A stretch of 64,000 bases of DNA from Phenylobacterium deserti (GTDB taxonomy: Bacteria; Pseudomonadota; Alphaproteobacteria; Caulobacterales; Caulobacteraceae), in assembly GCF_003254705.1 (NCBI RefSeq), contig NZ_QFYR01000005.1, positions 186,001 to 250,000 on the forward strand, in the 5' to 3' direction. The notes under the pieces were generated by a model, which saw only the letters and a program-made list of their open reading frames with translations, ran no database searches and was not told the DNA's origin. Position numbers and translations under genes: made by a program. Positions 1 to 64,000 of this stretch are shown here, piece after piece; position 1 is the stretch's first letter; every line of letters starts with the position of its first letter.

Positions 1-1593
1 CGGTGCGACAATCACGTTCGGATAGTCGGCGCGAATGGACTTGGCCGCGCCTGAAAGAGCCGCGGCGCTGATGTCGATGGGCGCATAGACCGCAACCTGC
101 GGCGCCGCATCCAGGACGATGCGCGTCTTGAGGCTCGCACCGCTGCCGAATTCCACCAGGGCCGCTCCATCAGGGATGACGGCGGCGATGTCCTGCGCCG
201 CGCTACGCAGCAGAGCGAGTTCCGTTCGGGTGGGATAATAGGCCTCCAGCTCACAGATCGCCTCGAACAGGCGCGAGCCTTCGGCATCGTAGAAGTACTT
301 CGGCGGCAGCGCCTTCTGCGGCAGCGACAGTCCTTCCAGCACGTCGTCGCGGAAGGTGCGCCCCTGCGGGACTCCGTCCCTGGCGAGGCGCAGACCGGAG
401 AACATCCAGCGCTGGTGCGGCTGGAAGAAGTTGCGGTAGGTCGCGCGGACATGGCCGGGCGGCGTCACGCAGCAGCCGCCACGCAGCACGAACTGACCAG
501 CCATGAACTTGCCGTTGTACTCGCCCACGGCGCCAGGCGCCGGGCGAAATCCGGGATAAGGACCATAGGCGCTGCGGGTCCACTGCCAGCGAACGTCGAA
601 GATCTGATGCAGGCGCGGATCGGCGGCCGCGTGCTCCCACTCGGCCTCGGTGGGCAGGCGTGCTCCCGACCAGGTGGCGAAGGCGTCGGCTTCAAAGAAG
701 CTGAGATGAGCGACGGGTTGGGCAGGATCCAGCGGACGCAGGCCGTTCAGCGTCATGGCATGCCACCCGCCCTCGCCTTCCTGCCAATAGAGCGGCGCTG
801 TCCAGCCCTCCGCCTGCACGCGGGCCCAGCCTTCCGACAGCCAGAGCTCCGGCCGGCGATAGCCGCCGTCCGCCATGAAGGCGAACCAGTCGGCATTGGT
901 CACAAGCCGGTCCGAGAGGCTGAAGGGCTCCAGCCAGACCTTATGCCGCGGCCCCTCGTTGTCGAACGCAAAGCCCTCGCCGGAATGGCCGATCTCCACG
1001 AGGCCGCCCTCGAAGCCGACAAAGGCGGCGACGCCAGCCTCGTCGACTGACGGCGCGGACCTGGGCGGCGCATAGGCCGGTCGCAGCGGCGACTGGGCGA
1101 AGAGGTGCAGGATGTCCATCAGGATCAGCTCCTGATGCTGCTCCTCGTGGGCCAGACCGAGATCAAGCAGATCGCCCAGACCCTCGTCGCCGGACGATAG
1201 CAGGCGCTGCATGCCGGCGTCGACATGCGCACGATAGGCCATCACGTCGGCCACCGACGGACGGGTCAACAATCCCCGCTGGGGACGCGGCTGCCGCGGC
1301 CCGAGGGCCTCGTAGTAAGAATTGAACAGATAGCCGAACCGCGGGTCGAACGGCTTGTAGCCCGGCAGGTGCGGCGTCAGCAGGAAGGTCTCGAAAAACC
1401 AGGTGACGTGCGCCAGGTGCCACTTGGCCGGACTGGCGTCCGGCATGGACTGGGCGGTCTGGTCCTCCGGCGTGAGGTTGCGCGTCAGCCATTCCGTGCG
1501 GCGTCGAACCGAATTGTAGCGCTCGAACGGGCTGCTCGCGATCTCGTGATCACGATCCGTGTGCGCTTCTTCGGCCGGGTCGAAACGTACCAT
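1..1593 (-). CDS. egtBD: EgtB-EgtD fusion, ergothioneine biosynthesis (partial, runs off the left edge)
   Basis: The frame is open from the ATG at 1593 (GGAGG upstream) to the window edge, 531 codons with no stop. Residues ~12-406 match EgtB, the non-haem iron sulfoxide synthase that joins gamma-glutamylcysteine to hercynine: HLAH at 59-62 and HEEQHQE at 149-155 supply the usual three-His iron site, and the C-terminal FGE-like domain ends with the family-typical FSGLRLARD at 398-406. Six residues later, at about 412, begins EgtD, the SAM-dependent histidine N-alpha-methyltransferase: FRDDVLEGLS, KYFYDAEGSRLFEAI (432-446) and the SAM loop VEFGSGAS (480-487). The two enzymes are usually separate bacterial genes. 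Here the whole pathway core looks like one polypeptide in EgtB-then-EgtD order, the reverse of fungal Egt1. A sequencing error that removed a stop codon is the main alternative; internal re-initiation at a GTG near residue 418 cannot be excluded. Confidence 0.9.
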   Translation of the reverse strand, partial: MVRFDPAEEAHTDRDHEIASSPFERYNSVRRRTEWLTRNLTPEDQTAQSMPDASPAKWHLAHVTWFFETFLLTPHLPGYKPFDPRFGYLFNSYYEALGPRQPRPQRGLLTRPSVADVMAYRAHVDAGMQRLLSSGDEGLGDLLDLGLAHEEQHQELILMDILHLFAQSPLRPAYAPPRSAPSVDEAGVAAFVGFEGGLVEIGHSGEGFAFDNEGPRHKVWLEPFSLSDRLVTNADWFAFMADGGYRRPELWLSEGWARVQAEGWTAPLYWQEGEGGWHAMTLNGLRPLDPAQPVAHLSFFEADAFATWSGARLPTEAEWEHAAADPRLHQIFDVRWQWTRSAYGPYPGFRPAPGAVGEYNGKFMAGQFVLRGGCCVTPPGHVRATYRNFFQPHQRWMFSGLRLARDGVPQGRTFRDDVLEGLSLPQKALPPKYFYDAEGSRLFEAICELEAYYPTRTELALLRSAAQDIAAVIPDGAALVEFGSGASLKTRIVLDAAPQVAVYAPIDISAAALSGAAKSIRADYPNVIVAP

Positions 1594-1716
1594 GAGACGT
1601 CCTCCGCTGCCCCCGCCCGAAGGGGGACATAGCTAAGGCTAATTCCCGCGCGCGCCAACGCCGGTCTTCTGGTCAAGTTTCGGATTCGGTTTGCAGCCAA
1701 GCTAGCAACCGCGGCC

Positions 1717-1741
1717 GGAACGGATGGTGTAGGGCTGCGTT
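1717..1741 (+). promoter_or_regulatory. EcfG-type promoter upstream of ecfG
   Basis: GGAAC (1717-1721) and CGTT (1738-1741) are separated by exactly 16 bases, the published consensus for alphaproteobacterial EcfG/SigT general-stress promoters. It lies 60 bp before the sigma factor's ATG, so it probably gives positive autoregulation. Confidence 0.75.
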
Positions 1742-1801
1742 AGTCCGGCGCCGGAGAGGTAAGGGTTAAGGGCTCTGTAACCGGAGCCGAACGAGGGCAG
1801 C

Positions 1802-2341
1802 ATGACGGCGACGGCCAGCTGGCGGGACGAAGTCGTCGGACTCATTCCAGCGCTCCGGGCATTTGCCTGGTCGCTTAGTCACAATGGGTCCGACGCAGAC
1901 GACCTGGTTCAGGACACGCTGATCAAGGCGTGGACCAACAAGGACAAATTCGAGCCTGGCACCAACCTGCGGGCCTGGCTTTTCACCATTCTGCGGAACA
2001 CCTACTACACCAACGTGCTGCGACGCCGACGCGAAGTCCGCGACGAGCAGGGCGAGTACGCCGGCACGTTGAAGGCCCCGCCGACACAGGACTGGAGCGT
2101 CGCCATGCGGTCGCTGCAAGTGGCCCTGCAGCAGCTGCCGGACGAGCACCGCGAGGCGCTGATTCTGGTGGGCGCCGCAGGTCTGTCCTACGAGGAAGCC
2201 GCCGAGATCTGCGGCTGCGCCCTGGGCACCATAAAGAGCCGGGTGAACCGCGCCCGCGCGCGTCTGTTGAAGATCATGGATGCGGAAGACGCCAACGACG
2301 TGATGGCGCTCGAGAACATGACGGTGGCCGGTCGGGCCTGA
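1802..2341 (+). CDS. ecfG: ECF sigma factor, EcfG/SigT-type (general stress response)
   Basis: 179 aa, starting at the ATG behind GAGGGCAGC. Region 2 is clear near residues 18-60 (ADDLVQDTLIKAW, then LRAWLFTILRNTYY), and region 4 near 110-155 (LPDEHREALILVGAAGLSYEEA, then GTIKSRVNRARARL). The size and motifs fit group ECF15 (EcfG), the sigma factor that drives the alphaproteobacterial general stress response and is released when the PhyR response regulator sequesters the anti-sigma factor NepR. The assignment is strengthened by a NepR-like gene 4 bp downstream on the other strand and by a perfect EcfG-type promoter upstream. phyR is not visible here, whereas in Caulobacter phyR, nepR and sigT are adjacent. 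Confidence 0.88.
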   Translation: MTATASWRDEVVGLIPALRAFAWSLSHNGSDADDLVQDTLIKAWTNKDKFEPGTNLRAWLFTILRNTYYTNVLRRRREVRDEQGEYAGTLKAPPTQDWSVAMRSLQVALQQLPDEHREALILVGAAGLSYEEAAEICGCALGTIKSRVNRARARLLKIMDAEDANDVMALENMTVAGRA

Positions 2342-2345
2342 GCGG

Positions 2346-2510
2346 TCAGCCGCTCTTTTTGAGGCGCTGCTCGTCCGGACCGTCGTCCAGCTGCTCGACC
2401 ACCGAGCGCAGGGTGCTGGGCACGGGGCGGTTCTGCAGGGACCGGAACATGTCCTTCAGCGCCTTGTCGAGCGCAGGCAGCTTGTCGTCGCGTGTGTGGT
2501 TGCGCGTCAT
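2346..2510 (-). CDS. nepR: NepR-like anti-sigma factor
   Basis: A 54-residue protein convergent with the sigma gene, the two stop codons being 4 bp apart. The central stretch LKDMFRSLQNRPVPSTLRSV followed by VEQLDD matches the NepR core, two short helices around a PVP turn that hold EcfG and are captured by phosphorylated PhyR. NepR is usually about 50-65 aa. The usual arrangement is nepR and ecfG co-directional, so the convergent layout is atypical; overlapping 3' ends could give antisense effects. I see no EcfG-type promoter on this strand upstream of the ATG at 2510. Confidence 0.72.
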   Translation of the reverse strand: MTRNHTRDDKLPALDKALKDMFRSLQNRPVPSTLRSVVEQLDDGPDEQRLKKSG

Positions 2511-2672
2511 GCGTCCGACCCCAAGGCAGAGCTCACTATAACTCGAAACCCCCTGTGGGTGAATTGGGCCGCGCCCGCAACCGGCTCAAGGGGTCCTGCG
2601 ACACCACGGAACGCGATAGGAGGTTAAGGAATTGACCGGTCCGACACTCCCCAAAACAAGGAGCGGAGGATC

Positions 2673-3794
2673 ATGGCCAATCGCGACGACTATCGAGGTT
2701 ACCGCGGCGAGCGCCCCGAAACCGGGCGTCAGGATCGCGGACGTGACGACTGGGGCTGGAGCGGCGGACGCGACCAGCGCGGCGGACAGAGCAGCGGACA
2801 AGGCGGCGAGCGTCGCTCGTTCGGCGACGAAGGTCGCTTCAACTCCGACCAGGCTCGCTATGGCGAAGGCTCCCGCGGGGGCCGCGGCGAAGGCGAGATG
2901 GAGCCCTGGCGCCGGGAGCGCTACGGCTCGCGGTTCGATCAGGACCGGGTGAACTACGGCTCCGGCTACGACCGCGAGCGGCAGGAATACGGACGTGGGA
3001 CGCAGGACGAGCGCGGCCGCACTGGCGGCAACCGCGCATCGGAGTCCTACGGCGGCGGCTACGGCGGCCAGGAGTACGGCATGGAAGGCCAGGGCTTCCG
3101 CGACCGCAACTCGGGTGAAGGCCGCACCTATGGCGGCGGTCGCACCGAGCAGCGGGACTGGGGAAACCAGGGCCGCGAACGCTGGCGCGAAGGTCAGGGC
3201 GGTCCCTATGGCGACCTGGAGCTGAACGCCCGCAACAGCGGCATCCAGGAGTTCGGCGCCCCGCACGACTACGCCTATCACCCCAAGGGCAACGAGTTCG
3301 ATCCGGACTACAACCGCTGGCGCGATGAGCAGCTGGCCAGCCACGACCGCGACTATCAGGAGTGGCGCCGGCACCAGCACGAGCAGTACGACAACGAGTA
3401 CCGCCAGTACCGCGCCCAGCGCCGGGACAACTTCGGCACCAGCTTCCAGACCTGGCGCACGCAGCGCACCATGACCCAGGGCGTGGAAAACAACTCCGTC
3501 GCGCCCGGCATGGCGCACGACTCGACCACCGACGTGACCGGCGGCGGCATCGGCGCCGATGCGGGCAAGCCCACGGGCGCACTGGAAGGCCTGGGCGGGC
3601 TGACCCCGAGCTCGACACTGACCCAAACCGGCGGCGGCCATAAGCCGACGGCGCAGGGCTCGTCCACAGGCGACAAGACGCCGGAGTTCGGCCGCGAACC
3701 GACCCAGGTGCAGTCGGCTTCCGACGGCGCCAGCGGCCGCGCGCGGGACCTGACGAACCGCGACGACGACAAGAACGACAAGACCAAGTCGTAA
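2673..3794 (+). CDS. Low-complexity Gly/Arg/Asp-rich protein with charged, aromatic C-terminal segment
   Basis: 373 aa, ATG preceded by GGAGCGGAGG. Residues 1-185 are a Gly/Arg/Asp/Tyr/Gln-rich low-complexity tract without hydrophobic segments. Residues ~205-255 form a distinct Trp/Tyr-rich, charged, probably helical segment with repeated spacing (DYNRWRDEQLASHDRDYQEW, then RRHQHEQYDNEYRQYRAQ). The remaining ~120 aa are a Gly/Thr/Ser-rich tail that includes TDVTGGGIGADAGKP. There is no signal peptide, so it is probably cytoplasmic. The composition resembles disordered stress-associated proteins; no enzymatic motif is seen. It follows the ecfG/nepR pair, which may hint at stress expression, but GGAAC at 2608 lacks a matching -10. 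Function unknown. Confidence 0.75.
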   Translation: MANRDDYRGYRGERPETGRQDRGRDDWGWSGGRDQRGGQSSGQGGERRSFGDEGRFNSDQARYGEGSRGGRGEGEMEPWRRERYGSRFDQDRVNYGSGYDRERQEYGRGTQDERGRTGGNRASESYGGGYGGQEYGMEGQGFRDRNSGEGRTYGGGRTEQRDWGNQGRERWREGQGGPYGDLELNARNSGIQEFGAPHDYAYHPKGNEFDPDYNRWRDEQLASHDRDYQEWRRHQHEQYDNEYRQYRAQRRDNFGTSFQTWRTQRTMTQGVENNSVAPGMAHDSTTDVTGGGIGADAGKPTGALEGLGGLTPSSTLTQTGGGHKPTAQGSSTGDKTPEFGREPTQVQSASDGASGRARDLTNRDDDKNDKTKS

Positions 3795-3817
3795 GCCTCG
3801 TCGATCCGACCAACGAA

Positions 3818-3855
3818 AAGGGCTCCGGCGGGACACCGCCGGAGCCCTTCTTCTT
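3818..3855. terminator. Bidirectional intrinsic terminator
   Basis: A 14-bp perfect stem (3818-3831 with 3836-3849), loop GACA, followed by TTCTTCTT on the plus strand and preceded by AAAA, so it can serve both the plus-strand gene ending at 3794 and the minus-strand gene ending at 3872. Confidence 0.85.
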
Positions 3856-3871
3856 GGCGGAGAGCCCTGCC

Positions 3872-5965
3872 CTATTCGGCAGCGTGGCGCAGGCCAGCCT
3901 CCTCCGAAGGCTCCAGGGCGCACGCGCTGCGGCCTGCGGACACCAGCCGCCAGCCTGCCACGGCGCGACGGGCGGCGTTCTCCAGACCCGGCAGGGTCAG
4001 AGCAAGACCGCCTGCGGCCTGCGGCTCGGCGCTTGGCTGAGCGCGCCCGATATGCGGCACGACCACCGGCTCGACCTTGTAGATGTCCAGGCCGGCCTCG
4101 CCCGCGATGTAGGTTGCAAGCTCGGCCCAGGTGGAGCTCTGCGGCGGCGCCAGACGGAAGCGGCCCGACTTGCCGTCCACCAGCAGGTCGAGAACGGCGT
4201 GCACCGCATCGGGCAGATAGCCGGCCGGGGCGGTGCGGTTGGCCGCAGCGCGGAACACCCCGCCGCCCTCCACGGTCTCCACAACGTGCCGCGCGAACTC
4301 GTGCAGGTCGTGGCGGCCGATGAGCTCGGGCGTTTGCAGGACGATCTCGTTGGCGGCAGGCTCCCGATCGGCGCCGCCGCCCCAGGTGACCAACGGCAGA
4401 CCACGGTCCTGGGCGAGACGCGCCACCTGCGCTCCAGCCGGTCGCGAGCCGGCCAGATTGATGACAGCCCAGGGCTGCGCTTCTGAGATCAGGCGCGCCA
4501 TCTCCTCGCCCACGTCCTCAGCGCAGGCGCTTACGCGCAGATCGACGTGCGGCAGATTCCGAAGCGCCAGAGCGTCCCGGATCGCCTCGGCGGTGGGGCA
4601 GCCGGCGCCTGCAATCAGAATCGGCCGGGCGGCGGCGCCATTCACATCGACCAGCGGGGTTCGCGGGCACGGCTCTTCCAGCGAGAGCGCCTGCTCGAAG
4701 AAGCGATCCTCACGCCGCCACCAGCCCGCGCCGCCGAGCACGGGCGCTTGCGGCGCACCGCCGTGGGCCAAGGTCTTCAGCAGATCGACCATGGTGGTGG
4801 GCTGCGGCTCGCCGGAGCGCAGGTCGAAGATGCCCACCTCGTAATGTCCGGCCTCCTCGGTCAGCAGACGGTTCCAGTCGTAGGAGCCGAGCAGCCCCCA
4901 GGCTGTGACGGCCAGGACCGGGACACCTTCCGCACGGACCGCTTCGACGCTGCGCCAGACTTCCTCGAACCATCGCATCTGCTCTTCGCGGGTGCAGCCG
5001 TTGTGGCATTCGGTGACGGCGATCTGACGGCCATAACGCTCATAGGTCTGCTTGAGCAGGGTCCCGATCCCGAGGGGACCTTCGCGGACCGTTCGCAGGG
5101 CCTCGATGTTGACGTAGGGACCGGGGCCGTCGCCGCCACGCAGGCTGTCCGGATAAAGCTCGACCCGATGGTCCAGCAGTCGCTCGCTGGACAGGTAGTG
5201 GTTCACGCCAAGGACGTCGGGCGGGCAAGGATCGTCCGCGATAGCGCGCAGGCGCTCCTCCAGTCCCCAGGCCGCGATCCGCGCGAACAATGGGTGATCC
5301 GGCGTGACCATCCCGCACAGCAGGTCCCAGGTGATCCAGCGGCGGGCGTTCTCGTAGTCCGCCTGCGCGCGCATGGGCGCTGTCGCGTGGCAGTAGCCGA
5401 GGTCCTCCGTCTGGATCAGTCGCGCCTTCGGATTGAGGGCCCGGATCTCGCGCATGGACAGGCGCGTGGCGTCGACCTGGTTCAGGAGGGCGCGCCAGAA
5501 CGCCCCTTCATTTCGGGTGTGCGGGTACCAGAGGCCATAGAGCGCGCTGAAGCGGGCCGTGGTCAGCGGCTCGTTCACCGGCGTCCAGTCCTCGACCCAC
5601 GGAAAACGCTCGGCGGTTGCACGGGCGTGCATAGCCAACCCGGGTGCGAAGCCCTCGTCGTCTATGAGGCTGGTGTAACGGGGGCCGCTGCCGTGGTGGG
5701 TCAGGCCGACGATCGGCCGCATTCCGAGCCCCAGGATGTGCGGCAGGCGTTCCTCGGCCCAGGTGAAATCCTGGGCGTCAGGCCGCTCGGGCGCGACCTT
5801 TTCCCAAAGAACAGGATAGCGGAGGGATTTCAGGCCCAGATCAGCAAACAGGTCCAGATCGGACAGGCGATCCTGGTGTCCGGAAATCACCGATTGATCC
5901 AAGTAACGGCTGCGCACGCGATTGACCGTGCACTCGTGGCCGCCCCACAGCTCCAAACGCCTCAC
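3872..5965 (-). CDS. GH1-like glycosidase fused to RmlD-like sugar-nucleotide-binding domain
   Basis: 697 aa, GTG start. Residues ~1-400 have a family-1 (clan GH-A) glycosidase pattern: TPVNEP puts the acid/base Glu at 132, and VTECHNG places the nucleophile Glu at 319 in the position of the family's TENG motif. A linker containing WWRRED leads at about 448 to a second domain beginning PILIAGAGCPTAEAI, a Rossmann-type dinucleotide-binding loop like RmlD/NAD-dependent epimerases; later RPAGYLPDAVHAVLD-type segments (here APAGYLPDAVHAVLD) fit that family. No signal peptide, so it acts in the cytoplasm. It is downstream of a GH43-like gene on the same strand (141 bp gap), suggesting joint handling of one oligosaccharide or surface glycan. 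The epimerase-like part lacks an obvious YxxxK, so it may bind sugars rather than catalyse. Confidence 0.8.
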   Translation of the reverse strand: MRRLELWGGHECTVNRVRSRYLDQSVISGHQDRLSDLDLFADLGLKSLRYPVLWEKVAPERPDAQDFTWAEERLPHILGLGMRPIVGLTHHGSGPRYTSLIDDEGFAPGLAMHARATAERFPWVEDWTPVNEPLTTARFSALYGLWYPHTRNEGAFWRALLNQVDATRLSMREIRALNPKARLIQTEDLGYCHATAPMRAQADYENARRWITWDLLCGMVTPDHPLFARIAAWGLEERLRAIADDPCPPDVLGVNHYLSSERLLDHRVELYPDSLRGGDGPGPYVNIEALRTVREGPLGIGTLLKQTYERYGRQIAVTECHNGCTREEQMRWFEEVWRSVEAVRAEGVPVLAVTAWGLLGSYDWNRLLTEEAGHYEVGIFDLRSGEPQPTTMVDLLKTLAHGGAPQAPVLGGAGWWRREDRFFEQALSLEEPCPRTPLVDVNGAAARPILIAGAGCPTAEAIRDALALRNLPHVDLRVSACAEDVGEEMARLISEAQPWAVINLAGSRPAGAQVARLAQDRGLPLVTWGGGADREPAANEIVLQTPELIGRHDLHEFARHVVETVEGGGVFRAAANRTAPAGYLPDAVHAVLDLLVDGKSGRFRLAPPQSSTWAELATYIAGEAGLDIYKVEPVVVPHIGRAQPSAEPQAAGGLALTLPGLENAARRAVAGWRLVSAGRSACALEPSEEAGLRHAAE

Positions 5966-6106
5966 CTACTCACCTCAGCCAAGCGCCGCTGCTTCCGGAG
6001 CGGCCGGAAAGATTTGCTGGAGAAGCCCCGGCTTCCTTGCCCTGTTCCTGGCCCTTTCAGTTGTTGGTTTGGATCACTTCTGCGCCAAGAAGAGGAACCT
6101 GCAGTG

Positions 6107-7543
6107 TCAGGTCGCTGACAGAACCGCCATGGCCGGGTCGAGGCGAACCACCCCAGCTTCGAAGCTGAGCGGCGCGGCCAGCAGCGCGCGGAAGGCCTTG
6201 TAGCCGGCCTCGCCCGGGCGGAAGGCGTGCAGGAAGATGTGGTGGCGCCCGTCCGGACCCATCGCCACGGAAGGGTGGCCCGGTCCCCACCAAGCCTGCG
6301 TTGAACTGAGGAACACCTCCGACGCCTTGCGATAAGGGCCGGTCGGCCGATCCGCCACCGCCGTCCCGATGCCGTAGTGCGAGGTGGAGAAGTCGTTGCC
6401 AGCGTAGAGCAGGTGATATCGGCCGTTCTGCCGGGTGATCCAGACGCCTTCGATCAGGTGCGCCTCCCAGGGCTGATCGTTCTGCAGGATCACCACCGGC
6501 TCGCCGAGCAGGCGCCGACCGTCCGGAGACAGGGCCTGAGCATAGATGCGCGTCTTCAGGGCCCGCAGGATCACCGACAAGTCCATCGCCTCGGCGCCCG
6601 TCGCCCGGGCTTGAAGCTGCTCGAGCCGCGCCTCGAAGCCTTGGAAGTCGGCAGTCGCCGCCTCGATCAGAGGCTGAAGCAGGAAGAACTGCTCCATCGG
6701 CTCGCGATGCGCCGTCCACGGCCAAAGGGTGAGGGCGAGGGACGCGGTCCGAAGGTCCTGCGGCTCTGTGAACAGGGCCGCTGTCCACTCGGGCCGGCGA
6801 GCCAGAAGATCGGCCAGGGCCCGCGGCCAGACGCCGTTGTCATCCTTCTTCCAAACCAGCCAAGGCGCGCCTGCCTCGTCGACGAGGATGTGGGAATCGA
6901 TGACATCGCCGGTCACGAGAGGCGCGTCGTCAGGCGTGAAAGGGCCATCGGGACTGGAGGCGCGCGCCAAGCCGACCGCCAGCGAGCGGTCATGGCTTCG
7001 GGCGGTGAAGCAGACCCACCACTCCGAGCCGACGCGGTGAAGTTCCGGAGCCCAGAAGTCCGCGCGGTTGGGTCCGGTTAGCGTCCAGGCGGGCGTCCGC
7101 CCTTCCGGGAAGACGAAACCCGTCAGGCTCCAGGTCCGCAGGTCCCGCGAAGCCAGGATGGGGAACGCGTCCGGCGCGTCGTTCGAGGTGACCAGCAGGC
7201 GCCAATCCCCCTCCCCGACCTGCACGACGCAAGGATCGCCGTAGCCGTAAAGGATGCGGGGCGACACAGGTGCAGTGAGCAGCGGCGTCAGGGCCGGCGC
7301 GGTCCCCTCCGCCGGCGGCGGCTGGCGCGCGTGGGGCAGCCGAGTCCCGACATCGCGCGCCAATTGCTCGAACAGGTCCAGATAGTCCGGCTGCTCGGCC
7401 CGGGCGAGCACATAGCGACGTACGGGCGCCCCTGCGGCGGCGATCTGGAACACCCGCGAAGGTCCAGCCTCGATGGTTACGGCAAAGGCGGTGGGGGCGC
7501 CGGCCGGCGAGGCGAGATGGATGGGCGAGACCGCCTGGCTCAT
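6107..7543 (-). CDS. GH43-type five-bladed beta-propeller glycosidase
   Basis: 478 aa. Five-bladed propeller signatures of clan GH-F: GYGDPCVV (catalytic base Asp candidate), DFWAPELH, the internal pair SHILVDEAGAPWLVWKK, and WEAHLIEGVW, whose Glu is the likely general acid. The C-terminal blade carries YRKASEVF and GPGHPS, again typical of GH43. Members release arabinose or xylose units from side chains. There is no N-terminal signal peptide, consistent with the neighbouring GH1-like protein also being cytoplasmic. The first ~85 residues (before RILYGYGD) are an extra N-terminal segment of unknown role. Substrate cannot be read from the sequence. Confidence 0.78.
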   Translation of the reverse strand: MSQAVSPIHLASPAGAPTAFAVTIEAGPSRVFQIAAAGAPVRRYVLARAEQPDYLDLFEQLARDVGTRLPHARQPPPAEGTAPALTPLLTAPVSPRILYGYGDPCVVQVGEGDWRLLVTSNDAPDAFPILASRDLRTWSLTGFVFPEGRTPAWTLTGPNRADFWAPELHRVGSEWWVCFTARSHDRSLAVGLARASSPDGPFTPDDAPLVTGDVIDSHILVDEAGAPWLVWKKDDNGVWPRALADLLARRPEWTAALFTEPQDLRTASLALTLWPWTAHREPMEQFFLLQPLIEAATADFQGFEARLEQLQARATGAEAMDLSVILRALKTRIYAQALSPDGRRLLGEPVVILQNDQPWEAHLIEGVWITRQNGRYHLLYAGNDFSTSHYGIGTAVADRPTGPYRKASEVFLSSTQAWWGPGHPSVAMGPDGRHHIFLHAFRPGEAGYKAFRALLAAPLSFEAGVVRLDPAMAVLSAT

Positions 7544-7575
7544 GGGGAACGGCTCCTTGCTGATGCCTAACGCTC

Positions 7576-7600
7576 GGAACAGGCCTGCGCTCTCGCAGTT
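7576..7600 (+). promoter_or_regulatory. Possible EcfG-type promoter (one mismatch)
   Basis: GGAAC at 7576-7580 and AGTT at 7597-7600 with a 16-base spacer; the consensus -10 would be CGTT or GGTT. It lies 25 bp before the 71-residue gene starting at 7625. Confidence 0.4.
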
Positions 7601-7624
7601 GCTTGTGCGAACAAGGAGACCGTC

Positions 7625-7840
7625 ATGTCGGGTCAGGCCAACCCTCCGATCGGCGGCGGCACGAACAGCCGCTCCCTCAACGACACCGTCGCCGAGACCG
7701 GCCCGGGCGTTCCCACGGACGCTGTCGGACCCGGCCAGCTCAGCGTGCCCGAACAGCTGGAGCTGTCCGAGGGTCCGGAAGCCGAGGCGATGGCGGCCAA
7801 GCTGCAGCGCGAAGCGAGCCGATTCCAGGGCGAGCCCTAG
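7625..7840 (+). CDS. Small acidic hypothetical protein (71 aa), possibly stress-induced
   Basis: Starts at the ATG at 7625 behind AAGGAG (7613-7618). The protein is rich in Pro, Gly, Glu and Ser in its first half (GQANPPIGGGTN) and ends in an acidic amphipathic stretch (EAEAMAAKLQREASRFQGEP). No signal peptide, transmembrane segment or known motif. It sits divergently from the GH43 gene, with an EcfG-like promoter just upstream, so it may belong to the general stress regulon. I do not recognise the family. Confidence 0.65.
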   Translation: MSGQANPPIGGGTNSRSLNDTVAETGPGVPTDAVGPGQLSVPEQLELSEGPEAEAMAAKLQREASRFQGEP

Positions 7841-7952
7841 ACGCCCCGCGCCAGAACGGCGTCACGGGCGAGCGGGCAGGCCGCCGCCGTGTCGACGTGG
7901 AAATATTCCCGCCGCAATGCTGGGCCCTGATAGGGTCATAGGAGTGACATCC

Positions 7953-8549
7953 ATGATCCGCGCCCGCGCCGCCCTTTTCGCCCTTGCCGGCGCTCTGACC
8001 GCCCTGCCGGCGCTCGCCCAAACCGGCGCCCCGGCGGATGGGCCGATCGCCACGGCGAGCGGCGGTTCCCCCCTGGCCAGCGGGCGCAGCACCGAAGCTC
8101 AGATCCAGCAGTATCTGGACTCCTCCCCCGCCGCGGAGGCCGAGCGCGCGCCCTTACCGTTGGAAGGCGAGCGGCGCCCGCACGGCGAGGTGTCGGTGGC
8201 GGTGGGCACGGGCGGCTATCGCAGCGGCTATGTTCGCGGCGACTTCCCGGTGGGCAAATCCGGCCAGGTGAGCGTGGCCGTGGGCCAGAGCCGCGGGCGG
8301 GGCTTCTACGCTCCGTACGGCGGCGTTGGCTACGGTGGGCACCCCTATGGCGGCTTCTATGACGGCGGCCCGCGCACCACGACGAACTTCGGGGTGGCCG
8401 CCGAGTTCAGCGGGCGACGCACGGTGGCCGCGGACGATCGGAGCCTGTCCTGCCGCTGGCGTGGCGATTCGGCCCCTCCGCTCGACGGCAGCGAACAAGC
8501 GCGTCAGTCCTGCCCGAGCGGCGACGCACGCGAGGACGCCGGCGGCTAG
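7953..8549 (+). CDS. Secreted hypothetical protein, Gly/Tyr-rich
   Basis: 198 aa. The ATG at 7953 follows GGAG at 7941-7944 and opens a textbook Sec signal peptide: basic MIRAR, hydrophobic ALFALAGALTALPA, cleavage after LAQ near residue 23. The mature part has a polar helix-prone piece (EAQIQQYLDSSPAAEAE), a segment of alternating strands (VSVAVGTGGYRSGY, QVSVAVGQSRGRG) and a Gly/Tyr-rich stretch (YGGVGYGGHPYGGFYDGG), then two Cys residues near the end (SCRWRGD, QSCPSG). The alternating pattern suggests a small periplasmic or outer-membrane-associated beta structure. Function unknown. Confidence 0.75.
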   Translation: MIRARAALFALAGALTALPALAQTGAPADGPIATASGGSPLASGRSTEAQIQQYLDSSPAAEAERAPLPLEGERRPHGEVSVAVGTGGYRSGYVRGDFPVGKSGQVSVAVGQSRGRGFYAPYGGVGYGGHPYGGFYDGGPRTTTNFGVAAEFSGRRTVAADDRSLSCRWRGDSAPPLDGSEQARQSCPSGDAREDAGG

Positions 8550-8581
8550 TCCGCGGCGCAGTCCCGATTGTCAGAAGGAAG

Positions 8582-8671
8582 TGGCGGTGACGGAGGGATT
8601 CGAACCCTCGATACCCTTTCGAGTATGACGATTTAGCAAACCGTTGCCTTCAGCCACTCGGCCACGTCACC
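8582..8671 (-). tRNA. tRNA-Ser (GCT anticodon)
   Basis: The complement folds as a class II tRNA with a long variable arm: acceptor GGTGACG pairs with CGTCACC, the anticodon loop is TTTGCTAAA (GCT, reads AGC/AGU), and the T-arm is GGGTTCGAATCC. Discriminator G and an encoded CCA end at 8582. Confidence 0.95.
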
Positions 8672-8787
8672 AGCTTGTTTTTGAACGGGTTTTCTCCCGT
8701 CGCCGGAGCGGGTCGGAGGCTTTCGCCGACGAACCGTTCGAAGCGGACGCTCTCCATACCCAAACAGGCGCCGCTCGGCAACGACGA

Positions 8788-9780
8788 TCACGGCATCCGG
8801 CGAATGCCCCACAGCCGCATCAGGGTGTCGAAGAACTGCGCCTTCTCCCAACGGATGCGCGAGCGGAAGTCGGCCTGCATGGCCCAGAAGCGCGCGGGGT
8901 CGGCGACCACCGCCTGAAGCCTGCGGTGCAGCTCGCCCGAAGTGACGTCCGCGGCGTCGAACTTGAAGACGTCAGGAAGCGGGAAATCCTCGTAGACCGC
9001 GCCGGCGCCGGCCCGGTTGGTGAAGACTATGCTGCCGGAGATCGCCGCTTCTCGCGGGAGGCGGTCCTTTCCCGGGAAATGGCCGAAGTCAATGTAGATC
9101 AGACGCTCGGCGAAGATGTCCCGCAGCTGGGGCTTGGTGAACTTGCGCAGCGGCAGGGCCTGGTATTCGGGATGCTCGCCGAAGAAGCTCTCGGCCAGGT
9201 CAGCGCCCTTGGCCGCGTTATAAGAGGCCCAAGGCTGGGGCGACGGCCCGTAGGCCTCCCGGTCGGTGAAGGTCTCGTTGCTGTAGTCTTCCAGCTGAAG
9301 AAGGTTCTGGAAGCCGCTGTCCCGCAGCCAGTTCCGCGCGTAGGCGCTTTGATGGAGATGGATGATGGCCTCGTCACCCACCAGCTGGAAGCGGGCGGCG
9401 CGGTCGGCGAGACGGGGGTCTGCCTTGAAGGCGTTGTCCACCGAAAGCCACCAGAGGGCGACGCCGTGGTTCTTCCGACGCGCCACGTACTGCGCGTAAG
9501 CCTCGGGGAAGACGACCAGGGTTTCTGGCCCGAGCGGAAGCTCGGAGAAGATGCGCGGATTGTAGCGGGCATAGGCGTTCTGAAGCGCTGGGGACTCAGG
9601 CTTGCTGCAGACGATCCGCTGCGGCTCGATGGCCACCGGGTGATCTGCGCCTGCGTAGACCATGTAGCAGGTCACGCCGATCGAATTGAGAGCGAAGGCC
9701 GCCTGGTGCATCGCTTCCGGACCGCCGGTGACGGCGTGCGGGCAGAGCATGACGACGGTCTTGAATCGTGAGAGCGGCAA
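8788..9780 (-). CDS. Glycosyltransferase-like protein (unknown family)
   Basis: 330 aa from a TTG at 9780 with GAGG upstream; an ATG at 9750 (giving MLCPHAV) is an alternative start. The N-terminal half looks like a Rossmann-type domain (VVMLCPHAVTGGPEAMHQAA, ALWWLSVDN, FQLVGDEAIIHLHQS), and the C-terminal half contains IYIDFGHFPGKDRLPREAAI and SGSIVFTNRAGAG, the layout of a GT-B sugar transferase (nucleotide-sugar site in the second domain). It is divergent from UDP-galactopyranose mutase, so a role in attaching galactofuranose to a surface glycan is plausible but inferred only from position. The 3' end is 116 bp from the tRNA-Ser gene. Confidence 0.65.
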   Translation of the reverse strand: MPLSRFKTVVMLCPHAVTGGPEAMHQAAFALNSIGVTCYMVYAGADHPVAIEPQRIVCSKPESPALQNAYARYNPRIFSELPLGPETLVVFPEAYAQYVARRKNHGVALWWLSVDNAFKADPRLADRAARFQLVGDEAIIHLHQSAYARNWLRDSGFQNLLQLEDYSNETFTDREAYGPSPQPWASYNAAKGADLAESFFGEHPEYQALPLRKFTKPQLRDIFAERLIYIDFGHFPGKDRLPREAAISGSIVFTNRAGAGAVYEDFPLPDVFKFDAADVTSGELHRRLQAVVADPARFWAMQADFRSRIRWEKAQFFDTLMRLWGIRRMP

Positions 9781-9857
9781 GCAGGGCCTCGCAGGTCCGG
9801 TCGAGCCCCGGGTTTAGCGGGCGGCCGGTCGGGTCGAAAGAGGCGATGGGAGGTTCG

Positions 9858-10952
9858 ATGGACCGTTGGCTGGTGGTGGGCGCGGGTTTCGCGGGCGCGG
9901 TGCTGGCCGAACGGCTGGCCAGCCAACTCGGCGCCCTGGTGACGGTGATCGACAGACGCCCGCACATCGCCGGCAACGCCTATGACCGCCGCGACGCCGC
10001 CGGCGTGCTGATGCACCAGTACGGACCGCACATCTTCCACACCAATTCCGAGGCGGTGTTCGAGTACCTGTCGCAGTTCACGGCGTGGCGCTTCTACGAG
10101 CACCGGGTGCTGGCGGTTGTGGACGGGCAGCTGACGCCGATCCCGATCAACCTGACCACGGTGAACCAGCTCTACGGCCTATCGCTGGAGCCGGACGAGC
10201 TGGAAGCCTGGTTCGCCGCGCGCGCCGAACCAGTGGCGGAGATTTGCACCTCGGAAGACGTGGTGGTCTCACGCGTAGGCCGGGAGCTCTATGAGAAGTT
10301 CTTCCGGGGTTACACCCGCAAGCAGTGGGGGCTGGATCCTTCGGAGCTCGACAAGTCGGTCACGGCGCGCGTGCCGGTGCGGACCGATCGTGACGACCGC
10401 TACTTCCAGGACAGGTTCCAGTTCATGCCGCGCGACGGCTACACGGCCATGTTCGAGCAAATGCTGAACCACCCGAGTATCGAGGTGCGGCTGGGCGTGG
10501 ATTACAAGGAGGTCGCCGGCGAGTTCGAGGACGCCCAGGTGATCTTCACCGGGCCGATCGACGAGTTCTTCGACTTTCGCTTTGGGGCCCTGCCCTATCG
10601 CTCGCTCAGGTTCGAGCATGTGACGCTGGACCAGGAACAGTTCCAGCCGGTCGGAACCGTCAACTACCCTCAGACGGAGGCCTATACGCGCATCACCGAG
10701 TACAAGCACCTGACGGGCCAGGAGCACCCGAAGACCACCCTCACCTATGAGTATCCGACAGCCGAGGGCGACCCGTACTACCCCATTCCGCGGGCGGAGA
10801 ACCGGGCGCTGTACAAGCGCTATGAAGCGCTCGCCCTGGAGACGCCCAGGGTGCATTTCGTGGGCCGTCTGGCCAGCTACCAGTATTACAACATGGACCA
10901 GGTGGTGGCGCAGGCGCTGGCCACCTTCCGCCGTATCGCCGAGGCGCGCTGA
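9858..10952 (+). CDS. glf: UDP-galactopyranose mutase
   Basis: 364 aa. I start at the ATG at 9858, preceded by GGGAGG and giving the family-typical MDRWLVVGAGFAGAVLAE; an ATG at 9846 in the same frame is possible. The FAD-binding GxGxxG loop is at residues 8-13, followed by the acidic VIDRRPHIAGN. Family motifs are present: YGPHIFHT, FFRGYTRKQWG, SVTARVPVRT and the C-terminal HFVGRLASYQYYNMDQVVAQAL. The enzyme interconverts UDP-galactopyranose and UDP-galactofuranose in the cytoplasm with reduced flavin. Its divergent neighbour resembles a glycosyltransferase, so the pair may supply a galactofuranose-containing envelope polysaccharide. Confidence 0.95.
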   Translation: MDRWLVVGAGFAGAVLAERLASQLGALVTVIDRRPHIAGNAYDRRDAAGVLMHQYGPHIFHTNSEAVFEYLSQFTAWRFYEHRVLAVVDGQLTPIPINLTTVNQLYGLSLEPDELEAWFAARAEPVAEICTSEDVVVSRVGRELYEKFFRGYTRKQWGLDPSELDKSVTARVPVRTDRDDRYFQDRFQFMPRDGYTAMFEQMLNHPSIEVRLGVDYKEVAGEFEDAQVIFTGPIDEFFDFRFGALPYRSLRFEHVTLDQEQFQPVGTVNYPQTEAYTRITEYKHLTGQEHPKTTLTYEYPTAEGDPYYPIPRAENRALYKRYEALALETPRVHFVGRLASYQYYNMDQVVAQALATFRRIAEAR

Positions 10953-10968
10953 GCGCGCCTCGCTTGCG

Positions 10969-11241
10969 TCAGCCTTGCGCGAGCCAGGCGCGGGCCTGGC
11001 GCTGGGCCTCGGCCACGTCGTCGGAGGCCATCTCGTGGGCCAGTTCCTTGCGGTAGATCTTGGCTTCGACCGAGCCACGCATGGCGGCCAGGTTGAACAG
11101 CATATGGGCCGAGACATAGTCGAGCGGCGCGCCGCCCTGACCGGTCGAGTAGAGCAGACCCAGGCGGAACAGTTCGTCGCCGCTAGCGTCCATCTTCGGC
11201 AGCGGCAGGCCTTCGTTGGCGACTTCCATGCCGGACAGCAT
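10969..11241 (-). CDS. Sel1-repeat-like small protein (90 aa)
   Basis: About 90 aa from the ATG at 11241; a TTG at 11250 behind AGAAGGGAAG would add three residues. The sequence FRLGLLYSTGQGGAPLDYVS and AHMLFNLAAMRGSVEAKIYR matches Sel1/TPR-like alpha-hairpins (A-x-x-W/L-F-x-x-A-A-x-x-G), here about two repeats, followed by a basic/acidic helix ending LAQG. Such proteins mediate protein-protein contacts. The gene faces glf with 16 bp between stops. Partner unknown. Confidence 0.7.
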   Translation of the reverse strand: MLSGMEVANEGLPLPKMDASGDELFRLGLLYSTGQGGAPLDYVSAHMLFNLAAMRGSVEAKIYRKELAHEMASDDVAEAQRQARAWLAQG

Positions 11242-11314
11242 GATCCTCAACTTCCCTTCTGACCGGCGACGAACCGTTCTGGCTCATCTGCTCCGGCTTA
11301 CGGAAACAGAGGAA

Positions 11315-11349
11315 ACGCCGCTTAACCTGAACACATGGTTAAGCGGCGT
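11315..11349 (-). terminator. Hairpin, likely terminator of the GST-like gene
   Basis: A 13-bp perfect inverted repeat (11315-11327 with 11337-11349, 9-base loop) lies between the minus-strand GST-like gene and the Sel1-like gene; on the minus strand it is followed by TTTCC, a weak T tract. Confidence 0.5.
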
Positions 11350-11434
11350 GTTGTGGGTTCTTCAGATTCAGAACACGCGCAGAGAATTCGCGGCTTCTAC
11401 GCCGCGCTAAACTGTCGCGTGGCTTGCAACCGGT

Positions 11435-12163
11435 TCAGCGAGCGCGTTGACCGAAGAGGATCCGGCGCTGAGCTTCAGCGTCTGCCCCGGAATCGCCCAG
11501 ATTGGCGCCTCGCTTCACCTCCTCGCCTTTGGCCAAGGCGCGCTTCACCGCCTCGCGAGCTTCGATGCGGGCGTACCAGGCCGCGATGTTCGGGAATTCG
11601 TCGATGTCGATCCCCATGCCCTTCCAGGGACTGACCCAGGGCCAGTTGGCGATGTCGGCGATGGAATAGTCGCCGGCCAGATACTCGCGCCCTTCGAGGC
11701 GCTTGTTGAGCACGCCGTACAGTCGGTGGACCTCGTTGGAGTAGCGGATGGCGCCGTAGGCGATGTGGCGCTGGTCGCTGGTCACGGCGGGGGCATAGTT
11801 GCGGAAGTGGTTGGCCTGGCCGCTCATGGGGCCGAGGCCCGCCATCTGCCAGAACAGCCACTGATCGACTTCGATGCGGGTGCGCTCGTCCGAGCCATAG
11901 AGCTGGCCGCTCTTGCGGGCGAGGTACTGAAGGATCGCGCCGGACTCGAAGATGGAGATCGGCTGTCCGTCCGGCCCCTCGGGGTCGACGATAGCCGGCA
12001 TGCGGTTGTTCGGGCTGAGCTGCAGGAAGTCAGGCTTGAACTGGTCGCCCTTGCCGATGTTGACCGGGTGAACTTCGTATGGAAGCCCCAGCTCTTCCAG
12101 CGCGATGGTGATCTTGTGGCCGTTGGGGGTGGGCCAGAAATGCAGCTGGATCGGCTGAGCCAT
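11435..12163 (-). CDS. Glutathione S-transferase-like disulfide-bond oxidoreductase (YghU/YfcG type)
   Basis: 242 aa, ATG at 12163 behind AGGAGCGC. The N-terminal thioredoxin-like domain has FWPTPNGHKITIALEELG with the TPNG turn that contacts the glutathione sulfur in Nu-class proteins, NRMPAIVDP (cis-Pro) and FESGAILQYLA (glutathione gamma-glutamyl binding). The all-helical C-terminal domain contains YSIADIANWPWV, the GST N-capping/hydrophobic-staple region. YghU/YfcG proteins reduce disulfides and organic hydroperoxides with glutathione in the cytoplasm. It is probably transcribed alone; a hairpin lies downstream. Confidence 0.88.
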   Translation of the reverse strand: MAQPIQLHFWPTPNGHKITIALEELGLPYEVHPVNIGKGDQFKPDFLQLSPNNRMPAIVDPEGPDGQPISIFESGAILQYLARKSGQLYGSDERTRIEVDQWLFWQMAGLGPMSGQANHFRNYAPAVTSDQRHIAYGAIRYSNEVHRLYGVLNKRLEGREYLAGDYSIADIANWPWVSPWKGMGIDIDEFPNIAAWYARIEAREAVKRALAKGEEVKRGANLGDSGADAEAQRRILFGQRAR

Positions 12164-12381
12164 AGGGCGCTCCTGCGTTGAACTGCCGCATAGATGGCGA
12201 CGCCGCCGCTTGCAGCAAGGCGAGGCGGAGCCATGATCGCCTCCCGAACGTTGGGCGACTCAGAGTTGCGACAGGCGGCGCCTTGGCGTTCTGGCGCAAA
12301 AACAGCACGTTCAGGCCCAGTTCAGGGGCCAGGGGCCATGTTCGCTTCGACTGTGGATTGTTCTCGAGGACCCTTGGGGGA

Positions 12382-12861
12382 ATGAAGCGCCTGATCCTGA
12401 CCCTCGCCGCTCTGACGGCTCTGGCCGGCCCGCTGGCCGCCGCCGGCGACGCGGCGGCGCAAGGCCGGAACGGACGCGGACACCAGGAGCGCGGCTGGGA
12501 CCGCGGCCGCGGCGGCGGCGAGCGTGACTGGAGTCCCGGACGCGGCAACGGCCGCGGCCAAGGCCCGCGCGGTTGGGAGCGGCGCGACCGCGAGGGCCCG
12601 CGGTATGCGCCGTCGCGCGGTTATGCGCCGCCGCGGGAGTACGCGCCCTACGATGCGCCTCGCTACCGGGCGCCGGGTCCTCGCTATGGCGTGCGCCGGG
12701 GCGGCTACCTGCCCCCGGATTATCGGGGAGCCATGCTGGGGGACTATCGGCGCTTCCGCCTGCGCCCTCCCCCGCCGGGCTACGACTGGTACCGCGTGGG
12801 CGATGACTACCTGCTGGTCTCGCGCTCCAACGGCCTGATCTTCGACGTCATCCGCCCGTAG
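12382..12861 (+). CDS. RcnB-family periplasmic protein
   Basis: 159 aa; ATG at 12382 after GGGGGAA. Signal peptide MKRLILTLAALTALAGPLAAAGDAAA. The mature N-terminal half is Arg/Gly-rich low complexity; the C-terminal half has the conserved RcnB pattern: GVRRGGYLPPDYRGAMLGDY, RFRLRPPPPGYDWYRVGDDY and the closing LLVSRSNGLIFDVI. In E. coli RcnB is periplasmic and limits nickel/cobalt export; in alphaproteobacteria such proteins are common and mostly uncharacterised, so a metal role is only family-level inference. No metal-rich His/Cys motif is visible. Confidence 0.8.
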   Translation: MKRLILTLAALTALAGPLAAAGDAAAQGRNGRGHQERGWDRGRGGGERDWSPGRGNGRGQGPRGWERRDREGPRYAPSRGYAPPREYAPYDAPRYRAPGPRYGVRRGGYLPPDYRGAMLGDYRRFRLRPPPPGYDWYRVGDDYLLVSRSNGLIFDVIRP

Positions 12862-12886
12862 ACGATCGTTCTTACGGACCCGAAAA

Positions 12887-12915
12887 AGGGCTCTCAGCCT
12901 CCTGAGAGCCCTCTT
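12887..12915. terminator. Bidirectional intrinsic terminator
   Basis: An 11-bp stem (12887-12897 with 12902-12912, loop CCTC) with A-rich sequence on one flank and CTTGT on the other, between the convergent RcnB-like gene and gatB. Confidence 0.75.
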
Positions 12916-12946
12916 GTCCGTTCGCTCCCAGTGGGAGGCAGAAGGA

Positions 12947-14440
12947 TCAGATCCCCAGCTTGCTCTTCAGCAGCTGGTTCACCGCGCCCGGGTTCGCCTT
13001 GCCGCCGGTCGCCTTCATGACCTGACCGACGAACCAGCCGATGGCTTGCGGCTTCTCTTTCACCGCCGAGGCCTGGCCCGGGTTGGCCGCAATCAGCTCG
13101 TCGATGATCTTCTCGAGCGCGCCGGTGTCGCTGACCTGTTTGAGGCCCTGCTTCTCGACGATCTCGCCAGGGGCGCCCTCGCCGGCCCACATCCGGTCGA
13201 ACACGTCCTTGGCGATCTTGGAGGAGATCACGCCCTCCTCGATGAGTTGGACGAGCTCAGCGATCGCGTTGGGACCGAGCGGGCTTTCGGAAATCTCCAG
13301 GCCGGCGGCGGTGAGCTTGGCGGCCAAGTCGTTGGTCACCCAGTTGGCCACCAGCTTGGCGTCCCGACCCTTTGCGGCGGCTTCGTAGAAGTCGGCGCGG
13401 GCCTGTTCGGTGATCAGCACCTGGGCGTCGTAGGCCGAGAGGCCGTACTGCGACTGCAGGCGCGCCTTCTTGGCGTCCGGCAGCTCAGGAAGGCTGGCCT
13501 CGATCTCCTTGATCCAGGCCGGATCCAGCTGCAGCGGAAGCAGGTCCGGGTCAGGGAAGTAGCGGTAGTCGTGCGCTTCTTCCTTGGAGCGCATGGACCG
13601 TGTCTCGCCCTTGTTCGGATCGAACAGACGGGTCTCCTGATCGACGGCGCCGCCGTCCTCGAGGATTTCGATCTGGCGACGCGCTTCGTACTCGATGGCT
13701 TGCTGGATGTAGCGGTACGAGTTGACGTTCTTGATCTCGCAGCGCGTGCCGAGATGGCTGAAGTCGCCGGTCTCGCGGAACTTCTCGTAGGCGCCCGGGC
13801 GGCAGACGGAGACGTTCACGTCGGCGCGCAGATTGCCCTTGTCCATGTCGCCATCGCAGGTGCCGAGGTAGACGAGGATCGTCCGCAGCTTCTTGACGTA
13901 GGCGGCGGCCTCTTCGCTCGTCCGCATGTCGGGCCTTGAGACGATCTCCATCAGCGCCGTGCCGGCGCGGTTGAGGTCGACGTAGGTCGCGTTGGGATCT
14001 TGGTCGTGCAGGCTCTTGCCCGCGTCCTGTTCCAGGTGCAGGCGCTCGATGCGCACGGTGAAGGTGGAGCCATCGTCGCGCTCGACGATCACCTCGCCCT
14101 CGCCGACGATCGGGTCCTTGAATTGGCTGATCTGATAGCCCTGCGGCAGGTCCGGATAGAAGTAGTTCTTCCGGTCGAAGCGGCTCCAGTTGTTGATCTG
14201 CGCCTTCAGGCCCAGACCCGTCTTCACCGCCTGCTCGACGCAGTGCTTGTTGATGACCGGCAGCATGCCCGGCATGGCGGCATCGACCAGGCTGACCTGC
14301 TCGTTGGGGCCGGCGCCGAAGCCCACGGCCGCGCCGCTGAACAGCTTGGCGTTGGAGGCCACCTGGGCGTGGACTTCCAAGCCCAGCACGATTTCCCAGG
14401 GGCCGGTGCGGCCTTGGATCTGCTTGGTGTTCTCAGTCAT
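12947..14440 (-). CDS. gatB: Asp-tRNA(Asn)/Glu-tRNA(Gln) amidotransferase subunit B
   Basis: 497 aa, full length for GatB. Recognisable segments in order: [122 protein letters not shown], and the C-terminal YqeY-like helical domain ending in [14 protein letters not shown]. GatB binds and kinases the mischarged tRNA so that ammonia from GatA converts it to Gln-tRNA or Asn-tRNA. It is separated from gatCA by an opposite-strand secreted-protein gene, so the three subunits are not a single operon here. Confidence 0.97.
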
Positions 14441-14553
14441 GCGCCCTCTCTAGTGCGCTGCGGGCGCGAGCGGAAGCGGGCCCGCGCGGCCTCACGTGCA
14501 AATGCCACAAATTCGAGGCAAGCTGCGGCTTCAACTGTCGGGGTAGGAAACCA

Positions 14554-14871
14554 ATGAAGTTCGTCACGCTCGCGGCCCTCGCCGCTCTCGCCGCCGCGCC
14601 GGCGATCGCCCAAACGGCCCCAGCTGGTCAGTCCGCCCCGGCTCAGGCGCCCGCCGCCGCCAGCGACAAGGTTTCGGTGAAGACCACGCCGGTAAGCGAG
14701 CTCGTCAAGAACCCGAAGGCGAAGGCGGTTCTCGAGAAGGCGCTTCCGGAAATCCCGCAGTACTACGACCAGATCGGCAGCATGACCCTGACCCAGGTGA
14801 TGCCCCTTAGCCAGGGCGCGATCACCCAGGCGACGCTCGACGCCCTTCAAGCCGAATTCGACAAGCTCTGA
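14554..14871 (+). CDS. Small secreted protein of unknown function
   Basis: 105 aa. Signal peptide MKFVTLAALAALAAAPAIAQ, cleavage after AIAQ. The mature protein starts with a Pro/Ala/Gln-rich linker (TAPAGQSAPAQAPAAA) and then has a compact domain: SVKTTPVSELVKNPKAKAVL, EKALPEIPQYYDQIGSMTL, TQVMPLSQGAITQATLDAL. This resembles a small helical domain seen repeatedly in secreted Caulobacterales proteins, but I cannot name it. It lies alone on the plus strand between gatB and gatA, which point the other way. Confidence 0.75.
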   Translation: MKFVTLAALAALAAAPAIAQTAPAGQSAPAQAPAAASDKVSVKTTPVSELVKNPKAKAVLEKALPEIPQYYDQIGSMTLTQVMPLSQGAITQATLDALQAEFDKL

Positions 14872-14926
14872 GCGGGAACGTGATCCCGGACGGCCGCTTG
14901 GCGGTCGTCCGGAATGACGGATCAGA

Positions 14927-16399
14927 TCACCACCACTTCGCCGGTTTGGCGCGGAAGTCGGCGGCCTTCTCGATAGCGCCGCCGAGGCTGAACAGCGTGC
15001 CCTCGTCCAGAGCGCGGCCGATCAGTTGCAAGCCAAGCGGCAGGCCGTTCGCATCGACGCCGGCCGGAACGCTCATGCCGGGCAGACCAGCCAGGTTCAC
15101 CGTCACGGTGAAGATGTCGTTCAGGTACATGGCGATGGGATCGTCCGAGTTTTCGCCCAGGGCGAAGGCTGCGGATGGCGCGGTCGGCGTCAGCAGCGCG
15201 TCGACCTTCTCGAACGCCTGATCGAAGTCATCGGCGATGCGCCGGCGAACCTTCAGCGCCTTGAGGTAGTAGGCGTCGTAGTAGCCGGCCGACAGCACAT
15301 AGGTGCCGATCAGGATCCGCCGCTTCACCTCGTCGCCGAAGCCCTGCGCGCGAGTCTGCTCGTAGGTCTCCGTGAGGTTGGAGCCGTCGACGCGCAGGCC
15401 GTAGCGCATGCCGTCATAGCGGGCGAGGTTGGAAGACGCCTCGGCCGGGGCGATGATGTAGTAGGCCGGCAGGGCGTACTTGGTGTGCGGCAGGGAGACC
15501 TCGACGATCTCGCAGCCGGCTTCCTTCAGCCAATCGATGCCCTGCTGCCAGAGCTTCTCGATCTCGGGCGGCATGCCCTCGACGCGGTATTCCTTCGGAA
15601 CGCCGACGCGCAGGCCCTTCACCGACTTGCCGACGAAGGACGGGAAATCCGGCACCTCGACGGGAAGGCTGGTGGAGTCCTTGGGGTCGTGGCCCGACAT
15701 GGACTTCAGCAGGATGGCCGTGTCTTCGACCGTGCGAGCCATCGGGCCCGCCTGGTCAAGGGAAGAGGCGAACGCAACGACGCCCCAACGCGAGCAGCGG
15801 CCGTAGGTCGGCTTGATGCCGACGGTGCCAGTGAAGGCCGCCGGCTGGCGGATGGAGCCGCCCGTGTCGGTGGCCGTCGCCCCAAGGCAAAGATCCGCCG
15901 CAACCGCTGCCGCCGAGCCCCCGGAGGAGCCGCCGGGCGTCAGCTGGGCGTTGCCGCCCTCAGCGCGCCACGGGTTGACCACCGGCCCCCAGGCGCTGGT
16001 CTCATTGGACGAGCCCATGGCGAACTCGTCCATGTTGAGCTTGCCCAGCATGACAGCGCCGTCGCGGAACAGGTTCGCGGTGACGGTGGACTCGTAGGTG
16101 GGCTTGAAGCCCTTCAGGATCTTCGAGGCGGCCGTGGACTCCACGCCCTCGGTGCAGAAGAGGTCCTTGATGCCCAAGGGCGCGCCGTCCAGCGGACCGG
16201 CTTCGCCGCGGGCGCGGCGCTCGTCAGACGCCTTGGCCATCTCGAGCGCCTTCTCCGGCGTCTCGACGACGAAAGCGTTCAGCGCGCGGGCGGCTTCCAC
16301 CGCCTGCACGTGCGCCTGGGTGATCTCTTCGGAAGAGAACGACTTGGAGGCCAGCCCGTCGAGAGCGGCCTTCAGGGTCAGCGAGGTGAGCTCGGACAT
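14927..16399 (-). CDS. gatA: Asp-tRNA(Asn)/Glu-tRNA(Gln) amidotransferase subunit A
   Basis: 490 aa. Amidase-signature enzyme that hydrolyses glutamine and channels ammonia to GatB. The Ser-cisSer-Lys triad is visible: [10 protein letters not shown] (catalytic Lys), then the Ser-rich [16 protein letters not shown] with [19 protein letters not shown] after it. The C-terminal region has [19 protein letters not shown] and [20 protein letters not shown], both GatA-typical. It starts one base after the gatC stop, so the two genes form a gatCA operon reading leftward. Confidence 0.97.
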
Positions 16400-16400
16400 C

Positions 16401-16688
16401 CTATTCGACCACCTTGGGGACGACGAAGAAGTTGCTGGCGGTCTTGGGCGAGTTGCTCAGAACCTTGGCCGGATCGCCGCCGTCGGTGACCACGTCTTCG
16501 CGCATGGGCAGGGTGACGTGCACGGCGGAGGTCATCGGCTCGACGCCGTTGGTGTCGACCTCGTTGAGCTGCTCGATCCAGTTGAGGATGCCGGACAACT
16601 CGCGGGCGAGCGGCTCCAGTCTCTCTTCCGGCTCGGCGATGCGGGCGAGCCTCGCAACCTTGCGAACGGTCGCGGCGTCGATGGCCAT
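16401..16688 (-). CDS. gatC: Asp-tRNA(Asn)/Glu-tRNA(Gln) amidotransferase subunit C
   Basis: 95 aa from the ATG at 16688, preceded by an AGGAGG box; a longer frame upstream lacks support. Typical GatC sequence: [43 protein letters not shown] and C-terminal FFVVPKVVE, which wraps around the GatA-GatB interface and stabilises the complex. First gene of the gatCA pair and divergent from ruvX, with 113 bp between them for both promoters. Confidence 0.95.
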
Positions 16689-16801
16689 GGGGCCCCTCCT
16701 GATTTGTCCGGGGTGGGTTAGCCGCGACCGCCACACTTTTCAACGTCGCACCGGAGGCCGCGAGGCTTCGCTGCGGCCGGGATGACGCGTATGAGGACGC
16801 C

Positions 16802-17269
16802 ATGCCCGTTCTCGACCTGACCGAACTGCCCCAGGCAACGCCCGCCTATTCGCCTCTGATCGGCCTCGACCTGGGGGAGAAGACCATCGGGGTCGCGGTG
16901 TCGGACGCCACCCGCACGGTCGCGAGCCCGCTGGAGCTGATCCGCAAGACCAAGTTCACCGACGAGGCCAACCGGCTGTTCAAGCTGATGGAAGAGCGCA
17001 ACGTCGGCGGCATCGTCATCGGCCTGCCAACCAACATGGACGGCACCGAAGGTCCCCGTTGTCAGTCGAACCGAGCCTTCGCGCGCAACCTGATCCGCCT
17101 GCGGGACATGCCCATCGCCTTTTGGGACGAGCGCATGTCCACCATGGCGGTGAACCGCTTCCTGATCGACGAGATCGACATGACCCGCGCCAAGCGAGCC
17201 GACGTGGTCGACAAGATGGCAGCCGCCTGGATCCTGCAGGGCGCCCTCGAGCGTCTGCGCGGCCTCTAG
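16802..17269 (+). CDS. ruvX: RuvX/YqgF-family nuclease (16S rRNA processing or Holliday junction)
   Basis: 155 aa. The RNase-H-like fold opens with LIGLDLGEKTIGVAVSD (first catalytic Asp), has GGIVIGLPTNMDGTEGP with the invariant GLPxxMxG, and closes with IAFWDERMSTMAVNRFL and KRADVVDKMAAAWILQGAL (DERxST and the final Asp). YqgF is near-universal and essential in many bacteria; it matures pre-16S rRNA ends and was earlier proposed as a Holliday-junction resolvase. It is divergent from gatC. Confidence 0.93.
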   Translation: MPVLDLTELPQATPAYSPLIGLDLGEKTIGVAVSDATRTVASPLELIRKTKFTDEANRLFKLMEERNVGGIVIGLPTNMDGTEGPRCQSNRAFARNLIRLRDMPIAFWDERMSTMAVNRFLIDEIDMTRAKRADVVDKMAAAWILQGALERLRGL

Positions 17270-17273
17270 AGTC

Positions 17274-17534
17274 TCAGGCCGAGCGAATTTCGACCGGGGC
17301 GAGCTGCAGGGTGATCCTGTGCTTGTCGGTGGTCATGGAGAGCACGCGCACCGATGCCGAAAGGCCCTTAGCCGTGGCTTGATGCACATCGGCCGTGCGC
17401 AGGGCATCGGTCAGCCGTCGCAGCAGCACACGGTCGTTGGCGGCTTTGATGGTGAGCTTCGCCGGCTTGCTGGTGATGTCCCAGTCGGTTTCGACAACCG
17501 GGATCTGCACGCCAGCGATGATAAGGTCGCGCAT
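17274..17534 (-). CDS. Small hypothetical protein (86 aa)
   Basis: I start at the ATG at 17534 (MRDLIIAGVQ); a longer frame reaches 17591 but adds unlikely residues. The protein alternates strands and charged turns (IPVVETDWDITSKPAKLTIK, VLSMTTDKHRITLQLAPVEI), suggesting a small beta sandwich or an OB/PilZ-like fold, but no signature is clear. No signal peptide or TM segment. Its stop is 4 bp from the convergent ruvX stop. Confidence 0.6.
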   Translation of the reverse strand: MRDLIIAGVQIPVVETDWDITSKPAKLTIKAANDRVLLRRLTDALRTADVHQATAKGLSASVRVLSMTTDKHRITLQLAPVEIRSA

Positions 17535-17620
17535 GGCAGAACACGGTAGCTCTGAAGTGTGTCCGGAACGTTGATCCGTCGGCGCCGCCACAGGGTGGCG
17601 GCGCCATGGGCCCGGTGGGC

Positions 17621-18517
17621 TCAGGCCAGGAAGATCCAGCTGCCGGTCAAGCTGGCCTGGGAGACGCCCGCGAGAACCATCTGGTCACCGCCGCCCAGGT
17701 CGATGACCGTATCCGCGCCGACCTGCGAGACGCTGTAGACCTGCCCGAGGTCCAGTTGGATGCGATCGCCCTCGGCCAAATTGAAATCCGTGATGCGGTC
17801 CAGCCCGGCGCCGGCCGACTGGTGGAAGATGTCGGCCCCGGCCCCGCCGGTGATCGTGTCCGAGCCACGGTCGCCGGAGAGCCAGTCGGCGCCCCCGCCA
17901 CCCAACAGGACGTCGTCGTCCTGGCCGCCGCGGATGGTCTCCGCCCCCGAGCCGCCGTTCAGCGTATCCGCGCCGATGTTGCCGTAGAGCACGCCTGATC
18001 CCGCGTGAGCGGTGATGCGGTCGGCACCCTTGCCGCCCACCAGCCAGTCGCCGCCGCCGGAGCCGCCGTCGATGACGTCGTCACCCTGGTTGCCGTTGAA
18101 GAACTCGAAGCCAGCGCCGCCTTGCATGGTGTCGTTGCCGTCGTAGCCGCTGACCAGAACGCCGACCTGGGTTTGCACGGTGATGGTGTCCGGGCCCGAC
18201 AGCAGGCTTGTGAGCAGGACGGTGGGCTCAACCGTATCGAGGTAGTCGGCAAACGTCGCGACCGGCAGGGCGATGTTCGAAAGCGAGAAGGCCAAGGCGC
18301 CGCCGTGGGTGATCTGCAGGCCCGTGACGGTGCCGCCCACCGGCTCTCCAAAGCTGTCGTAGGTGAATCCAGTCCCCGTGATCGTCAGACGGCTTCCATC
18401 GCTCAAGTCACCGACGATCTGCGTCGAACTCGCACTGGCCGCGACCGCTTCAGGGGGATTGTTCGGATCGATGGTCGCGAGGTAGGCGAATTCGCTGCCG
18501 AGGGTCAGGGCGGCCAT
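17621..18517 (-). CDS. RTX calcium-binding repeat protein, likely type I secreted
   Basis: 298 aa, without an N-terminal signal. Residues ~1-125 are a beta-rich domain (SRLTITGTGFTYDSFGEPVG, GTVTGLQITHGGALAFSLSN) of unknown role. Residues ~125-235 hold glycine-rich nonapeptide Ca-binding repeats (GYDGNDTMQGGAG, GNQGDDVIDGGSG, GGQDDDVLLGGGGADWLSGD). The last ~65 aa (DRITDFNLAEGDRIQLDLG, then GADTVIDLGGGDQMVLAGV) are a type I secretion C-terminal block nearly shared with the first GH16 protein at 53.7-55.8 kb. No secretion ATPase or HlyD gene is in the window. Probably secreted to the medium or cell surface. Confidence 0.85.
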   Translation of the reverse strand: MAALTLGSEFAYLATIDPNNPPEAVAASASSTQIVGDLSDGSRLTITGTGFTYDSFGEPVGGTVTGLQITHGGALAFSLSNIALPVATFADYLDTVEPTVLLTSLLSGPDTITVQTQVGVLVSGYDGNDTMQGGAGFEFFNGNQGDDVIDGGSGGGDWLVGGKGADRITAHAGSGVLYGNIGADTLNGGSGAETIRGGQDDDVLLGGGGADWLSGDRGSDTITGGAGADIFHQSAGAGLDRITDFNLAEGDRIQLDLGQVYSVSQVGADTVIDLGGGDQMVLAGVSQASLTGSWIFLA

Positions 18518-18693
18518 GGGTGCGGGCTCCGTTGCGTCTCAGGTGGGTTGCATGCGCTCCCGGACGTCACGCCGAGAACGACGTTCTTTCCGGAAACGAG
18601 GCCCGAGCGCGCCACCAGAAGTTTTGTTCCTCAACCCCTGCAGGTTCGGAGGTTCTTCCCTCCCCGGTCGAACCCGCATAAGAGCCAGCTTCC

Positions 18694-19674
18694 ATGAGCA
18701 CGCCGGCGCCTGGCCTGAACGAAGTCCTCCAGCGGACCTTCGCGTTTCCCAAGCCGCACTTCCTGTCCGTCACCGACCTTAACGAGGTCGAGGTGGCGAA
18801 CCTGCTGGACCTTGCCGAAAGCTTCGTGGCGCTGAACCGCCAGACGTCCAAGAAGCTGGACCTGCTGGCTGGTCGCACGCTGATGAACCTGTTCTTCGAG
18901 AACTCGACCCGGACCCAGAGCTCGTTCGAGTTGGCCGGCAAGCGTCTGGGCGCGGACGTGGTCAATATGAGCCCGCGCTCCTCCTCCATCGCCAAGGGCG
19001 AGACCCTGATCGACACGGCGGTGACGCTGAACGCGATGCAGCCGGATTTGCTGGTGGTGCGGCACGCCTCGTCGGGCGCCGCCTCCTTGCTCTCCCAGAA
19101 GGTCACCTGCTCAGTCGTCAACGCCGGCGACGGCCAGCACGAGCACCCGACGCAGGCGCTGCTGGACGCCCTGTCCATGCGCCGGGCCTGCGGGCGGATC
19201 GCCGGCCTGAAGGTCGCCATCTGCGGCGACATCGCCCACAGCCGGGTGGCCCGCTCCAACATCGCCATGCTGCAGATGCTGGGTGCGGAGGTCCGCCTTG
19301 TCGGGCCGCCCACCCTGATGCCGAGCCAGGTGGATCGGTGGAACGTCGCCGTGCACCACGACATGCGCAAGGGCATCGCCGGTTGCGACGTGGTCATGAT
19401 GCTGCGCCTGCAGCTCGAGCGGATGGACGGGGTCATGGCGCCGTCGCAGCGCGAGTACTTCCGCTTCTGGGGCCTGGATCGCGAGAAGCTGGCCCATGCC
19501 GCGCCGAACGTGAAGGTCATGCATCCCGGCCCGATGAACCGCGGTGTGGAGATCGACTCCGACGTGGCCGATGACCTGACGGTCAGCCTGATCCAGGACC
19601 AGGTGGAGATGGGTGTGGCGGCGCGCATGGCGGTGCTCGCCACACTCGCCGCCCGACTGGACAACGAGCGCTGA
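18694..19674 (+). CDS. pyrB: Aspartate carbamoyltransferase catalytic subunit
   Basis: 326 aa. Carbamoyl-phosphate site [20 protein letters not shown], then [14 protein letters not shown], and the aspartate-binding [13 protein letters not shown]-terminal [13 protein letters not shown] is diagnostic. It makes N-carbamoylaspartate, the committed step of pyrimidine synthesis. The next gene, 10 bp on, is a dihydroorotase homologue without its metal ligands, the arrangement known in Pseudomonas, where that pseudo-enzyme is needed for the ATCase holoenzyme. No pyrI gene is present. Confidence 0.95.
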
Positions 19675-19684
19675 GGCCGGACCG

Positions 19685-20974
19685 ATGACGCGACCCACCG
19701 CTTTCGCCAACGTCCGCCTGCTCGATCCCGCCAGCAACTACGACGGTCCGGGCGCCGTGCTGGTCACGGAAGGCGTCATCGCCGACGTGATCAAGGGCCA
19801 AGACCTCGGCTCGCTGTCGTCCGACTTCGAAGTGATCGACGGCGCCGGCAAGGCGCTGATGCCGGGCCTCGTCGACCTGCGGGTCAAGACCGGCGAGCCG
19901 GGCGCAGAGCCCAAGGAGACGCTGAAGTCGGCCGCCCGCGCCGCCGCAGCCGGCGGCGTCACCTCCATGGTGGTCCAGCCGGACACCGATCCGGTGGTGG
20001 ACGACCCCGCCATGGTCGACTTCATCCTGCGCCGCGCGCGGGACATCGAACTGGTCAACGTCTATCCCGCCGGCGCGGCCACCAAAGGCGCCGAGGGCCA
20101 GCGGATGGCCGAGATCGGCCTGATGCACGACGCCGGCTGCGTCTATGTCACCGACGCAGACCGGCCCATCATCGACTCCAAGGTCTTCCAGCGGGTGCTG
20201 TCCTACGCCAAGTCATTCGGCGTGATCGTCGCCCACCGGCCCGCGGATCCGTGGTTGAGCAAGGGCGCGGCCGCGACCTCCGGCGAGTTCGCCTCGCGCA
20301 TGGGCCTGCCGAGCGCGCCCGCCGTCGCCGAGCGGATCATGCTGGAGCGCGACCTCGCGTTGGCGGAGGTGACCGGCGCGCGGCTGCTGGTGGACCAACT
20401 CACCACTGCGGGCGCCATCGACACATTGCGACGGGCGCGGGATCGCGGCGTGGCGGCCGTGGCGACCACCTCGATCAACCACCTTTCGTTCAACGAGGTG
20501 GACATCGGCGACTACCGCACCTTCTGCAAAGTCGACCCGCCCTTGCGCGGCGAGGATGATCGGCAGGCGGTGATCGAAGCAGTCGCCTCAGGCCTGATCC
20601 CGATCATCGTCTCGGCCCACTCCCCCGCCCCGGCGGAGGATAAGCGCCTGCCCTACGACGAGGCGGCGCCCGGGGCCGTCGGCCTGCAGACGCTGCTGCC
20701 GGCCCTGCTCACCTTCCATCACGAAGGCCGTATTCCGCTGCTGGACCTGATCCGCACCGTGACCTGCGCCCCGGCCGACCTGCTGGGCCTACCCGCCGGG
20801 CGCCTGGCCAAGGGCGCGCCCGCCGACCTGGTGCTCTGCGACCTCCACGCGCCGCTGATCATCGACGCCGACAAGCTGCTGTCGAAGTCCAAGAACTCGC
20901 CTTTCGACGGCCGGCGGCTGCAGGGTCGGGTGCTCCGCACGGTGGTTGACGGCCGGACGGTATTCCAGGCCTAA
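19685..20974 (+). CDS. pyrX: Dihydroorotase-like protein lacking metal ligands (pseudo-DHOase, PyrC'/PyrX type)
   Basis: 429 aa, ATG at 19685 ten bases after pyrB. The backbone is clearly amidohydrolase/dihydroorotase: ALMPGLVDL, KETLKSAARAAAAGGVTSMV, a STAGSVE-like LTTAGAIDTLRRARDRG, KVDPPLRGEDDRQAVIEAV and a C-terminal KGAPADLVLCD. However every zinc-binding motif is altered: HVH is R66-V-K68, HCED is HRPADP, HVSTAG is QLTTAG, and TDHAPH is SAHSPA. The protein therefore cannot be an ordinary dihydroorotase. In Pseudomonas an inactive PyrC' with the same position binds PyrB to form a dodecamer; I infer the same role and expect a true PyrC elsewhere. Many pipelines would call it active. Confidence 0.9.
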   Translation: MTRPTAFANVRLLDPASNYDGPGAVLVTEGVIADVIKGQDLGSLSSDFEVIDGAGKALMPGLVDLRVKTGEPGAEPKETLKSAARAAAAGGVTSMVVQPDTDPVVDDPAMVDFILRRARDIELVNVYPAGAATKGAEGQRMAEIGLMHDAGCVYVTDADRPIIDSKVFQRVLSYAKSFGVIVAHRPADPWLSKGAAATSGEFASRMGLPSAPAVAERIMLERDLALAEVTGARLLVDQLTTAGAIDTLRRARDRGVAAVATTSINHLSFNEVDIGDYRTFCKVDPPLRGEDDRQAVIEAVASGLIPIIVSAHSPAPAEDKRLPYDEAAPGAVGLQTLLPALLTFHHEGRIPLLDLIRTVTCAPADLLGLPAGRLAKGAPADLVLCDLHAPLIIDADKLLSKSKNSPFDGRRLQGRVLRTVVDGRTVFQA

Positions 20975-21039
20975 TGTTCCCTTTCCGTTCGCTGTCTGCG
21001 GCTAACTAGACTATGATGCTCTTCGATTTGGAGAGCTGA

Positions 21040-21627
21040 ATGACTGATCAGAGGCGCGCGCCGCACTCTGTACCGGACGTTGATGGACCGAGCTGGCGGG
21101 TGATGGCGCGCAAGCAAAGAGCATACAACGAAGCTCAGCACGCAAGCTACGAACGTCGCCGCGCTGACACTGCGGAGTTGGCAGATCGCGTCAACACCGC
21201 TGCTGGCGCCGCACCAGCGATCGTTGCAGGCGTCACAAAAGACGTGGAGGACCTTCACGCAGCGAGAGCCGCTGGGCGTGTGACTGGCGCAATCGGCAAA
21301 GGGCTGGGTCCTGTGCAAGCCGCGACGGGTTACCGCGCAGACCGAGCGGAGGGACGGCCCCAAGACGAAGCGATGATCAAGAACGTCGGTGGCTTAGCAC
21401 TGGGAGCTGCTCTCACCGCCCTAGTCCAAGAGGCTACCCTCCCCATTTGGACGGTGCGCGGCTTGCAAGCTTTGGCCAGTGTCGGCGGGAGCGCCGGAGC
21501 GGCGAAGACGGCAGACGTTTGGGGTAGCGCGAAACGTCGGATCATCGAGGATCCTTATTGGCGAGATAAAGTGCTGAAACTCTCGAGCCCGACCTACTTC
21601 CTGCAGAGCCTCCAGCGTGGGCGGTGA
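21040..21627 (+). CDS. Unknown protein, first gene of a lower-GC two-gene cassette
   Basis: 195 aa, ATG behind GGAGAGCTGA. The N-terminal ~75 aa are charged and probably helical (MARKQRAYNEAQHASYERRR). Residues ~90-160 are Gly/Ala-rich (AIGKGLGPVQAATGYRADR, IKNVGGLALGAALTALVQ, QALASVGGSAGAAKTADVWG), like glycine-zipper regions of membrane-active or toxin proteins, and the C-terminus is basic and aromatic (RRIIEDPYWRDKVLKLSSP). I recognise no family. It overlaps the next gene by 11 bp, and base composition is less GC-rich than pyrC and plsY on either side, which suggests transfer. An effector/immunity pair is one possibility, without direct evidence. Confidence 0.65.
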   Translation: MTDQRRAPHSVPDVDGPSWRVMARKQRAYNEAQHASYERRRADTAELADRVNTAAGAAPAIVAGVTKDVEDLHAARAAGRVTGAIGKGLGPVQAATGYRADRAEGRPQDEAMIKNVGGLALGAALTALVQEATLPIWTVRGLQALASVGGSAGAAKTADVWGSAKRRIIEDPYWRDKVLKLSSPTYFLQSLQRGR

Positions 21628-22129
21628 TCAATCGGGCCACGAGGTTGTCGGGGAGCTTGAGGGGTCGAGAGCTTGGCTAAGCACCGCCTTGTTTGGAGCA
21701 TTGCTGATTCTGCTCTTGAGTACGGCGGCTGAACGCTTTGACCTCGAGATCGGATTGGCGCTGCTGGGCGCTCTTGTCGCCTTATGGCTCTGTTTCAAGG
21801 TGCTCTGGGTGGTCGTGCGGGCATCTGGGATCGCCCTGTACATCGCTGACGATCGATTGTTCGACAGGCTTTCAGGCAAGTCTGCGTCGCTGAAGGATAT
21901 TCGGCTGGTCCGGCGAGAGGACCAGGATGGCAACTTCTTCCGAACACACATCGCGATCGAGGTTGGATCGCCTCTCCCACGAAGCTCAGGGTACATCGTC
22001 ACCGCCCCTCGAGAGACGATCGTCATCCACACTGTGCTCTATCGAACCCCCGCGGCGGAAATGCTCGAGCGACTCGAGCGACGCGGACTGAAGGTCGTGG
22101 GATCGAAGACCAAACTCATAGGTATGTGA
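21617..22129 (+). CDS. Membrane protein with cytoplasmic PH-like domain, second gene of the cassette
   Basis: 170 aa, GTG start inside the preceding gene's last codons. Two hydrophobic segments near residues 19-37 (WLSTALFGALLILLLSTAA) and 44-68 (EIGLALLGALVALWLCFKVL) form a hairpin in the inner membrane. The C-terminal ~100 aa (IALYIADDRLFDRLSGKSAS, LKDIRLVRREDQDGNFFRTH, RETIVIHTVLYRTPAAEMLE) have the strand-rich pattern of a PH-like/DUF304-type domain on the cytoplasmic side. It could be an immunity or regulatory membrane partner of the protein encoded upstream. No known gene name applies. Confidence 0.65.
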   Translation: MGGDQSGHEVVGELEGSRAWLSTALFGALLILLLSTAAERFDLEIGLALLGALVALWLCFKVLWVVVRASGIALYIADDRLFDRLSGKSASLKDIRLVRREDQDGNFFRTHIAIEVGSPLPRSSGYIVTAPRETIVIHTVLYRTPAAEMLERLERRGLKVVGSKTKLIGM

Positions 22130-22191
22130 GGGGTGCTGGCGGTGGCGCGCCAGCAAGGCTATCGACGCTCAAGGCTGTCGGGGGAAAGCGC

Positions 22192-22827
22192 ATGTTCGAT
22201 CTAAGTCCCGTTCTCATCACGGTCGCCCTGGTCGGCGGCTACCTGCTGGGGTCAATCCCGTTCGGGGTGATCGCCACCAAGCTCGGCGGCGCGGGCGATC
22301 TGCGGTCGGTGGGCTCGGGCAACATCGGGGCGACCAACGTCCTGCGCACCGGGCGAAAGGACCTAGCGCTGATCACCCTGCTGGGCGACGGCGGCAAGGG
22401 TGCGGTCGCGGTGCTGATCGGCTGGCTGCTGACCCGCGATGCTCCGGTGACGCAGCAGGCCGCCATGACCTCGCTGGCCGGCGGCTCGGCCTTCCTTGGC
22501 CACCTCTTCCCAGTGTGGCTGGGCTTCAAAGGCGGCAAGGGCGTCGCGACCTTCTTCGGCACCCTGCTCGCCGCCTGCTGGCCGGTGGGGCTGCTGGCGG
22601 GCGCCACCTGGATCGCGATGGCCTTCCTGTTCCGGATCTCGTCGCTGGCGGCGCTGACCGCCTCGGTGCTGGCGCCGGTCTATGTGCACCTGACGGGACG
22701 CCCAGTGGCCTACGCTTGGCTGGCCATCTTCATGGCCGCGCTGATCTACATCCGGCACATTCCAAACATTCAGCGCCTCATCCGCGGCGAGGAGCCGAAG
22801 ATCGGCAAGAAGAAGGACGCGGCGTGA
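22192..22827 (+). CDS. plsY: Glycerol-3-phosphate acyltransferase PlsY
   Basis: 211 aa, ATG at 22192 after GGGGGAAAG; an in-frame upstream start lacks support. Hydrophobic, about five transmembrane segments. The three PlsY signature motifs are present: GSIPFGVIATKLGG with SVGSGNIGATNVLRTG, GDGGKGAVAVLIGWLL, and GHLFPVWLGFKGGKGVATFF. PlsY transfers acyl from acyl-phosphate to glycerol-3-phosphate, the first step of phospholipid synthesis, at the inner membrane. Its stop overlaps the dprA start (GTGA). Confidence 0.95.
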   Translation: MFDLSPVLITVALVGGYLLGSIPFGVIATKLGGAGDLRSVGSGNIGATNVLRTGRKDLALITLLGDGGKGAVAVLIGWLLTRDAPVTQQAAMTSLAGGSAFLGHLFPVWLGFKGGKGVATFFGTLLAACWPVGLLAGATWIAMAFLFRISSLAALTASVLAPVYVHLTGRPVAYAWLAIFMAALIYIRHIPNIQRLIRGEEPKIGKKKDAA

Positions 22828-23912
22828 TCCGCCAGCTGGCGGACGCCGAGCGGCGCGACTGGCTGCGGCTCGCCCGCACGGACAACGTCGGGCCGGTCAC
22901 CTTCGACCACCTGATCGGGCGGTACGGCTCCGCAGCCGAGGCGCTGGCCGCCCTGCCCGGCCTGGCCCAGCGCGGCGGTCGCGCCGGCGCCACCCTTGCT
23001 CCGGAGGCGGAGGCGGAACGGGAGCTAGCCGCCGGCGCCGCCATCGGCGCACGTCTGATCGCCTCGTGCGAGCCGGACTTCCCGCAGGCGCTAGCGGCGC
23101 TGGACCCGGCGCCGCCGCTGATCTGGGTGCGCGGTAACGCAAACCTGCTGAACAAGCCTAGCGTGGCGATCGTCGGTGCACGTGTCGCCTCCGCGGCCGG
23201 GCAGAGGTTCGCCCGGGGTTTGGCGGCCGAGCTTGGCCAAGCGGGCTTGGTCGTCGTGTCCGGCATGGCGCGCGGGATCGACGGCGCGGCGCACGAGGCG
23301 GCCCTGCCCTTCGGAACCGTCGCCGTCCTTGGCGGGGGCGTAGACGACGTCTATCCGCCCGAGCACTCCGGGCTCTACGAGCGGCTTGTCGCTGAAGGCT
23401 GCGTCGTGTCCGAGAGCCCGCCCGGCCGCAAGGCGACGGCCCGCGACTTCCCCCGCCGTAACCGCATCATCTCCGGCCTGTCGCGCGCCGTGGTGGTGGT
23501 GGAGGCGGAATTGCGATCCGGCTCGCTGATCACCGCCCGACTGGCCGCCGAGCAGGGCCGCGATGTCCTGGCGGTGCCAGGCTCGCCGCTGGATCCGCGC
23601 GCCCGCGGCTGCAACGACCTGCTGCGCCAGGGCGCAGCCATTTGCGAAAGCGCGGAGGACGTCCTGCGCGCGCTGGACAGCCCCGGCGGCTGGCGCGAGC
23701 CGCCAGCCGAGCGCTACCGCCCGCCGCCAGGTGAAGCGGACGAGGCTCTGCGCCGGCGCGTGGCGGACCTGCTGTCCCCCACGCCGGTCAGCCGCGACGA
23801 GCTCGTCCGGGCGACCGGCGCGCCCGCCCCGGCGGTGTTCGCGGCGTTGGTTGAGCTATCCCTGGCCGGCCGCGCCGAGCTGCAGCCCGGCGGCATGGTG
23901 GTCGCCGGCTGA
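22824..23912 (+). CDS. dprA: DNA-processing protein DprA
   Basis: 362 aa from a GTG that overlaps the plsY stop by four bases. Residues ~5-65 are the SAM-like N-terminal domain (RLARTDNVGPVTFDHLIGRY). The Rossmann core follows: VAIVGARVASAAGQRFARGL, VVVSGMARGIDGAAHEAAL, TVAVLGGGVDDVYPPEH, FPRRNRIISGLSRAVVVVEA, SGSLITARLAAEQGRDVLAV. The last ~60 residues form a winged-helix domain (VADLLSPTPVSRDELVRATG). DprA binds single-stranded DNA and loads RecA during transformation or related repair. Translation is likely coupled to plsY. Confidence 0.95.
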   Translation: MIRQLADAERRDWLRLARTDNVGPVTFDHLIGRYGSAAEALAALPGLAQRGGRAGATLAPEAEAERELAAGAAIGARLIASCEPDFPQALAALDPAPPLIWVRGNANLLNKPSVAIVGARVASAAGQRFARGLAAELGQAGLVVVSGMARGIDGAAHEAALPFGTVAVLGGGVDDVYPPEHSGLYERLVAEGCVVSESPPGRKATARDFPRRNRIISGLSRAVVVVEAELRSGSLITARLAAEQGRDVLAVPGSPLDPRARGCNDLLRQGAAICESAEDVLRALDSPGGWREPPAERYRPPPGEADEALRRRVADLLSPTPVSRDELVRATGAPAPAVFAALVELSLAGRAELQPGGMVVAG

Positions 23913-23915
23913 GGC

Positions 23916-26096
23916 CTACTGGCTGGGCGCAGGTCCGCCCCCGAAGTCGAAACCCGGGTCGCGGACCTTTCCGCCTCCGAACGTCCAGATGACGCCGGCG
24001 CGCACCTGACGCGTGTCGAATTTGTTCTCGGTCCGCGCCTTCAGCGTCGGCGTGTCGATCACCTGCTTCAGGCGGAAGCTGTGCGCCAGGTCCTGCACCT
24101 GGAAGATCAGGCTCACCCGGTCATTCAGCTTGCGGCGATAGCCCAGGTCGATCGCGGCCGACGGCTCCAGATAGCCCTGAGGCGTGAGCTGCTTGGCGTT
24201 CACGAAGGCGTTCACCTGCAGCAAGTCGTCGGGCGTGATCTGCCAGGACAGGCTGGCCCGGCCCGACGGCGTGAAAGCCGAGCGCGTTTCAGGCGAGCCC
24301 AGCGGCTGCGGCTCGATTTCCGTCCAGCCGAAATTGGTGCTGACGTTGTAGCTGAGCTTCGGATTGAGCTTGCCGTTGAGCACCAGCTCCAGGCCCGCCG
24401 CGCGGCTTTCGGTGATGTTGGCGGAGGTGGTCAGGAAACGTCCGCCGCCGATGTCGCGCACCACGTCGGCGAAGCCGTTCTCCGTTCGGCGATAGTAGAG
24501 AGTGGCGAGAAAGGTGGCGGGGCCGCGGCGCTCGTAGCCGAACTCAAAGGCGCGAGTCTGCTGGGGCTTCAGGTCGGGGTTGCCGGCGCGGAGGTTTAGG
24601 GGATCAAGCAGTACCGGGAAGCTGTTGAACTGCAACGGGTTCGGCCGCTGCACCCGCTCGCTGTAGCTGGCCGTCAGCTTGCGGTCGTCGTCGAGTTTCC
24701 AGCCCAGGTGCAGGCTGGGATAGAGCCGCCGGTAATCGTTCTCAAACTGCTGACTCTGAGTGGCCTGATCGAGGTCGATCTGCACGTCCTCTCCCCGGAC
24801 CCCGGCCAGCACCGAAAGGTCGCCGAAGCGCTGCTCGTAGGTGACGTAGGCCTGGGCCATGGATTGTTCGAAGAGGAACAGATTGGAGAGGCTGGCGTCC
24901 TCCGCCAACGCCGCGCGTGAGCCGCCGCGCAGGCCAAGGTTGCGGTAGCTGTTGTCGTCGAACTGGAGGTCGAAACCGGTTTTCAGGGTGGCCGCCCCGA
25001 TCGGACGCACATAGTCGCCTTTCAGCTGGGTGCGCCGGTAGTCGAAGGTCAGCTCCTGACGATCGTAGGCGTCCGGCCCGATCGGGATGAAGCTCAGGGT
25101 GCGGCCGGCACGGACACGGTCGTCATTGGTCGCCTCGTAGGCGGCGCTCAGGGTCAGCTCCTCGCCCGCCTGGTCGAAGGTGCGCTTGAAGGTGAATGTG
25201 CCCGATCCGTTGGCCCGGATCTGGTGCAGATCAAGGTCGCGTTGAAACGCGCTGGTCAGCCCCCCGGCGGCGTTGGTCTGCGTGACCTGGCTAGGTCCGC
25301 CGACCGTCAGGTCGACGTACATGGCGCGAAGCTCGGCGCTGAGCCGGGTCTTCCTGTCCAGGTCGTAGTCCACAGCGACCCGAGCGGTGTCGAAGTCCAG
25401 GTTGGAATTCAGGTCCTGGACCTGCGCCACGCTGGAGGCCTCGCCGCTTGTCAGATGAAGGCGCTGGCGCTCGTCCGTGGTCAGCTGCTTCTGCGAATCC
25501 TGCCGGATGTTCAGGTCGGCGGTGACGCTTAGACGAGGACTGTTGTAGCCGCCGTTCAGACTGGCGTTCACTCGCCCTTCGTTGGCCACCGTAACCCGCG
25601 CGGAGCCGGTCCGCCCTGCGCCGCGGGACTTCTTGGTGATCAGGTTGATCACGCCCGAGCCGTCGTTACGGAACTCCGCCGAGGGGTTGGTCATCACCTC
25701 CACCCGCTCGATCTGGTTGGCCGGCATGGACTGCAGCGACGAGGCGCGGCTCTCGCCTTCGAACATCGTCGAGGGCTTTCCGTCGACCAGGATGGTGACG
25801 TTGCTGTCTCCGCGCAGGCTGACGTTGCCCTGCACATCCACCTCCACCGACGGGACGTTGCGCAGGGCGTCGCCGATCGAACCTGTCTGCGCCTGCAGGT
25901 CGGCGCCGAGGCTGTAGCTGCGGCGGTCGATGGAGGTCTGGACCTGAGGCGTTTCGGCGGTAACCACCACTTCTCCGACGGCCGTCTCGCCGCTCTTCTG
26001 GGCTGGCGTCTCGGTTGGCGCGGGTGACGGGGCCTGCTGAGCCAGAGCCAGGCTTGGGACGGCCGCGACCGCGGCGAACAGAATGCGCTTACGCAC
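23916..26096 (-). CDS. TonB-dependent outer-membrane receptor
   Basis: 726 aa from GTG 26096, seven bases after GAGGAG; a longer frame to 26135 would hide the signal peptide. Signal peptide VRKRILFAAVAAVPSLALAQ, then a Pro/Thr-rich stretch. The plug domain has GEVVVTAETPQVQTSIDRRS, IGDALRNVPSVEVDVQGNVS, LRGDSNVTILVDGKP and VEVMTNPSAEFRNDGSGVIN. The barrel (residues ~160-726) is the FepA/CirA-like outer membrane beta-barrel family 3 and ends in VIWTFGGGKVRDPG, without the usual terminal Phe. The ligand cannot be read. It is divergent from the BlaI/BlaR-like pair and two BlaI-type operators lie in its promoter region, so it is probably derepressed by the same signal. Confidence 0.88.
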   Translation of the reverse strand: MRKRILFAAVAAVPSLALAQQAPSPAPTETPAQKSGETAVGEVVVTAETPQVQTSIDRRSYSLGADLQAQTGSIGDALRNVPSVEVDVQGNVSLRGDSNVTILVDGKPSTMFEGESRASSLQSMPANQIERVEVMTNPSAEFRNDGSGVINLITKKSRGAGRTGSARVTVANEGRVNASLNGGYNSPRLSVTADLNIRQDSQKQLTTDERQRLHLTSGEASSVAQVQDLNSNLDFDTARVAVDYDLDRKTRLSAELRAMYVDLTVGGPSQVTQTNAAGGLTSAFQRDLDLHQIRANGSGTFTFKRTFDQAGEELTLSAAYEATNDDRVRAGRTLSFIPIGPDAYDRQELTFDYRRTQLKGDYVRPIGAATLKTGFDLQFDDNSYRNLGLRGGSRAALAEDASLSNLFLFEQSMAQAYVTYEQRFGDLSVLAGVRGEDVQIDLDQATQSQQFENDYRRLYPSLHLGWKLDDDRKLTASYSERVQRPNPLQFNSFPVLLDPLNLRAGNPDLKPQQTRAFEFGYERRGPATFLATLYYRRTENGFADVVRDIGGGRFLTTSANITESRAAGLELVLNGKLNPKLSYNVSTNFGWTEIEPQPLGSPETRSAFTPSGRASLSWQITPDDLLQVNAFVNAKQLTPQGYLEPSAAIDLGYRRKLNDRVSLIFQVQDLAHSFRLKQVIDTPTLKARTENKFDTRQVRAGVIWTFGGGKVRDPGFDFGGGPAPSQ

Positions 26097-26146
26097 GACG
26101 AACTCCTCGCTCGGCCGCTCTCCAAGCGCGGCCATTTCGAGCGGGA

Positions 26147-26156
26147 TACAAGTGTA
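26147..26156. promoter_or_regulatory. BlaI/MecI-type operator 1
   Basis: TACAAGTGTA fits TACA-N2-TGTA, the half-site dyad bound by BlaI/MecI repressors, here in the 128-bp gap between the divergent TonB receptor and the BlaI-like gene. Confidence 0.65.
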
Positions 26157-26169
26157 CTCCGAGTTGGAT

Positions 26170-26179
26170 TACACGTGTA
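26170..26179. promoter_or_regulatory. BlaI/MecI-type operator 2
   Basis: TACACGTGTA, a perfect 10-bp palindrome of the TACA-N2-TGTA type, centred 23 bp from operator 1, about two helical turns, so two repressor dimers could sit on one DNA face. Confidence 0.7.
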
Positions 26180-26224
26180 TTATCCGTAATGCACAGCGAA
26201 CGGTGTTTGGACTAGGATGTGGCC

Positions 26225-26590
26225 ATGAAGATCTCCGCGGCCGAGAGCCAGATCATGGACGCGCTGTGGCGCGCCGGTCCGCTGACCGCGGAAGGCGTGT
26301 TCGCGGAAGTCGGGCAGGCGCAAGGCTGGGCCAGCGGCACCGTGAAGACCCTGATCACCCGGCTGCTGAAGAAGAAGGCGATCGAGGGCCGCCGCGAAGC
26401 CGGCGGTTACCTTTACCACCCGCTGATCTCCCGCTCGGATTATGTGCTGGAGGAGAGCCAGGGCCTGGTGGACCGACTGTTCGGCGGACAGGTGGCGCCG
26501 CTGGTGGCGCATTTTGCCGAGCAGCGGGCGCTGAGCCCGCAGGACATCGCGCACCTCAAGAAGCTGATCGCGGACCTCGATGATGAGTGA
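26225..26590 (+). CDS. BlaI/MecI/CopY-family transcriptional repressor
   Basis: 121 aa, ATG at 26225; a GTG two codons earlier is possible. Winged-helix DNA-binding domain of the Penicillinase_R family: ISAAESQIMDALWRAGPLTA, ASGTVKTLITRLLKKKAIEG, RREAGGYLYHPLIS, followed by a dimerisation helix region (EESQGLVDRLFGG). In relatives the repressor is cut by the partner BlaR1 protease, releasing target promoters. Two matching operators lie just upstream. It overlaps the blaR1-like gene by 11 bp. Confidence 0.9.
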   Translation: MKISAAESQIMDALWRAGPLTAEGVFAEVGQAQGWASGTVKTLITRLLKKKAIEGRREAGGYLYHPLISRSDYVLEESQGLVDRLFGGQVAPLVAHFAEQRALSPQDIAHLKKLIADLDDE

Positions 26591-28214
26591 AGCGGCCGAG
26601 ACCCTCTTGCGGGTCAACCTGGCGGCAACCGGCGCGGTCGCCCTGGTGCTGATCCTGCGTCCACTGGTCCGGCGCAACTTCGGCGCCCGCACAGCCTATG
26701 GCCTGTGGCTGCTGCCGCTCCTCGCCGCGGTTGTGATGCTGGCGCCGCCGCGGGTGGTGACCACCCACCAGGCTGTGGCTGCAGGGCCGAACGCGGCGGC
26801 CTTTCAGCGGGACATCACGCCAGCAGCGGAGGTCGTCGAGGCCGCGCCCGCGCGAACACCTGTGCCCTGGCTGCCCATGGTCTGGGGCGCCGGGCTGGTG
26901 ATCAGCGCGGCGTGGCTGAGCATCGGCCAGCTGCGCTTCACCCGCGCCTTGAAGGCGGGCCGCGCCGGGCCAGCGGTGGTCGGCGTGGTGCGGCCGCGGA
27001 TCGTCACACCAAGCGACTTCGAGGCCCGGTACACGCTACGGGAACGCGAGCTGATCCTGGCGCACGAGCAGCGGCACATCTGGGCGAAGGACCCGCTGAT
27101 CAATGCCTTGGTCGCAGCGGCGCGCTGCCTCGCCTGGTTCAACCCGTCGGTGCATGTCATGAGCCACTTCCTGCGCATGGATCAGGAACTGGCGTGCGAC
27201 GCCGCCGTGATCGCCGCCCATCCCGGCAGCCGCCGCACCTATGCCGAGGCCATGCTCAAGACCCAGCTGGCGGCGCGCCCCTTGCCGCTCGGCTGCTATT
27301 GGCCGGCCGCCGCGGTGCGCCCGCTGCAGATGCGGATCGGCCTGTTGGCGCGCCCGCAACCCGGCCGCCGGCGCCTGCTGGCGGGAAGCGTCCTGCTGGC
27401 CGGTCTGGCCGTCGCGTTCACCGCCGGCGCTTGGAGCGCCCGGCCGCCAGAGCTCAGGATCGTGGCTGTTGCGGCGCCCGTGCAGCCGTCGGTGACGCCC
27501 CTCCCCGCGCCGGCATCTCCGGCCACTGTCGCGCCTGCCGCAGCCCAGCCAAGCAAGGCCACCGCCGACGTGGTGGTGATGACGCAGCAAGAGGCCGGCC
27601 CGACTGAGCCGCTCGCCAGCCCGCCGCCCGCGGCCGACGATCTGGTCGCGCCGCCGCCGTACGTCACCAAGATCTGGACGGTGGCGCGCCGGTCGTCCGT
27701 GCAGCCGGGGGAAGCCGTGCGGGTGATCGCCCGCATGACCGATCGCGACGGTCATGACCTGATCACCGACCTCACCGCCTTCGGATCGCAAGACGAGTTC
27801 CGCACGGGCTTCTACGAACGAGACGGCAGCCGCTATTCCCTGTTCACGGCCGTGGAGCAGCGGGGCGAGCAGTTGCTGGTGACAGCGAGCCTGAACCGCA
27901 GGTTCGCGCCGCAGACCACCGGATTCACCATCCTGAGGTCCGGCCAGACCGGCGAGATCCGCATGCCCAACGGTGAGACGGTGACGGTCACCGCCCTGGT
28001 TCGCCCCGAAACTGCGGAAGAAGCGGACGGCGTGTTTCGGGAGCGGGAGCGTGACGAGCGGCAAAGGATCGCCCACGAACAGCGGCGGGCCGCGGACGAG
28101 CGCCAGCGCCTCGCGCACGAGCGGCGGCGCGGGGCCGACGAACGCCACCGCCTCGCTATGCTGAGCCGCCCTCTGGATCCCTTCCGCTGCGGCCGGGTGG
28201 GCGCCATCTGCTGA
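26580..28214 (+). CDS. BlaR1-like M56 metallopeptidase sensor without penicillin-binding domain
   Basis: 544 aa. N-terminal membrane helices near residues 10-27, 38-56 and 98-116 frame an M56 zinc protease with H162-E163-Q-R-H166 in ILAHEQRHIW and downstream DQELACDAAVIAAHP that supplies the third ligand. After a fourth helix at about 265-283 (LLAGSVLLAGLAVAFTAGAW) comes a Pro/Ala-rich region and a periplasmic domain of ~110 aa (PPPYVTKIWTVARRSSVQPG through GFTILRSGQTGEIRMPNGE) that looks beta-sandwich-like. The C-terminus is an Arg/Glu-rich coiled stretch (RERERDERQRIAHEQRRA). There is no SxxK/KTG penicillin-binding sensor, so the signal is probably not a beta-lactam bound covalently. It would cleave or trigger cleavage of the BlaI-like repressor. 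Confidence 0.85.
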   Translation: MMSEAAETLLRVNLAATGAVALVLILRPLVRRNFGARTAYGLWLLPLLAAVVMLAPPRVVTTHQAVAAGPNAAAFQRDITPAAEVVEAAPARTPVPWLPMVWGAGLVISAAWLSIGQLRFTRALKAGRAGPAVVGVVRPRIVTPSDFEARYTLRERELILAHEQRHIWAKDPLINALVAAARCLAWFNPSVHVMSHFLRMDQELACDAAVIAAHPGSRRTYAEAMLKTQLAARPLPLGCYWPAAAVRPLQMRIGLLARPQPGRRRLLAGSVLLAGLAVAFTAGAWSARPPELRIVAVAAPVQPSVTPLPAPASPATVAPAAAQPSKATADVVVMTQQEAGPTEPLASPPPAADDLVAPPPYVTKIWTVARRSSVQPGEAVRVIARMTDRDGHDLITDLTAFGSQDEFRTGFYERDGSRYSLFTAVEQRGEQLLVTASLNRRFAPQTTGFTILRSGQTGEIRMPNGETVTVTALVRPETAEEADGVFRERERDERQRIAHEQRRAADERQRLAHERRRGADERHRLAMLSRPLDPFRCGRVGAIC

Positions 28215-28248
28215 GCCTGTCTGGGCAGCACGCAACCTGTCGAAAGTT

Positions 28249-28267
28249 GAGCCCCCTTAGGGGGCTC
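28249..28267. terminator. Hairpin, likely weak terminator after the blaR1-like gene
   Basis: An 8-bp stem (28249-28256 with 28260-28267) and 3-base loop lie 35 bp after the BlaR1-like stop, without a clear T tract. Confidence 0.4.
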
Positions 28268-28375
28268 GCGCGCCCTGCGGTTCCAAGGGGCGTTGACACG
28301 CCTCGGGCGCCGCCCCCACCTTCCGGCCACTTTGCTTCGGGCGCCGTCGCCCGAGGGGGCAGATTTCAGGCTTAA

Positions 28376-31012
28376 ATGAACGTCGTCGTCGTCGAGAGCC
28401 CGGCCAAGGCCAAGACCATCAACAAGTACCTGGGCTCGGACTACAAGGTCCTCGCCTCCTACGGCCACGTCCGTGACCTTCCGGCGAAGGACGGCTCGGT
28501 GCGTCCGGACGAGGACTTCGCCATGTCCTGGGACGTGGACGGCAAGGCCGCCAAGCGGCTGGCCGAGATCGCCGACGCCGCCAAGGGCGCCGACCGCCTG
28601 ATCCTCGCCACTGACCCCGATCGCGAGGGCGAGGCCATCTCCTGGCACGTGCTGGAGGTGCTTCAGAAGAAGAAGGCGCTGAAGTCGGCCCAGGTGCAGC
28701 GGGTGGTGTTCAACGCCATCACCAAGAGCGCCGTCACCGAGGCGATGAAGAACCCGCGCGAGCTCGACATGGAGCTGGTGGAGGCCTACCTCGCCCGCCG
28801 CGCGCTGGACTACCTCGTGGGCTTCACCCTTTCGCCGGTTCTCTGGCGCAAGCTCCCGGGCTCCCGCTCGGCCGGCCGCGTGCAGTCGGTGGCCCTGCGC
28901 CTGATCGTCGACCGCGAGCTCGAGATCGAGCGCTTCCGCACCCAGGAGTACTGGACGGTGGAGGCGCAGGTCTCCGCCGGCGCTGATCCCTTCACCGCCC
29001 GTCTGGTGAAGCATGAGGGCAAGCGGCTCACCAAGTTCGACCTCGCGAACGAGACCTCCGCCTTCGCCGCACGCGATGCGGTCAAGGCCGCGACCTTCAA
29101 GGTCTCGGCCGTGGAGAAGAAGCCCGGCAAGCGCTCGCCACCGCCGCCCTTCACCACCTCGACCCTGCAGCAGGAAGCCTCCCGCAAGCTCGGCTTCAAC
29201 GCCCAGCGCACCATGCAGGCGGCGCAGAAGCTCTACGAGGGCGTCGACATCGGCGGCGAAACCGTCGGCCTGATCACCTATATGCGGACCGACGGCGTGC
29301 AGGTCGCGCCGGAAGCGCTGGACGAAGCGCGCGTGGTGATCGGCGGCGTGTACGGCAAGGAATATGTGCCGGAGAAGCCCCGCTTCTATTCTACCAAGGC
29401 CAAGAACGCCCAGGAGGCCCACGAAGCGATCCGCCCGACCAGCCTGGCCCGCAATCCGGGCAAGCTGCGTCTCGATGGCGACCTCGGCCGGCTCTACGAG
29501 CTGATCTGGAAGCGGATGATCGCCTCGCAAATGGAAAGCGCCCGGATCGAGCGCACGACCATCGACCTGGACAGCGCGGACGGGAAGACCGGCCTGCGCG
29601 CCACGGGCCAGGTGGTGCTGTTTGACGGCTATCTCGCGGTCTACGAAGAAGGCCGCGACGATCCGGACGACGAGGAAGGCGGCCGCCTGCCTCAGGTGAA
29701 CGAAGGCGCTGACGCCCGCGTCGCCGCCGCTAAGGCCGACCAGCACTTCACCGAGCCGCCGCCGCGCTACTCCGAAGCGAGCCTCGTGAAGAAGATGGAA
29801 GAGCTCGGCATCGGCCGACCCTCGACCTACGCCTCGATCCTGACCGTGCTGCGCGACCGCGCCTACGTGAGGATGGAGAAGAACCGCTTCGTGCCGGAAG
29901 ACAAAGGCCGCCTGGTCACCGTCTTCTTGGAGGAGTTCTTCCGCAAGTACGTGGAGTACGACTTCACGGCCGCACTGGAGGAGCGACTGGACCTGGTCTC
30001 GGCCGGCGAGCTCGACTGGAAGGTGCTGCTGCGCGACTTCTGGACGGACTTCCACGCCAAGACTGAAGAGATCGGCACCTTGCGCACCCGCGAGGTGCTG
30101 GACAGCTTGGACACGGCCCTGGCGCCGTTCCTCTACCCGCCCAAGCAGGACGGGTCGGACGAGCGCGCCTGCCCCACCTGCGGCGCAGGTCGCCTGAGTC
30201 TCAAGACCAGCCGGTTCGGTCCGTTCGTCGGCTGCTCGAACTATCCGGAATGCCGCTACACTCGCCCGATCGGCCAGGCTGAAGGGGGCGAAGGCGGCGA
30301 AAGCGGCGACCGCGAGCTCGGGACCGATCCCGAAACCGGGGAGACGGTGTTCCTGAAGTCCGGCCGCTTCGGCCCGTACGTCCAGCTGGGCGAAGGGGAC
30401 AAGCCGAAGCGCTCCAGCCTGCCGAAGGGTTGGTCGGCCGCCGACATGGACCTGGAGAAGGGTCTGCGTCTGCTGCGGCTTCCCCGTGAGGTGGGTCCGC
30501 ACCCGGAAGACGGCCAGATGATCCTGGCCGGCATCGGCCGCTACGGACCGTTTGTGCAGCACGCCGGCACCTACGCCAATCTGTCGGGCGTCGACGAGGT
30601 GTTCGAGGTCGGCCTGAACCGCGCGGTCTCGGTCCTGGCGGAGAAGCGCGCGGGCGCTTCGGCCCGCCGAGGCGGCGAGGCCACCGCGTTGAAGGAACTG
30701 GGCGCGCACCCGACGGACGGCCAACCGGTTCGCGTTCTGGCGGGTCGCTACGGGCCCTACATCAAGCACGGCTCCACCAACGCCAACATTCCGCGGGGCG
30801 CCGACCCGCAGGAGATCACCCTGGAACAGGCGGTCGCCCTGATCGCCGAGCGGGAAGCCAAAGGCGGCGGGGCCAAGAAGAAGCCGGCCAAGGCCGCAAA
30901 GGCGACCAAGGCCAAGGCTGAGCCGAAGGCGGCGGCGAAAAAGACCACCGCGGCCAAGAAGGCGCCCGCCAAGAAGACCGCGTCCAAGAAGAAGGTGGCG
31001 GAGGAGGCCTGA
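28376..31012 (+). CDS. topA: DNA topoisomerase I (type IA)
   Basis: 878 aa. TOPRIM domain at the N-terminus (MNVVVVESPAKAKTINKYLG, LATDPDREGEAISWH with the acidic metal site), then LPGSRSAGRVQSVALRLIVD, the catalytic Tyr in GLITYMRTDG (around residue 302), and EAHEAIRPT. A C-terminal zinc ribbon CPTCGAGRLSLKTSRFGPF ... CSNYPEC is followed by further TopA C-terminal repeats (VFLKSGRFGPYVQLG, VLAGRYGPYIKHGSTNANIP) and a Lys/Ala-rich tail that probably binds DNA. It relaxes negative supercoils. A 101-bp gap leads to rnr on the same strand. Confidence 0.97.
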   Translation: MNVVVVESPAKAKTINKYLGSDYKVLASYGHVRDLPAKDGSVRPDEDFAMSWDVDGKAAKRLAEIADAAKGADRLILATDPDREGEAISWHVLEVLQKKKALKSAQVQRVVFNAITKSAVTEAMKNPRELDMELVEAYLARRALDYLVGFTLSPVLWRKLPGSRSAGRVQSVALRLIVDRELEIERFRTQEYWTVEAQVSAGADPFTARLVKHEGKRLTKFDLANETSAFAARDAVKAATFKVSAVEKKPGKRSPPPPFTTSTLQQEASRKLGFNAQRTMQAAQKLYEGVDIGGETVGLITYMRTDGVQVAPEALDEARVVIGGVYGKEYVPEKPRFYSTKAKNAQEAHEAIRPTSLARNPGKLRLDGDLGRLYELIWKRMIASQMESARIERTTIDLDSADGKTGLRATGQVVLFDGYLAVYEEGRDDPDDEEGGRLPQVNEGADARVAAAKADQHFTEPPPRYSEASLVKKMEELGIGRPSTYASILTVLRDRAYVRMEKNRFVPEDKGRLVTVFLEEFFRKYVEYDFTAALEERLDLVSAGELDWKVLLRDFWTDFHAKTEEIGTLRTREVLDSLDTALAPFLYPPKQDGSDERACPTCGAGRLSLKTSRFGPFVGCSNYPECRYTRPIGQAEGGEGGESGDRELGTDPETGETVFLKSGRFGPYVQLGEGDKPKRSSLPKGWSAADMDLEKGLRLLRLPREVGPHPEDGQMILAGIGRYGPFVQHAGTYANLSGVDEVFEVGLNRAVSVLAEKRAGASARRGGEATALKELGAHPTDGQPVRVLAGRYGPYIKHGSTNANIPRGADPQEITLEQAVALIAEREAKGGGAKKKPAKAAKATKAKAEPKAAAKKTTAAKKAPAKKTASKKKVAEEA

Positions 31013-31113
31013 CCGCCTCCGTTTCCGCCCCGCCTTCGCCGCCGCGGCTGCGCGGCGTTCGAGCTGAACAAGAACTCGGGAGCCGAGGAGGCGTTTGGTG
31101 CTAACACAGCACC

Positions 31114-33453
31114 ATGGCCCGTCCTCCTCGCACGCCCAAGCCGCCCCGTTCGACCTCGCGTCAGCCGCAGGGGCTCCCTGATCGGGACACGCTGGTCAAT
31201 TACCTGCGCGAAACGGGTGAAGCCGATCGGGCGGCGATCGCCCGCGCGTTCGGGCTGAAAGGCGCGGACCGCCGCGCGTTGCGTGAGATGCTGAAGGAGT
31301 TGGAGGGCGAAGGCACGGTGGCTCGCCGGGGCCGGAGCGGCTTTGCGCAAGTCGGCGCCCTGCCCGAAGTCGGCGTCGTGGACGTTTCCGAACGCGATGC
31401 GGACGGCGAACTGCTGGTGAAGCTGGTTAAGGGCGAGGACGCGCCGCTGGTGATCCTGGCGCCTGACCGCGAGGCCGAGGCCGGCCAGGCGCCCGGCTTG
31501 GGCGACCGCCTGCTGGTCCGCTTCGTGCGCCTGGAGAGCGGCGAGTACGAAGCCCGCCTGATCAAGCGCCTGGGCCAGAGCGCTCACCGGATACTCGGTG
31601 TGATCCGCAAGGGCCGGCGGGAGGTGCGCGTCGAGCCGGTGGACCGCCGGGTCAAGGACAGCCTGCTGCTGAGCGCTGAGGACGGCGAGAAGCTGCGAGA
31701 CGGCGATCTGGTCTTGGCCGCCGTGGGCGCCCAGGAGAAGCGCTACGGTCCGCATCGCGGCAAGGTGCTGGAGGTCGTCGGCCGGGAGGACGAGCCCCGG
31801 GCCGCCTCGCTGATCGCCATTCACTCGCACGGCATCCCGACCGGCTTCAGCGAGGCGGCGGAGGCGGAAGCCGAGCAGGCCGAGCAGCCGACGCTGTCCG
31901 GCCGAGAGGACCTGCGGGACGTGCCGCTGATCACGATCGACCCGGCTGACGCGCGAGACCACGACGACGCCGTCTACGCGGAGCCGGACACCGACGAAGG
32001 CAACCCCGGCGGCTGGATCGTCTGGGTCGCCATCGCCGACGTCGCCGCCTACGTCCGTTCCGGTTCGGCGCTCGACCGTGAAGCCCGTAACAAGGGCAAC
32101 AGCGTCTACTTCCCCGACCGGGTGGAGCCGATGCTGCCCGAGCGGCTGTCGAATGGCCTATGCTCGCTTCGTGAGGGCGAGAACCGCGCCACCATGGCGG
32201 TACGAATGGTGTTCGGGGCCGACGGACGCAAGCGCTCGCACCGCTTCGTCCGCGGGCTGATGCGCTCGGCGGCCAAGCTGTCCTACGAGCAGGCGCAGGC
32301 GGCGATCGACGGCAAGCCGGACGACAAGACCGGGCCGATCCTGGAGACCATCCTGAAGCCGCTCTGGGCCGCCTACGAAACCATGAAGAAGGGACGAGAC
32401 GCCCGCTCGCCGGTGGCCATCGAGAGCACCGAGCGCAAGATCGTCATCGACAAGGAAGGCAAGGTCGTCTCGATCACGCCCCGCACCTCGCTGGAAGCCC
32501 ACCGGCTGATCGAGGAAATGATGATCCAGGCGAACGTCTGCGCGGCCGAAACCCTGGAGTCCAAGCGCACGCCGCTGGTCTATCGGGTGCACGACGAGCC
32601 AAGCCCCGAGAAGCTGATGAACCTGGTCGACTTCCTGTCGACGCTGAACATCGCCTGGACCAAGGGCGAGGCGCCGCGCACTGAGCGGTTCAACCGCCTG
32701 CTCGACCAGGTCCGTGACACGCCGCACTTCGACATCGTGAACGAGGTCGTCCTGCGCACCCAGATGCAGGCGCACTACTCGAGCGACAACATCGGCCACT
32801 ATGGCCTGAACCTCGCCCGCTACGCCCACTACACCTCGCCCATCCGCCGCTACGCCGACTTGATCGTGCACCGCGCCCTGATCCGCGCGCTGAAGCTCGG
32901 TGACGACGGCCTGACCGACCAGGACGTGGCGATGATCAAGGATACGGCCGAGCGGATCACCGCCGCCGAGCGGCGCGCCATGGCCGCCGAGCGCGACGCC
33001 ACCGACCGCTATGTGGCGTCGTTCCTGTCCGACAAGGTCGGCGCGACCTTCCAGGGCAAGATCACCGGGGTGACGCGGTTCGGCCTGTTCGTTCGACTGG
33101 CGGACACCGGCGCGGACGGACTGGTGCCGGTCTCAAGCCTGGGCGGCGAGTTCTTCATCCACGACGATCGCGCCCACGCTCTGGTGGGCGAGCGCAGCGG
33201 CGCGCGCTGGCCGCTCGGCATGAACGTGGAGGTCAAACTCACGGAGGCGACGCCGATCACTGGCGGGCTGCTGTTCGAGATGCTCAGCGAGCCGGCTCCA
33301 CCGGACCGGACCGCGCCACGGCCGAGACTAGGGTTGCGCGCGCGCAACGATCGTCGGCCGGGGGGCGGCGCAGGACGATCATTGGACCGCGGCCCAAAGC
33401 GCGGGCAGACCGAGAAGAAGCAGTCGAAGAAGAAGGGCTCTCGCCGTCGGTGA
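31114..33453 (+). CDS. rnr: Ribonuclease R
   Basis: 779 aa. N-terminal winged helix (LVNYLRETGEADRAAIARAF) and cold-shock-like OB domains, then the RNB exonuclease core with DVPLITIDPADARDHDDAVY and its four Asp, and FPDRVEPMLPERLSNGLCSL. YTSPIRRYADLIVHRAL follows, then an S1 domain (GKITGVTRFGLFVRLADTGA) and a basic Lys/Arg tail. RNase R degrades structured RNA 3' to 5' and, in alphaproteobacteria, works with tmRNA and quality control. Located just after topA. Confidence 0.96.
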   Translation: MARPPRTPKPPRSTSRQPQGLPDRDTLVNYLRETGEADRAAIARAFGLKGADRRALREMLKELEGEGTVARRGRSGFAQVGALPEVGVVDVSERDADGELLVKLVKGEDAPLVILAPDREAEAGQAPGLGDRLLVRFVRLESGEYEARLIKRLGQSAHRILGVIRKGRREVRVEPVDRRVKDSLLLSAEDGEKLRDGDLVLAAVGAQEKRYGPHRGKVLEVVGREDEPRAASLIAIHSHGIPTGFSEAAEAEAEQAEQPTLSGREDLRDVPLITIDPADARDHDDAVYAEPDTDEGNPGGWIVWVAIADVAAYVRSGSALDREARNKGNSVYFPDRVEPMLPERLSNGLCSLREGENRATMAVRMVFGADGRKRSHRFVRGLMRSAAKLSYEQAQAAIDGKPDDKTGPILETILKPLWAAYETMKKGRDARSPVAIESTERKIVIDKEGKVVSITPRTSLEAHRLIEEMMIQANVCAAETLESKRTPLVYRVHDEPSPEKLMNLVDFLSTLNIAWTKGEAPRTERFNRLLDQVRDTPHFDIVNEVVLRTQMQAHYSSDNIGHYGLNLARYAHYTSPIRRYADLIVHRALIRALKLGDDGLTDQDVAMIKDTAERITAAERRAMAAERDATDRYVASFLSDKVGATFQGKITGVTRFGLFVRLADTGADGLVPVSSLGGEFFIHDDRAHALVGERSGARWPLGMNVEVKLTEATPITGGLLFEMLSEPAPPDRTAPRPRLGLRARNDRRPGGGAGRSLDRGPKRGQTEKKQSKKKGSRRR

Positions 33454-33501
33454 CCCGAGGTCGCTCTTCGAAGCTCCGGGCTCGGTGCTAAGGCTGCGAT
33501 C

Positions 33502-34209
33502 GTGTCTGAGTTCGAGAAGATCGAGAAGCCCGAGGGGCCGCCCCGCATCGCCGGGGCCCGCGCGGTTCGCCCAAAGGACGCTGCGACCCTGATCCTGGTG
33601 CGGCGCGACGGGGCCGCGCCGCGCATCCTGATGGGTCGCCGCAGCGGCGGCCACAGCTTCATGCCCAACCTTTGGGTCTTTCCCGGCGGACGTGTCGACC
33701 GGGCCGACTACCGCGCACCGCACGGGACGGACCTTCGTGCGGAGGTCGCCGCCACTTTCGAGGCGCATGCCTCAGCCGCGAGGGGCCGCGCCCTGGCGCT
33801 GGCGGCGATCCGGGAGACCTTTGAGGAGGCAGGCCTGCTGCTTGCACGCCCTGCGCCCGCGCGACCAGCGGCTGGACCCTGGCGCGAGTTTCTGGCGCAT
33901 GGCGCCCTGCCCGATCTCGCGGCCGTGGAGATCCTGGCCCGGGCGGTGACGCCGCCGGCCATCGGGAAGCGGTTCGACACCTGGTTCCTGATGGCCGACG
34001 CTGAACGTCTGATGAGCCTCGATCGGCGGCCGGACAGCGGCGAACTGGAGGAGATCGGCTGGTTCACCCACGATGAGGCGCTAAGCCTGCCGCTGCCGCA
34101 GATCACCCGCGGCATGGTGCGGGAAACCCTGGCCCGGCTTGAGCACCCTGAGCGTCCGCGACCGTACATGCGGTTCCGTCACGGCGCTGTGCGCATCGAC
34201 GCGCTGTGA
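33502..34209 (+). CDS. Nudix hydrolase
   Basis: 235 aa, GTG start. Strand FMPNLWVFPGGRVDRADYR starts the Nudix box; ALAAIRETFEEAGLLLARP carries the REXXEEXG helix, separated from GG by a ~35-residue insert. This insert architecture is that of the NUDT19/RP2-like eukaryotic and bacterial subgroup, often acting on CoA esters. C-terminal region has EEIGWFTHDEALSLPLPQIT. Substrate unproven. It precedes an SDR gene on the same strand by 60 bp; no operonic overlap. Confidence 0.85.
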   Translation: MSEFEKIEKPEGPPRIAGARAVRPKDAATLILVRRDGAAPRILMGRRSGGHSFMPNLWVFPGGRVDRADYRAPHGTDLRAEVAATFEAHASAARGRALALAAIRETFEEAGLLLARPAPARPAAGPWREFLAHGALPDLAAVEILARAVTPPAIGKRFDTWFLMADAERLMSLDRRPDSGELEEIGWFTHDEALSLPLPQITRGMVRETLARLEHPERPRPYMRFRHGAVRIDAL

Positions 34210-34269
34210 GGGACTTGGCCGGACGTCTTATCGGGCCCATCTAGCGCCTCCCGCCACTGGAGAGATCCC

Positions 34270-35130
34270 ATGTCCCAAGCATCCTCCCTGCCCGCGCTGT
34301 CGCCGGGCAAGGTCGCTGTCATCACAGGCGCGGCGAGCGGCATCGGCCTGGCCGCCGCGAAGCGGTTCGCGCAGATGGGCTTGAAGGTGGTCCTGGCCGA
34401 CTTGGGCGGCGAAAAGCTGGACGCCGCTGCGGCCGAGGCGGCGGGACTGGCCCACGCACCGGACGACGTGCTCGCCGTTCCCACCGACGTGTCACGCTTC
34501 GAGGACCTGCAGGTCCTTGCGGAGCGGACCGCATCGCAGTTCGGCGCGCCCAACGTGCTGATGAACAACGCGGGCATCGGGGACAATCCAGGCGGTGTTG
34601 GGGAGAACCTCGCCGGGTGGCGGCGAATGCTGGACGTGAACCTCTGGGGCGTGATCCACGGGGTGCAGGCCTTTCTGCCGCAAATGGTCGCCGACACGGA
34701 GCCGCGTGTGGTGATCAACACAGGCTCCAAGCAGGGCATCACCACCCCGCCAGGCAACGCGGCCTACAATGTCTCGAAGGCCGCCTTGAAGGCCTATACG
34801 GAGGCCCTGGCGCATGAGCTGCGCAACACGCCTGGGACCGCGATCAGCGCCCACCTGCTGATCCCCGGTTTCACCTTCACCGGCATCACGGGCGTCGCTG
34901 AGAAGCCTGCGGGCGCCTGGACCGGCGAGCAGGTGGTCGACTTCATGCTGGCCAGCCTGGCGCGCGGCGACTTCTACATTCTTTGCCCAGACAACAACGT
35001 CACCCGCGAGATGGACGAGAAGCGCATGGCCTGGGCGATGGGGGACGTTATCGAGAACCGCCCGGCGCTGTCGCGGTGGCATCCAGACTTCACGGACGCC
35101 TTCGCGGCGCATATGCAGAGCGACCGCTAG
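34270..35130 (+). CDS. SDR-family NAD(P)-dependent oxidoreductase
   Basis: 286 aa, ATG after GGAGAGATCC. Classical short-chain dehydrogenase: TGAASGIGLAAAKRFAQMG (cofactor loop TGxxxGIG) then VVLADLGG, whose Asp suggests NAD preference, NNAGIGDNP, and the catalytic YxxxK in AAYNVSKAALKAYTEALAHE preceded by NTGSKQG. The C-terminal part (GAWTGEQVVDFMLASLARGD) is substrate-specific and not informative. Cytoplasmic. Substrate unknown. Confidence 0.9.
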   Translation: MSQASSLPALSPGKVAVITGAASGIGLAAAKRFAQMGLKVVLADLGGEKLDAAAAEAAGLAHAPDDVLAVPTDVSRFEDLQVLAERTASQFGAPNVLMNNAGIGDNPGGVGENLAGWRRMLDVNLWGVIHGVQAFLPQMVADTEPRVVINTGSKQGITTPPGNAAYNVSKAALKAYTEALAHELRNTPGTAISAHLLIPGFTFTGITGVAEKPAGAWTGEQVVDFMLASLARGDFYILCPDNNVTREMDEKRMAWAMGDVIENRPALSRWHPDFTDAFAAHMQSDR

Positions 35131-35138
35131 CTCAGCGG

Positions 35139-35166
35139 TTGACTTCCGCGCGCGGATTCGTATTTT
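35139..35166 (+). promoter_or_regulatory. Sigma-70-type promoter of rpmG
   Basis: TTGACT (35139-35144) and TATTTT (35161-35166) with a 16-base spacer, 64 bp before the rpmG start. Confidence 0.65.
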
Positions 35167-35229
35167 CCGCCGCTCTTTCGAACACCCGCCGGCGGGGCGC
35201 ATCCGCTTGGCCCCGCCCGAGGACCCATC

Positions 35230-35397
35230 ATGGCGAAACCCGCTTCCATCAAGATCCGCCTGAACTCGACGGCGGACACCGGCTTCTTCTACGTCACCAA
35301 GAAGAACGCCCGCACGAAGACCGACAAGCTCGTGATGAAGAAGTACGATCCCATCGCGCGCAAGCACGTCGAATTCCGCGAAGGCAAGATCAAGTAA
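35230..35397 (+). CDS. rpmG: 50S ribosomal protein L33
   Basis: 55 aa: [20 protein letters not shown], then [20 protein letters not shown] and [10 protein letters not shown], the L33 sequence of alphaproteobacteria. The Cys pairs of the zinc-binding L33 form are missing, so this is the zinc-independent type. A sigma-70 promoter precedes it and a strong terminator follows, so it is a single-gene unit. Confidence 0.97.
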
Positions 35398-35421
35398 GAT
35401 CGCCTTCAGGCAGATTTCTCG

Positions 35422-35453
35422 AAACGCCCGGCCCACCGCCGGGCGTTTTGCTT
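35422..35453 (+). terminator. Intrinsic terminator of rpmG
   Basis: An 11-bp stem (35422-35432 with 35438-35448, loop CCACC) followed by TTTTGCTTT; it also lies 9 bp from the 3' end of pleD on the opposite strand. Confidence 0.85.
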
Positions 35454-35461
35454 TGTGGAGT

Positions 35462-36826
35462 TCAGGCTGCGCCGGCGATGACGCGGTTGCGGCCCGAGGC
35501 TTTGGCCTCGTACATGGCCGCATCAGCGCGCTTCAGCAGCGGCTCGGGACGGGACTCGCCGCCCAGGCTGGCTGCCACTCCGATCGAGATGGTGACGCTG
35601 AGCAGTTCCTGACCGTCCATGATCCGGAACGGCGAGCCGGCCACGTGCAGGCGGATTCGTTCGGCGATGCGCTCGGCGTCTTCCAGGTGGGTGTCGGGCA
35701 TCACCACGACGAACTCCTCGCCACCGTAACGAACCGGCAGGTCGACAGCGCGCACGTTGGAGGCCAGACGCACGGCGAACTCGCGCAGCACCTCGTCGCC
35801 GACATCGTGGCCGAAGCTGTCGTTGATCTTCTTGAAGTGGTCGATGTCGATCGCGAGCACGGCCACAGGCTCCCCGCCCATCGCCGCCCGCTGAAGCAGC
35901 GCCTCGAGTTGGCCCGCCATGTAGCGGCGATTGTGAAGGCCGGTGAGTTGGTCGGTGACCGCCAGCTCCAGAGAATGGTCGAGGTTGTTGCGCAGATAGT
36001 CCGTGTAACGCTTGCGCCGGATCTGCGTCTTGGCGCGCGCCGACAGCTCGCCCGGATCGACCGGTCGCGACAGCAGGTCGTTCACCCCGATCTCCAGCGC
36101 CTTGATCAGACGCGGGCGCTCGTCGAAGTCCACCAGCGCCAGAATGGGCAGGTTGCGGGTGACCTGGTCCGAGCGCAGCTGCGCGGCGAATCGCAAACCG
36201 TCGAAGGCCTTCGCCGCGGCGTTCACGATCACCAGGTCCACCGGGCCGCGGGCGCTGAGCAGCGCCTTGTGCGGATCGCTTTCCAGCACGGGCCGGTGCT
36301 CGATCGATAGCTCGGCGCAGAGACGCTGCCCCTGCCTCTCGTAGTCGTCCACGATCAGGATACGGCCGCCCGCGCCGCCGAGGCGCGAGGCAGCGCCGGC
36401 GATGACGCCCATGCGCCGGCCGGACGCCTCGCGCTGCCGCAGCTCATCGATCACAGCCTTCAGTCGGGTCAGGCTGCGCACCCGGGCGAAGAGCATGACG
36501 TCGTCGATGGGCTTGGTCAGGAAGTCGTCGGCGCCGGCCTCGAGGCCTGCAACGCGATCTGCGCGCCCGTCCAGGGCGGTGACCAGCACCACCGGCACGT
36601 GCCGCGTCGCGGGGTCGTCCTTCAGCCGTCGGCAGACGGAGAAGCCGTCCATCCCCGGCATCATGACGTCCAGCAGCACGATGTCCGGCTTCTCGGCGGC
36701 CGCAACCGCCAGGGCGGTCGGTCCGTCCGGCGCCGTCAGCACCTCATAGTATTCGGCGGTGAGCTTGGCTTCGAGCAGCCGGACGTTCGCCTCGACGTCG
36801 TCGACAACCAGGATCCGTGCGGACAC
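35462..36826 (-). CDS. pleD: Response regulator / diguanylate cyclase PleD
   Basis: 454 aa from GTG 36826 (GAGGAC before it), the same length as Caulobacter PleD. Receiver domain 1 has D53 in LLDVMMPGMDG and KPIDDVMLFARVRSL; a second, degenerate receiver follows (ILIVDDYERQGQRLC, VDLVIVNAAAKAFDG). The GGDEF domain carries the active-site GGEEF and, just before it, RAVD, the allosteric c-di-GMP inhibitory site. Phosphorylation dimerises PleD and stimulates c-di-GMP synthesis at the stalked pole, driving the swarmer-to-stalked transition. It starts 4 bp after the divK stop, the conserved Caulobacterales order. Confidence 0.97.
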   Translation of the reverse strand: MSARILVVDDVEANVRLLEAKLTAEYYEVLTAPDGPTALAVAAAEKPDIVLLDVMMPGMDGFSVCRRLKDDPATRHVPVVLVTALDGRADRVAGLEAGADDFLTKPIDDVMLFARVRSLTRLKAVIDELRQREASGRRMGVIAGAASRLGGAGGRILIVDDYERQGQRLCAELSIEHRPVLESDPHKALLSARGPVDLVIVNAAAKAFDGLRFAAQLRSDQVTRNLPILALVDFDERPRLIKALEIGVNDLLSRPVDPGELSARAKTQIRRKRYTDYLRNNLDHSLELAVTDQLTGLHNRRYMAGQLEALLQRAAMGGEPVAVLAIDIDHFKKINDSFGHDVGDEVLREFAVRLASNVRAVDLPVRYGGEEFVVVMPDTHLEDAERIAERIRLHVAGSPFRIMDGQELLSVTISIGVAASLGGESRPEPLLKRADAAMYEAKASGRNRVIAGAA

Positions 36827-36830
36827 GTCC

Positions 36831-37196
36831 TCAGTCCAGCAGGCGGCGAATGGTGTCCAGGAAGTGGACCACCGAGATCGGCTTGGAGATGTAGGCCTCG
36901 CAGCCGCCTTCGCGAATGCGTTCCTCGTCACCCTTCATCGCGAATGCGGTCACAGCGACCACCGGGATCGAGGCAAGTTCCTCGTCTTCCTTCAGCCACT
37001 TGGTGACTTCCAGGCCGGAGATTTCCGGAAGCTGGATGTCCATCAGAATCAGATCGGGACGATGCTCGCGGGCGATGGAAAGCGCCTGAAGCCCCTCGCG
37101 GGTCTCCAGGGTCTCGTACCCTTGGGCTTCGAGCAGATCATGAAAGAGCTTCATGTTCAGCTCGTTATCCTCGACGATGAGGACCTTCTTGGCCAT
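36831..37196 (-). CDS. divK: Single-domain response regulator DivK
   Basis: 121 aa. Sequence is almost identical to Caulobacter Div[21 protein letters not shown], phospho-acceptor D53 in [16 protein letters not shown], conserved [20 protein letters not shown] and [12 protein letters not shown] with the switch Lys. The standard C-terminal tail (after RRLLD) is shorter. DivK controls the CckA-ChpT-CtrA phosphorelay through DivJ, PleC and DivL, coupling polarity to cell division. Operon with pleD. Confidence 0.97.
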
Positions 37197-37308
37197 TCGC
37201 TTCCCGGCGCAATTCCTAGGGATGACCGCCGAGGCCCGCCGTCCCTACTCGTCGTGCGTTGATCACACGGATATCCTTAAACTTCGTTAGCCGCGAAGGG
37301 AGCGCCGC

Positions 37309-37983
37309 TTGGGGCCGCCGCCTGCCCGTCCTGTCCCCGCCTTGCACGAACTCGGCCTTTCGAGCGAGAGACCGCTTGTTGTGGTCGATGTGGACGAGGT
37401 GCTCGGCCTGTTCATGCAAGGCTTTGGCGCGTTCCTCGAATCGCGAGGGCTGGAGTTCCGCGTCGACCGTTTCGCCCTGTTCCAGAACATCTACCGCCCC
37501 GGCGAGACCCAGCATCTGCCGGTGGAGGACGGCCAGCGCTTGTTCGACGAGTTCTTCCGCACCGGCTGCGGCGAGATCGAGCCGACGCCCGGCGCGGTCG
37601 AGGCGCTGCAGCGCCTGAGCCGTCGCGCGGAGATCCTGATCCTGTCGAACGCGCCGGCGGACGCCGAACAGCTGCGGGCAGACTGGCTGAAACGCCACGG
37701 CTTGCCGCACCCGTTGATCCTCAACACCGGGCCGAAGGGGCCGATCACCGCGGCGCTGGTCCGCCAGACGCGGGGCGCCTCCGCCTTTGTGGACGACCTG
37801 CTCTCGAACCTCGACTCGGTGGCGGAACACGCGCCTGACACCGCCACCTTCCAGCACGTCGCCGACGAGCGGCTGCGCGGCCTTGCGCCCACTTCGCCGC
37901 GTCACGTGCGGATCGACGACTGGGCCGAACTGGCCGAGGCCATCGAGGGCGCGATCGCTGCCGTCAGGCCATCTCGGGGGTAA
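37309..37983 (+). CDS. HAD-superfamily hydrolase
   Basis: 224 aa. TTG start at 37309 after AAGGGAG. Motif I is VVVDVDEVLGLF (nucleophile Asp of DxDxV), motif II ILILSNAPADAEQL, motif III near the Lys of NTGPKGPITAALVRQ, motif IV ASAFVDDLLSNLDSV (DD). It resembles phosphoglycolate-phosphatase-like small-molecule phosphatases. The first ~20 residues are non-conserved, so the true start could be the GTG further in. The 3' end overlaps the convergent GMC oxidoreductase by 20 bp. Confidence 0.8.
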   Translation: MGPPPARPVPALHELGLSSERPLVVVDVDEVLGLFMQGFGAFLESRGLEFRVDRFALFQNIYRPGETQHLPVEDGQRLFDEFFRTGCGEIEPTPGAVEALQRLSRRAEILILSNAPADAEQLRADWLKRHGLPHPLILNTGPKGPITAALVRQTRGASAFVDDLLSNLDSVAEHAPDTATFQHVADERLRGLAPTSPRHVRIDDWAELAEAIEGAIAAVRPSRG

Positions 37984-39598
37984 GCGCCCGCTCAGGAACA
38001 GAGAGGCTCTCGCCGCCTCGCTGCAGGGCGTGCTCGCAAGCCCGCGCGGTCAGGGCCATCACCGTCAGGGTCGGGTTCTGGCTGCCTTGCGACGGGAACG
38101 ATGAGCTGTCGGTGACATACAGACCTCGGGCGGCCCAGCACTGGTTGTCCGGATCGAGCACCGACGTCTCAGGATCGCGCCCCATGCGCGCCGTGCCGGT
38201 TTCGTGCACGGCCGAGCCCGGCACGGAAGGCGTCTCGCTGAGATGGTGGACCTGGATGCCCGCCACGTCCGCGAGCTCACGCAGGGCTTGCGCCTGGCTG
38301 AGGGCCATGCGCCGTTCGAAACGGCTGTGGGCGCAGTCGATGTGCAGCACCGGCAGGCCCCACCGGTCCTTGCGGATCGGGTCGAGGCGCACGTGATTGC
38401 GCGCGCGCGGCAGCATTTCCGAGAAGGCCACGGCGGTGAAGAACGAGCGGCCGCCGCCGATCGAGGTGCGATAGACCTGCACCCCGAAGCCACGCGAGCT
38501 GTCGCGCTCGCCCATGCGCGCATCGAAGCGAGGCAGGTAGACGTTGCGTCCGTCCTCCATCCGTACCGCTTCGGGGCCTGGCAGCCGTCCCCCGACGCCG
38601 TCCACCTTGATGGTGACGTGATCCATGAGGTAGCGGCCGAGGGCGCCGGAGGGGCCGCCCAGGCCTGACATCATCAGGATGCGCGTGCTCTCCAGGCACG
38701 AGGCGCAGAGGAAAACCACCGGGGCTGAAGCCTCGAGGCGCTCGCCCGTCAGGGCGTCGATCCATTGGACGGCGCGAACGCGGCCGGCCGGGTCGGTCTT
38801 GATGCCGTGCACCACCGCCCCCTGGCGCAAGGCGAGCCGGCCAGTTTCGGCGGCTGTGGCCAAGGTGTCGGGCGGCGGCGCGAACCGGCCCAGCACCGGC
38901 CAGGCGTCGGGCCATCGGGCGCTGATGCGATCCATGAGGTCCTGCTCGGCCGGCAGCGGCTCCAGCTCGCGACTGATCTCGCTGTCGGGCAGCCAAGGCG
39001 CGCCCTCGCGCCGGCCGGAAAGGTGCAGGCGGCGCTCCGCCACGGCGTACCAGCGATCCAGCTCGCCGGGCTGCAGGGGCCAAGGCGGGCTCTCCCCATC
39101 TGCGGACGCGAAATCCGCCGGCCCGAAGCGGAAGTACTGCCGGCCATGTCCCGGAACAACGACGCGGCCGCCAAGCGTGCGGGCCCGGATCCACACGAAG
39201 GGTCGGCCCGGCGGCGTGCTGTAGGGACAGTCGATGTCGTCGACAAAGGCGGTCGGCGCCCGCTCCCAGGCGTAGCAGTCGGTCTGCACCGGCTGCCGCA
39301 GGCCGCCGAGCAGGCGCAGCGCGCGGCGCCCTTTGTAGAGCAGGCCTGGCGGCAAAAACGGCAAAGCGTCCGGGTTCGCGACCGTGGAGACCGCCTTCCC
39401 CGCCGCCCAGCGCAGGGCGCCTGGCCAATGGCCGGCGTCCAGCACGAGGACCTCCAAGCCACGCCGGGTCAACAGCTCCGCGGCCAGCCCCCCCGCGGCT
39501 CCCGCGCCGATCACAATCGCGTCAAACGTGTGAGGTCGGCTCAGCGCGTCACCGCTTGCACGCCTCGCCGCGCTCCGCAGCGCGGAGGTGAGTTGCAT
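37964..39598 (-). CDS. GMC-family FAD-dependent oxidoreductase
   Basis: 544 aa. FAD loop at residues ~30-40 in FDAIVIGAGAAGGLAAELL, then GLEVLVLDAGHWPG. GMC features follow: GGRVVVPGHGRQYFRFGPAD, SAPVVFLCASCLESTRILMM, and at the C-terminus SAVHETGTARMGRDP (active-site His) and YVTDSSSFPSQGSQNPTLTV (second His/Asn), the choline/glucose-dehydrogenase pattern. No Tat or Sec signal, so it is cytoplasmic or membrane-peripheral. It probably oxidises a sugar or alcohol; an aldo/keto reductase is divergent. Substrate unknown. Confidence 0.9.
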   Translation of the reverse strand: MQLTSALRSAARRASGDALSRPHTFDAIVIGAGAAGGLAAELLTRRGLEVLVLDAGHWPGALRWAAGKAVSTVANPDALPFLPPGLLYKGRRALRLLGGLRQPVQTDCYAWERAPTAFVDDIDCPYSTPPGRPFVWIRARTLGGRVVVPGHGRQYFRFGPADFASADGESPPWPLQPGELDRWYAVAERRLHLSGRREGAPWLPDSEISRELEPLPAEQDLMDRISARWPDAWPVLGRFAPPPDTLATAAETGRLALRQGAVVHGIKTDPAGRVRAVQWIDALTGERLEASAPVVFLCASCLESTRILMMSGLGGPSGALGRYLMDHVTIKVDGVGGRLPGPEAVRMEDGRNVYLPRFDARMGERDSSRGFGVQVYRTSIGGGRSFFTAVAFSEMLPRARNHVRLDPIRKDRWGLPVLHIDCAHSRFERRMALSQAQALRELADVAGIQVHHLSETPSVPGSAVHETGTARMGRDPETSVLDPDNQCWAARGLYVTDSSSFPSQGSQNPTLTVMALTARACEHALQRGGESLSVPERALTPEMA

Positions 39599-39680
39599 CG
39601 AGAGCCTCCCTGCGCCGGAGCGTTATGGTTAATCGAACGTTACCGGCCAAGGTTCAACCTTCAGCACAAGGGGCAGTTCC

Positions 39681-40661
39681 GTGGGGCAAGCACAATTTGT
39701 GGTGGCGTCGGACGCCGCCGCACGGCCGGCAGTGCGGCCCATTCCAGAGGCGCCCCGGCTGGGCTTCGGATGCGGCGGACTGTTGGGGGACCGGCAGCGG
39801 GAGAACAGCCTGCATGTGCTGGCCGTAGCTCTCGAGGCGGGCGTCACTTACTTCGACACCGCCCGGCTGTATGGCGAGGGTCAAGCCGAGGGGCTGCTGG
39901 GTGAGACGCTGGGTGCGAAACGCCACAAGGTGATCATCACCAGCAAGGCGGGCATCCTGCCGGCCAAGGCCTCGGCCGCCAACAAATGGGCGCGGCGCAT
40001 CGGGCTGCGAGCAAACCGCTTCTCGCCCCTCAAGCTGCCGGTGCCGCCCCCGCCCGAGCCGGTGTTCGGCTGCTTCGAGCCCGCGCAGTTGCGCGCCAGC
40101 GTGGAGACCAGCCTGCGCGAGCTGCGGACTGACTACCTCGACGCGCTGCTGCTGCACGAGTGCAGCCTGGAGGACCTGGAGCGTCCGGCCGTCCAGGAGG
40201 TCATCCTCTCGCTGCTGCGATCCGGCAAGATCCTGGCCTGGGGCGCGGCGCCCTCCCTCGACCAGGCGATCCGCATCTCCGCCGCCGCTTCCCCGCCGCC
40301 CATCTTGCAGCTGGCCGACAGCGTCTGGAGTCCTGGCGTGGAGCGTCTGGCTTATTCCGACGCCTACCTGATCACCCACTCGGTGCTCGCTAGGGGCCTG
40401 CGCCCGCTGCTCGCCCGACTGGAAGACGACGATCCCTTCCGGGCGAGGTGGGCCCAAGCCACCGGCCTCGACCCCGAAGACGCCAGCGCCACCGCCCAGA
40501 TCCTCCTGGCCCACGCCCTGACCCAGAACCCGCAGGGCACCGTGCTGTTCTCGAGCTCACGCCCCGCGAATGTGGAGGACTGCGCCAGCCTGCTCCACAA
40601 GGCACTGTTCACGCCTGCGCAGGTCGCGGCCGCGGCCGCCCTGGCGGCAGAGGCCGCCTAG
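39681..40661 (+). CDS. Aldo/keto reductase family protein
   Basis: 326 aa, GTG start. TIM-barrel AKR: APRLGFGCGGLLGDRQREN, GVTYFDTARLYGEGQAEGLL (catalytic Asp and Tyr), KVIITSKAGILP (catalytic Lys), YLDALLLHECSLEDLERP, with His of the tetrad, and FSSSRPANVEDCASLLHKAL near the nicotinamide site. Resembles D-threo-aldose 1-dehydrogenases. Divergent from a GMC oxidoreductase with 82 bp between starts, so both may serve one carbohydrate pathway, which is inferred from position only. Confidence 0.88.
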   Translation: MGQAQFVVASDAAARPAVRPIPEAPRLGFGCGGLLGDRQRENSLHVLAVALEAGVTYFDTARLYGEGQAEGLLGETLGAKRHKVIITSKAGILPAKASAANKWARRIGLRANRFSPLKLPVPPPPEPVFGCFEPAQLRASVETSLRELRTDYLDALLLHECSLEDLERPAVQEVILSLLRSGKILAWGAAPSLDQAIRISAAASPPPILQLADSVWSPGVERLAYSDAYLITHSVLARGLRPLLARLEDDDPFRARWAQATGLDPEDASATAQILLAHALTQNPQGTVLFSSSRPANVEDCASLLHKALFTPAQVAAAAALAAEAA

Positions 40662-40695
40662 CGCAGGCGCCGGCACGGGTGCTAGAGGCGCCGCC

Positions 40696-41172
40696 ATGTC
40701 CGCCTTCCGCATCTGGCTTGAAGCCGCATATCTGCCCGCCTTCCGCGCCGTCGGCTGGACGTTCGTGCTGCACGGCGGAGGCGAGACCCGCGCCTGGGCC
40801 GGCGGCGAGCGCCGGGTCAGCGAACAGCGCGCCCTGCTCCTGGCGCTGCAGGCCGCGCTGAAAGCCGCGCCGGCCGGCAAGGACGAGATCGTCCTGACGA
40901 CCACCAACGGATTCCTAGCGACCGTTCCCAAGACGATCGCAGAAGCCTCCAGCGGCGGCGAGGCGACCGAAGAAGATCTGGATCTGTGGGCGGCGCTCAG
41001 CACCGCCCTCGCCGCCCGACCGGTGAAGATCCAGCGGACGGGTTCCGCCGCCGGCACGCCGGCCGCCTTCGCGAGCGCATGGGCCGAGCTGTCACGCGAC
41101 CGGGCGAAAGGCGGGCCTTTCCAGCTGGCGATCCCAAAGACCAACGTCGCCAAGATCCAGGGCCTGCCCTGA
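40696..41172 (+). CDS. RNase-H-like protein lacking catalytic residues (putative)
   Basis: 158 aa. Secondary-structure order resembles an RNase HI fold: a beta hairpin with WTFVLHGGGETRAWAGGERR, a helix SEQRALLLALQAALKAA, a strand EIVLTTTNGFLATVP, a helix EEDLDLWAALSTALA, then VKIQRTGS and a last helix AAFASAWAELSRDRAKGG. The Glu in SEQRA fits the RNase H Glu, but the first Asp, the DS of the third motif (here TN) and the final Asp are absent. It therefore probably binds RNA/DNA or a protein rather than cleaving. It is 34 bp after the AKR gene and 70 bp before dinB. Fold call is by pattern only. Confidence 0.45.
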   Translation: MSAFRIWLEAAYLPAFRAVGWTFVLHGGGETRAWAGGERRVSEQRALLLALQAALKAAPAGKDEIVLTTTNGFLATVPKTIAEASSGGEATEEDLDLWAALSTALAARPVKIQRTGSAAGTPAAFASAWAELSRDRAKGGPFQLAIPKTNVAKIQGLP

Positions 41173-41242
41173 CGCTGATCGGCCGCAGCGCGCCAGGAAC
41201 AAATCAGGTATATCTGCGCCCCATGGTTCAGCGGGCGCGCCG

Positions 41243-42517
41243 ATGACGGCTTTCTGCCGCGACTGCTTCTGGCAGGGCGCTCAGGCCGTGCGCCGCTGCC
41301 CCTCCTGCGCGTCGCCGCGCATCGTGGCGCACGAGGAGCTGGAGCAGCTGTCCATCGCCCACATGGACTGTGACGCCTTCTACGCCTCGGTCGAGAAACG
41401 CGACCGGCCGGAACTGCGCGACGTGCCGGTGATCGTGGGAGGCGGCAAGCGTGGCGTCGTCACGACCTGCTGCTACATCGCTCGCATCAGCGGCGTGCGT
41501 TCGGCCATGCCGATGTTCAAGGCGCTGAAGGCCTGCCCGCAGGCGGTGGTGATCAAGCCGGACTTCAGCAAGTACAAGTTCGAGAGCCGGCGGATCCTGG
41601 GCATGGCGGGCGAGCTGACGCCCCTAATCCAGAACCTGTCGCTGGACGAGGCCTGGATGGACCTGTCGGGGACCGAGCGGCTGCACGGCGCCTCGCCGGC
41701 CCTGACCCTGGCCAGGCTGCAGGCGCGGATCGAAGCCGAAACGGGCCTCACCGTCTCCATCGGACTTTCCGCCAACAAGTTCCTGGCCAAGATCGCGTCC
41801 GATCTCGACAAGCCACGCGGTTTCTCGGTGATCGGCGCAAAGGAGGCGCAGAGCTTCCTGGCGCCGAGGCCGGTCGCCATCCTGCCGGGCGTCGGACCGG
41901 CGATGGCGGCGTCGCTGCAGAAGGCCGGCTTCCGCACTGTCGGCGACCTGGCGCGCGCCGACGTGAAGGATCTGGCGGGCCGATGGGGCGCACACGGCCT
42001 GCGGCTCCATGAGCTGGCGCACGGCCGCGACAGCCGGCACGTCAACCCGGACGAAGATCGCAAGGGGATCAGCGCCGAGACCACCTTCAACGCGGACCTG
42101 ACCGATGTCGGGGCCTTGGAAGATCGCCTTGCGCCGCTGTGCGAGAAAGTCGCCCGTCAGGCCCGGCAAGCCGGGGTGGCCGGCCGCGTCGTGACCCTGA
42201 AGCTGCGCGCCACCGACTTCAAGATCGTCACGCGGCGGCGGACCCTGCCGGTGGCCACCCAGACGGCCAAGACCCTGTTCGCGGTCGGGCGCGAACTGCT
42301 GGCGCGCGAGGCAGGGCACAAACCCTGGCGGCTGATCGGGATCGGCATCGCCGACCTGGTTGACGCCGAGGGGTCGGCTTCCGACTTCTTCGCGGGAGAA
42401 GAGCGGCGCGCCAGGGCTGGCGAATCCACCCTCGACGCCCTGCGTGCGAGATTCGGCGCCGAGGCGGTCACCTCAGGCCGGATTTTGCGTGCAAAGGCCG
42501 CGCTCAAGGAGGATTGA
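41243..42517 (+). CDS. dinB: DNA polymerase IV (Y-family) with N-terminal zinc ribbon
   Basis: 424 aa. Residues 1-30 carry Cys5-X2-Cys8 and Cys19-X2-Cys22 ([19 protein letters not shown]), a zinc-ribbon-like prefix not found in E. coli DinB. The polymerase starts at about 35: [20 protein letters not shown] (metal Asp), [25 protein letters not shown] (SLDE acidic pair), [20 protein letters not shown], Hh[19 protein letters not shown], and the little-finger domain with [11 protein letters not shown]. Error-prone translesion polymerase. I see no alphaproteobacterial LexA box (GTTC-N7-GTTC) directly upstream. Confidence 0.95.
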
Positions 42518-42669
42518 TATCCTTCAACATAGCGCCTCTTCTGGAGGCGTTCTGTGCTCATCGCGAGCACACCCGCTGTTCCTTTGGATCCGACCCCTTC
42601 CAAACCCGAATGTTTGACATATCTAATTCAGCAAGGACGGCAGGCTCTCGCCGTCAGGAGATCCGTGCC

Positions 42670-42999
42670 ATGGCCGAGCGCAGCCCAGGTGACAACAACA
42701 CCGGCGTTCGCTCGTCTGTGATCACTCAGACCAAGCCCAAGACGCAGAAGCCTTCGATGTATCGAGTGCTTCTGTTGAACGACGATTATACGCCTATGGA
42801 ATTCGTCGTTTATGTACTTGAGCAGTTCTTCAATAAGTCGCGCGAAGATGCGACTCGGATCATGCTGCATGTCCACCAGCACGGGGTGGGTGTTTGCGGG
42901 GTGTTCACGTACGAAGTGGCGGAAACAAAAGTGGCCCAGGTCGTTGATACGGCACGGCGGCATCAACACCCGCTCCAGTGCACCATGGAAAAGGATTAA
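42670..42999 (+). CDS. clpS: ATP-dependent Clp protease adaptor ClpS
   Basis: 109 aa, ATG at 42670 behind AGGAG; a longer frame reaches 42514 without support. ClpS core: [20 protein letters not shown] (the DDxTPMEFV motif that holds the N-degron amino group), [40 protein letters not shown]. The preceding ~25 aa are the flexible tail that engages ClpA. ClpS delivers N-end-rule substrates to ClpAP. Six bases separate it from clpA. In Caulobacter it influences cell-cycle proteolysis. Confidence 0.96.
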
Positions 43000-43005
43000 G
43001 GCCTC

Positions 43006-45330
43006 TTGCCTTCATTTTCGCGCCAGCTCGAAGAGTCCCTTCATCGCGCCGTCGCCTACGCCAATCAGCGCAAGCACGAGTACGCTACACTCGAGCATCT
43101 TCTGCTTTCGCTGGTAGACGACGAAGACGCCGCTAGCGTCATGCGCGCTTGCGACGTCGACCTCGGCGCACTCCGCACAACCCTAACCAATTACGTGGAC
43201 AACGAGCTTCGCTCGCTCGTGGTCGACGACGGCGAGGACGCCAAGCCGACTGCCGGCTTCCAGCGCGTCATCCAGCGCGCCGTCATTCACGTGCAATCCT
43301 CCGGCCGCGAGGAAGTCACCGGCGCGAACGTGCTGGTGGCGATCTTCTCCGAACGCGAAAGCCATGCCGCCTACTTCCTGCAGGAGCAGGACATGACGCG
43401 GTACGACGCGGTGAACTACATCGCGCACGGCATCGCCAAGAAGGCCGGCGCTTCCGAAGCCAAGCCCGTCAAGGGCGCGACGGACGACGAGGACAAGCCT
43501 TCGGTGAAGACTGGCGGCGAAGCGCTCGAAGCCTACTGCGTGAACCTCAATGAGAAGTCGCGCCAGGGCAAGGTCGACCCCCTGATCGGGCGGGCCGGCG
43601 AGGTCGAGCGCTGCATCCAGATCCTCTGCCGCCGGACCAAGAACAACCCCCTGCTGGTGGGCGACCCCGGCGTCGGCAAGACCGCGATCGCGGAAGGCCT
43701 GGCGCGCAAGATTGTCAACAAGCAGGTCCCGGACGTCCTGGCGGGCGCCACCATCTTCTCGCTCGACATGGGCGCGCTGCTGGCTGGCACCCGTTATCGC
43801 GGCGACTTCGAGGAGCGGATCAAGCAGGTCGTCAAGGAGCTGGAAAACCACCCCGACGCGATCCTGTTCATCGACGAGATCCACACGGTCATCGGCGCCG
43901 GCGCGACCAGCGGCGGGGCCATGGACGCCTCGAACCTGCTGAAGCCGGCTCTGGCCTCGGGCGCCCTGCGCTGCATGGGCTCGACGACCTACAAGGAGTT
44001 CCGTCAGCACTTCGAAAAGGATCGCGCCCTCGTCCGTCGCTTCCAGAAGATCGACGTCAACGAGCCGACCGTCGAAGACACGATCAAGATCCTGAAGGGC
44101 CTGAAGACCTACTACGAGGACTTCCACAAGCTCCGCTACACGAACGACGCCATCCGCGCCGCCGTGGAGCTGTCGGCCAAGTACATCACGGACCGCAAGC
44201 TGCCCGACAAGGCGATCGACATCATCGACGAGGCGGGCGCGAGCCAGATGCTGCTGCCGGAAGGCAAGCGGAAGAAGACCATCGGGCTGAAGGAGGTCGA
44301 AGGCGTTGTCGCCAAGATCGCCCGCATCCCGCCGAAGTCGGTCTCCAAGACGGACACGGAAGCGCTGAAGCAGCTGGAAAGCGACCTGAAGCGCGCGGTC
44401 TACGGCCAGGACGATGCGATCGAGCAGCTCTCCGCCGCCATGAAGATGGCGCGGGCCGGCCTGCGGGACGCCAACAAGCCCATCGGCTCGTACCTGTTCT
44501 CGGGTCCGACCGGCACCGGCAAGACCGAGACCGCCCGCCAGCTGGCGGCGACCCTCGGGATCGAGCTGCTGCGGTTCGACATGTCCGAGTACATGGAGCG
44601 CCACACGGTGAGCCGTCTGATCGGCGCGCCTCCGGGCTATGTCGGCTTCGACCAAGGCGGTCTGCTGACCGACGCGGTCGACCAGCATCCGCACGCCGTG
44701 GTCCTGCTGGACGAGATCGAGAAGGCCCACCCGGACGTCTACAACATCCTCCTGCAGGTGATGGACAACGGGCAGCTGACCGACTCGAACGGCAAGAAGA
44801 TCGACTTCCGCAACGTGGTCCTGATCATGACCACCAACGCGGGGGCCTCCGACGCCCAGCGCAACTCCATCGGTTTCGGCCGCGGCAAGGCCGAGGACGA
44901 GGTGGAAGAAGCGCTGAAGCGGGTCTTCACGCCGGAGTTCCGCAACCGCCTGGACGCCATCGTTCAGTTCCGCGGCCTCACGGCGGAGATCATCCGCCAG
45001 GTGGTGCAGAAGTTCGTCATGCAGCTGGAAGCCCAGCTGGCGGACCGTCACGTCACCATCGAGACTTCGGACGACGCGGCCGATTGGCTGGCGAAGAACG
45101 GCTTCGACGAACTCTATGGCGCCCGGCCGCTGGCCCGGGTCATCCAGGAGAACATCAAGAAGCCGCTGGCGGACGAGATCCTGTTCGGCCGGCTGGTCAA
45201 GGGCGGCCACGTCCGCGTGGTGCTCAAGGACGGCAAGCTGGCCTTCGAGATCGAAGGCGAGAACCGCGAGCCCGGCGCCCCGATCATCGAGACGCCGACC
45301 GAGGATCCCACGCCGGAGCTGGCCGAATAG
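43006..45330 (+). CDS. clpA: ATP-dependent Clp protease ATP-binding subunit ClpA
   Basis: 774 aa from a TTG at 43006 with AAGG just upstream. N-terminal Clp_N double repeat ([20 protein letters not shown]), AAA-1 Walker [16 protein letters not shown] with Walker [19 protein letters not shown]-2 Walker [17 protein letters not shown] with Walker [18 protein letters not shown]-terminal D2-small domain follows, with an acidic tail [11 protein letters not shown]. No M-domain, so ClpA not ClpB. Unfolds substrates for ClpP. A terminator lies just after the stop. Confidence 0.97.
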
Positions 45331-45357
45331 GCCTGGCGAAAGCTGGATAGGAATGCT

Positions 45358-45390
45358 GCCCCGGAGAGCGATCTCCGGGGCCGTTTTCTT
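45358..45390 (+). terminator. Intrinsic terminator of clpSA
   Basis: A 10-bp stem (45358-45367 with 45372-45381, loop GCGA) followed by CGTTTTCTTT, 28 bp after the clpA stop. Confidence 0.85.
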
Positions 45391-45404
45391 TGGTCCTTAT
45401 CGCG

Positions 45405-45842
45405 TCAGCTGATCTTGGCCGCGATCTGCGCGGCCAGCGCCTTCAGCTCTTCCATGTCGGCCATGCCGCCGGAGGCATGCCGCCCGACCTCCACACCGTC
45501 CCAGCGCGGGATGATGTGGAAGTGGAGGTGGAAGATCGTCTGGCCAGCCGGGGCGCCGTTGAACTGGGTGATCACGATGCCGTCGGGCTGCAGGGCCGAC
45601 CGGACGGCGCGCGCCACCCGCTGTACGCCCAGGATCAACTCCGAAAGCACCTGCGGCTCCTCCTCCAGGAGGTTGCGGGCCTGAGAGCGCTTGGGAATGA
45701 CTAGGGTGTGGCCCTTGGCCTGAGGGAACACGTCCATGAAGGCGAACACGTGCTCGTCTTCGAACACGCGGGCCGCCGGGATCTCTCCCCGGAGCACCTT
45801 GGCGAAGATGTTGTCGTGATCGTAGGTGCCGTCCAGGCTCAT
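45405..45842 (-). CDS. HIT-family protein (nucleotide hydrolase/phosphoramidase)
   Basis: 145 aa from the ATG at 45842, which follows GAAGGAGAG. Starts YDHDNIFAKVLRGEIPAARV and has GHTLVIPKRSQARNLLEEE; the histidine triad is HLHFHIIPRW, the hinT/HIT type. These enzymes hydrolyse AMP-linked substrates such as adenosine phosphoramidates. The frame extends to 46061, but upstream residues are unlike HIT proteins. Divergent from the DUF4287 gene. Confidence 0.93.
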   Translation of the reverse strand: MSLDGTYDHDNIFAKVLRGEIPAARVFEDEHVFAFMDVFPQAKGHTLVIPKRSQARNLLEEEPQVLSELILGVQRVARAVRSALQPDGIVITQFNGAPAGQTIFHLHFHIIPRWDGVEVGRHASGGMADMEELKALAAQIAAKIS

Positions 45843-45899
45843 GGCGCGCTCTCCTTCGCTAAGGGTGCGTCGTAGCAAAACGGCAGACGAGGTGGAACG

Positions 45900-46469
45900 A
45901 TGGCCGAAGGTCTGACGGAGCGGCAGCAGAGGTGGTTCGCCTCGGTGCGCGCCCGCCTGGAAAGTGACACCGGCAAGAGCCTCGAGGAATGGGTGGCGAT
46001 CGCCCGCACCTGTCCGGAGACCAAGCCGCGCGCGAGGCTCGCCTGGATGAAGGCGCACCACGGCCTGGGCCAGAACCGGGCAAGCTATGTGCTGACCGAG
46101 GCCTTCCCCTCGGAGGCCGGCTGGGAGACGCCCGACGTCCTGCGCCAGGCGCTGTGGTCGGATGTTACGTCAGGCAAAATCCTCGCCGTCGTGGAAGCGC
46201 TGGCGACCCCGTTGCCCGAGGTCGTGACAGGTCAACGCAAGGGCTACACGGCCTTCTCCCGCAAGGTGCAGTTCGCAGCCATCCGCCCCCTGAAAGACGG
46301 CAAGGCGATGCTCGGCCTTGCGCTGGAGCCGCACGAGCACCCGCTTCTGGAAGCGCCGAAGAACGAGCCCTGGTCGGAGCGGCTGCATGCCCGACGGCCA
46401 CTGAACAGCCCGGCCGATGCGGACGCCGAATTGAAGGCTCTGATCGAGAAGGCGTGGGAGCGGTCCTAG
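45900..46469 (+). CDS. DUF4287/DUF5655-type protein
   Basis: 189 aa. N-terminal ~65 aa match DUF4287: TGKSLEEWVAIARTCPETKP and RLAWMKAHHGLGQNRASYVL. The second half (residues ~105-189) matches DUF5655-like: VVTGQRKGYTAFSRKVQFAA, EPHEHPLLEAPKNEPWSERL. Proteins of this pair are frequent in Proteobacteria and Actinobacteria with no established function; they may bind nucleic acid. The stop overlaps the convergent FemAB-like gene by 4 bp. Confidence 0.8.
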   Translation: MAEGLTERQQRWFASVRARLESDTGKSLEEWVAIARTCPETKPRARLAWMKAHHGLGQNRASYVLTEAFPSEAGWETPDVLRQALWSDVTSGKILAVVEALATPLPEVVTGQRKGYTAFSRKVQFAAIRPLKDGKAMLGLALEPHEHPLLEAPKNEPWSERLHARRPLNSPADADAELKALIEKAWERS

Positions 46470-47626
46470 CCAGCCTTGAAGGGCGAGTACTCCTCCGCCA
46501 GCCATTCCATGTCGGCTTCGTTGCCGGCGCGCTCCTGCTCCAGAAAGCGCTCCACGGGCGCGCGCAGGCCGGGATCTGCGATGTAGTGGGCCGAGTAGAC
46601 CGGCTTCGGCAGATAGCCGCGGGCGATCTTGTGCTGGCCCTGAGCGCCGGCTTCCACGCGTGGCAGGCCCCGTTCGATCGCCCATTCGATGGCCTGGTAG
46701 TAGCAGAGCTCGAAGTGGAGGAACGGCACGTCCTCCACGCAGCCCCAGTTGCGGCCGAACAGGCAGTCGCCGCCGATCAGGTTGAGCGCGCCGGCGATCC
46801 ATCGCCCCTCGCGCCGGGCCATGACCAGCAGCACCCGGTCCGCCATGCGTTCCTGCAGCAGGCTGAAGAAGCGGCGGTTGAGGTAGGGCCGGCCCCATTT
46901 GCGCGAGCCAGTGTCCATGTAGAACTGGAAGAAGGCGTCCCAGTGCTCTTCCGTCAGGTCCGAACCGGTCAGGCGCTGGATCTCGACCTCGGCCTGAGCA
47001 TCCCTGCGCTCGCGACGGATGGTCTTGCGGCGCCCCGACGACAGCGCGGCGAGGAAGTCCTCGAACGAGCCGTAGCCGCGATTCTCCCAGTGGTATTGCT
47101 GCCCTGCGCGCAGAGCGAGCCCCTGCTGCCCCATCCAGGCCCACTCGTCTTCGAGAGGGAAGTTCACGTGGAGGGACGAGGCGTCATACCGCTCGCACAA
47201 GGCCAGGCCGCCGCCCAGCAGCAGCGCCCTCGCCTCGCCGGCCGCCACGTCAGGTCGGAGCAACATCCGCGGCCCGGTCGCGGGGGTGAACGGCACGGCG
47301 GACAGAAGCTTGGGATAGTAGCGGCCGCCGGCGCGCTCGTAGGCGTCGGCCCAGGCGTGGTCGAAGATGTATTCGCCCTGGCTGTGGGATTTCAGATAGA
47401 GCGGCATGACGGCCGCCACCTGGCCCGCGTCGTCCTCGACGATCAGGTGCTGCGGTCCCCAGCCGGCCCGCTCGACCGCGCAGCCCGCCTCTTCCAGGCT
47501 GGTCAGGAAGTCGTGCCGCAGAAAGGGGTTGTCGCCGTAGGCCGGGTTTGCGGCGCAGGCGTCCCAGGCGTCCCGATCCACCTCGGCGATGCGGCGGACG
47601 ACCTTGACCGCCGGGTTCAGCTTCAC
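46466..47626 (-). CDS. FemAB-like GNAT-fold acyltransferase
   Basis: 386 aa, GTG at 47626 overlapping the GDPD stop by four bases; the same frame is open further upstream but only as a shadow of the GDPD gene. The protein has two GNAT-like halves typical of the peptidoglycan-bridge/FemAB-like family (PF04339 pattern): AYGDNPFLRHDFLTSLEEAG, YIFDHAWADAYERAGGRYY, YGSFEDFLAALSSGRRKTIR and YQAIEWAIERGLPRVEAGAQ. GQHKIARGYLPKPVYSAHYI is the conserved C-terminal signature. Role in cell-envelope or tRNA-dependent aminoacylation is possible, not shown. Third gene of a ridA-GDPD-FemAB operon. Confidence 0.85.
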   Translation of the reverse strand: MKLNPAVKVVRRIAEVDRDAWDACAANPAYGDNPFLRHDFLTSLEEAGCAVERAGWGPQHLIVEDDAGQVAAVMPLYLKSHSQGEYIFDHAWADAYERAGGRYYPKLLSAVPFTPATGPRMLLRPDVAAGEARALLLGGGLALCERYDASSLHVNFPLEDEWAWMGQQGLALRAGQQYHWENRGYGSFEDFLAALSSGRRKTIRRERRDAQAEVEIQRLTGSDLTEEHWDAFFQFYMDTGSRKWGRPYLNRRFFSLLQERMADRVLLVMARREGRWIAGALNLIGGDCLFGRNWGCVEDVPFLHFELCYYQAIEWAIERGLPRVEAGAQGQHKIARGYLPKPVYSAHYIADPGLRAPVERFLEQERAGNEADMEWLAEEYSPFKAG

Positions 47627-48366
47627 GCTCGGAAACCCTCGAAAATGAGATTGTCGCAATCGTTCTTGATCGCCGACCACTGCGCGGCGTCGCGGATGGT
47701 CCAGGCGATCAAGGGCAGGCCCTGCTGGCGGTGGCGGGTGGCGATCTCGGAGGGCAGCATGTCCAGACCCAGAGCCAGGAAATGGGGCCGTGCGATGGCC
47801 ACATGCTCCAGCGCGGCATAGGCGCGGCGGGTTTCCTCCGGCAGCGGGGAGCCGGCGTAGGAGTAGCTGTCGAGGCCCCGCAGGACGTGCGGATGGCGCT
47901 CCGCGAACCAGGCGTGGGAGGCGGGGTTGAAGCCGATCACCGCCACTGGGCCGGCATGGTCGCTGATGAGATCGAAGACGCGCTGCTCCAGCGGTCCCTC
48001 GGCGCCTGGCAGGGTCTTCAGCTCGATGTGGATCATGGCCCGGCGGCCCACCTGCTCCAGCACTTGCCGCAAGGTGGGGATGGGTTCCGCGGTAGGCCCA
48101 AGGCGCAGCTGCGCAAGTTCGGTCGAGGTTCGCGCGGCGAGGAGGCCGGCCTCGCCGGTCAGGCGCGCCAGGTCGTAGTCGTGGAACACCACCGCCTCGC
48201 CGTCGGCCGCGAGCTGCACGTCGAGTTCGATGCCGTAGCCGGCCTCGCAAGCGGCCTCGAAGGCGGCGAGCGAGTTCTCCGGCGGACCGTCGGGGCTCCA
48301 GAGCCCGCGATGGGCGATCGGCGGGGCGAAGAGAAGATCCCAGGCCTCGCCGAAGCGGTCCCTCAC
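47623..48366 (-). CDS. Glycerophosphodiester phosphodiesterase
   Basis: 247 aa, GTG at 48366. GDPD motifs: IAHRGLWSPDGPPENSLAAF, where HRG and PENS carry the catalytic His and metal Glu, GIELDVQLAADGEAVVFHDY (ELDV, HD), and MIHIELKT. It hydrolyses glycerophosphodiesters to glycerol-3-phosphate and an alcohol. No signal peptide, so it is cytoplasmic UgpQ-like. It overlaps RidA by 4 bp upstream and the FemAB-like gene by 4 bp downstream (GTGA at both ends), implying coupled translation. Confidence 0.92.
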   Translation of the reverse strand: MRDRFGEAWDLLFAPPIAHRGLWSPDGPPENSLAAFEAACEAGYGIELDVQLAADGEAVVFHDYDLARLTGEAGLLAARTSTELAQLRLGPTAEPIPTLRQVLEQVGRRAMIHIELKTLPGAEGPLEQRVFDLISDHAGPVAVIGFNPASHAWFAERHPHVLRGLDSYSYAGSPLPEETRRAYAALEHVAIARPHFLALGLDMLPSEIATRHRQQGLPLIAWTIRDAAQWSAIKNDCDNLIFEGFRA

Positions 48367-48827
48367 GAGCGGAGCGCCACCACGGCGTCGACTTCCACGG
48401 CGAAGTTCATCGGCAGGCGGTAGACGCCCACGGCCGAACGGGCGTGCCGGCCGGCGTCGCCGAAGACCTCGACCATCAGGTCCGAGCAGCCGTTCACGAC
48501 CTGGGGGATCTCGAAGAAGTTCGGGCCCGCCTGCACGAAGCCGCCGAGCTTCACGACGCGAACGACGCGGTCAAGATCGCCGTCGCAGGCCGCCTTGATC
48601 TGGGCGATCAGGTTGATCCCGCAGATCCGGGCCGCACGCTTGGCGGTTTCGGCGTCGACCTCTTCACCGACCACTCCCTTGATCCCGCCAGAGGCGTCCA
48701 CCGACACCTGCCCCGAGATGTGCAGCAGATCGCCGATGCGCACGAAGGGCACGTAGTTGGCGACGGGGGCGTTCGGCTGCGGAAGGGTGACGCCGAGTTC
48801 GGCGAGGCGCTGTTCGATCTGGCTCAT
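48363..48827 (-). CDS. RidA-family protein (YjgF/UK114)
   Basis: 154 aa, ATG at 48827. IEQRLAELGVTLPQPNAPVA, VPFVRIGDLLHISGQVSVD, and VRVVKLGGFVQAGPNFFEIP, then VEVFGDAGRHARSAVGVYRL and AVEVDAVVALR. The terminal Gly-R-H-A-R-S-AVG motif is that of RidA, whose Arg binds carboxylates of reactive enamine/imine intermediates for hydrolysis; this is the larger ~150-aa subgroup. First gene of the three-gene operon with GDPD and FemAB-like. A terminator hairpin precedes it. Confidence 0.9.
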   Translation of the reverse strand: MSQIEQRLAELGVTLPQPNAPVANYVPFVRIGDLLHISGQVSVDASGGIKGVVGEEVDAETAKRAARICGINLIAQIKAACDGDLDRVVRVVKLGGFVQAGPNFFEIPQVVNGCSDLMVEVFGDAGRHARSAVGVYRLPMNFAVEVDAVVALRS

Positions 48828-48861
48828 GGCCTTCCTGTAGCCCTGCCCCCGAAAACAGAAA

Positions 48862-48887
48862 AGGCCCGGACCTTGCGGTCCGGGCCT
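48862..48887 (-). terminator. Terminator of the phasin gene
   Basis: An 11-bp perfect stem (48862-48872 with 48877-48887, loop TTGC), followed on the minus strand by TTTTCTGTTTTC; it separates the phasin gene from the downstream ridA unit. Confidence 0.8.
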
Positions 48888-48929
48888 CTCGAACGCGGCG
48901 CCCGTACTTGGCGCCTCGAGACGATCTGT

Positions 48930-49364
48930 TTAGCGAGCGGCCTGCAGGCGCTCGACGACCGCGGTGACGCGCTCGTTGATCGGCGCCATCGAGTCCTTCA
49001 CCGAGGCCGACACGGTCTCTGAAACCTGACCGACCTGAGCCATGTAGGTTTCGAGCGCCGACTTGGCGAAGGCGGTCTGCAGTTCGAGAACTTCCTGCAC
49101 GCTCTTGGCGGCCGCGAGGGCGCGGGCGGCGGCGATCTGGTTCTCGAAGGAAGTCTTGGAGAAGCTCATCGCCTGAGCGCCCAGGGCTTCAGCGCCCTTG
49201 GTGGCGGCGGTCACGGAGGCGACCACGGCTTCGAGGTTCTTCTTCGAGGTGGAATTGGCTTCGTTCAGCGCGGCCAGGGTCTTTTCGACGCCATCCTTGA
49301 AGGCGACGTTGCTGGCGGCGGTGAACTGGTCGACGGTGGTCTTCACGGCTTCGGCGGCGGCCAT
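48930..49364 (-). CDS. Phasin-family protein
   Basis: 144 aa from the ATG at 49364 (CAGGAG before it). Helical, Ala/Ser/Thr-rich: VKTTVDQFTAASNVAFKDGV, EALGAQAMSFSKTSFENQIA, LELQTAFAKSALETYMAQVG, the phasin_2 pattern, an amphipathic protein coating polyhydroxyalkanoate granules. No PHA synthase or depolymerase is in the window. The upstream region has a TGCA-rich palindrome, a candidate PhaR site. Own terminator. Confidence 0.9.
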   Translation of the reverse strand: MAAAEAVKTTVDQFTAASNVAFKDGVEKTLAALNEANSTSKKNLEAVVASVTAATKGAEALGAQAMSFSKTSFENQIAAARALAAAKSVQEVLELQTAFAKSALETYMAQVGQVSETVSASVKDSMAPINERVTAVVERLQAAR

Positions 49365-49666
49365 GGGAAACTCCTGATGGTCAGTTGCGCAGCGCAGATC
49401 GGCGCCGCATCGCAAGACAGAGTGGGTGAACCCTGTTCCTCGCCCACGGTTCTCTCATGTTGCACTGCAGCAGTCAACGCCTTTTGTGCAGTGCACAACG
49501 GGAAATGCTGCATTGCGATCACGTTGACGTGATCGGCAAACGATCAGGCGCGACAATTGAGACCATTCAGGACCTGTTTACCCTCAGGCAACAGTGACCG
49601 TCTCATTATAGGTGAGATTCACCGGCGGCAGGGGCCGCCACAACCCTTTGTATCGACGGGATAAGC
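49365..49666. other. Divergent promoter region between phasin and carboxypeptidase
   Basis: 302 bp without a gene. It contains repeated TGCA/TGC elements: TTGCACTGCAGCAG at 49460-49473, a 15-base palindrome at 49484-49498 and ATGCTGCATTGCG at 49505-49517. The remaining ~150 bp toward the carboxypeptidase hold an AT-richer stretch but no clear -35/-10. Confidence 0.6.
49484..49498. promoter_or_regulatory. Palindromic TGCA operator, candidate PhaR site
   Basis: TTGTGCAGTGCACAA, a perfect palindrome about a central G, 120 bp upstream of the phasin start. PhaR proteins of Paracoccus/Rhodobacter are described as binding TGC-rich sites near phasin genes. Confidence 0.5.
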
Positions 49667-50977
49667 ATGTTCCAGCACGCCCGCCGCCTGTTTGTTACCC
49701 TCGGTATCGCCGCTGCGACTGCTGTCGCGAGCGTCCCGCCGCCGGCCCAGGCTGAAGTTCCCTATTTCAAGAACCTGCTCGCCGCTTCCCAGACCAAGTA
49801 CGCCGCCATCGTGGTGGATGCGAAGTCCGGCGAAGTGCTCTACGCCAAGCACGCCGACAGTCCGCGGTACCCTGCGTCGATCACCAAGGTGATGACCATG
49901 TACCTGACGTTCGAAGCGCTGGCCTCGGGCAAGCTGCGTCTGGACGATCGGGTGGTGTTCTCGCCCCATGCGGCGGCGCAGTCGCCGACCAAGCTGGGCG
50001 TCCGGGCTGGCGATTCGATCTCGGTGTCGGAAGCCATTCAGGCGATGGCCACCCTGTCGGCCAACGACGCGTCCGTCGCCATCGCCGAGAAGATCGGCGG
50101 CACGGAGCGCAAGTTCACGGCCCTGATGACGCTGCGGGCCCAGGAGCTGGGCATGCGCAACACCAACTTCGCCAACGCCAACGGCCTGCCCAACAGCCGC
50201 CAGCTGTCGACGGCGCGGGATATCGCGATCCTGTCGCGGGCGGTGATGCGCGATTATCCGCAGTACTATCGCTACTTCAGCCAGCAGACCTTCAACTTCC
50301 GTGGGCGCGAGATCCGCAACCACAACCACCTGCTGCGCAACGTTGCGGGCGTGGACGGCATCAAGACCGGCTTCACCAACGCGTCCGGCTTCAACATCGC
50401 CATCTCGGGCGTGCGCGACAACCGCCGCCTGATCGTGGTGGTGATGGGCGGCCCGACCCGCGTGTCGCGCGACCAGAACGCCGAGGACCTGCTGCTCACC
50501 GGCTTCGACGTGGTCAAGCGCCGCGACCGCGGCGAGCGCATCACCGTCGCCCAGAACCTGTTCGAACCCGAGCTTTCCGGCCCGGTGCAGCGCGGCGGCG
50601 TCGAGCAAGGCGATGCGGACCAGGAAGGCCTGACGATCGAGCTGGCGTCCGCCACGCCCGCATCGCGGACCTCCCGCATCCAAGTCGTCCAGCCCAAGCG
50701 CAAGGCCGAAGCCAAGAAGCCTGAGGCCAAGGCGAGCTCGAAGAAGGACCGCTGGGCCGTGCAGGTCGGCGAGTTCAAGAGCCAATCCGACGCCAAGAAG
50801 CAGATCGGCTTCGTGAAGGATCGCTTCGGCAAGCACCTGGGCGGCGCGTCCGGCGCGGCCGAGAAGGCGGGCAAGCGCTATCAGACCAAGTTCGCTGGCC
50901 TCAGCGAGTCCGAGGCCAAGGGCACCTGCAAGGCCATGAAGGCCAAGGGCCTGGACTGCCGGGTTCTGCCCGGCTGA
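49667..50977 (+). CDS. D-alanyl-D-alanine carboxypeptidase with C-terminal SPOR domain
   Basis: 436 aa. Signal peptide through AQAE. Serine-protease-like penicillin-binding fold: S71-I-T-K74 in PASITKVM, S130-A-N132 in TLSANDAS, and K232-T-G234 in GIKTGF. The last ~70 aa are a SPOR domain (WAVQVGEFKSQSDAKKQIGF, TCKAMKAKGLDCRVLPG), which binds denuded septal glycan and so would target the enzyme to the division site. A Lys/Glu/Ala-rich linker (AEAKKPEAKASSKK) joins them. It trims pentapeptides in the periplasm. A strong terminator follows. Confidence 0.95.
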   Translation: MFQHARRLFVTLGIAAATAVASVPPPAQAEVPYFKNLLAASQTKYAAIVVDAKSGEVLYAKHADSPRYPASITKVMTMYLTFEALASGKLRLDDRVVFSPHAAAQSPTKLGVRAGDSISVSEAIQAMATLSANDASVAIAEKIGGTERKFTALMTLRAQELGMRNTNFANANGLPNSRQLSTARDIAILSRAVMRDYPQYYRYFSQQTFNFRGREIRNHNHLLRNVAGVDGIKTGFTNASGFNIAISGVRDNRRLIVVVMGGPTRVSRDQNAEDLLLTGFDVVKRRDRGERITVAQNLFEPELSGPVQRGGVEQGDADQEGLTIELASATPASRTSRIQVVQPKRKAEAKKPEAKASSKKDRWAVQVGEFKSQSDAKKQIGFVKDRFGKHLGGASGAAEKAGKRYQTKFAGLSESEAKGTCKAMKAKGLDCRVLPG

Positions 50978-51003
50978 TCCGATCTGGTTTGTGGAGAGAG
51001 AAG

Positions 51004-51030
51004 GCCCCGGTTCGCGCCGGGGCTTTTTTC
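51004..51030 (+). terminator. Intrinsic terminator of the carboxypeptidase gene
   Basis: A 7-bp GC stem (51004-51010 with 51017-51023) followed by six T then CTTT; it also lies just 3' of the convergent J-protein gene. Confidence 0.85.
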
Positions 51031-51031
51031 T

Positions 51032-51460
51032 TTAGCGGCCCAGCAGCCGGTCCCGCGCCGCGTTGAGCTGAGCGGCGAGCCCGGAGGTGCCGCCCTTGTC
51101 CGGGTGGGCGAGCCGCATCAGGCGAGTGTAGGCGGCCTGGATCTCCTCCCGGCTCGCGTCAGCTCCGACGCCCAGGATAGACCGCGCTTCGTCAGCGCTC
51201 ATCCGGCCGGTGCGGGGAGCTGGACGAGCCGCCGCCGGCGCGCTCGTCCGCCGGGCCGAAACCGCCAGCCACAGGCCAAGGATCAGCAGAACCAGGGCGG
51301 GCGCCCACAGGCTGCGCAACGCGCAGGCGGCAGCGCCGGCGAACGCCGCCAGTGCGAAGCTGGCGCTCATCAGCCGCCATTCGCGGCGCTTCAGGATCGG
51401 TTTGCCGCTGGCCCACAGGACCAGCCACAAGGCCGCCGCGCCAAGCGCGAGGTAGAGCAT
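51032..51460 (-). CDS. Membrane-anchored J-domain protein (TIM14/Pam18-like)
   Basis: 142 aa from the ATG at 51460; a frame to 51511 would overlap mipZ and is not needed. Two hydrophobic segments (LYLALGAAALWLVLWASG and the pair around FALAAFAGAAACAL, LVLLILGLWLAVS), then an Ala/Arg/Pro linker and a C-terminal J domain of ~65 aa (DEARSILGVGADASREEIQA, TRLMRLAHPDKGGTSGLAAQ) with the HPD motif that stimulates Hsp70 ATPase. This topology, membrane anchor then J domain at the C-terminus, is the Pam18 type. It follows mipZ by 4 bp and is likely co-transcribed. Confidence 0.9.
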   Translation of the reverse strand: MLYLALGAAALWLVLWASGKPILKRREWRLMSASFALAAFAGAAACALRSLWAPALVLLILGLWLAVSARRTSAPAAARPAPRTGRMSADEARSILGVGADASREEIQAAYTRLMRLAHPDKGGTSGLAAQLNAARDRLLGR

Positions 51461-51464
51461 GGCT

Positions 51465-52298
51465 CTACTCGGCCGCCAGAACCTCGTCGCCGTCCAGCCC
51501 GGTGATGCCAAGGGCGGTCATCAGGGCGCGCAGCTCCTGGCGCGCGGCCACGTGCTGCAGGGACATGGTCACCGGACGGATAGACGGCGAAAGGTCGGCG
51601 ATCGTCAGGCCGAACGGGAAGAGCTCGCGGTAGATGACGCGGTCGCGCAGGCCAGGGCCGATGCGGAAGCCCACCTTGCGCGACAAGGCGGTGATCCGCT
51701 CGTCGAGGCGCTTGCGGTTGCGCGCCTCGGTGGGCGCCAGACGGTTCCGCAGCACCACCCAGTCGATCATCTTGCGGTCCTTGGCGGCGCGCGCCTTGCG
51801 GCTGGCCCAGACCGTTTCGGAGTAGAGGCTGTGGCGGGTGAGCTCGAGCGTCACCGGATCCACGACGCCGAGCATGTCGAAGTCGACGAAGCTGTCGTTC
51901 ATCGGGGTGACGATGACGTCGGCCAGCATGTGCGCCGCGCGGCTGATGGCGGTGTCGGCGCCGGGGGTGTCGATGATCACGAACTCGGCCTGCTGGCTGA
52001 CCTCGTCGAACGCCTCCTGGAACCGCGCCAGCGCTTCCTCGTCAGAGGCCTTGGCCAGCGCCAGCCCGTCCGCGCTGATCGGGTGGACCAGCGGCATGGG
52101 GGCTTCGGCCTTGTTCGCAGCGAGCCAGGCGGCCCGGTTGGCGAAGAAATGGCCCATGGTCTGCTGACGCAGATCCAGGTCGAGCACCGCAACCTTCGCG
52201 CCCGCATGCAGCAGGGCGACGGCGGTGTGGATGGCGATGGTGGACTTGCCCGCCCCGCCCTTTTCGTTGCCGATCACGATGACGCTGGCTTGCGGCAT
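51465..52298 (-). CDS. mipZ: Division-plane positioning ATPase MipZ
   Basis: 277 aa from the ATG at 52298 (MPQASVIVIGNEKG), with GGGAG upstream. Deviant Walker A NEKGGAGKSTIAIHTAVALL, VAVLDLDLRQQTMGHFF, VIIDTPGADTAISRAAHM, and VTPMNDSFVDFDMLGVVDPV, all very close to Caulobacter MipZ, as is DWVVLRNRLAPTEARNRKRL. MipZ forms a bipolar gradient via ParB and inhibits FtsZ polymerisation so division occurs at midcell. Divergent from panC. Confidence 0.97.
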   Translation of the reverse strand: MPQASVIVIGNEKGGAGKSTIAIHTAVALLHAGAKVAVLDLDLRQQTMGHFFANRAAWLAANKAEAPMPLVHPISADGLALAKASDEEALARFQEAFDEVSQQAEFVIIDTPGADTAISRAAHMLADVIVTPMNDSFVDFDMLGVVDPVTLELTRHSLYSETVWASRKARAAKDRKMIDWVVLRNRLAPTEARNRKRLDERITALSRKVGFRIGPGLRDRVIYRELFPFGLTIADLSPSIRPVTMSLQHVAARQELRALMTALGITGLDGDEVLAAE

Positions 52299-52455
52299 TC
52301 GCTTATCTCCCACCAGGACGGGATTGATCACCCGACTCAGAGGGTTAACAGGAGCCTGACGCAGGGAGTCGCGTCAACGTGGACTTTCGCCCGCGGCTGC
52401 GGATGGACGCCGCAGGAGCGCCCCGATAAGCACCGCCGCCGAAGGAGCCGCCATC

Positions 52456-53313
52456 ATGCCCGACGCCCCCCTGCCCGTTGCTCGCTCTGTCGCCGACCTG
52501 CGCGCGCAGGTGGCCGCCTGGAAAGCGGCCGGGGAAACGGCGGCCATGGTCCCAACCATGGGCGCGCTGCACGACGGCCATTTGTCCCTGGTGCGCCTGG
52601 CGCGGCAGCACGCGGACCGGGTGGTCGCCAGCGTCTTCGTCAACCCAACGCAGTTCGGCCCGAACGAGGACTTCGATCGCTATCCCCGGAACGAGGCCGG
52701 CGACGCCGCCCTCCTGGCCTCCGCAGGGTGCGACCTGCTGTATGCGCCCACCGTGAGCGAGATGTACCCGCAAGGCTTCTCCACGACGGTGACCGTCACG
52801 GGCGTGTCGGAGCCGCTCGATGGGGCCGCCCGTCCAGGCCACTTCGCGGGCGTGGCGACGGTGGTCTCCAAGCTGCTCCTCCAGTGCGGAGCGGACGTGG
52901 CCGTCTTCGGCGAGAAGGACTACCAGCAGTTGCAGGTGATCCGGCGGCTGGTTCGCGACCTGGACATCCCGGTTCGGATCGTCGGCGGTCCTACGGGGCG
53001 GGCGGAGGATGGCCTGGCCCTGTCCTCGCGCAACGCCTACCTGACCGACGCTGAGCGGGCTGCGGCCCCTGCCCTGCCCCAGGCGCTGCGCGCCGCCGCC
53101 GAGCGGCTTCGGGCCGGCGCGCGCGTGGCCGATGTGGAAGCCGAAGCGATCGCCTCGCTGCAGGCCGCAGGGTTCGGCAAGGTCGATTATGTGGAGGTGC
53201 GCGGCGCCGAAGACCTGGCGCGCCTGGGCCCGGACTCAGCCACGACGCCGGCCCGAATCCTTGCCGCAGCCTTCCTGGGCAAGACCCGTCTGATCGACAA
53301 CATGCCCGTCTGA
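52456..53313 (+). CDS. panC: Pantothenate synthetase
   Basis: 285 aa. Nucleotidyltransferase fold: AAMVPTMGALHDGHLSLVRL (HxGH-type HDGH), VVASVFVNPTQFGPNEDFDR, and KDYQQLQVIRRLVRDL with LALSSRNAYLT (KMSKS-like SSRN). Condenses pantoate with beta-alanine using ATP. The C-terminal dimerisation domain is about 110 aa (VDYVEVRGAEDLARL). panB is not in the window. Confidence 0.96.
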   Translation: MPDAPLPVARSVADLRAQVAAWKAAGETAAMVPTMGALHDGHLSLVRLARQHADRVVASVFVNPTQFGPNEDFDRYPRNEAGDAALLASAGCDLLYAPTVSEMYPQGFSTTVTVTGVSEPLDGAARPGHFAGVATVVSKLLLQCGADVAVFGEKDYQQLQVIRRLVRDLDIPVRIVGGPTGRAEDGLALSSRNAYLTDAERAAAPALPQALRAAAERLRAGARVADVEAEAIASLQAAGFGKVDYVEVRGAEDLARLGPDSATTPARILAAAFLGKTRLIDNMPV

Positions 53314-53662
53314 GGCCTTCGCCTACAGCTTAGCCCGTGACGCGTTGCCGCACGGCCAAGCCGTTACAACCACGGTGCGAACGCTGGCCGCCACACGCGT
53401 GAGGCGTAAATGTGGCGAAGGTTCAAGTCTCTGTTTTCTAGTGACTTAATAGGCCTACAGTGAAGCTTGTTGAGCGCAAATCACCTGAAGGCGCCCAACT
53501 AGCTAGACCATAAGGCGTTACTTCAAATGTACTCGCAAGGTGAAGCTCTGCGACACCTTGCCCTCACCGGTTATTAAGGGCCGAGAGGTTAGGTTTTGCG
53601 CCTGCGCTGAGGAGAAGCGCGGCGAGCGGCGACGGGGCGCCGCACCTAACACGGACAGTCTG
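53314..53662 (+). other. Gene-free leader of the first GH16 gene
   Basis: 349 bp, more AT-rich than its surroundings between ~53400 and 53530. It contains an inverted repeat GCAAGGTG (53535-53542) / CACCTTGC (53554-53561) with an 11-base loop, without a T tract, so an operator or mRNA structure is more likely than a terminator. There is no strong ribosome-binding site before the ATG at 53663. No other coding sequence is supported. Confidence 0.6.
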
Positions 53663-55846
53663 ATGCCTTACACGAAGTACGACGGCACGATCGCCGCTGA
53701 GACCGTCGCGCCGGCGAACAGCTTCTATGGCACCAGCGGAGCCGACACCTACGCGGGCACGGCCGCGCCGGAGAGCTTGTGGGGCGGCGGCGGCGACCGG
53801 ATGGTCGGCGGTGGCGGCGACGACACCTACTTCATCAAGTCGATGAACGACGTGGTGGTCGAGGTCGCCGGGGGCGGCGTCGACACCATCGTGGCCTGGA
53901 GCAACATCTACCTGTCCGACTATTCGGCGATCGAGAACGTCCGGGTCGAGTCCGACAAGGGCTTTGCGGCCGGCAACGGTCTCGACAACATCGTGCAGGG
54001 CGCCGCCGGCTCCCAGCAGCTTTACGGCGGCGGCGGCCAGGACGTCCTGATCGGCGGCGCCGGGGCCGACGTCTTCATCGTCTACAAGGGCGAAGGCAAC
54101 GACGTCATTCAGGACTTCAGCGCCGCCCAGGGTGACGTGGTCCGCCTGAAAGCCGGGTTCACCAGCTTCGAACAGGTGAAGGCCGCCATGACCCAGGTCG
54201 GGTCCGACGTGAAGCTCGACATGGGCGGCGGCGACGCCCTGATGTTCCGCAACATGGCGGTCAACCAGTTCACCGCCAGCAACTTCCAGCTGCCGATCGA
54301 TGCGTCGAAGCTCGGCGCGATGACCTTCCACGACGAGTTTTCGGGCCCGCTGTCGCTCTGGGACAAGGAAAGCAATCCGACGGGCATCTGGCGGCCCGAC
54401 TACGGTTACGGCGGCGTTGACGCCTACAGCCTGACCGGCAACGGCGAGAAGCAGATCTACACCTCGCCCTACTTCAAGAACCATCCGGGCGACTTCAACG
54501 AGAGCCCGTTCGTCTCAAACGGCGACGGCACGGTGTCGATCTGGGCCAAGCCCTCGTCTAACCCCGAGATCTTCGGCTACGGCTACACCTCGGGCCTGAT
54601 CACCACCAAAGAGAGCTTCAACCAGCTCTACGGCTACTTCGAGATGCGCGCCGACCTGCCCCAGGCCGAAGGCGCCTGGCCGGCGTTCTGGATGCTGCCC
54701 AAGGACGGGTCCTGGCCGCCCGAACTCGACATCATGGAAGTGCTGAGCCGGGACGACAACGCCACCTGGACGACCGCCCACTGGGGCACGCCGTCCAACC
54801 ACGGCTCCAACAGCGTCAACAACCTGACGCCGGACACCGCCGACGGCTTCCACACCTATGGCGCGCTTTGGACCGCCAAGGACATCACCTGGTACGTGGA
54901 CGGCGTCGAGGTGTTCAAGGCGGCGACGCCCGCCGACATGAACAAGCCCATGTACCTTCTGGCCAACATGGCCATGGGCGGTTGGGGCGGCTCGATCGAT
55001 CCCAGCAAGTTCCCGGCCGAGATGAAGATCGACTACATTCGCGCCTACGCCCTGGGCGACGGCACGAGCGGCGGCTCGGGCGGCGGCATTGGCGGACCGA
55101 TCGGCGGCTCGGTGGGCGGCTCCACAGGCGGTTCGACCGGCGGCTCTACGGGCAGCGGCTCTGTGGGCGGCGGGTCCACGGGAGGCGGCGCTACCGGAGG
55201 CGGCTCGGCGGCCGTGGATGCGGGTCAGAACCTGGTGGCTTCGGCCAACGGCGACACCCTGCAAGGCGGCGCCGGCGCCGATACCCTGAACGGCGGCGCA
55301 GGTCGTGACCTGCTCTTGGGGGGCAAGGGCGCCGACCGGATCATGGGCGCCGGCGAGTTCGACAACATCAACGGCAACGAAGGGGCTGACAGCCTCTCAG
55401 GCGGGGCCGGCGATGACTGGGTCTCCGGCGGCAAGGAGAACGACTTCTGCGACGGCGACGAGGGCGCAGACCTTGTGCTCGGCAACATGGGCGACGACTG
55501 GTGCGATGGCGGAACCGGCGCCGACACCGTCCGCGGCGGCCAGGGCAACGACACCTTGCTGGGTGGAGACGGCAACGACTGGCTGTCGGGCGACCGGGGC
55601 GATGACGTCATCGCCGGCGGGGCCGGTGCGGACTCGTTCCACGCCTTCTCCGGATCCGGCATCGACCGTGTCACCGACTTCAGCCTCGCACAGGGCGACC
55701 GGGTGCATCTCTTCGCCGGCCAGTCCTACAGCGTCGTACAATCCGGCGCGGACACGGTCATCGACCTCGGCGGCGGCGATCAGCTGATCCTGGCCAATGT
55801 GCAGGCTTCGATTCTCAGCGGCTCTGGCTGGCTCATCACCACCTGA
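53663..55846 (+). CDS. RTX-type GH16 glycanase A (type I secreted)
   Basis: 727 aa from the ATG at 53663 (MPYTKYDGTIAAETVA); the paralogue downstream starts in the same way. No signal peptide. Residues ~20-215 are RTX-like modules (GTSGADTYAGTAAPESLWGG, GGGGQDVLIGGAGADVFIVY, YKGEGNDVIQDFSAAQGDVV). Residues ~215-465 are a GH16 beta-jelly-roll with the catalytic E354-L-D356-I-M-E359 in PPELDIMEVLS, the licheninase/succinoglycan-glycanase type. A Gly/Ser/Thr linker (~470-520) and four or more nonapeptide Ca-binding repeats (GKGADRIMGAGEFDNINGNE, GGQGNDTLLGGDGNDWLSGD) end in a ~65-aa secretion block (FSLAQGDRVHLFAGQSYSVV, GADTVIDLGGGDQLILANVQ). It cleaves an unknown beta-glucan or exopolysaccharide. 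Confidence 0.92.
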   Translation: MPYTKYDGTIAAETVAPANSFYGTSGADTYAGTAAPESLWGGGGDRMVGGGGDDTYFIKSMNDVVVEVAGGGVDTIVAWSNIYLSDYSAIENVRVESDKGFAAGNGLDNIVQGAAGSQQLYGGGGQDVLIGGAGADVFIVYKGEGNDVIQDFSAAQGDVVRLKAGFTSFEQVKAAMTQVGSDVKLDMGGGDALMFRNMAVNQFTASNFQLPIDASKLGAMTFHDEFSGPLSLWDKESNPTGIWRPDYGYGGVDAYSLTGNGEKQIYTSPYFKNHPGDFNESPFVSNGDGTVSIWAKPSSNPEIFGYGYTSGLITTKESFNQLYGYFEMRADLPQAEGAWPAFWMLPKDGSWPPELDIMEVLSRDDNATWTTAHWGTPSNHGSNSVNNLTPDTADGFHTYGALWTAKDITWYVDGVEVFKAATPADMNKPMYLLANMAMGGWGGSIDPSKFPAEMKIDYIRAYALGDGTSGGSGGGIGGPIGGSVGGSTGGSTGGSTGSGSVGGGSTGGGATGGGSAAVDAGQNLVASANGDTLQGGAGADTLNGGAGRDLLLGGKGADRIMGAGEFDNINGNEGADSLSGGAGDDWVSGGKENDFCDGDEGADLVLGNMGDDWCDGGTGADTVRGGQGNDTLLGGDGNDWLSGDRGDDVIAGGAGADSFHAFSGSGIDRVTDFSLAQGDRVHLFAGQSYSVVQSGADTVIDLGGGDQLILANVQASILSGSGWLITT

Positions 55847-56216
55847 TCCGCCTCCACTTCGTCGCTTTTCCAACGCCGTCGCGGGCAACTGCGGCGGCGT
55901 TTTTGCTGCGACACGGCGCCACGGTGCGGATCCGCACACCGATCGGCTGCGTACTCCATCGCATCGGTTGCAGCCAAATAGCTCGCCACCTCAGGTTTTT
56001 TATCCCGTAAATCCAACGCCTTCCTGAGAAGCGGAACCGGTCCTCACCAAAACGGGCCCTTTTCAGCCTGCGCCGCAGCGCCGCGCGGCAGACCTGCGCT
56101 GCGACATCCTGCGGAGGACGGTCGCCTCATTTCGCCATTTTAGGGTCTCGGCCGTCACGCAAGACCGTGACGTGTGCAACCGGGCCTCGCGGGGGCGAGA
56201 CGGGGGATTTAGTAAG
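55847..56216 (+). other. Gap between the two GH16 genes
   Basis: 370 bp. A terminator occupies 55872-55904. The rest shows no supported gene; a small inverted repeat GTCACG/CGTGAC (56154-56159 with 56166-56171) lies 46 bp before the second start. GGGGGA at 56201-56206 is a plausible ribosome-binding site. Confidence 0.6.
55872..55904 (+). terminator. Intrinsic terminator of GH16 A
   Basis: An 11-bp stem (55872-55882 with 55891-55901, one G-T pair) followed by TTTTTG, 26 bp after the stop. Confidence 0.75.
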
Positions 56217-59099
56217 ATGCCTTACACCAAGTATGACGGCACCGCCGCGGCCGAGACGGCGGCCAGCACCGCCGGCCTCTATGGCACGGACGGTCGTGAC
56301 ACCATCACCGGCTCGAACGCCAACGAAGCCCTTTGGGGCGGGCAAGGCGACCGCCTCGTGGGCGGCGGCGGCGACGACTTCTACTACATGAAGTCGTCCA
56401 GCGACGTGATCGTGGAGGCCGCCGGGGGCGGCGTGGACACGATCATCGCGTGGAGCGGGACCTACCTGACCGACTTCGCCAACGTGGAGAACGTCCGCGT
56501 CGAGTCCGACAAGGGCTTCGCGGCCGGCAACGGTCTCGACAACATCGTGCAAGGCGCTGCGGGCGCCCAGCAGCTCTACGGCGGCGGCGGGCAGGACGTG
56601 CTCGTCGGCGGCGCCGGCGCAGACGTGTTCGTCGTCTACAAGGGCGAAGGCAACGACGTCATCCAGGACTTCAACGTGGGCGAAGGCGACGTCGTGCGCC
56701 TGAAGTCCAACTTCATCACCTTCTCCCAGGTGAAGTCGGCCATGACCCAGGTGGGCGCCGATGTGAAGCTGGACCTCGGCGGAGGCGACGGCCTGATGTT
56801 CCGCAACATCACGGTCGACAAGTTCACGGCCAGCAACTTCCAGCTGCCGCTCGACGGCTCCAAGCTGGGCGCCATGACCTTCCGGGACGAGTTCTCCGGC
56901 CAGTTGTCGCTGTGGGACAAGGAAAGCAACCCGACCGGCACCTGGCGTCCGGATTTCGGCTATGGCGGCATCGACGCCTACAGCCTGACCGGCAACGGCG
57001 AGAAGCAGATCTACACCTCGCCCTACTTCCGCGACCATCCGGGTGACTTCAAGGAGAGCCCGTTCGTTTCGAACGGCGACGGCACCCTGTCGATCTGGAC
57101 CAAGCCGTCCAGCAACCCGGAGATCTTCGGCTACGGCTACACGTCCGGCCTCATCACCACCAAGGAGAGCTTCAGCCAGCTCTACGGCTACTTCGAGATG
57201 CGGGCCGACCTGCCGCAAGCGGCGGGCGCCTGGCCGGCTTTCTGGCTGCTGCCGAAGGACGGCTCCTGGCCGCCGGAACTCGATGTGATGGAAACCCTGA
57301 GCTACGACTCGCGGGCGACCTGGACCAGCGAACATTCCAGCTTGGGCCCGGGCGGCCACACCTCGCAGTCGGTGAGCTCCATCGTGCCGGACACGGCCGA
57401 CGGCTATCACACCTACGGCGCGCTTTGGACGGCCAAGGACATCACCTGGTACGTGGACGGCGTCGAGGTGTTCAAGGCGGCCACTCCGGCCGACATGAAC
57501 AAGCCGATGTACATGCTGGCCAACATGGCCATGGGTGGTTGGGGCGGCTCGATCGATCCCAGCAAGTTCCCGGCTGAAATGAAGATCGACTACATCCGCG
57601 CCTACGCGCTGGGCGACGGCGGCAGCTCCGGCTACACCCCGCCGCCGACCACCGGCGCTCCGGCCCCTGCCCCGGCGCCGGCGCCGGCTCCGGCGCCCGC
57701 TCCGGCGCCTCAGCCGATCGATCCGAACGCGGGCCAGGTTCTGACGGCCAATGGCCCCAAGAGCGTCCTGACGGGCGGCGCTGGCGCCGACACGATCCGC
57801 GCCAGCGAAGGCTACGACACCATCACCACCGGCGGCGGGTCGGACACCATCGTGTTCGGCAAGGAGCCGTGGGCCCCGATCACCATCAAGGACTTCCAGC
57901 TGGGCGTGGACAAGCTCGACATGTCGGCCCTGTTCGCCAAGTCCGGCTACGCCGGCTCGAACCCGGTGGCCGACAAGTTCGTGTCCTTCTGGGACGACGG
58001 CCAGGGCAACACCCGCGTGCTGTTCGATCGTGACGCAGCTGGTACGGCGCAGAAGTGGCCCAACCACGTCGTGGTGCTCGAAAACACCGCCATCAAGGAC
58101 GTCACGTGGGCGAAGCTGACCGGCGCCGCCGAGACCAGCGCGCCGACGCCTGCACCGTCCAGCCCTGCGCCGGCTCCGGCTCCGGCTCCGGCTCCGTCCA
58201 CCGGTACGGGCGGAATGGTTCTGACCGCTACGGGCCCGAAAAGCGTCCTGACGGGCGGCGCTGGCGCCGACACGATCCACGCCAGCGAAGGCTACGACAC
58301 CATCACCACCGGCGGCGGGTCGGACACCATCGTGTTCGGCAAGGAGCCGTGGGCCCCGATCACCATCAAGGACTTCCAGCTGGGCGTGGACAAGCTCGAC
58401 ATGTCGGCCCTGTTCGCCAAGTCCGGCTACACCGGCTCGAACCCGGTGGCCGACAAGTTCGTGTCCTTCTGGGACGACGGCCAGGGCAACACCCGCGTGC
58501 TGTTCGATCGTGACGCCACCGGCACGGCCCAGAAGTGGCCGAACCACATCGTGGTGCTCGAGAAAACCGCCATAAAGGACGTCACCTGGGAGAAGATCAG
58601 CGGAGCCACGGTCGACGCCTCCAAGGGCTCGACCCCGGTGAGCGCGCCGGCCGCGCCGGGTCAGCAAGCACCGGAGACGGGAGCCCAGGCCGGGGTGGTC
58701 CTCACCGCGACCAAGCCGAACAGCGTGCTGACCGGAACGGCGGGCGATGACACCATCCGCGCCAGCGAAGGCTACGACACCATCACCGGCGGCGCCGGGG
58801 CGGACACGATCGTGCTGGGCAAGGAGCCTTGGGCGCCCATCACCATCAAGGACTTCCACCTGGGCGAGGACACCCTCGACATGTCGGCGCTGTTCGCCAA
58901 GTCCGGCTACACCGGCTCGAACCCAGTGGCCGACAAGTTCGTGTCCTTCTGGGATGACGGCCAGGGCAACACCCGCGTCCTGTTCGATCGCGACGCAGCC
59001 GCGCCCGGCCAGCAATGGCCGAACCACATCGTGGTGCTGGAAAACGTCGCCATCCAGGACGTGACCTGGTCGAAGCTGTCCGGCTGGGTGGTCGAGTAG
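56217..59099 (+). CDS. RTX-type GH16 glycanase B with triplicated C-terminal module
   Basis: 960 aa from the ATG at 56217 (MPYTKYDGTAAAETAAST). The first ~465 residues are closely similar to glycanase A: RTX modules, then GH16 with E354-L-D-V-M-E359 in PPELDVMETLS at the identical position. Instead of A's repeats and tail, this protein has three copies of a ~130-aa module (VLTGGAGADTIRASEGYD, then DTIVFGKEPWAPITIKDFQL, LDMSALFAKSGY, FVSFWDDGQGNTRVLFDRD, WPNHVVVLENTAIKDVTW), separated by Pro-Ala linkers. The last copy ends the protein and probably holds the type I secretion signal. Copies 1 and 2 are nearly identical in DNA. The two glycanases likely share substrate but differ in surface retention. 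Confidence 0.92.
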   Translation: MPYTKYDGTAAAETAASTAGLYGTDGRDTITGSNANEALWGGQGDRLVGGGGDDFYYMKSSSDVIVEAAGGGVDTIIAWSGTYLTDFANVENVRVESDKGFAAGNGLDNIVQGAAGAQQLYGGGGQDVLVGGAGADVFVVYKGEGNDVIQDFNVGEGDVVRLKSNFITFSQVKSAMTQVGADVKLDLGGGDGLMFRNITVDKFTASNFQLPLDGSKLGAMTFRDEFSGQLSLWDKESNPTGTWRPDFGYGGIDAYSLTGNGEKQIYTSPYFRDHPGDFKESPFVSNGDGTLSIWTKPSSNPEIFGYGYTSGLITTKESFSQLYGYFEMRADLPQAAGAWPAFWLLPKDGSWPPELDVMETLSYDSRATWTSEHSSLGPGGHTSQSVSSIVPDTADGYHTYGALWTAKDITWYVDGVEVFKAATPADMNKPMYMLANMAMGGWGGSIDPSKFPAEMKIDYIRAYALGDGGSSGYTPPPTTGAPAPAPAPAPAPAPAPAPQPIDPNAGQVLTANGPKSVLTGGAGADTIRASEGYDTITTGGGSDTIVFGKEPWAPITIKDFQLGVDKLDMSALFAKSGYAGSNPVADKFVSFWDDGQGNTRVLFDRDAAGTAQKWPNHVVVLENTAIKDVTWAKLTGAAETSAPTPAPSSPAPAPAPAPAPSTGTGGMVLTATGPKSVLTGGAGADTIHASEGYDTITTGGGSDTIVFGKEPWAPITIKDFQLGVDKLDMSALFAKSGYTGSNPVADKFVSFWDDGQGNTRVLFDRDATGTAQKWPNHIVVLEKTAIKDVTWEKISGATVDASKGSTPVSAPAAPGQQAPETGAQAGVVLTATKPNSVLTGTAGDDTIRASEGYDTITGGAGADTIVLGKEPWAPITIKDFHLGEDTLDMSALFAKSGYTGSNPVADKFVSFWDDGQGNTRVLFDRDAAAPGQQWPNHIVVLENVAIQDVTWSKLSGWVVE
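57763..59087 (+). repeat. Three tandem ~130-codon repeats within glycanase B
   Basis: Copies begin near 57733, 58212 and 58693. Over 57763-58036 versus 58243-58516 I see two mismatches in 274 bp; the third copy diverges more, mainly by synonymous changes and different linkers. Suggests recent duplication or gene conversion between copies 1 and 2. Confidence 0.9.
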
Positions 59100-59124
59100 A
59101 TCGACCGCCTTCCGGCAAAAAGGA

Positions 59125-59157
59125 GAACCCCGCCGCTGTCGCCGCGGCGGGGTTTTC
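59125..59157 (+). terminator. Intrinsic terminator of GH16 B
   Basis: A 12-bp stem, GAACCCCGCCGC (59125-59136) with GCGGCGGGGTTTTC (59144-59157), 26 bp after the stop; T-rich tail. It may also serve the convergent DUF1489 gene. Confidence 0.85.
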
Positions 59158-59187
59158 TGCTTTCAGGGATCTGCGAAGCGGGGAGCG

Positions 59188-59598
59188 CTACCAGGCGCCG
59201 AGTTCACGCAGCTTCTGCGCCAGCTCCGGCGGCGCTTCGTTGAACGCACCCATGTCGATGTCGTCGGGCGCATCCTTGACCTCGAGGTAGCGCCAGCCCT
59301 GGAACGCGCGCCGGGGCGACGGCGAGACGCGGACGATTTCGCTGTCCAGCGTCACCTCGCACCGGGCGTTGACGCCCTCGCCCACCGTGTCGATGGCCAG
59401 GATCTTCTGTCGGCAGAGGATCACGCCCTTGAACACCCGGTAGAGGGAGCCGCCGTCCAGCATCTCCTCGGCGCGCTTCGGCGTCTGGCGGGTGCGCAGG
59501 ACCCAGGGCTCTCCCGGGGCGGCGCTGGCGGAGCGCCAGTCGAGCAGCTCCTCGACGGTGTCGCAGCCGACGCACAGCTTGATCATGTGAAGGGGCAT
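59188..59598 (-). CDS. DUF1489-family protein
   Basis: 136 aa. MIKLCVGCDTVEELLDWRSA, LRTRQTPKRAEEMLDGGSLY, GVILCRQKILAIDTVGEGVN, and the closing FQGWRYLEVKDAPDDIDMGA are the DUF1489 pattern, conserved in alphaproteobacteria and of unknown function. The ATG at 59598 is used; a second ATG four codons in is possible. Two Cys near the N-terminus and one mid-protein could be metal or redox related. It is the downstream partner of the enoyl-CoA hydratase gene on the same strand. Confidence 0.85.
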   Translation of the reverse strand: MPLHMIKLCVGCDTVEELLDWRSASAAPGEPWVLRTRQTPKRAEEMLDGGSLYRVFKGVILCRQKILAIDTVGEGVNARCEVTLDSEIVRVSPSPRRAFQGWRYLEVKDAPDDIDMGAFNEAPPELAQKLRELGAW

Positions 59599-59649
59599 GG
59601 CCCAGCGATTAGGCCTCCGGCAGGCCCTTGGCCAGTGCGACGGGCCGCC

Positions 59650-60504
59650 TCACTCCTCGTCGTTGGGGCTCGCCCAGCGCGGCTTGCGACGCTCCAGGAA
59701 TGCACGCACGCCCTCCTGCCCCTCGTCGCTCACCCGAGCGGCGGCGATCCGGCGCGCGGTGTGGTCCATCAGCCGGTTGTCGATGGCATGGCCGTAGACT
59801 TCAGCCACCAGCCGCTTGGACTCTGCGACGGCGCCTGGCGCGCAGGCCAGGATGTCGGCGGCGATGCGGTCGTGGGCGAGATCCAGGGCCTCGGCGCTCG
59901 GCGCCACCTCGGAGAGCAAGCCGATCTTCTCCGCATAGGCGGCGTCGAACATCCGCCCGGTGGCGAACAGGGCGCGAGCCTGCCGCGGGCCGATGGCCTG
60001 GACGACGTACGGGCTGATCGTGGCGGCGATCAGGCCCAACCGCACTTCGGAGAAGCTGAAGCGGGCGTCGGGGGTCGCGATCGCCATGTCGCAGGCGCAG
60101 GCCACGCCGGCGCCGCCGCCGAACGCGCCGCCTTCGATCAGGGCGACCGTCAGGAACGGCAGGTCCGCCAGCTGCTTGAGCATGACCGCCATGGCGTGGG
60201 CGTCGTCCCGGTTGTCGGCTTCGGTCCGGTCGATGGCCGAGCGCATCCACTCGAGGTCGGCTCCGGCGCTGAACATACCGCCAGCGCCGCGGATGAACAT
60301 GACGCGCACGCCCTCAGCGCCGGCCAACGTCCGGAACGCTTCCTCCATGGCGGAGATCAGGTCGGCGTCGAAGGCGTTCTTCCGCTCGGGCCGGTTCAGC
60401 ACGACCGTCACGGCGCCTTCGGCCGTCGCCTCGATGCGGACCAGATCGGTGGTGGCGCTGACGTCCACGGCTTCCACAAAGGGATCGACGATCGGGTTGG
60501 TCAT
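59650..60504 (-). CDS. Enoyl-CoA hydratase/isomerase family protein
   Basis: 284 aa from the ATG at 60504 (CGAGGAGCG upstream). Crotonase fold: VTVVLNRPERKNAFDADLIS, MFIRGAGGMFSAGADLEWMR (oxyanion hole GAGGMFSAG), and LIEGGAFGGGAGVACACDMA with RFSFSEVRLGLIAATISPYV (catalytic Glu). Closest in pattern to methylglutaconyl-CoA hydratases of leucine catabolism, but the specific substrate is not certain. Cytoplasmic. Divergent from the patatin gene with 119 bp between starts. Confidence 0.88.
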   Translation of the reverse strand: MTNPIVDPFVEAVDVSATTDLVRIEATAEGAVTVVLNRPERKNAFDADLISAMEEAFRTLAGAEGVRVMFIRGAGGMFSAGADLEWMRSAIDRTEADNRDDAHAMAVMLKQLADLPFLTVALIEGGAFGGGAGVACACDMAIATPDARFSFSEVRLGLIAATISPYVVQAIGPRQARALFATGRMFDAAYAEKIGLLSEVAPSAEALDLAHDRIAADILACAPGAVAESKRLVAEVYGHAIDNRLMDHTARRIAAARVSDEGQEGVRAFLERRKPRWASPNDEE

Positions 60505-60623
60505 GAGCGCTCCTCGACGGTTGGGCTGAAAACGCCATACGGGGCGGAAAGTCGCGGCGTCGGCCGCATGTGCACCTGCGCAAGCCATAGCTCTGCAGAT
60601 TTGGCGGCGCTAGGCTGAACCCC

Positions 60624-62411
60624 GTGGGCAAGCTGCCGGAAATACCCGACGATTCGGCGCTCGCGCGCCTGTTTCGGCGTGCGCGCGTACAGGAGCAGGC
60701 GTGCTGGTTCTCCCTGCCGGGAGGACAGCTGCTCTTCCGCGCTGGCGAAGCTGCCGATCAGCTCTTCGTGCTGCGGACCGGGCGGCTGGGCGCCTTCCGA
60801 CGTGAGGCAGGACACGAGCCGCAGTTCCTTGGCGTGATCCGCCCCGGCGAGCCGGCGGGCGAGATGGCCCTGGTGGCCGATGCGCCCCACTCCGCCGACG
60901 TCGTCGCTCTCCGGGACTCGGAGGTGTTCGCCCTGCCGCGCGAGGCGTTCCTGGACGCCTGTGATTCCGATCCGACGGTGATGACGGAGCTGGCGCGGCT
61001 CATGATCCTGCGCACGCGGCAGGAGACGCGGCCCGGCGCGGTGGGCGAGCCGTCGGTCTTCGGCTTCACCCCGCTTGGCCAGCCCGGGCCGCTCCGGCCG
61101 TTGGTCGAGCAGTTGGCGCGGGAAATCGGGCGGCTCGACTACTCCGTCACCGTCGTCGGAGCGGAGGCGTCCGGCGCGCCGACCGAGTGGTTCTCCGACG
61201 TGGAGCGCTCCCACGATTTCGTCCTCTATGTCGCGGAAGAACGTGATGGTGGATGGCGCCAGGTGGTCCCGCGCCAGGTGGACCGCCTGTTCCGCATCGG
61301 CCGCGGCGACCAGCCGCCGCCGAAGATGCCACCGCCGCCCTCGACAGCCGGGTCCTTGCAGGCGCACCAGCTGGTGGATTTGATCCTGCTGCAGCCCGAC
61401 GGCCTGCGCAGACCGGCGGGTTCCGAGGCCTGGATGGAGGCCGCCCAGCCGGCGCGGATCTTCCACCTGCGCAAGAGCGAGGCCGGCGACCTGGCGCGTA
61501 TCGCGCGGGTGCTGACCGGTCAGTCGGTGGGGCTGGTGCTGTCGGGCGGCGGCGCCCGGGCCTACGCCCACATCGGCGCGGTGCGCGCCCTGCGCGAGCG
61601 CGGCGTTCCCATCGACTTCGTCTGCGGCGTGTCGATGGGCGCGATCATCGGGGCCGGCGTCGCGATGGGCTGGGACGACGCTGAGATGGAGCGGCGCATT
61701 CGGAAGGCCTTCGTCGAGAGCAGCCCGCTGGACGACATCGCCCTGCCGATCCTGGCCATGACCCGCGGCGAGAAGGTTGTGGAGCGGCTGAGCGAGCACT
61801 TCGACGACACCCACATCGGCGATCTATGGCTGCCGTTCTTCTGCCTGTCCTCGAACCTCACAACCGGAACCTATCACCTCCACCGGCGAGGCCTGCTGCG
61901 CAAGGCGCTGCGGGCGACGATCGCCCTGCCCGGCGTGATGCCGCCGGCCACCGAAGGCGAACAGGTGCTGGTGGACGGCGCGGTGCTGAAGAACTTCCCC
62001 GCGGACGTGATGCGGGCCGCCCAGATCGGGCCGATCGTCGGGGTCGACGTCACGGGCGGGCGCAACATCACGGCCGACGATGTCGCACGGCCGGAAAGCG
62101 CCTGGCGCTGGCTGCGTTCCGGCCAGTGGCGCAAGGGTCCGCCCATCGTGTCTCTGCTGATGCGGGCGGCCACCGTTTCAACCGGGCGCGATCTCGCGGC
62201 AGCGCGGGAGGCGACGGACGTGCTGGTGATGCCGGACACGGCGCGTGTCGAGATCCGCGACTGGAGCGCCTATGCCCCGGCCGTGGCGGAGGGCTACCGC
62301 GCCACCTGCGAGGCGTTGGACAAGCTCGACCAGCCGGTGCAGGCCCTGCGCCGCCGGCGCAGCCTGGCGGAACAGGCGGCCCACAAGCGGCGCACAGTGC
62401 TCGCCGAATAG
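60624..62411 (+). CDS. Patatin-like phospholipase with cyclic-nucleotide-type regulatory domain
   Basis: 595 aa, GTG start. Residues ~10-120 form a cNMP-binding fold (WFSLPGGQLLFRAGEAADQL, GVIRPGEPAGEMALVADAPH). A middle region (~125-290) is conserved only in this family. The patatin domain follows: GLVLSGGGARAYAHIGAVRA (oxyanion hole) and GVSMG with nucleophile S337, and VLVDGAVLKNFPADVM with the Asp of the dyad. Architecture equals bacterial neuropathy-target-esterase-like or RssA-type proteins, cytoplasmic or membrane-associated lysophospholipases. The cNMP part lacks the full phosphate-binding cassette, so ligand binding is uncertain. Confidence 0.9.
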   Translation: MGKLPEIPDDSALARLFRRARVQEQACWFSLPGGQLLFRAGEAADQLFVLRTGRLGAFRREAGHEPQFLGVIRPGEPAGEMALVADAPHSADVVALRDSEVFALPREAFLDACDSDPTVMTELARLMILRTRQETRPGAVGEPSVFGFTPLGQPGPLRPLVEQLAREIGRLDYSVTVVGAEASGAPTEWFSDVERSHDFVLYVAEERDGGWRQVVPRQVDRLFRIGRGDQPPPKMPPPPSTAGSLQAHQLVDLILLQPDGLRRPAGSEAWMEAAQPARIFHLRKSEAGDLARIARVLTGQSVGLVLSGGGARAYAHIGAVRALRERGVPIDFVCGVSMGAIIGAGVAMGWDDAEMERRIRKAFVESSPLDDIALPILAMTRGEKVVERLSEHFDDTHIGDLWLPFFCLSSNLTTGTYHLHRRGLLRKALRATIALPGVMPPATEGEQVLVDGAVLKNFPADVMRAAQIGPIVGVDVTGGRNITADDVARPESAWRWLRSGQWRKGPPIVSLLMRAATVSTGRDLAAAREATDVLVMPDTARVEIRDWSAYAPAVAEGYRATCEALDKLDQPVQALRRRRSLAEQAAHKRRTVLAE

Positions 62412-62415
62412 CTGG

Positions 62416-62440
62416 GGGGTGAGACAGGTCGCCTCACCCC
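62416..62440 (+). terminator. Hairpin after the patatin gene, weak terminator
   Basis: An 8-bp stem (62416-62423 with 62433-62440) right after the stop at 62411, lacking a T tract. Confidence 0.4.
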
Positions 62441-62516
62441 GCGCAGCGCATTGCGAACGCCCCCTGCGGGACCCATATTCGTCATCCCTGTTCAACAGTT
62501 GAAAGGAGGTGATCCA

Positions 62517-62585
62517 GTGTCTCATAGTTTCATCCGTAGCTCGGAAACCGTGACCTGGACCTCCGCTTACGAGGTCCGCGCCTAA
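62517..62585 (+). CDS. 22-residue micro-ORF with near-complete anti-16S ribosome-binding site
   Basis: GTG to TAA, 23 codons. The preceding bases 62501-62517 (GAAAGGAGGTGATCCAG) complement the 3' end of 16S rRNA over 17 positions, far beyond a normal Shine-Dalgarno sequence. The peptide begins VSHSFIRSSETV and ends TSAYEVRA: polar, with Trp and Tyr, no signal or membrane segment. A strong terminator (62634-62666) closes the transcript. I do not recognise it; it is not PqqA-like (motif ExxxY with Glu-Tyr spacing is missing), nor an obvious amino-acid leader. It may be a regulatory or secreted peptide, a dual-function RNA, or a noncoding transcript that binds ribosomes. Confidence 0.6.
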   Translation: MSHSFIRSSETVTWTSAYEVRA

Positions 62586-62633
62586 GCCACTGGTTTGGCA
62601 AAGGTTCGGTTCCGCGCTTGCGGTCCGACTATG

Positions 62634-62668
62634 GAAAGGCCGCCCCCGACAACGGGGCGGCCTTTCGC
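62634..62668 (+). terminator. Strong intrinsic terminator of the micro-ORF transcript
   Basis: A 13-bp perfect stem (62634-62646 with 62654-62666, loop CGACAAC) followed by GCATTT, 49 bp after the micro-ORF stop. Confidence 0.75.
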
Positions 62669-62781
62669 ATTTCAGGACTGTTTCCTAGGCGCCCGGAGCA
62701 ATGAAGCCCGCAGCCTGCGTTCCAGCCTTCACCAGCAGCGCGGATTGGTCTGTAAGTGAGCTTCAGGCGGGGGCTTTGACG

Positions 62782-64000
62782 ATGCGGATGACCTGGGCGG
62801 CCGGCATGGCCATGGCGGCGGTTCTGACCAGCCCGGCGGTGGCGGACGACCTCGCACGCTGGAAAGCGCAGGCGGCGCAGGTGTCCATCGTTCGTGACGA
62901 CTGGGGCATCGCCCACGTGCGCGGCAAGTCCGACGCCGACGCGGTGTTCGGCGCCGTCTACGCCCAGGCGGAAGACGACTTCAACCGCGTCGAGACCAAC
63001 TACATCAACGCCATGGGCCGCCTTGCCGAGGCCGAGGGCGAGAAGGCGATCTGGCAGGACCTGCGGATGAAGCTATTCGTGGATCCGACGGACCTGCAGG
63101 CCAAGTACCGCGCGAGCCCCGCCTGGTTGCGCAAGCTGATGGACGCCTGGGCCGACGGGCTGAACTTCTACCTGGCCACTCATCCGGACGTGAGGCCGCG
63201 GGTCATCACCCGGTTCGAGCCGTGGATGGCGCTGAGCTTCACCGAAGGCAGCATCGGCGGCGATATCGAACGCATCAACCTGGCCGAGCTCGAGGCCTTC
63301 TACGGCAAGACGCGGACGGCGGCGCTTACCGACGAGCAGCTGGGCCGGTTTGTCGAGCCGACCGGCTCCAACGGGTTCGCCATCGCGCCGTCGAACACGG
63401 AGGGCGGGCACGCCCTGCTGCTGATCAACCCGCACACTTCGTTCTTCTTCCGCTCCGAGCTGCAGATGACCAGCGACGAGGGACTGAACGCCTATGGCGC
63501 GTCGACCTGGGGCCAGTTCTTCATCTACCAGGGCTTCAACGCCACGGCGGGCTGGATGCACACCTCCAGCGGCGTGGACGCGGTGGACGAGTTCGCCGAG
63601 GAGATCGTCGAGCAGAACGGCAAACTCTTCTACCGCTACGGCGGGGCGCTGCGTCCGGTGCGCACCGAAACAATCGAGGTCCCTTACCGCGCCGCGGACG
63701 GCGTCATGGCCCGGAGGAGCTTCACCGTCTATCGCACGCACCACGGGCCGGTCGTGCGCAGCCAGCACGGCAAGTGGATCGCCGTGGCGCTGATGAGCAA
63801 GCCCGTGGAAGCCCTGCAGCAGTCGTTCCTGCGCACCAAGGCGACAGACCTGAAGAGCTTCATGAAGGTTGCGGAGCTGAAGGCGAACTCGTCGAACAAC
63901 ACCCTGTTTGCGGACTCCAAGGGCGCCATCGCCTATCTGCACCCTCAGTTCATCCCGCGGCGGGACGACCGGTTCGACTACACCCGGCCAGTGGACGGCT
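62782..64000 (+). CDS. Penicillin-acylase-family Ntn hydrolase (3' end off the window)
   Basis: At least 406 codons; runs off the right edge. I start at the ATG at 62782, which gives MRMTWAAGMAMAAVLTSPAVA, a Sec signal peptide; an ATG at 62701 in the same frame would put 27 polar residues before it. VSIVRDDWGIAHVRGKSDAD is the N-terminal family motif. The mature beta chain would begin at S196 in EPTGSNGFAIAPSNT (nucleophile Ser of the S-N pair). HALLLINPHTSFFF and INGM-like FIYQGFNATAGWMHTSSGVD follow. Such periplasmic enzymes cleave amide bonds of beta-lactams or acyl-homoserine lactones; substrate is unknown here. Confidence 0.9.
   Translation, partial: MRMTWAAGMAMAAVLTSPAVADDLARWKAQAAQVSIVRDDWGIAHVRGKSDADAVFGAVYAQAEDDFNRVETNYINAMGRLAEAEGEKAIWQDLRMKLFVDPTDLQAKYRASPAWLRKLMDAWADGLNFYLATHPDVRPRVITRFEPWMALSFTEGSIGGDIERINLAELEAFYGKTRTAALTDEQLGRFVEPTGSNGFAIAPSNTEGGHALLLINPHTSFFFRSELQMTSDEGLNAYGASTWGQFFIYQGFNATAGWMHTSSGVDAVDEFAEEIVEQNGKLFYRYGGALRPVRTETIEVPYRAADGVMARRSFTVYRTHHGPVVRSQHGKWIAVALMSKPVEALQQSFLRTKATDLKSFMKVAELKANSSNNTLFADSKGAIAYLHPQFIPRRDDRFDYTRPVDG

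Follow-up and report, generated by a model that had tools for sequence, protein, structure and literature searches.

A 64,000-nucleotide stretch of the Phenylobacterium deserti genome (the window) opens on a reading frame that raises the question of whether egtB and egtD are joined here in one gene, what such a gene would encode, how it arose and how it is controlled. The frame covers 531 codons at window positions 1 to 1593 on the reverse strand and is truncated by the window edge; the original prediction was a single frame of at least that length running from EgtB into EgtD. When the adjacent sequence was read for a stop and the rest of EgtD, both were found: the 555 bases past window position 1 (G000:C7:185446-186000, reverse strand) supply the other 184 codons and the stop, and the full egtB-egtD gene has 715 codons (G000:C7:185446-187593, reverse strand). 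A GGAGG resembling a ribosome-binding site is found at 1601-1605 on the same strand, 7 bases upstream of the start codon, the ATG at 1593.

The EgtB part of the protein takes up residues 24-404 (window 382-1524, reverse strand), and is followed by an interdomain linker of nine residues (405-413, window 355-381, reverse strand) and by the EgtD part, residues 414-714, of which the first 118 are encoded in the window (1-354, reverse strand). The domain edges at 404 and 414 thus place the join about where it had been expected, near 360-420, and direct reading between 360 and 420 found no stop and no frameshift, an outcome in favour of a fusion. One might still suspect that the stop between two ordinary genes was masked by an error in sequencing or assembly, given that adjacent separate genes are the rule in Alphaproteobacteria and that a stop lies right at the junction in some relatives (locus L184 of genome G066 and locus L018 of G055). 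Independent genomes refute such an error, to which we give practically no probability: the junction is unbroken in 26 of 36 genomes of the same genus, own genome included, and in 102 of 149 genomes of the family, with varied linkers. These numbers also bear on whether close relatives keep a separate egtD start, and again favour a fusion.

The 26 genomes were read directly from the DNA, and at one of their loci (L025) the contig ends within EgtB. The other 10 comprise two with gene breaks elsewhere, namely G030, where the junction is open, and G011, where search matches place the gene in pieces, and eight with weak FGE-type matches or none. Among 107 distinct fused loci the linkers measure 9-30 residues (median 15) and differ in sequence.

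Conservation of the fusion in related Caulobacteraceae was looked for in the 149 genomes of at least 90% completeness, at a threshold of 1e-40. A match was found in 120, crossing the junction without a stop in 102 and not doing so in 18. The 102 consist of 78 genomes with one full-length match and 24 with a match beginning at or before residue 327; 40 of them were additionally read from the DNA directly, and none was contradicted. All 22 matching Phenylobacterium genomes in this search are fused. We fetched 17 of the 18 non-crossing genomes, and these hold 15 separate pairs and two cases with only EgtB in the stretch read. That bacterial egtB and egtD are normally separate, as the original prediction had it, is correct for the Alphaproteobacteria as a class, where 124 of the 387 genomes searched match and at least 8 of these are fused, but not for the Caulobacteraceae, where it is the majority form (102/120).

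Outside the family the fusion is scattered. Among the best 80 of 575 loci encoding relatives, a best-scoring choice that favours fusions, 57 are fused and 23 separate; the fused loci outside Caulobacteraceae include 11 from Pseudomonas, three from Luteibacter, one each from a Moraxellaceae and a betaproteobacterial MAG, and those of Mesorhizobium soli and a Rhodospirillales MAG, and three further Pseudomonas loci are separate. Phylum-wide, 9 of 90 matching genomes are fused (397 searched at 1e-100), as is 1 of 30 in the family of G807, a fused genome from another class of the same phylum (120 searched at 1e-100). By annotation, the best 25 of 35 matched plasmid records divide into 20 with two annotated genes and 5 without annotation under the match. 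Fusion was called from a match crossing the junction without a stop, plus direct reading of the DNA. The reported length of the open frame was rejected as a sign of fusion: direct reading shows two genes in each of G302, G368, G275, G335, G415, G419, G231 and G054, for which it ranged from 772 to 990.

We then ask what the fused gene encodes. Pfam recognizes DinB_2 (residues 27-155), FGE-sulfatase (190-324) and Methyltransf_33 (414-714) in the 715-residue protein, and the NCBIfam models identify residues 24-404 as EgtB (TIGR03440, 559.3 bits against a cut-off of 360) and residues 414-712 as EgtD (TIGR03438, 390 bits against 290.9). The FGE-type fold of the EgtB part begins at residue 190. By sequence and by fold, the EgtB part is closest in the PDB to the type II EgtB of Chloracidobacterium thermophilum (6o6l, 6qkj and 8qf6; 50-53% identity), which is however a separate protein without EgtD. 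The N-terminal part is also related to SenA, with 347.9 bits for the fused protein in NCBIfam, and a fused selenoneine enzyme with a SenA-like N-terminal part and a selenium donor might be considered; this score is nevertheless below the model's own cut-off of 420 and far below that for EgtB, and the solved SenA structures are only 27-28% identical, making such an enzyme very improbable.

The residues expected of an active EgtB and EgtD are conserved across 198 distinct two-domain loci (107 fused and 91 separate). His62, His149 and His153 of the DinB_2 domain, which we take to be the iron ligands of EgtB, stand exactly where they had been predicted and, together with Tyr93, Tyr94 and Arg106, are invariant in 107/107 fused and 91/91 separate loci. 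In the EgtD part, Tyr452, Asn562, Tyr602 and Glu676 are invariant in 107/107 fused loci, Met648 is kept in 106/107 and Ser678 in 103/107. These six align with the histidine-pocket positions of Mycobacterium smegmatis EgtD, presumably Tyr56, Asn166, Tyr206, Met252, Glu282 and Ser284, where the alignment takes the PDB chain numbering as two higher than these residue numbers. The M. smegmatis protein (4pim and others) is the closest solved relative of the C-terminal part, but again a separate protein; the PDB title of its entry 4pip (EgtD-M252V,E282A with tryptophan) is consistent with an influence of the Met and Glu positions on substrate selection.

An AlphaFold2 model built with 69 aligned sequences (mean pLDDT 89.5, pTM 0.64) predicts two confidently folded domains and leaves their mutual arrangement unsettled. 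Its best Foldseek matches are type II EgtB (TM by target 0.84-0.87), then M. smegmatis EgtD (up to 0.92). There is also a whole-length match to the bifunctional OvoA_Th2 (8khq), and OvoA has the same order of sulfoxide synthase first and methyltransferase second, so that an OvoA-type enzyme making ovothiol rather than ergothioneine deserves mention. We judge it extremely improbable: the alignments to 8khq have 15-16% identity and an rmsd of about 21, the OvoA N-terminal model of NCBIfam gives the fused protein 81.7 bits against a cut-off of 400, which sets it in another synthase subfamily by curated score, and the methyltransferase part is not that of the ovothiol pathway but EgtD (Methyltransf_33, 365.3 bits), with the M. 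smegmatis pocket residues kept.

Most likely, judging from these domains and residues, a single enzyme makes hercynine and then, from cysteine, hercynylcysteine sulfoxide. The C-terminal EgtD domain would convert histidine into hercynine by three S-adenosylmethionine-dependent methylations; at the N-terminus, the type II EgtB domain with its three-histidine iron site would combine cysteine, hercynine and O2 into hercynylcysteine sulfoxide; and a PLP lyase encoded elsewhere would complete ergothioneine. Cysteine as the sulfur donor is inferred from the likeness to C. thermophilum EgtB, type II EgtB being a user of cysteine according to the relevant part of PMC11993508. A profile search of the genome found no EgtC match over the cut-off, which fits the cysteine route. 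The same search found no EgtE match over the cut-off, the best reaching 80.9 of 400 bits; such weak matches mean little, because the EgtE model also gave sub-cut-off matches in 14/14 control genomes. To the explanation as a whole, a two-domain ergothioneine enzyme whose clade derives from an adjacent gene pair and which is probably under EcfG stress control, we assign a probability of roughly 0.88.

The history of the fusion can be approached through its separate relatives. In 89 of their 91 pairs egtB immediately precedes egtD with both genes on one strand, and in 45 of these 89 the two also share a frame, so that a fusion could result from the loss of a single stop. We propose that the main fused clade arose in this way from an adjacent egtB-egtD pair, by loss of the egtB stop, and that most Caulobacteraceae with these genes have since kept the fusion and some Gammaproteobacteria acquired it by transfer. 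FastTree, run on 147 representatives of which 69 are fused and 78 separate, puts 66 fused loci in one starred clade together with three separate loci. A quick IQ-TREE analysis of 57 selected rows also yields this main clade, again starred, and adds to it the separate row L195, whose place in the larger FastTree tree is elsewhere; in neither tree was the root inferred by the program. Both trees place the fused loci of Gammaproteobacteria within the Caulobacteraceae, close to Asticcacaulis, a position indicative of transfer; they thus suggest that the fusion passed to some Gammaproteobacteria, a direction that we infer.

Three loci within the fused clade are split, and the fusion is therefore not essential. 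They look like re-splits, because the egtB stop is directly followed by a GTG in L184 and overlaps or nearly touches the egtD start in L194 and L200. Outside the main fused clade lie L103, and L116 with L127, each resting on one genome; a search for relatives of G263, which carries L127, returned no other genome of the same genus or family. A single clade for all fusions was considered and rejected: in an AU test on a quick tree, with groups named after the tree was seen, placing L103 within the main clade was rejected strongly (p 8e-45) and placing L116 and L127 there less strongly (p 0.011). The trees suggest that the fusion had one main origin, arose once or twice more and was split again three times.

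Some Caulobacteraceae carry separate pairs on branches that the FastTree tree puts outside the fused clade (L195-L198 of genus g31, L188-L192, L199 and L201), L195 being placed inside by IQ-TREE instead. Their position suggests replacement of the pair or a second origin of it.

Why the fusion was kept is a separate matter. One idea is that it became fixed through channelling of hercynine between the two active sites: consecutive steps are fused, probably more than once in bacteria, and in fungi in the other order. We consider this unlikely, since the linkers are variable at 9-30 residues (that of our gene being short), the predicted model does not fix the arrangement of the domains, split loci occur within the fused clade, and placing the synthase ahead of the methyltransferase just repeats the order found in the gene pair. 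Rather than proven channelling, the likely gain would be a constant 1:1 ratio of the two enzymes and a pathway core contained in one gene.

The upstream region offers a candidate for the control of the fused gene. An EcfG-like ECF sigma factor gene with a match to PhyR_sigma2 (PhyR-like region 2) lies divergently at 1802-2341 on the forward strand. A motif scan for GGAAC-N15-18-CGTT, which we take to be the EcfG consensus, found an exact box directed toward the sigma factor gene (GGAAC-N16-CGTT, 1717-1741, forward strand) and a box with one mismatch directed toward the fused gene (GAAAC-N16-CGTT, 1657-1681, reverse strand). Since the gene's own box is mismatched, and 1.58 exact boxes are expected by chance in 64 kb (one was found), the case for the box rests on its conservation.

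This conservation was set against expectations computed from dinucleotide shuffles. Among distinct Phenylobacterium loci, 28 of 37 have an exact box directed toward the fused gene, against 0.26 expected. The figures are 16 of 39 for the other Caulobacteraceae fusions (expectation 0.25), 3 of 16 for other fusions (0.15) and 0 of 15 for gammaproteobacterial fusions (0.08), and among separate loci 19 of 90 have a box directed toward egtB (0.66). In the opposite direction the corresponding counts are 35/37, 8/39, 5/16, 0/15 and 10/90. Of the distinct Phenylobacterium loci, 27 have 600 or more bases of upstream sequence (12 more have too little flank), and in 24 of those 27 a divergent homologue of the sigma factor lies no more than 900 bases away; elsewhere it accompanies 8/38 other Caulobacteraceae fusions, 3/15 other fusions, 0/15 gammaproteobacterial fusions and 4/94 separate or partial loci. 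These patterns suggest general-stress (EcfG) control of the fused gene in Phenylobacterium, and in Phenylobacterium and Caulobacter the EcfG general stress response probably activates it. A similar case is Sphingopyxis granuli TFA, whose egtB and egtD, there separate, are listed as members of the EcfG general-stress regulon in the part of PMC7083833 concerned with them. Since boxes precede 19/90 separate egtB genes and 0/15 gammaproteobacterial fusions, and since the separate Sphingopyxis genes belong to the regulon, stress control is not tied to the fusion and is probably independent of it.

Several further features lie near the sigma factor gene. Convergent with it is a 54-residue open reading frame (2346-2510, reverse strand) without a Pfam or NCBIfam match, which to our eye resembles the anti-sigma factor NepR. 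Beside these stress genes, positions 2673-3794 (forward strand) encode a protein of 373 residues with a high content of Arg, Gly, Asp and Tyr, also without a match in Pfam or NCBIfam. Farther on, positions 3872-5965 (reverse strand) encode a 697-residue protein that matches glycoside hydrolase family 1 weakly, with 25.3 bits against a cut-off of 22.6, and positions 6107-7543 (reverse strand) encode a glycoside hydrolase of family 43. Rfam gave no match in window positions 1-8000.

Joined egtB and egtD genes have been published for bacteria before: Jones, Doyle and Fitzpatrick (2014, Gene 549:161) reportedly found two independent incidences, which we liken to the present gene on the joining of egtB to egtD. 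Our analysis adds the prevalence of the fusion, its domain order, its probable transfer and splitting, and its EcfG context, and the link to stress is the fresher part. Among the matches listed for the open-access literature, we found no description of an EgtB-EgtD fusion in Caulobacteraceae or of an assay of one, and a single paper was listed for ergothioneine together with EcfG. The EgtBD of an engineering paper was considered as a natural fused enzyme and rejected, the genes being separate in the pertinent part of PMC13209761.

The fungal Egt1 proteins (Neurospora crassa Egt-1, Schizosaccharomyces pombe Egt1 and Aspergillus fumigatus EgtA) likewise unite a histidine methyltransferase and a sulfoxide synthase in one protein and use cysteine as donor, as presented in the sections of PMC5066259 that treat them. 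The original prediction that their domain order is opposite is borne out by A. fumigatus EgtA, described there as starting with the methyltransferase and ending with the FGE-type domain, whereas in our gene EgtB comes first. A more far-reaching picture would make the protein an independently evolved bacterial counterpart of Egt1 with reversed domains, passing hercynine between its active sites, and the gene a transferable one-gene core of ergothioneine synthesis under the general stress response beside its own sigma factor; in this full form we find it doubtful.

In bacteria, then, egtB and egtD are joined in the reverse of the fungal order, and this is the majority form in one family; the fused form has probably moved between classes. 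The existence of natural fused, separate and re-split versions makes the benefit of fusion measurable, and one gene for the first two steps may help production work. For Phenylobacterium, a direct hypothesis for the timing of ergothioneine synthesis is provided by the conserved boxes of EcfG type and by the EcfG-like sigma factor encoded next to the fused gene.
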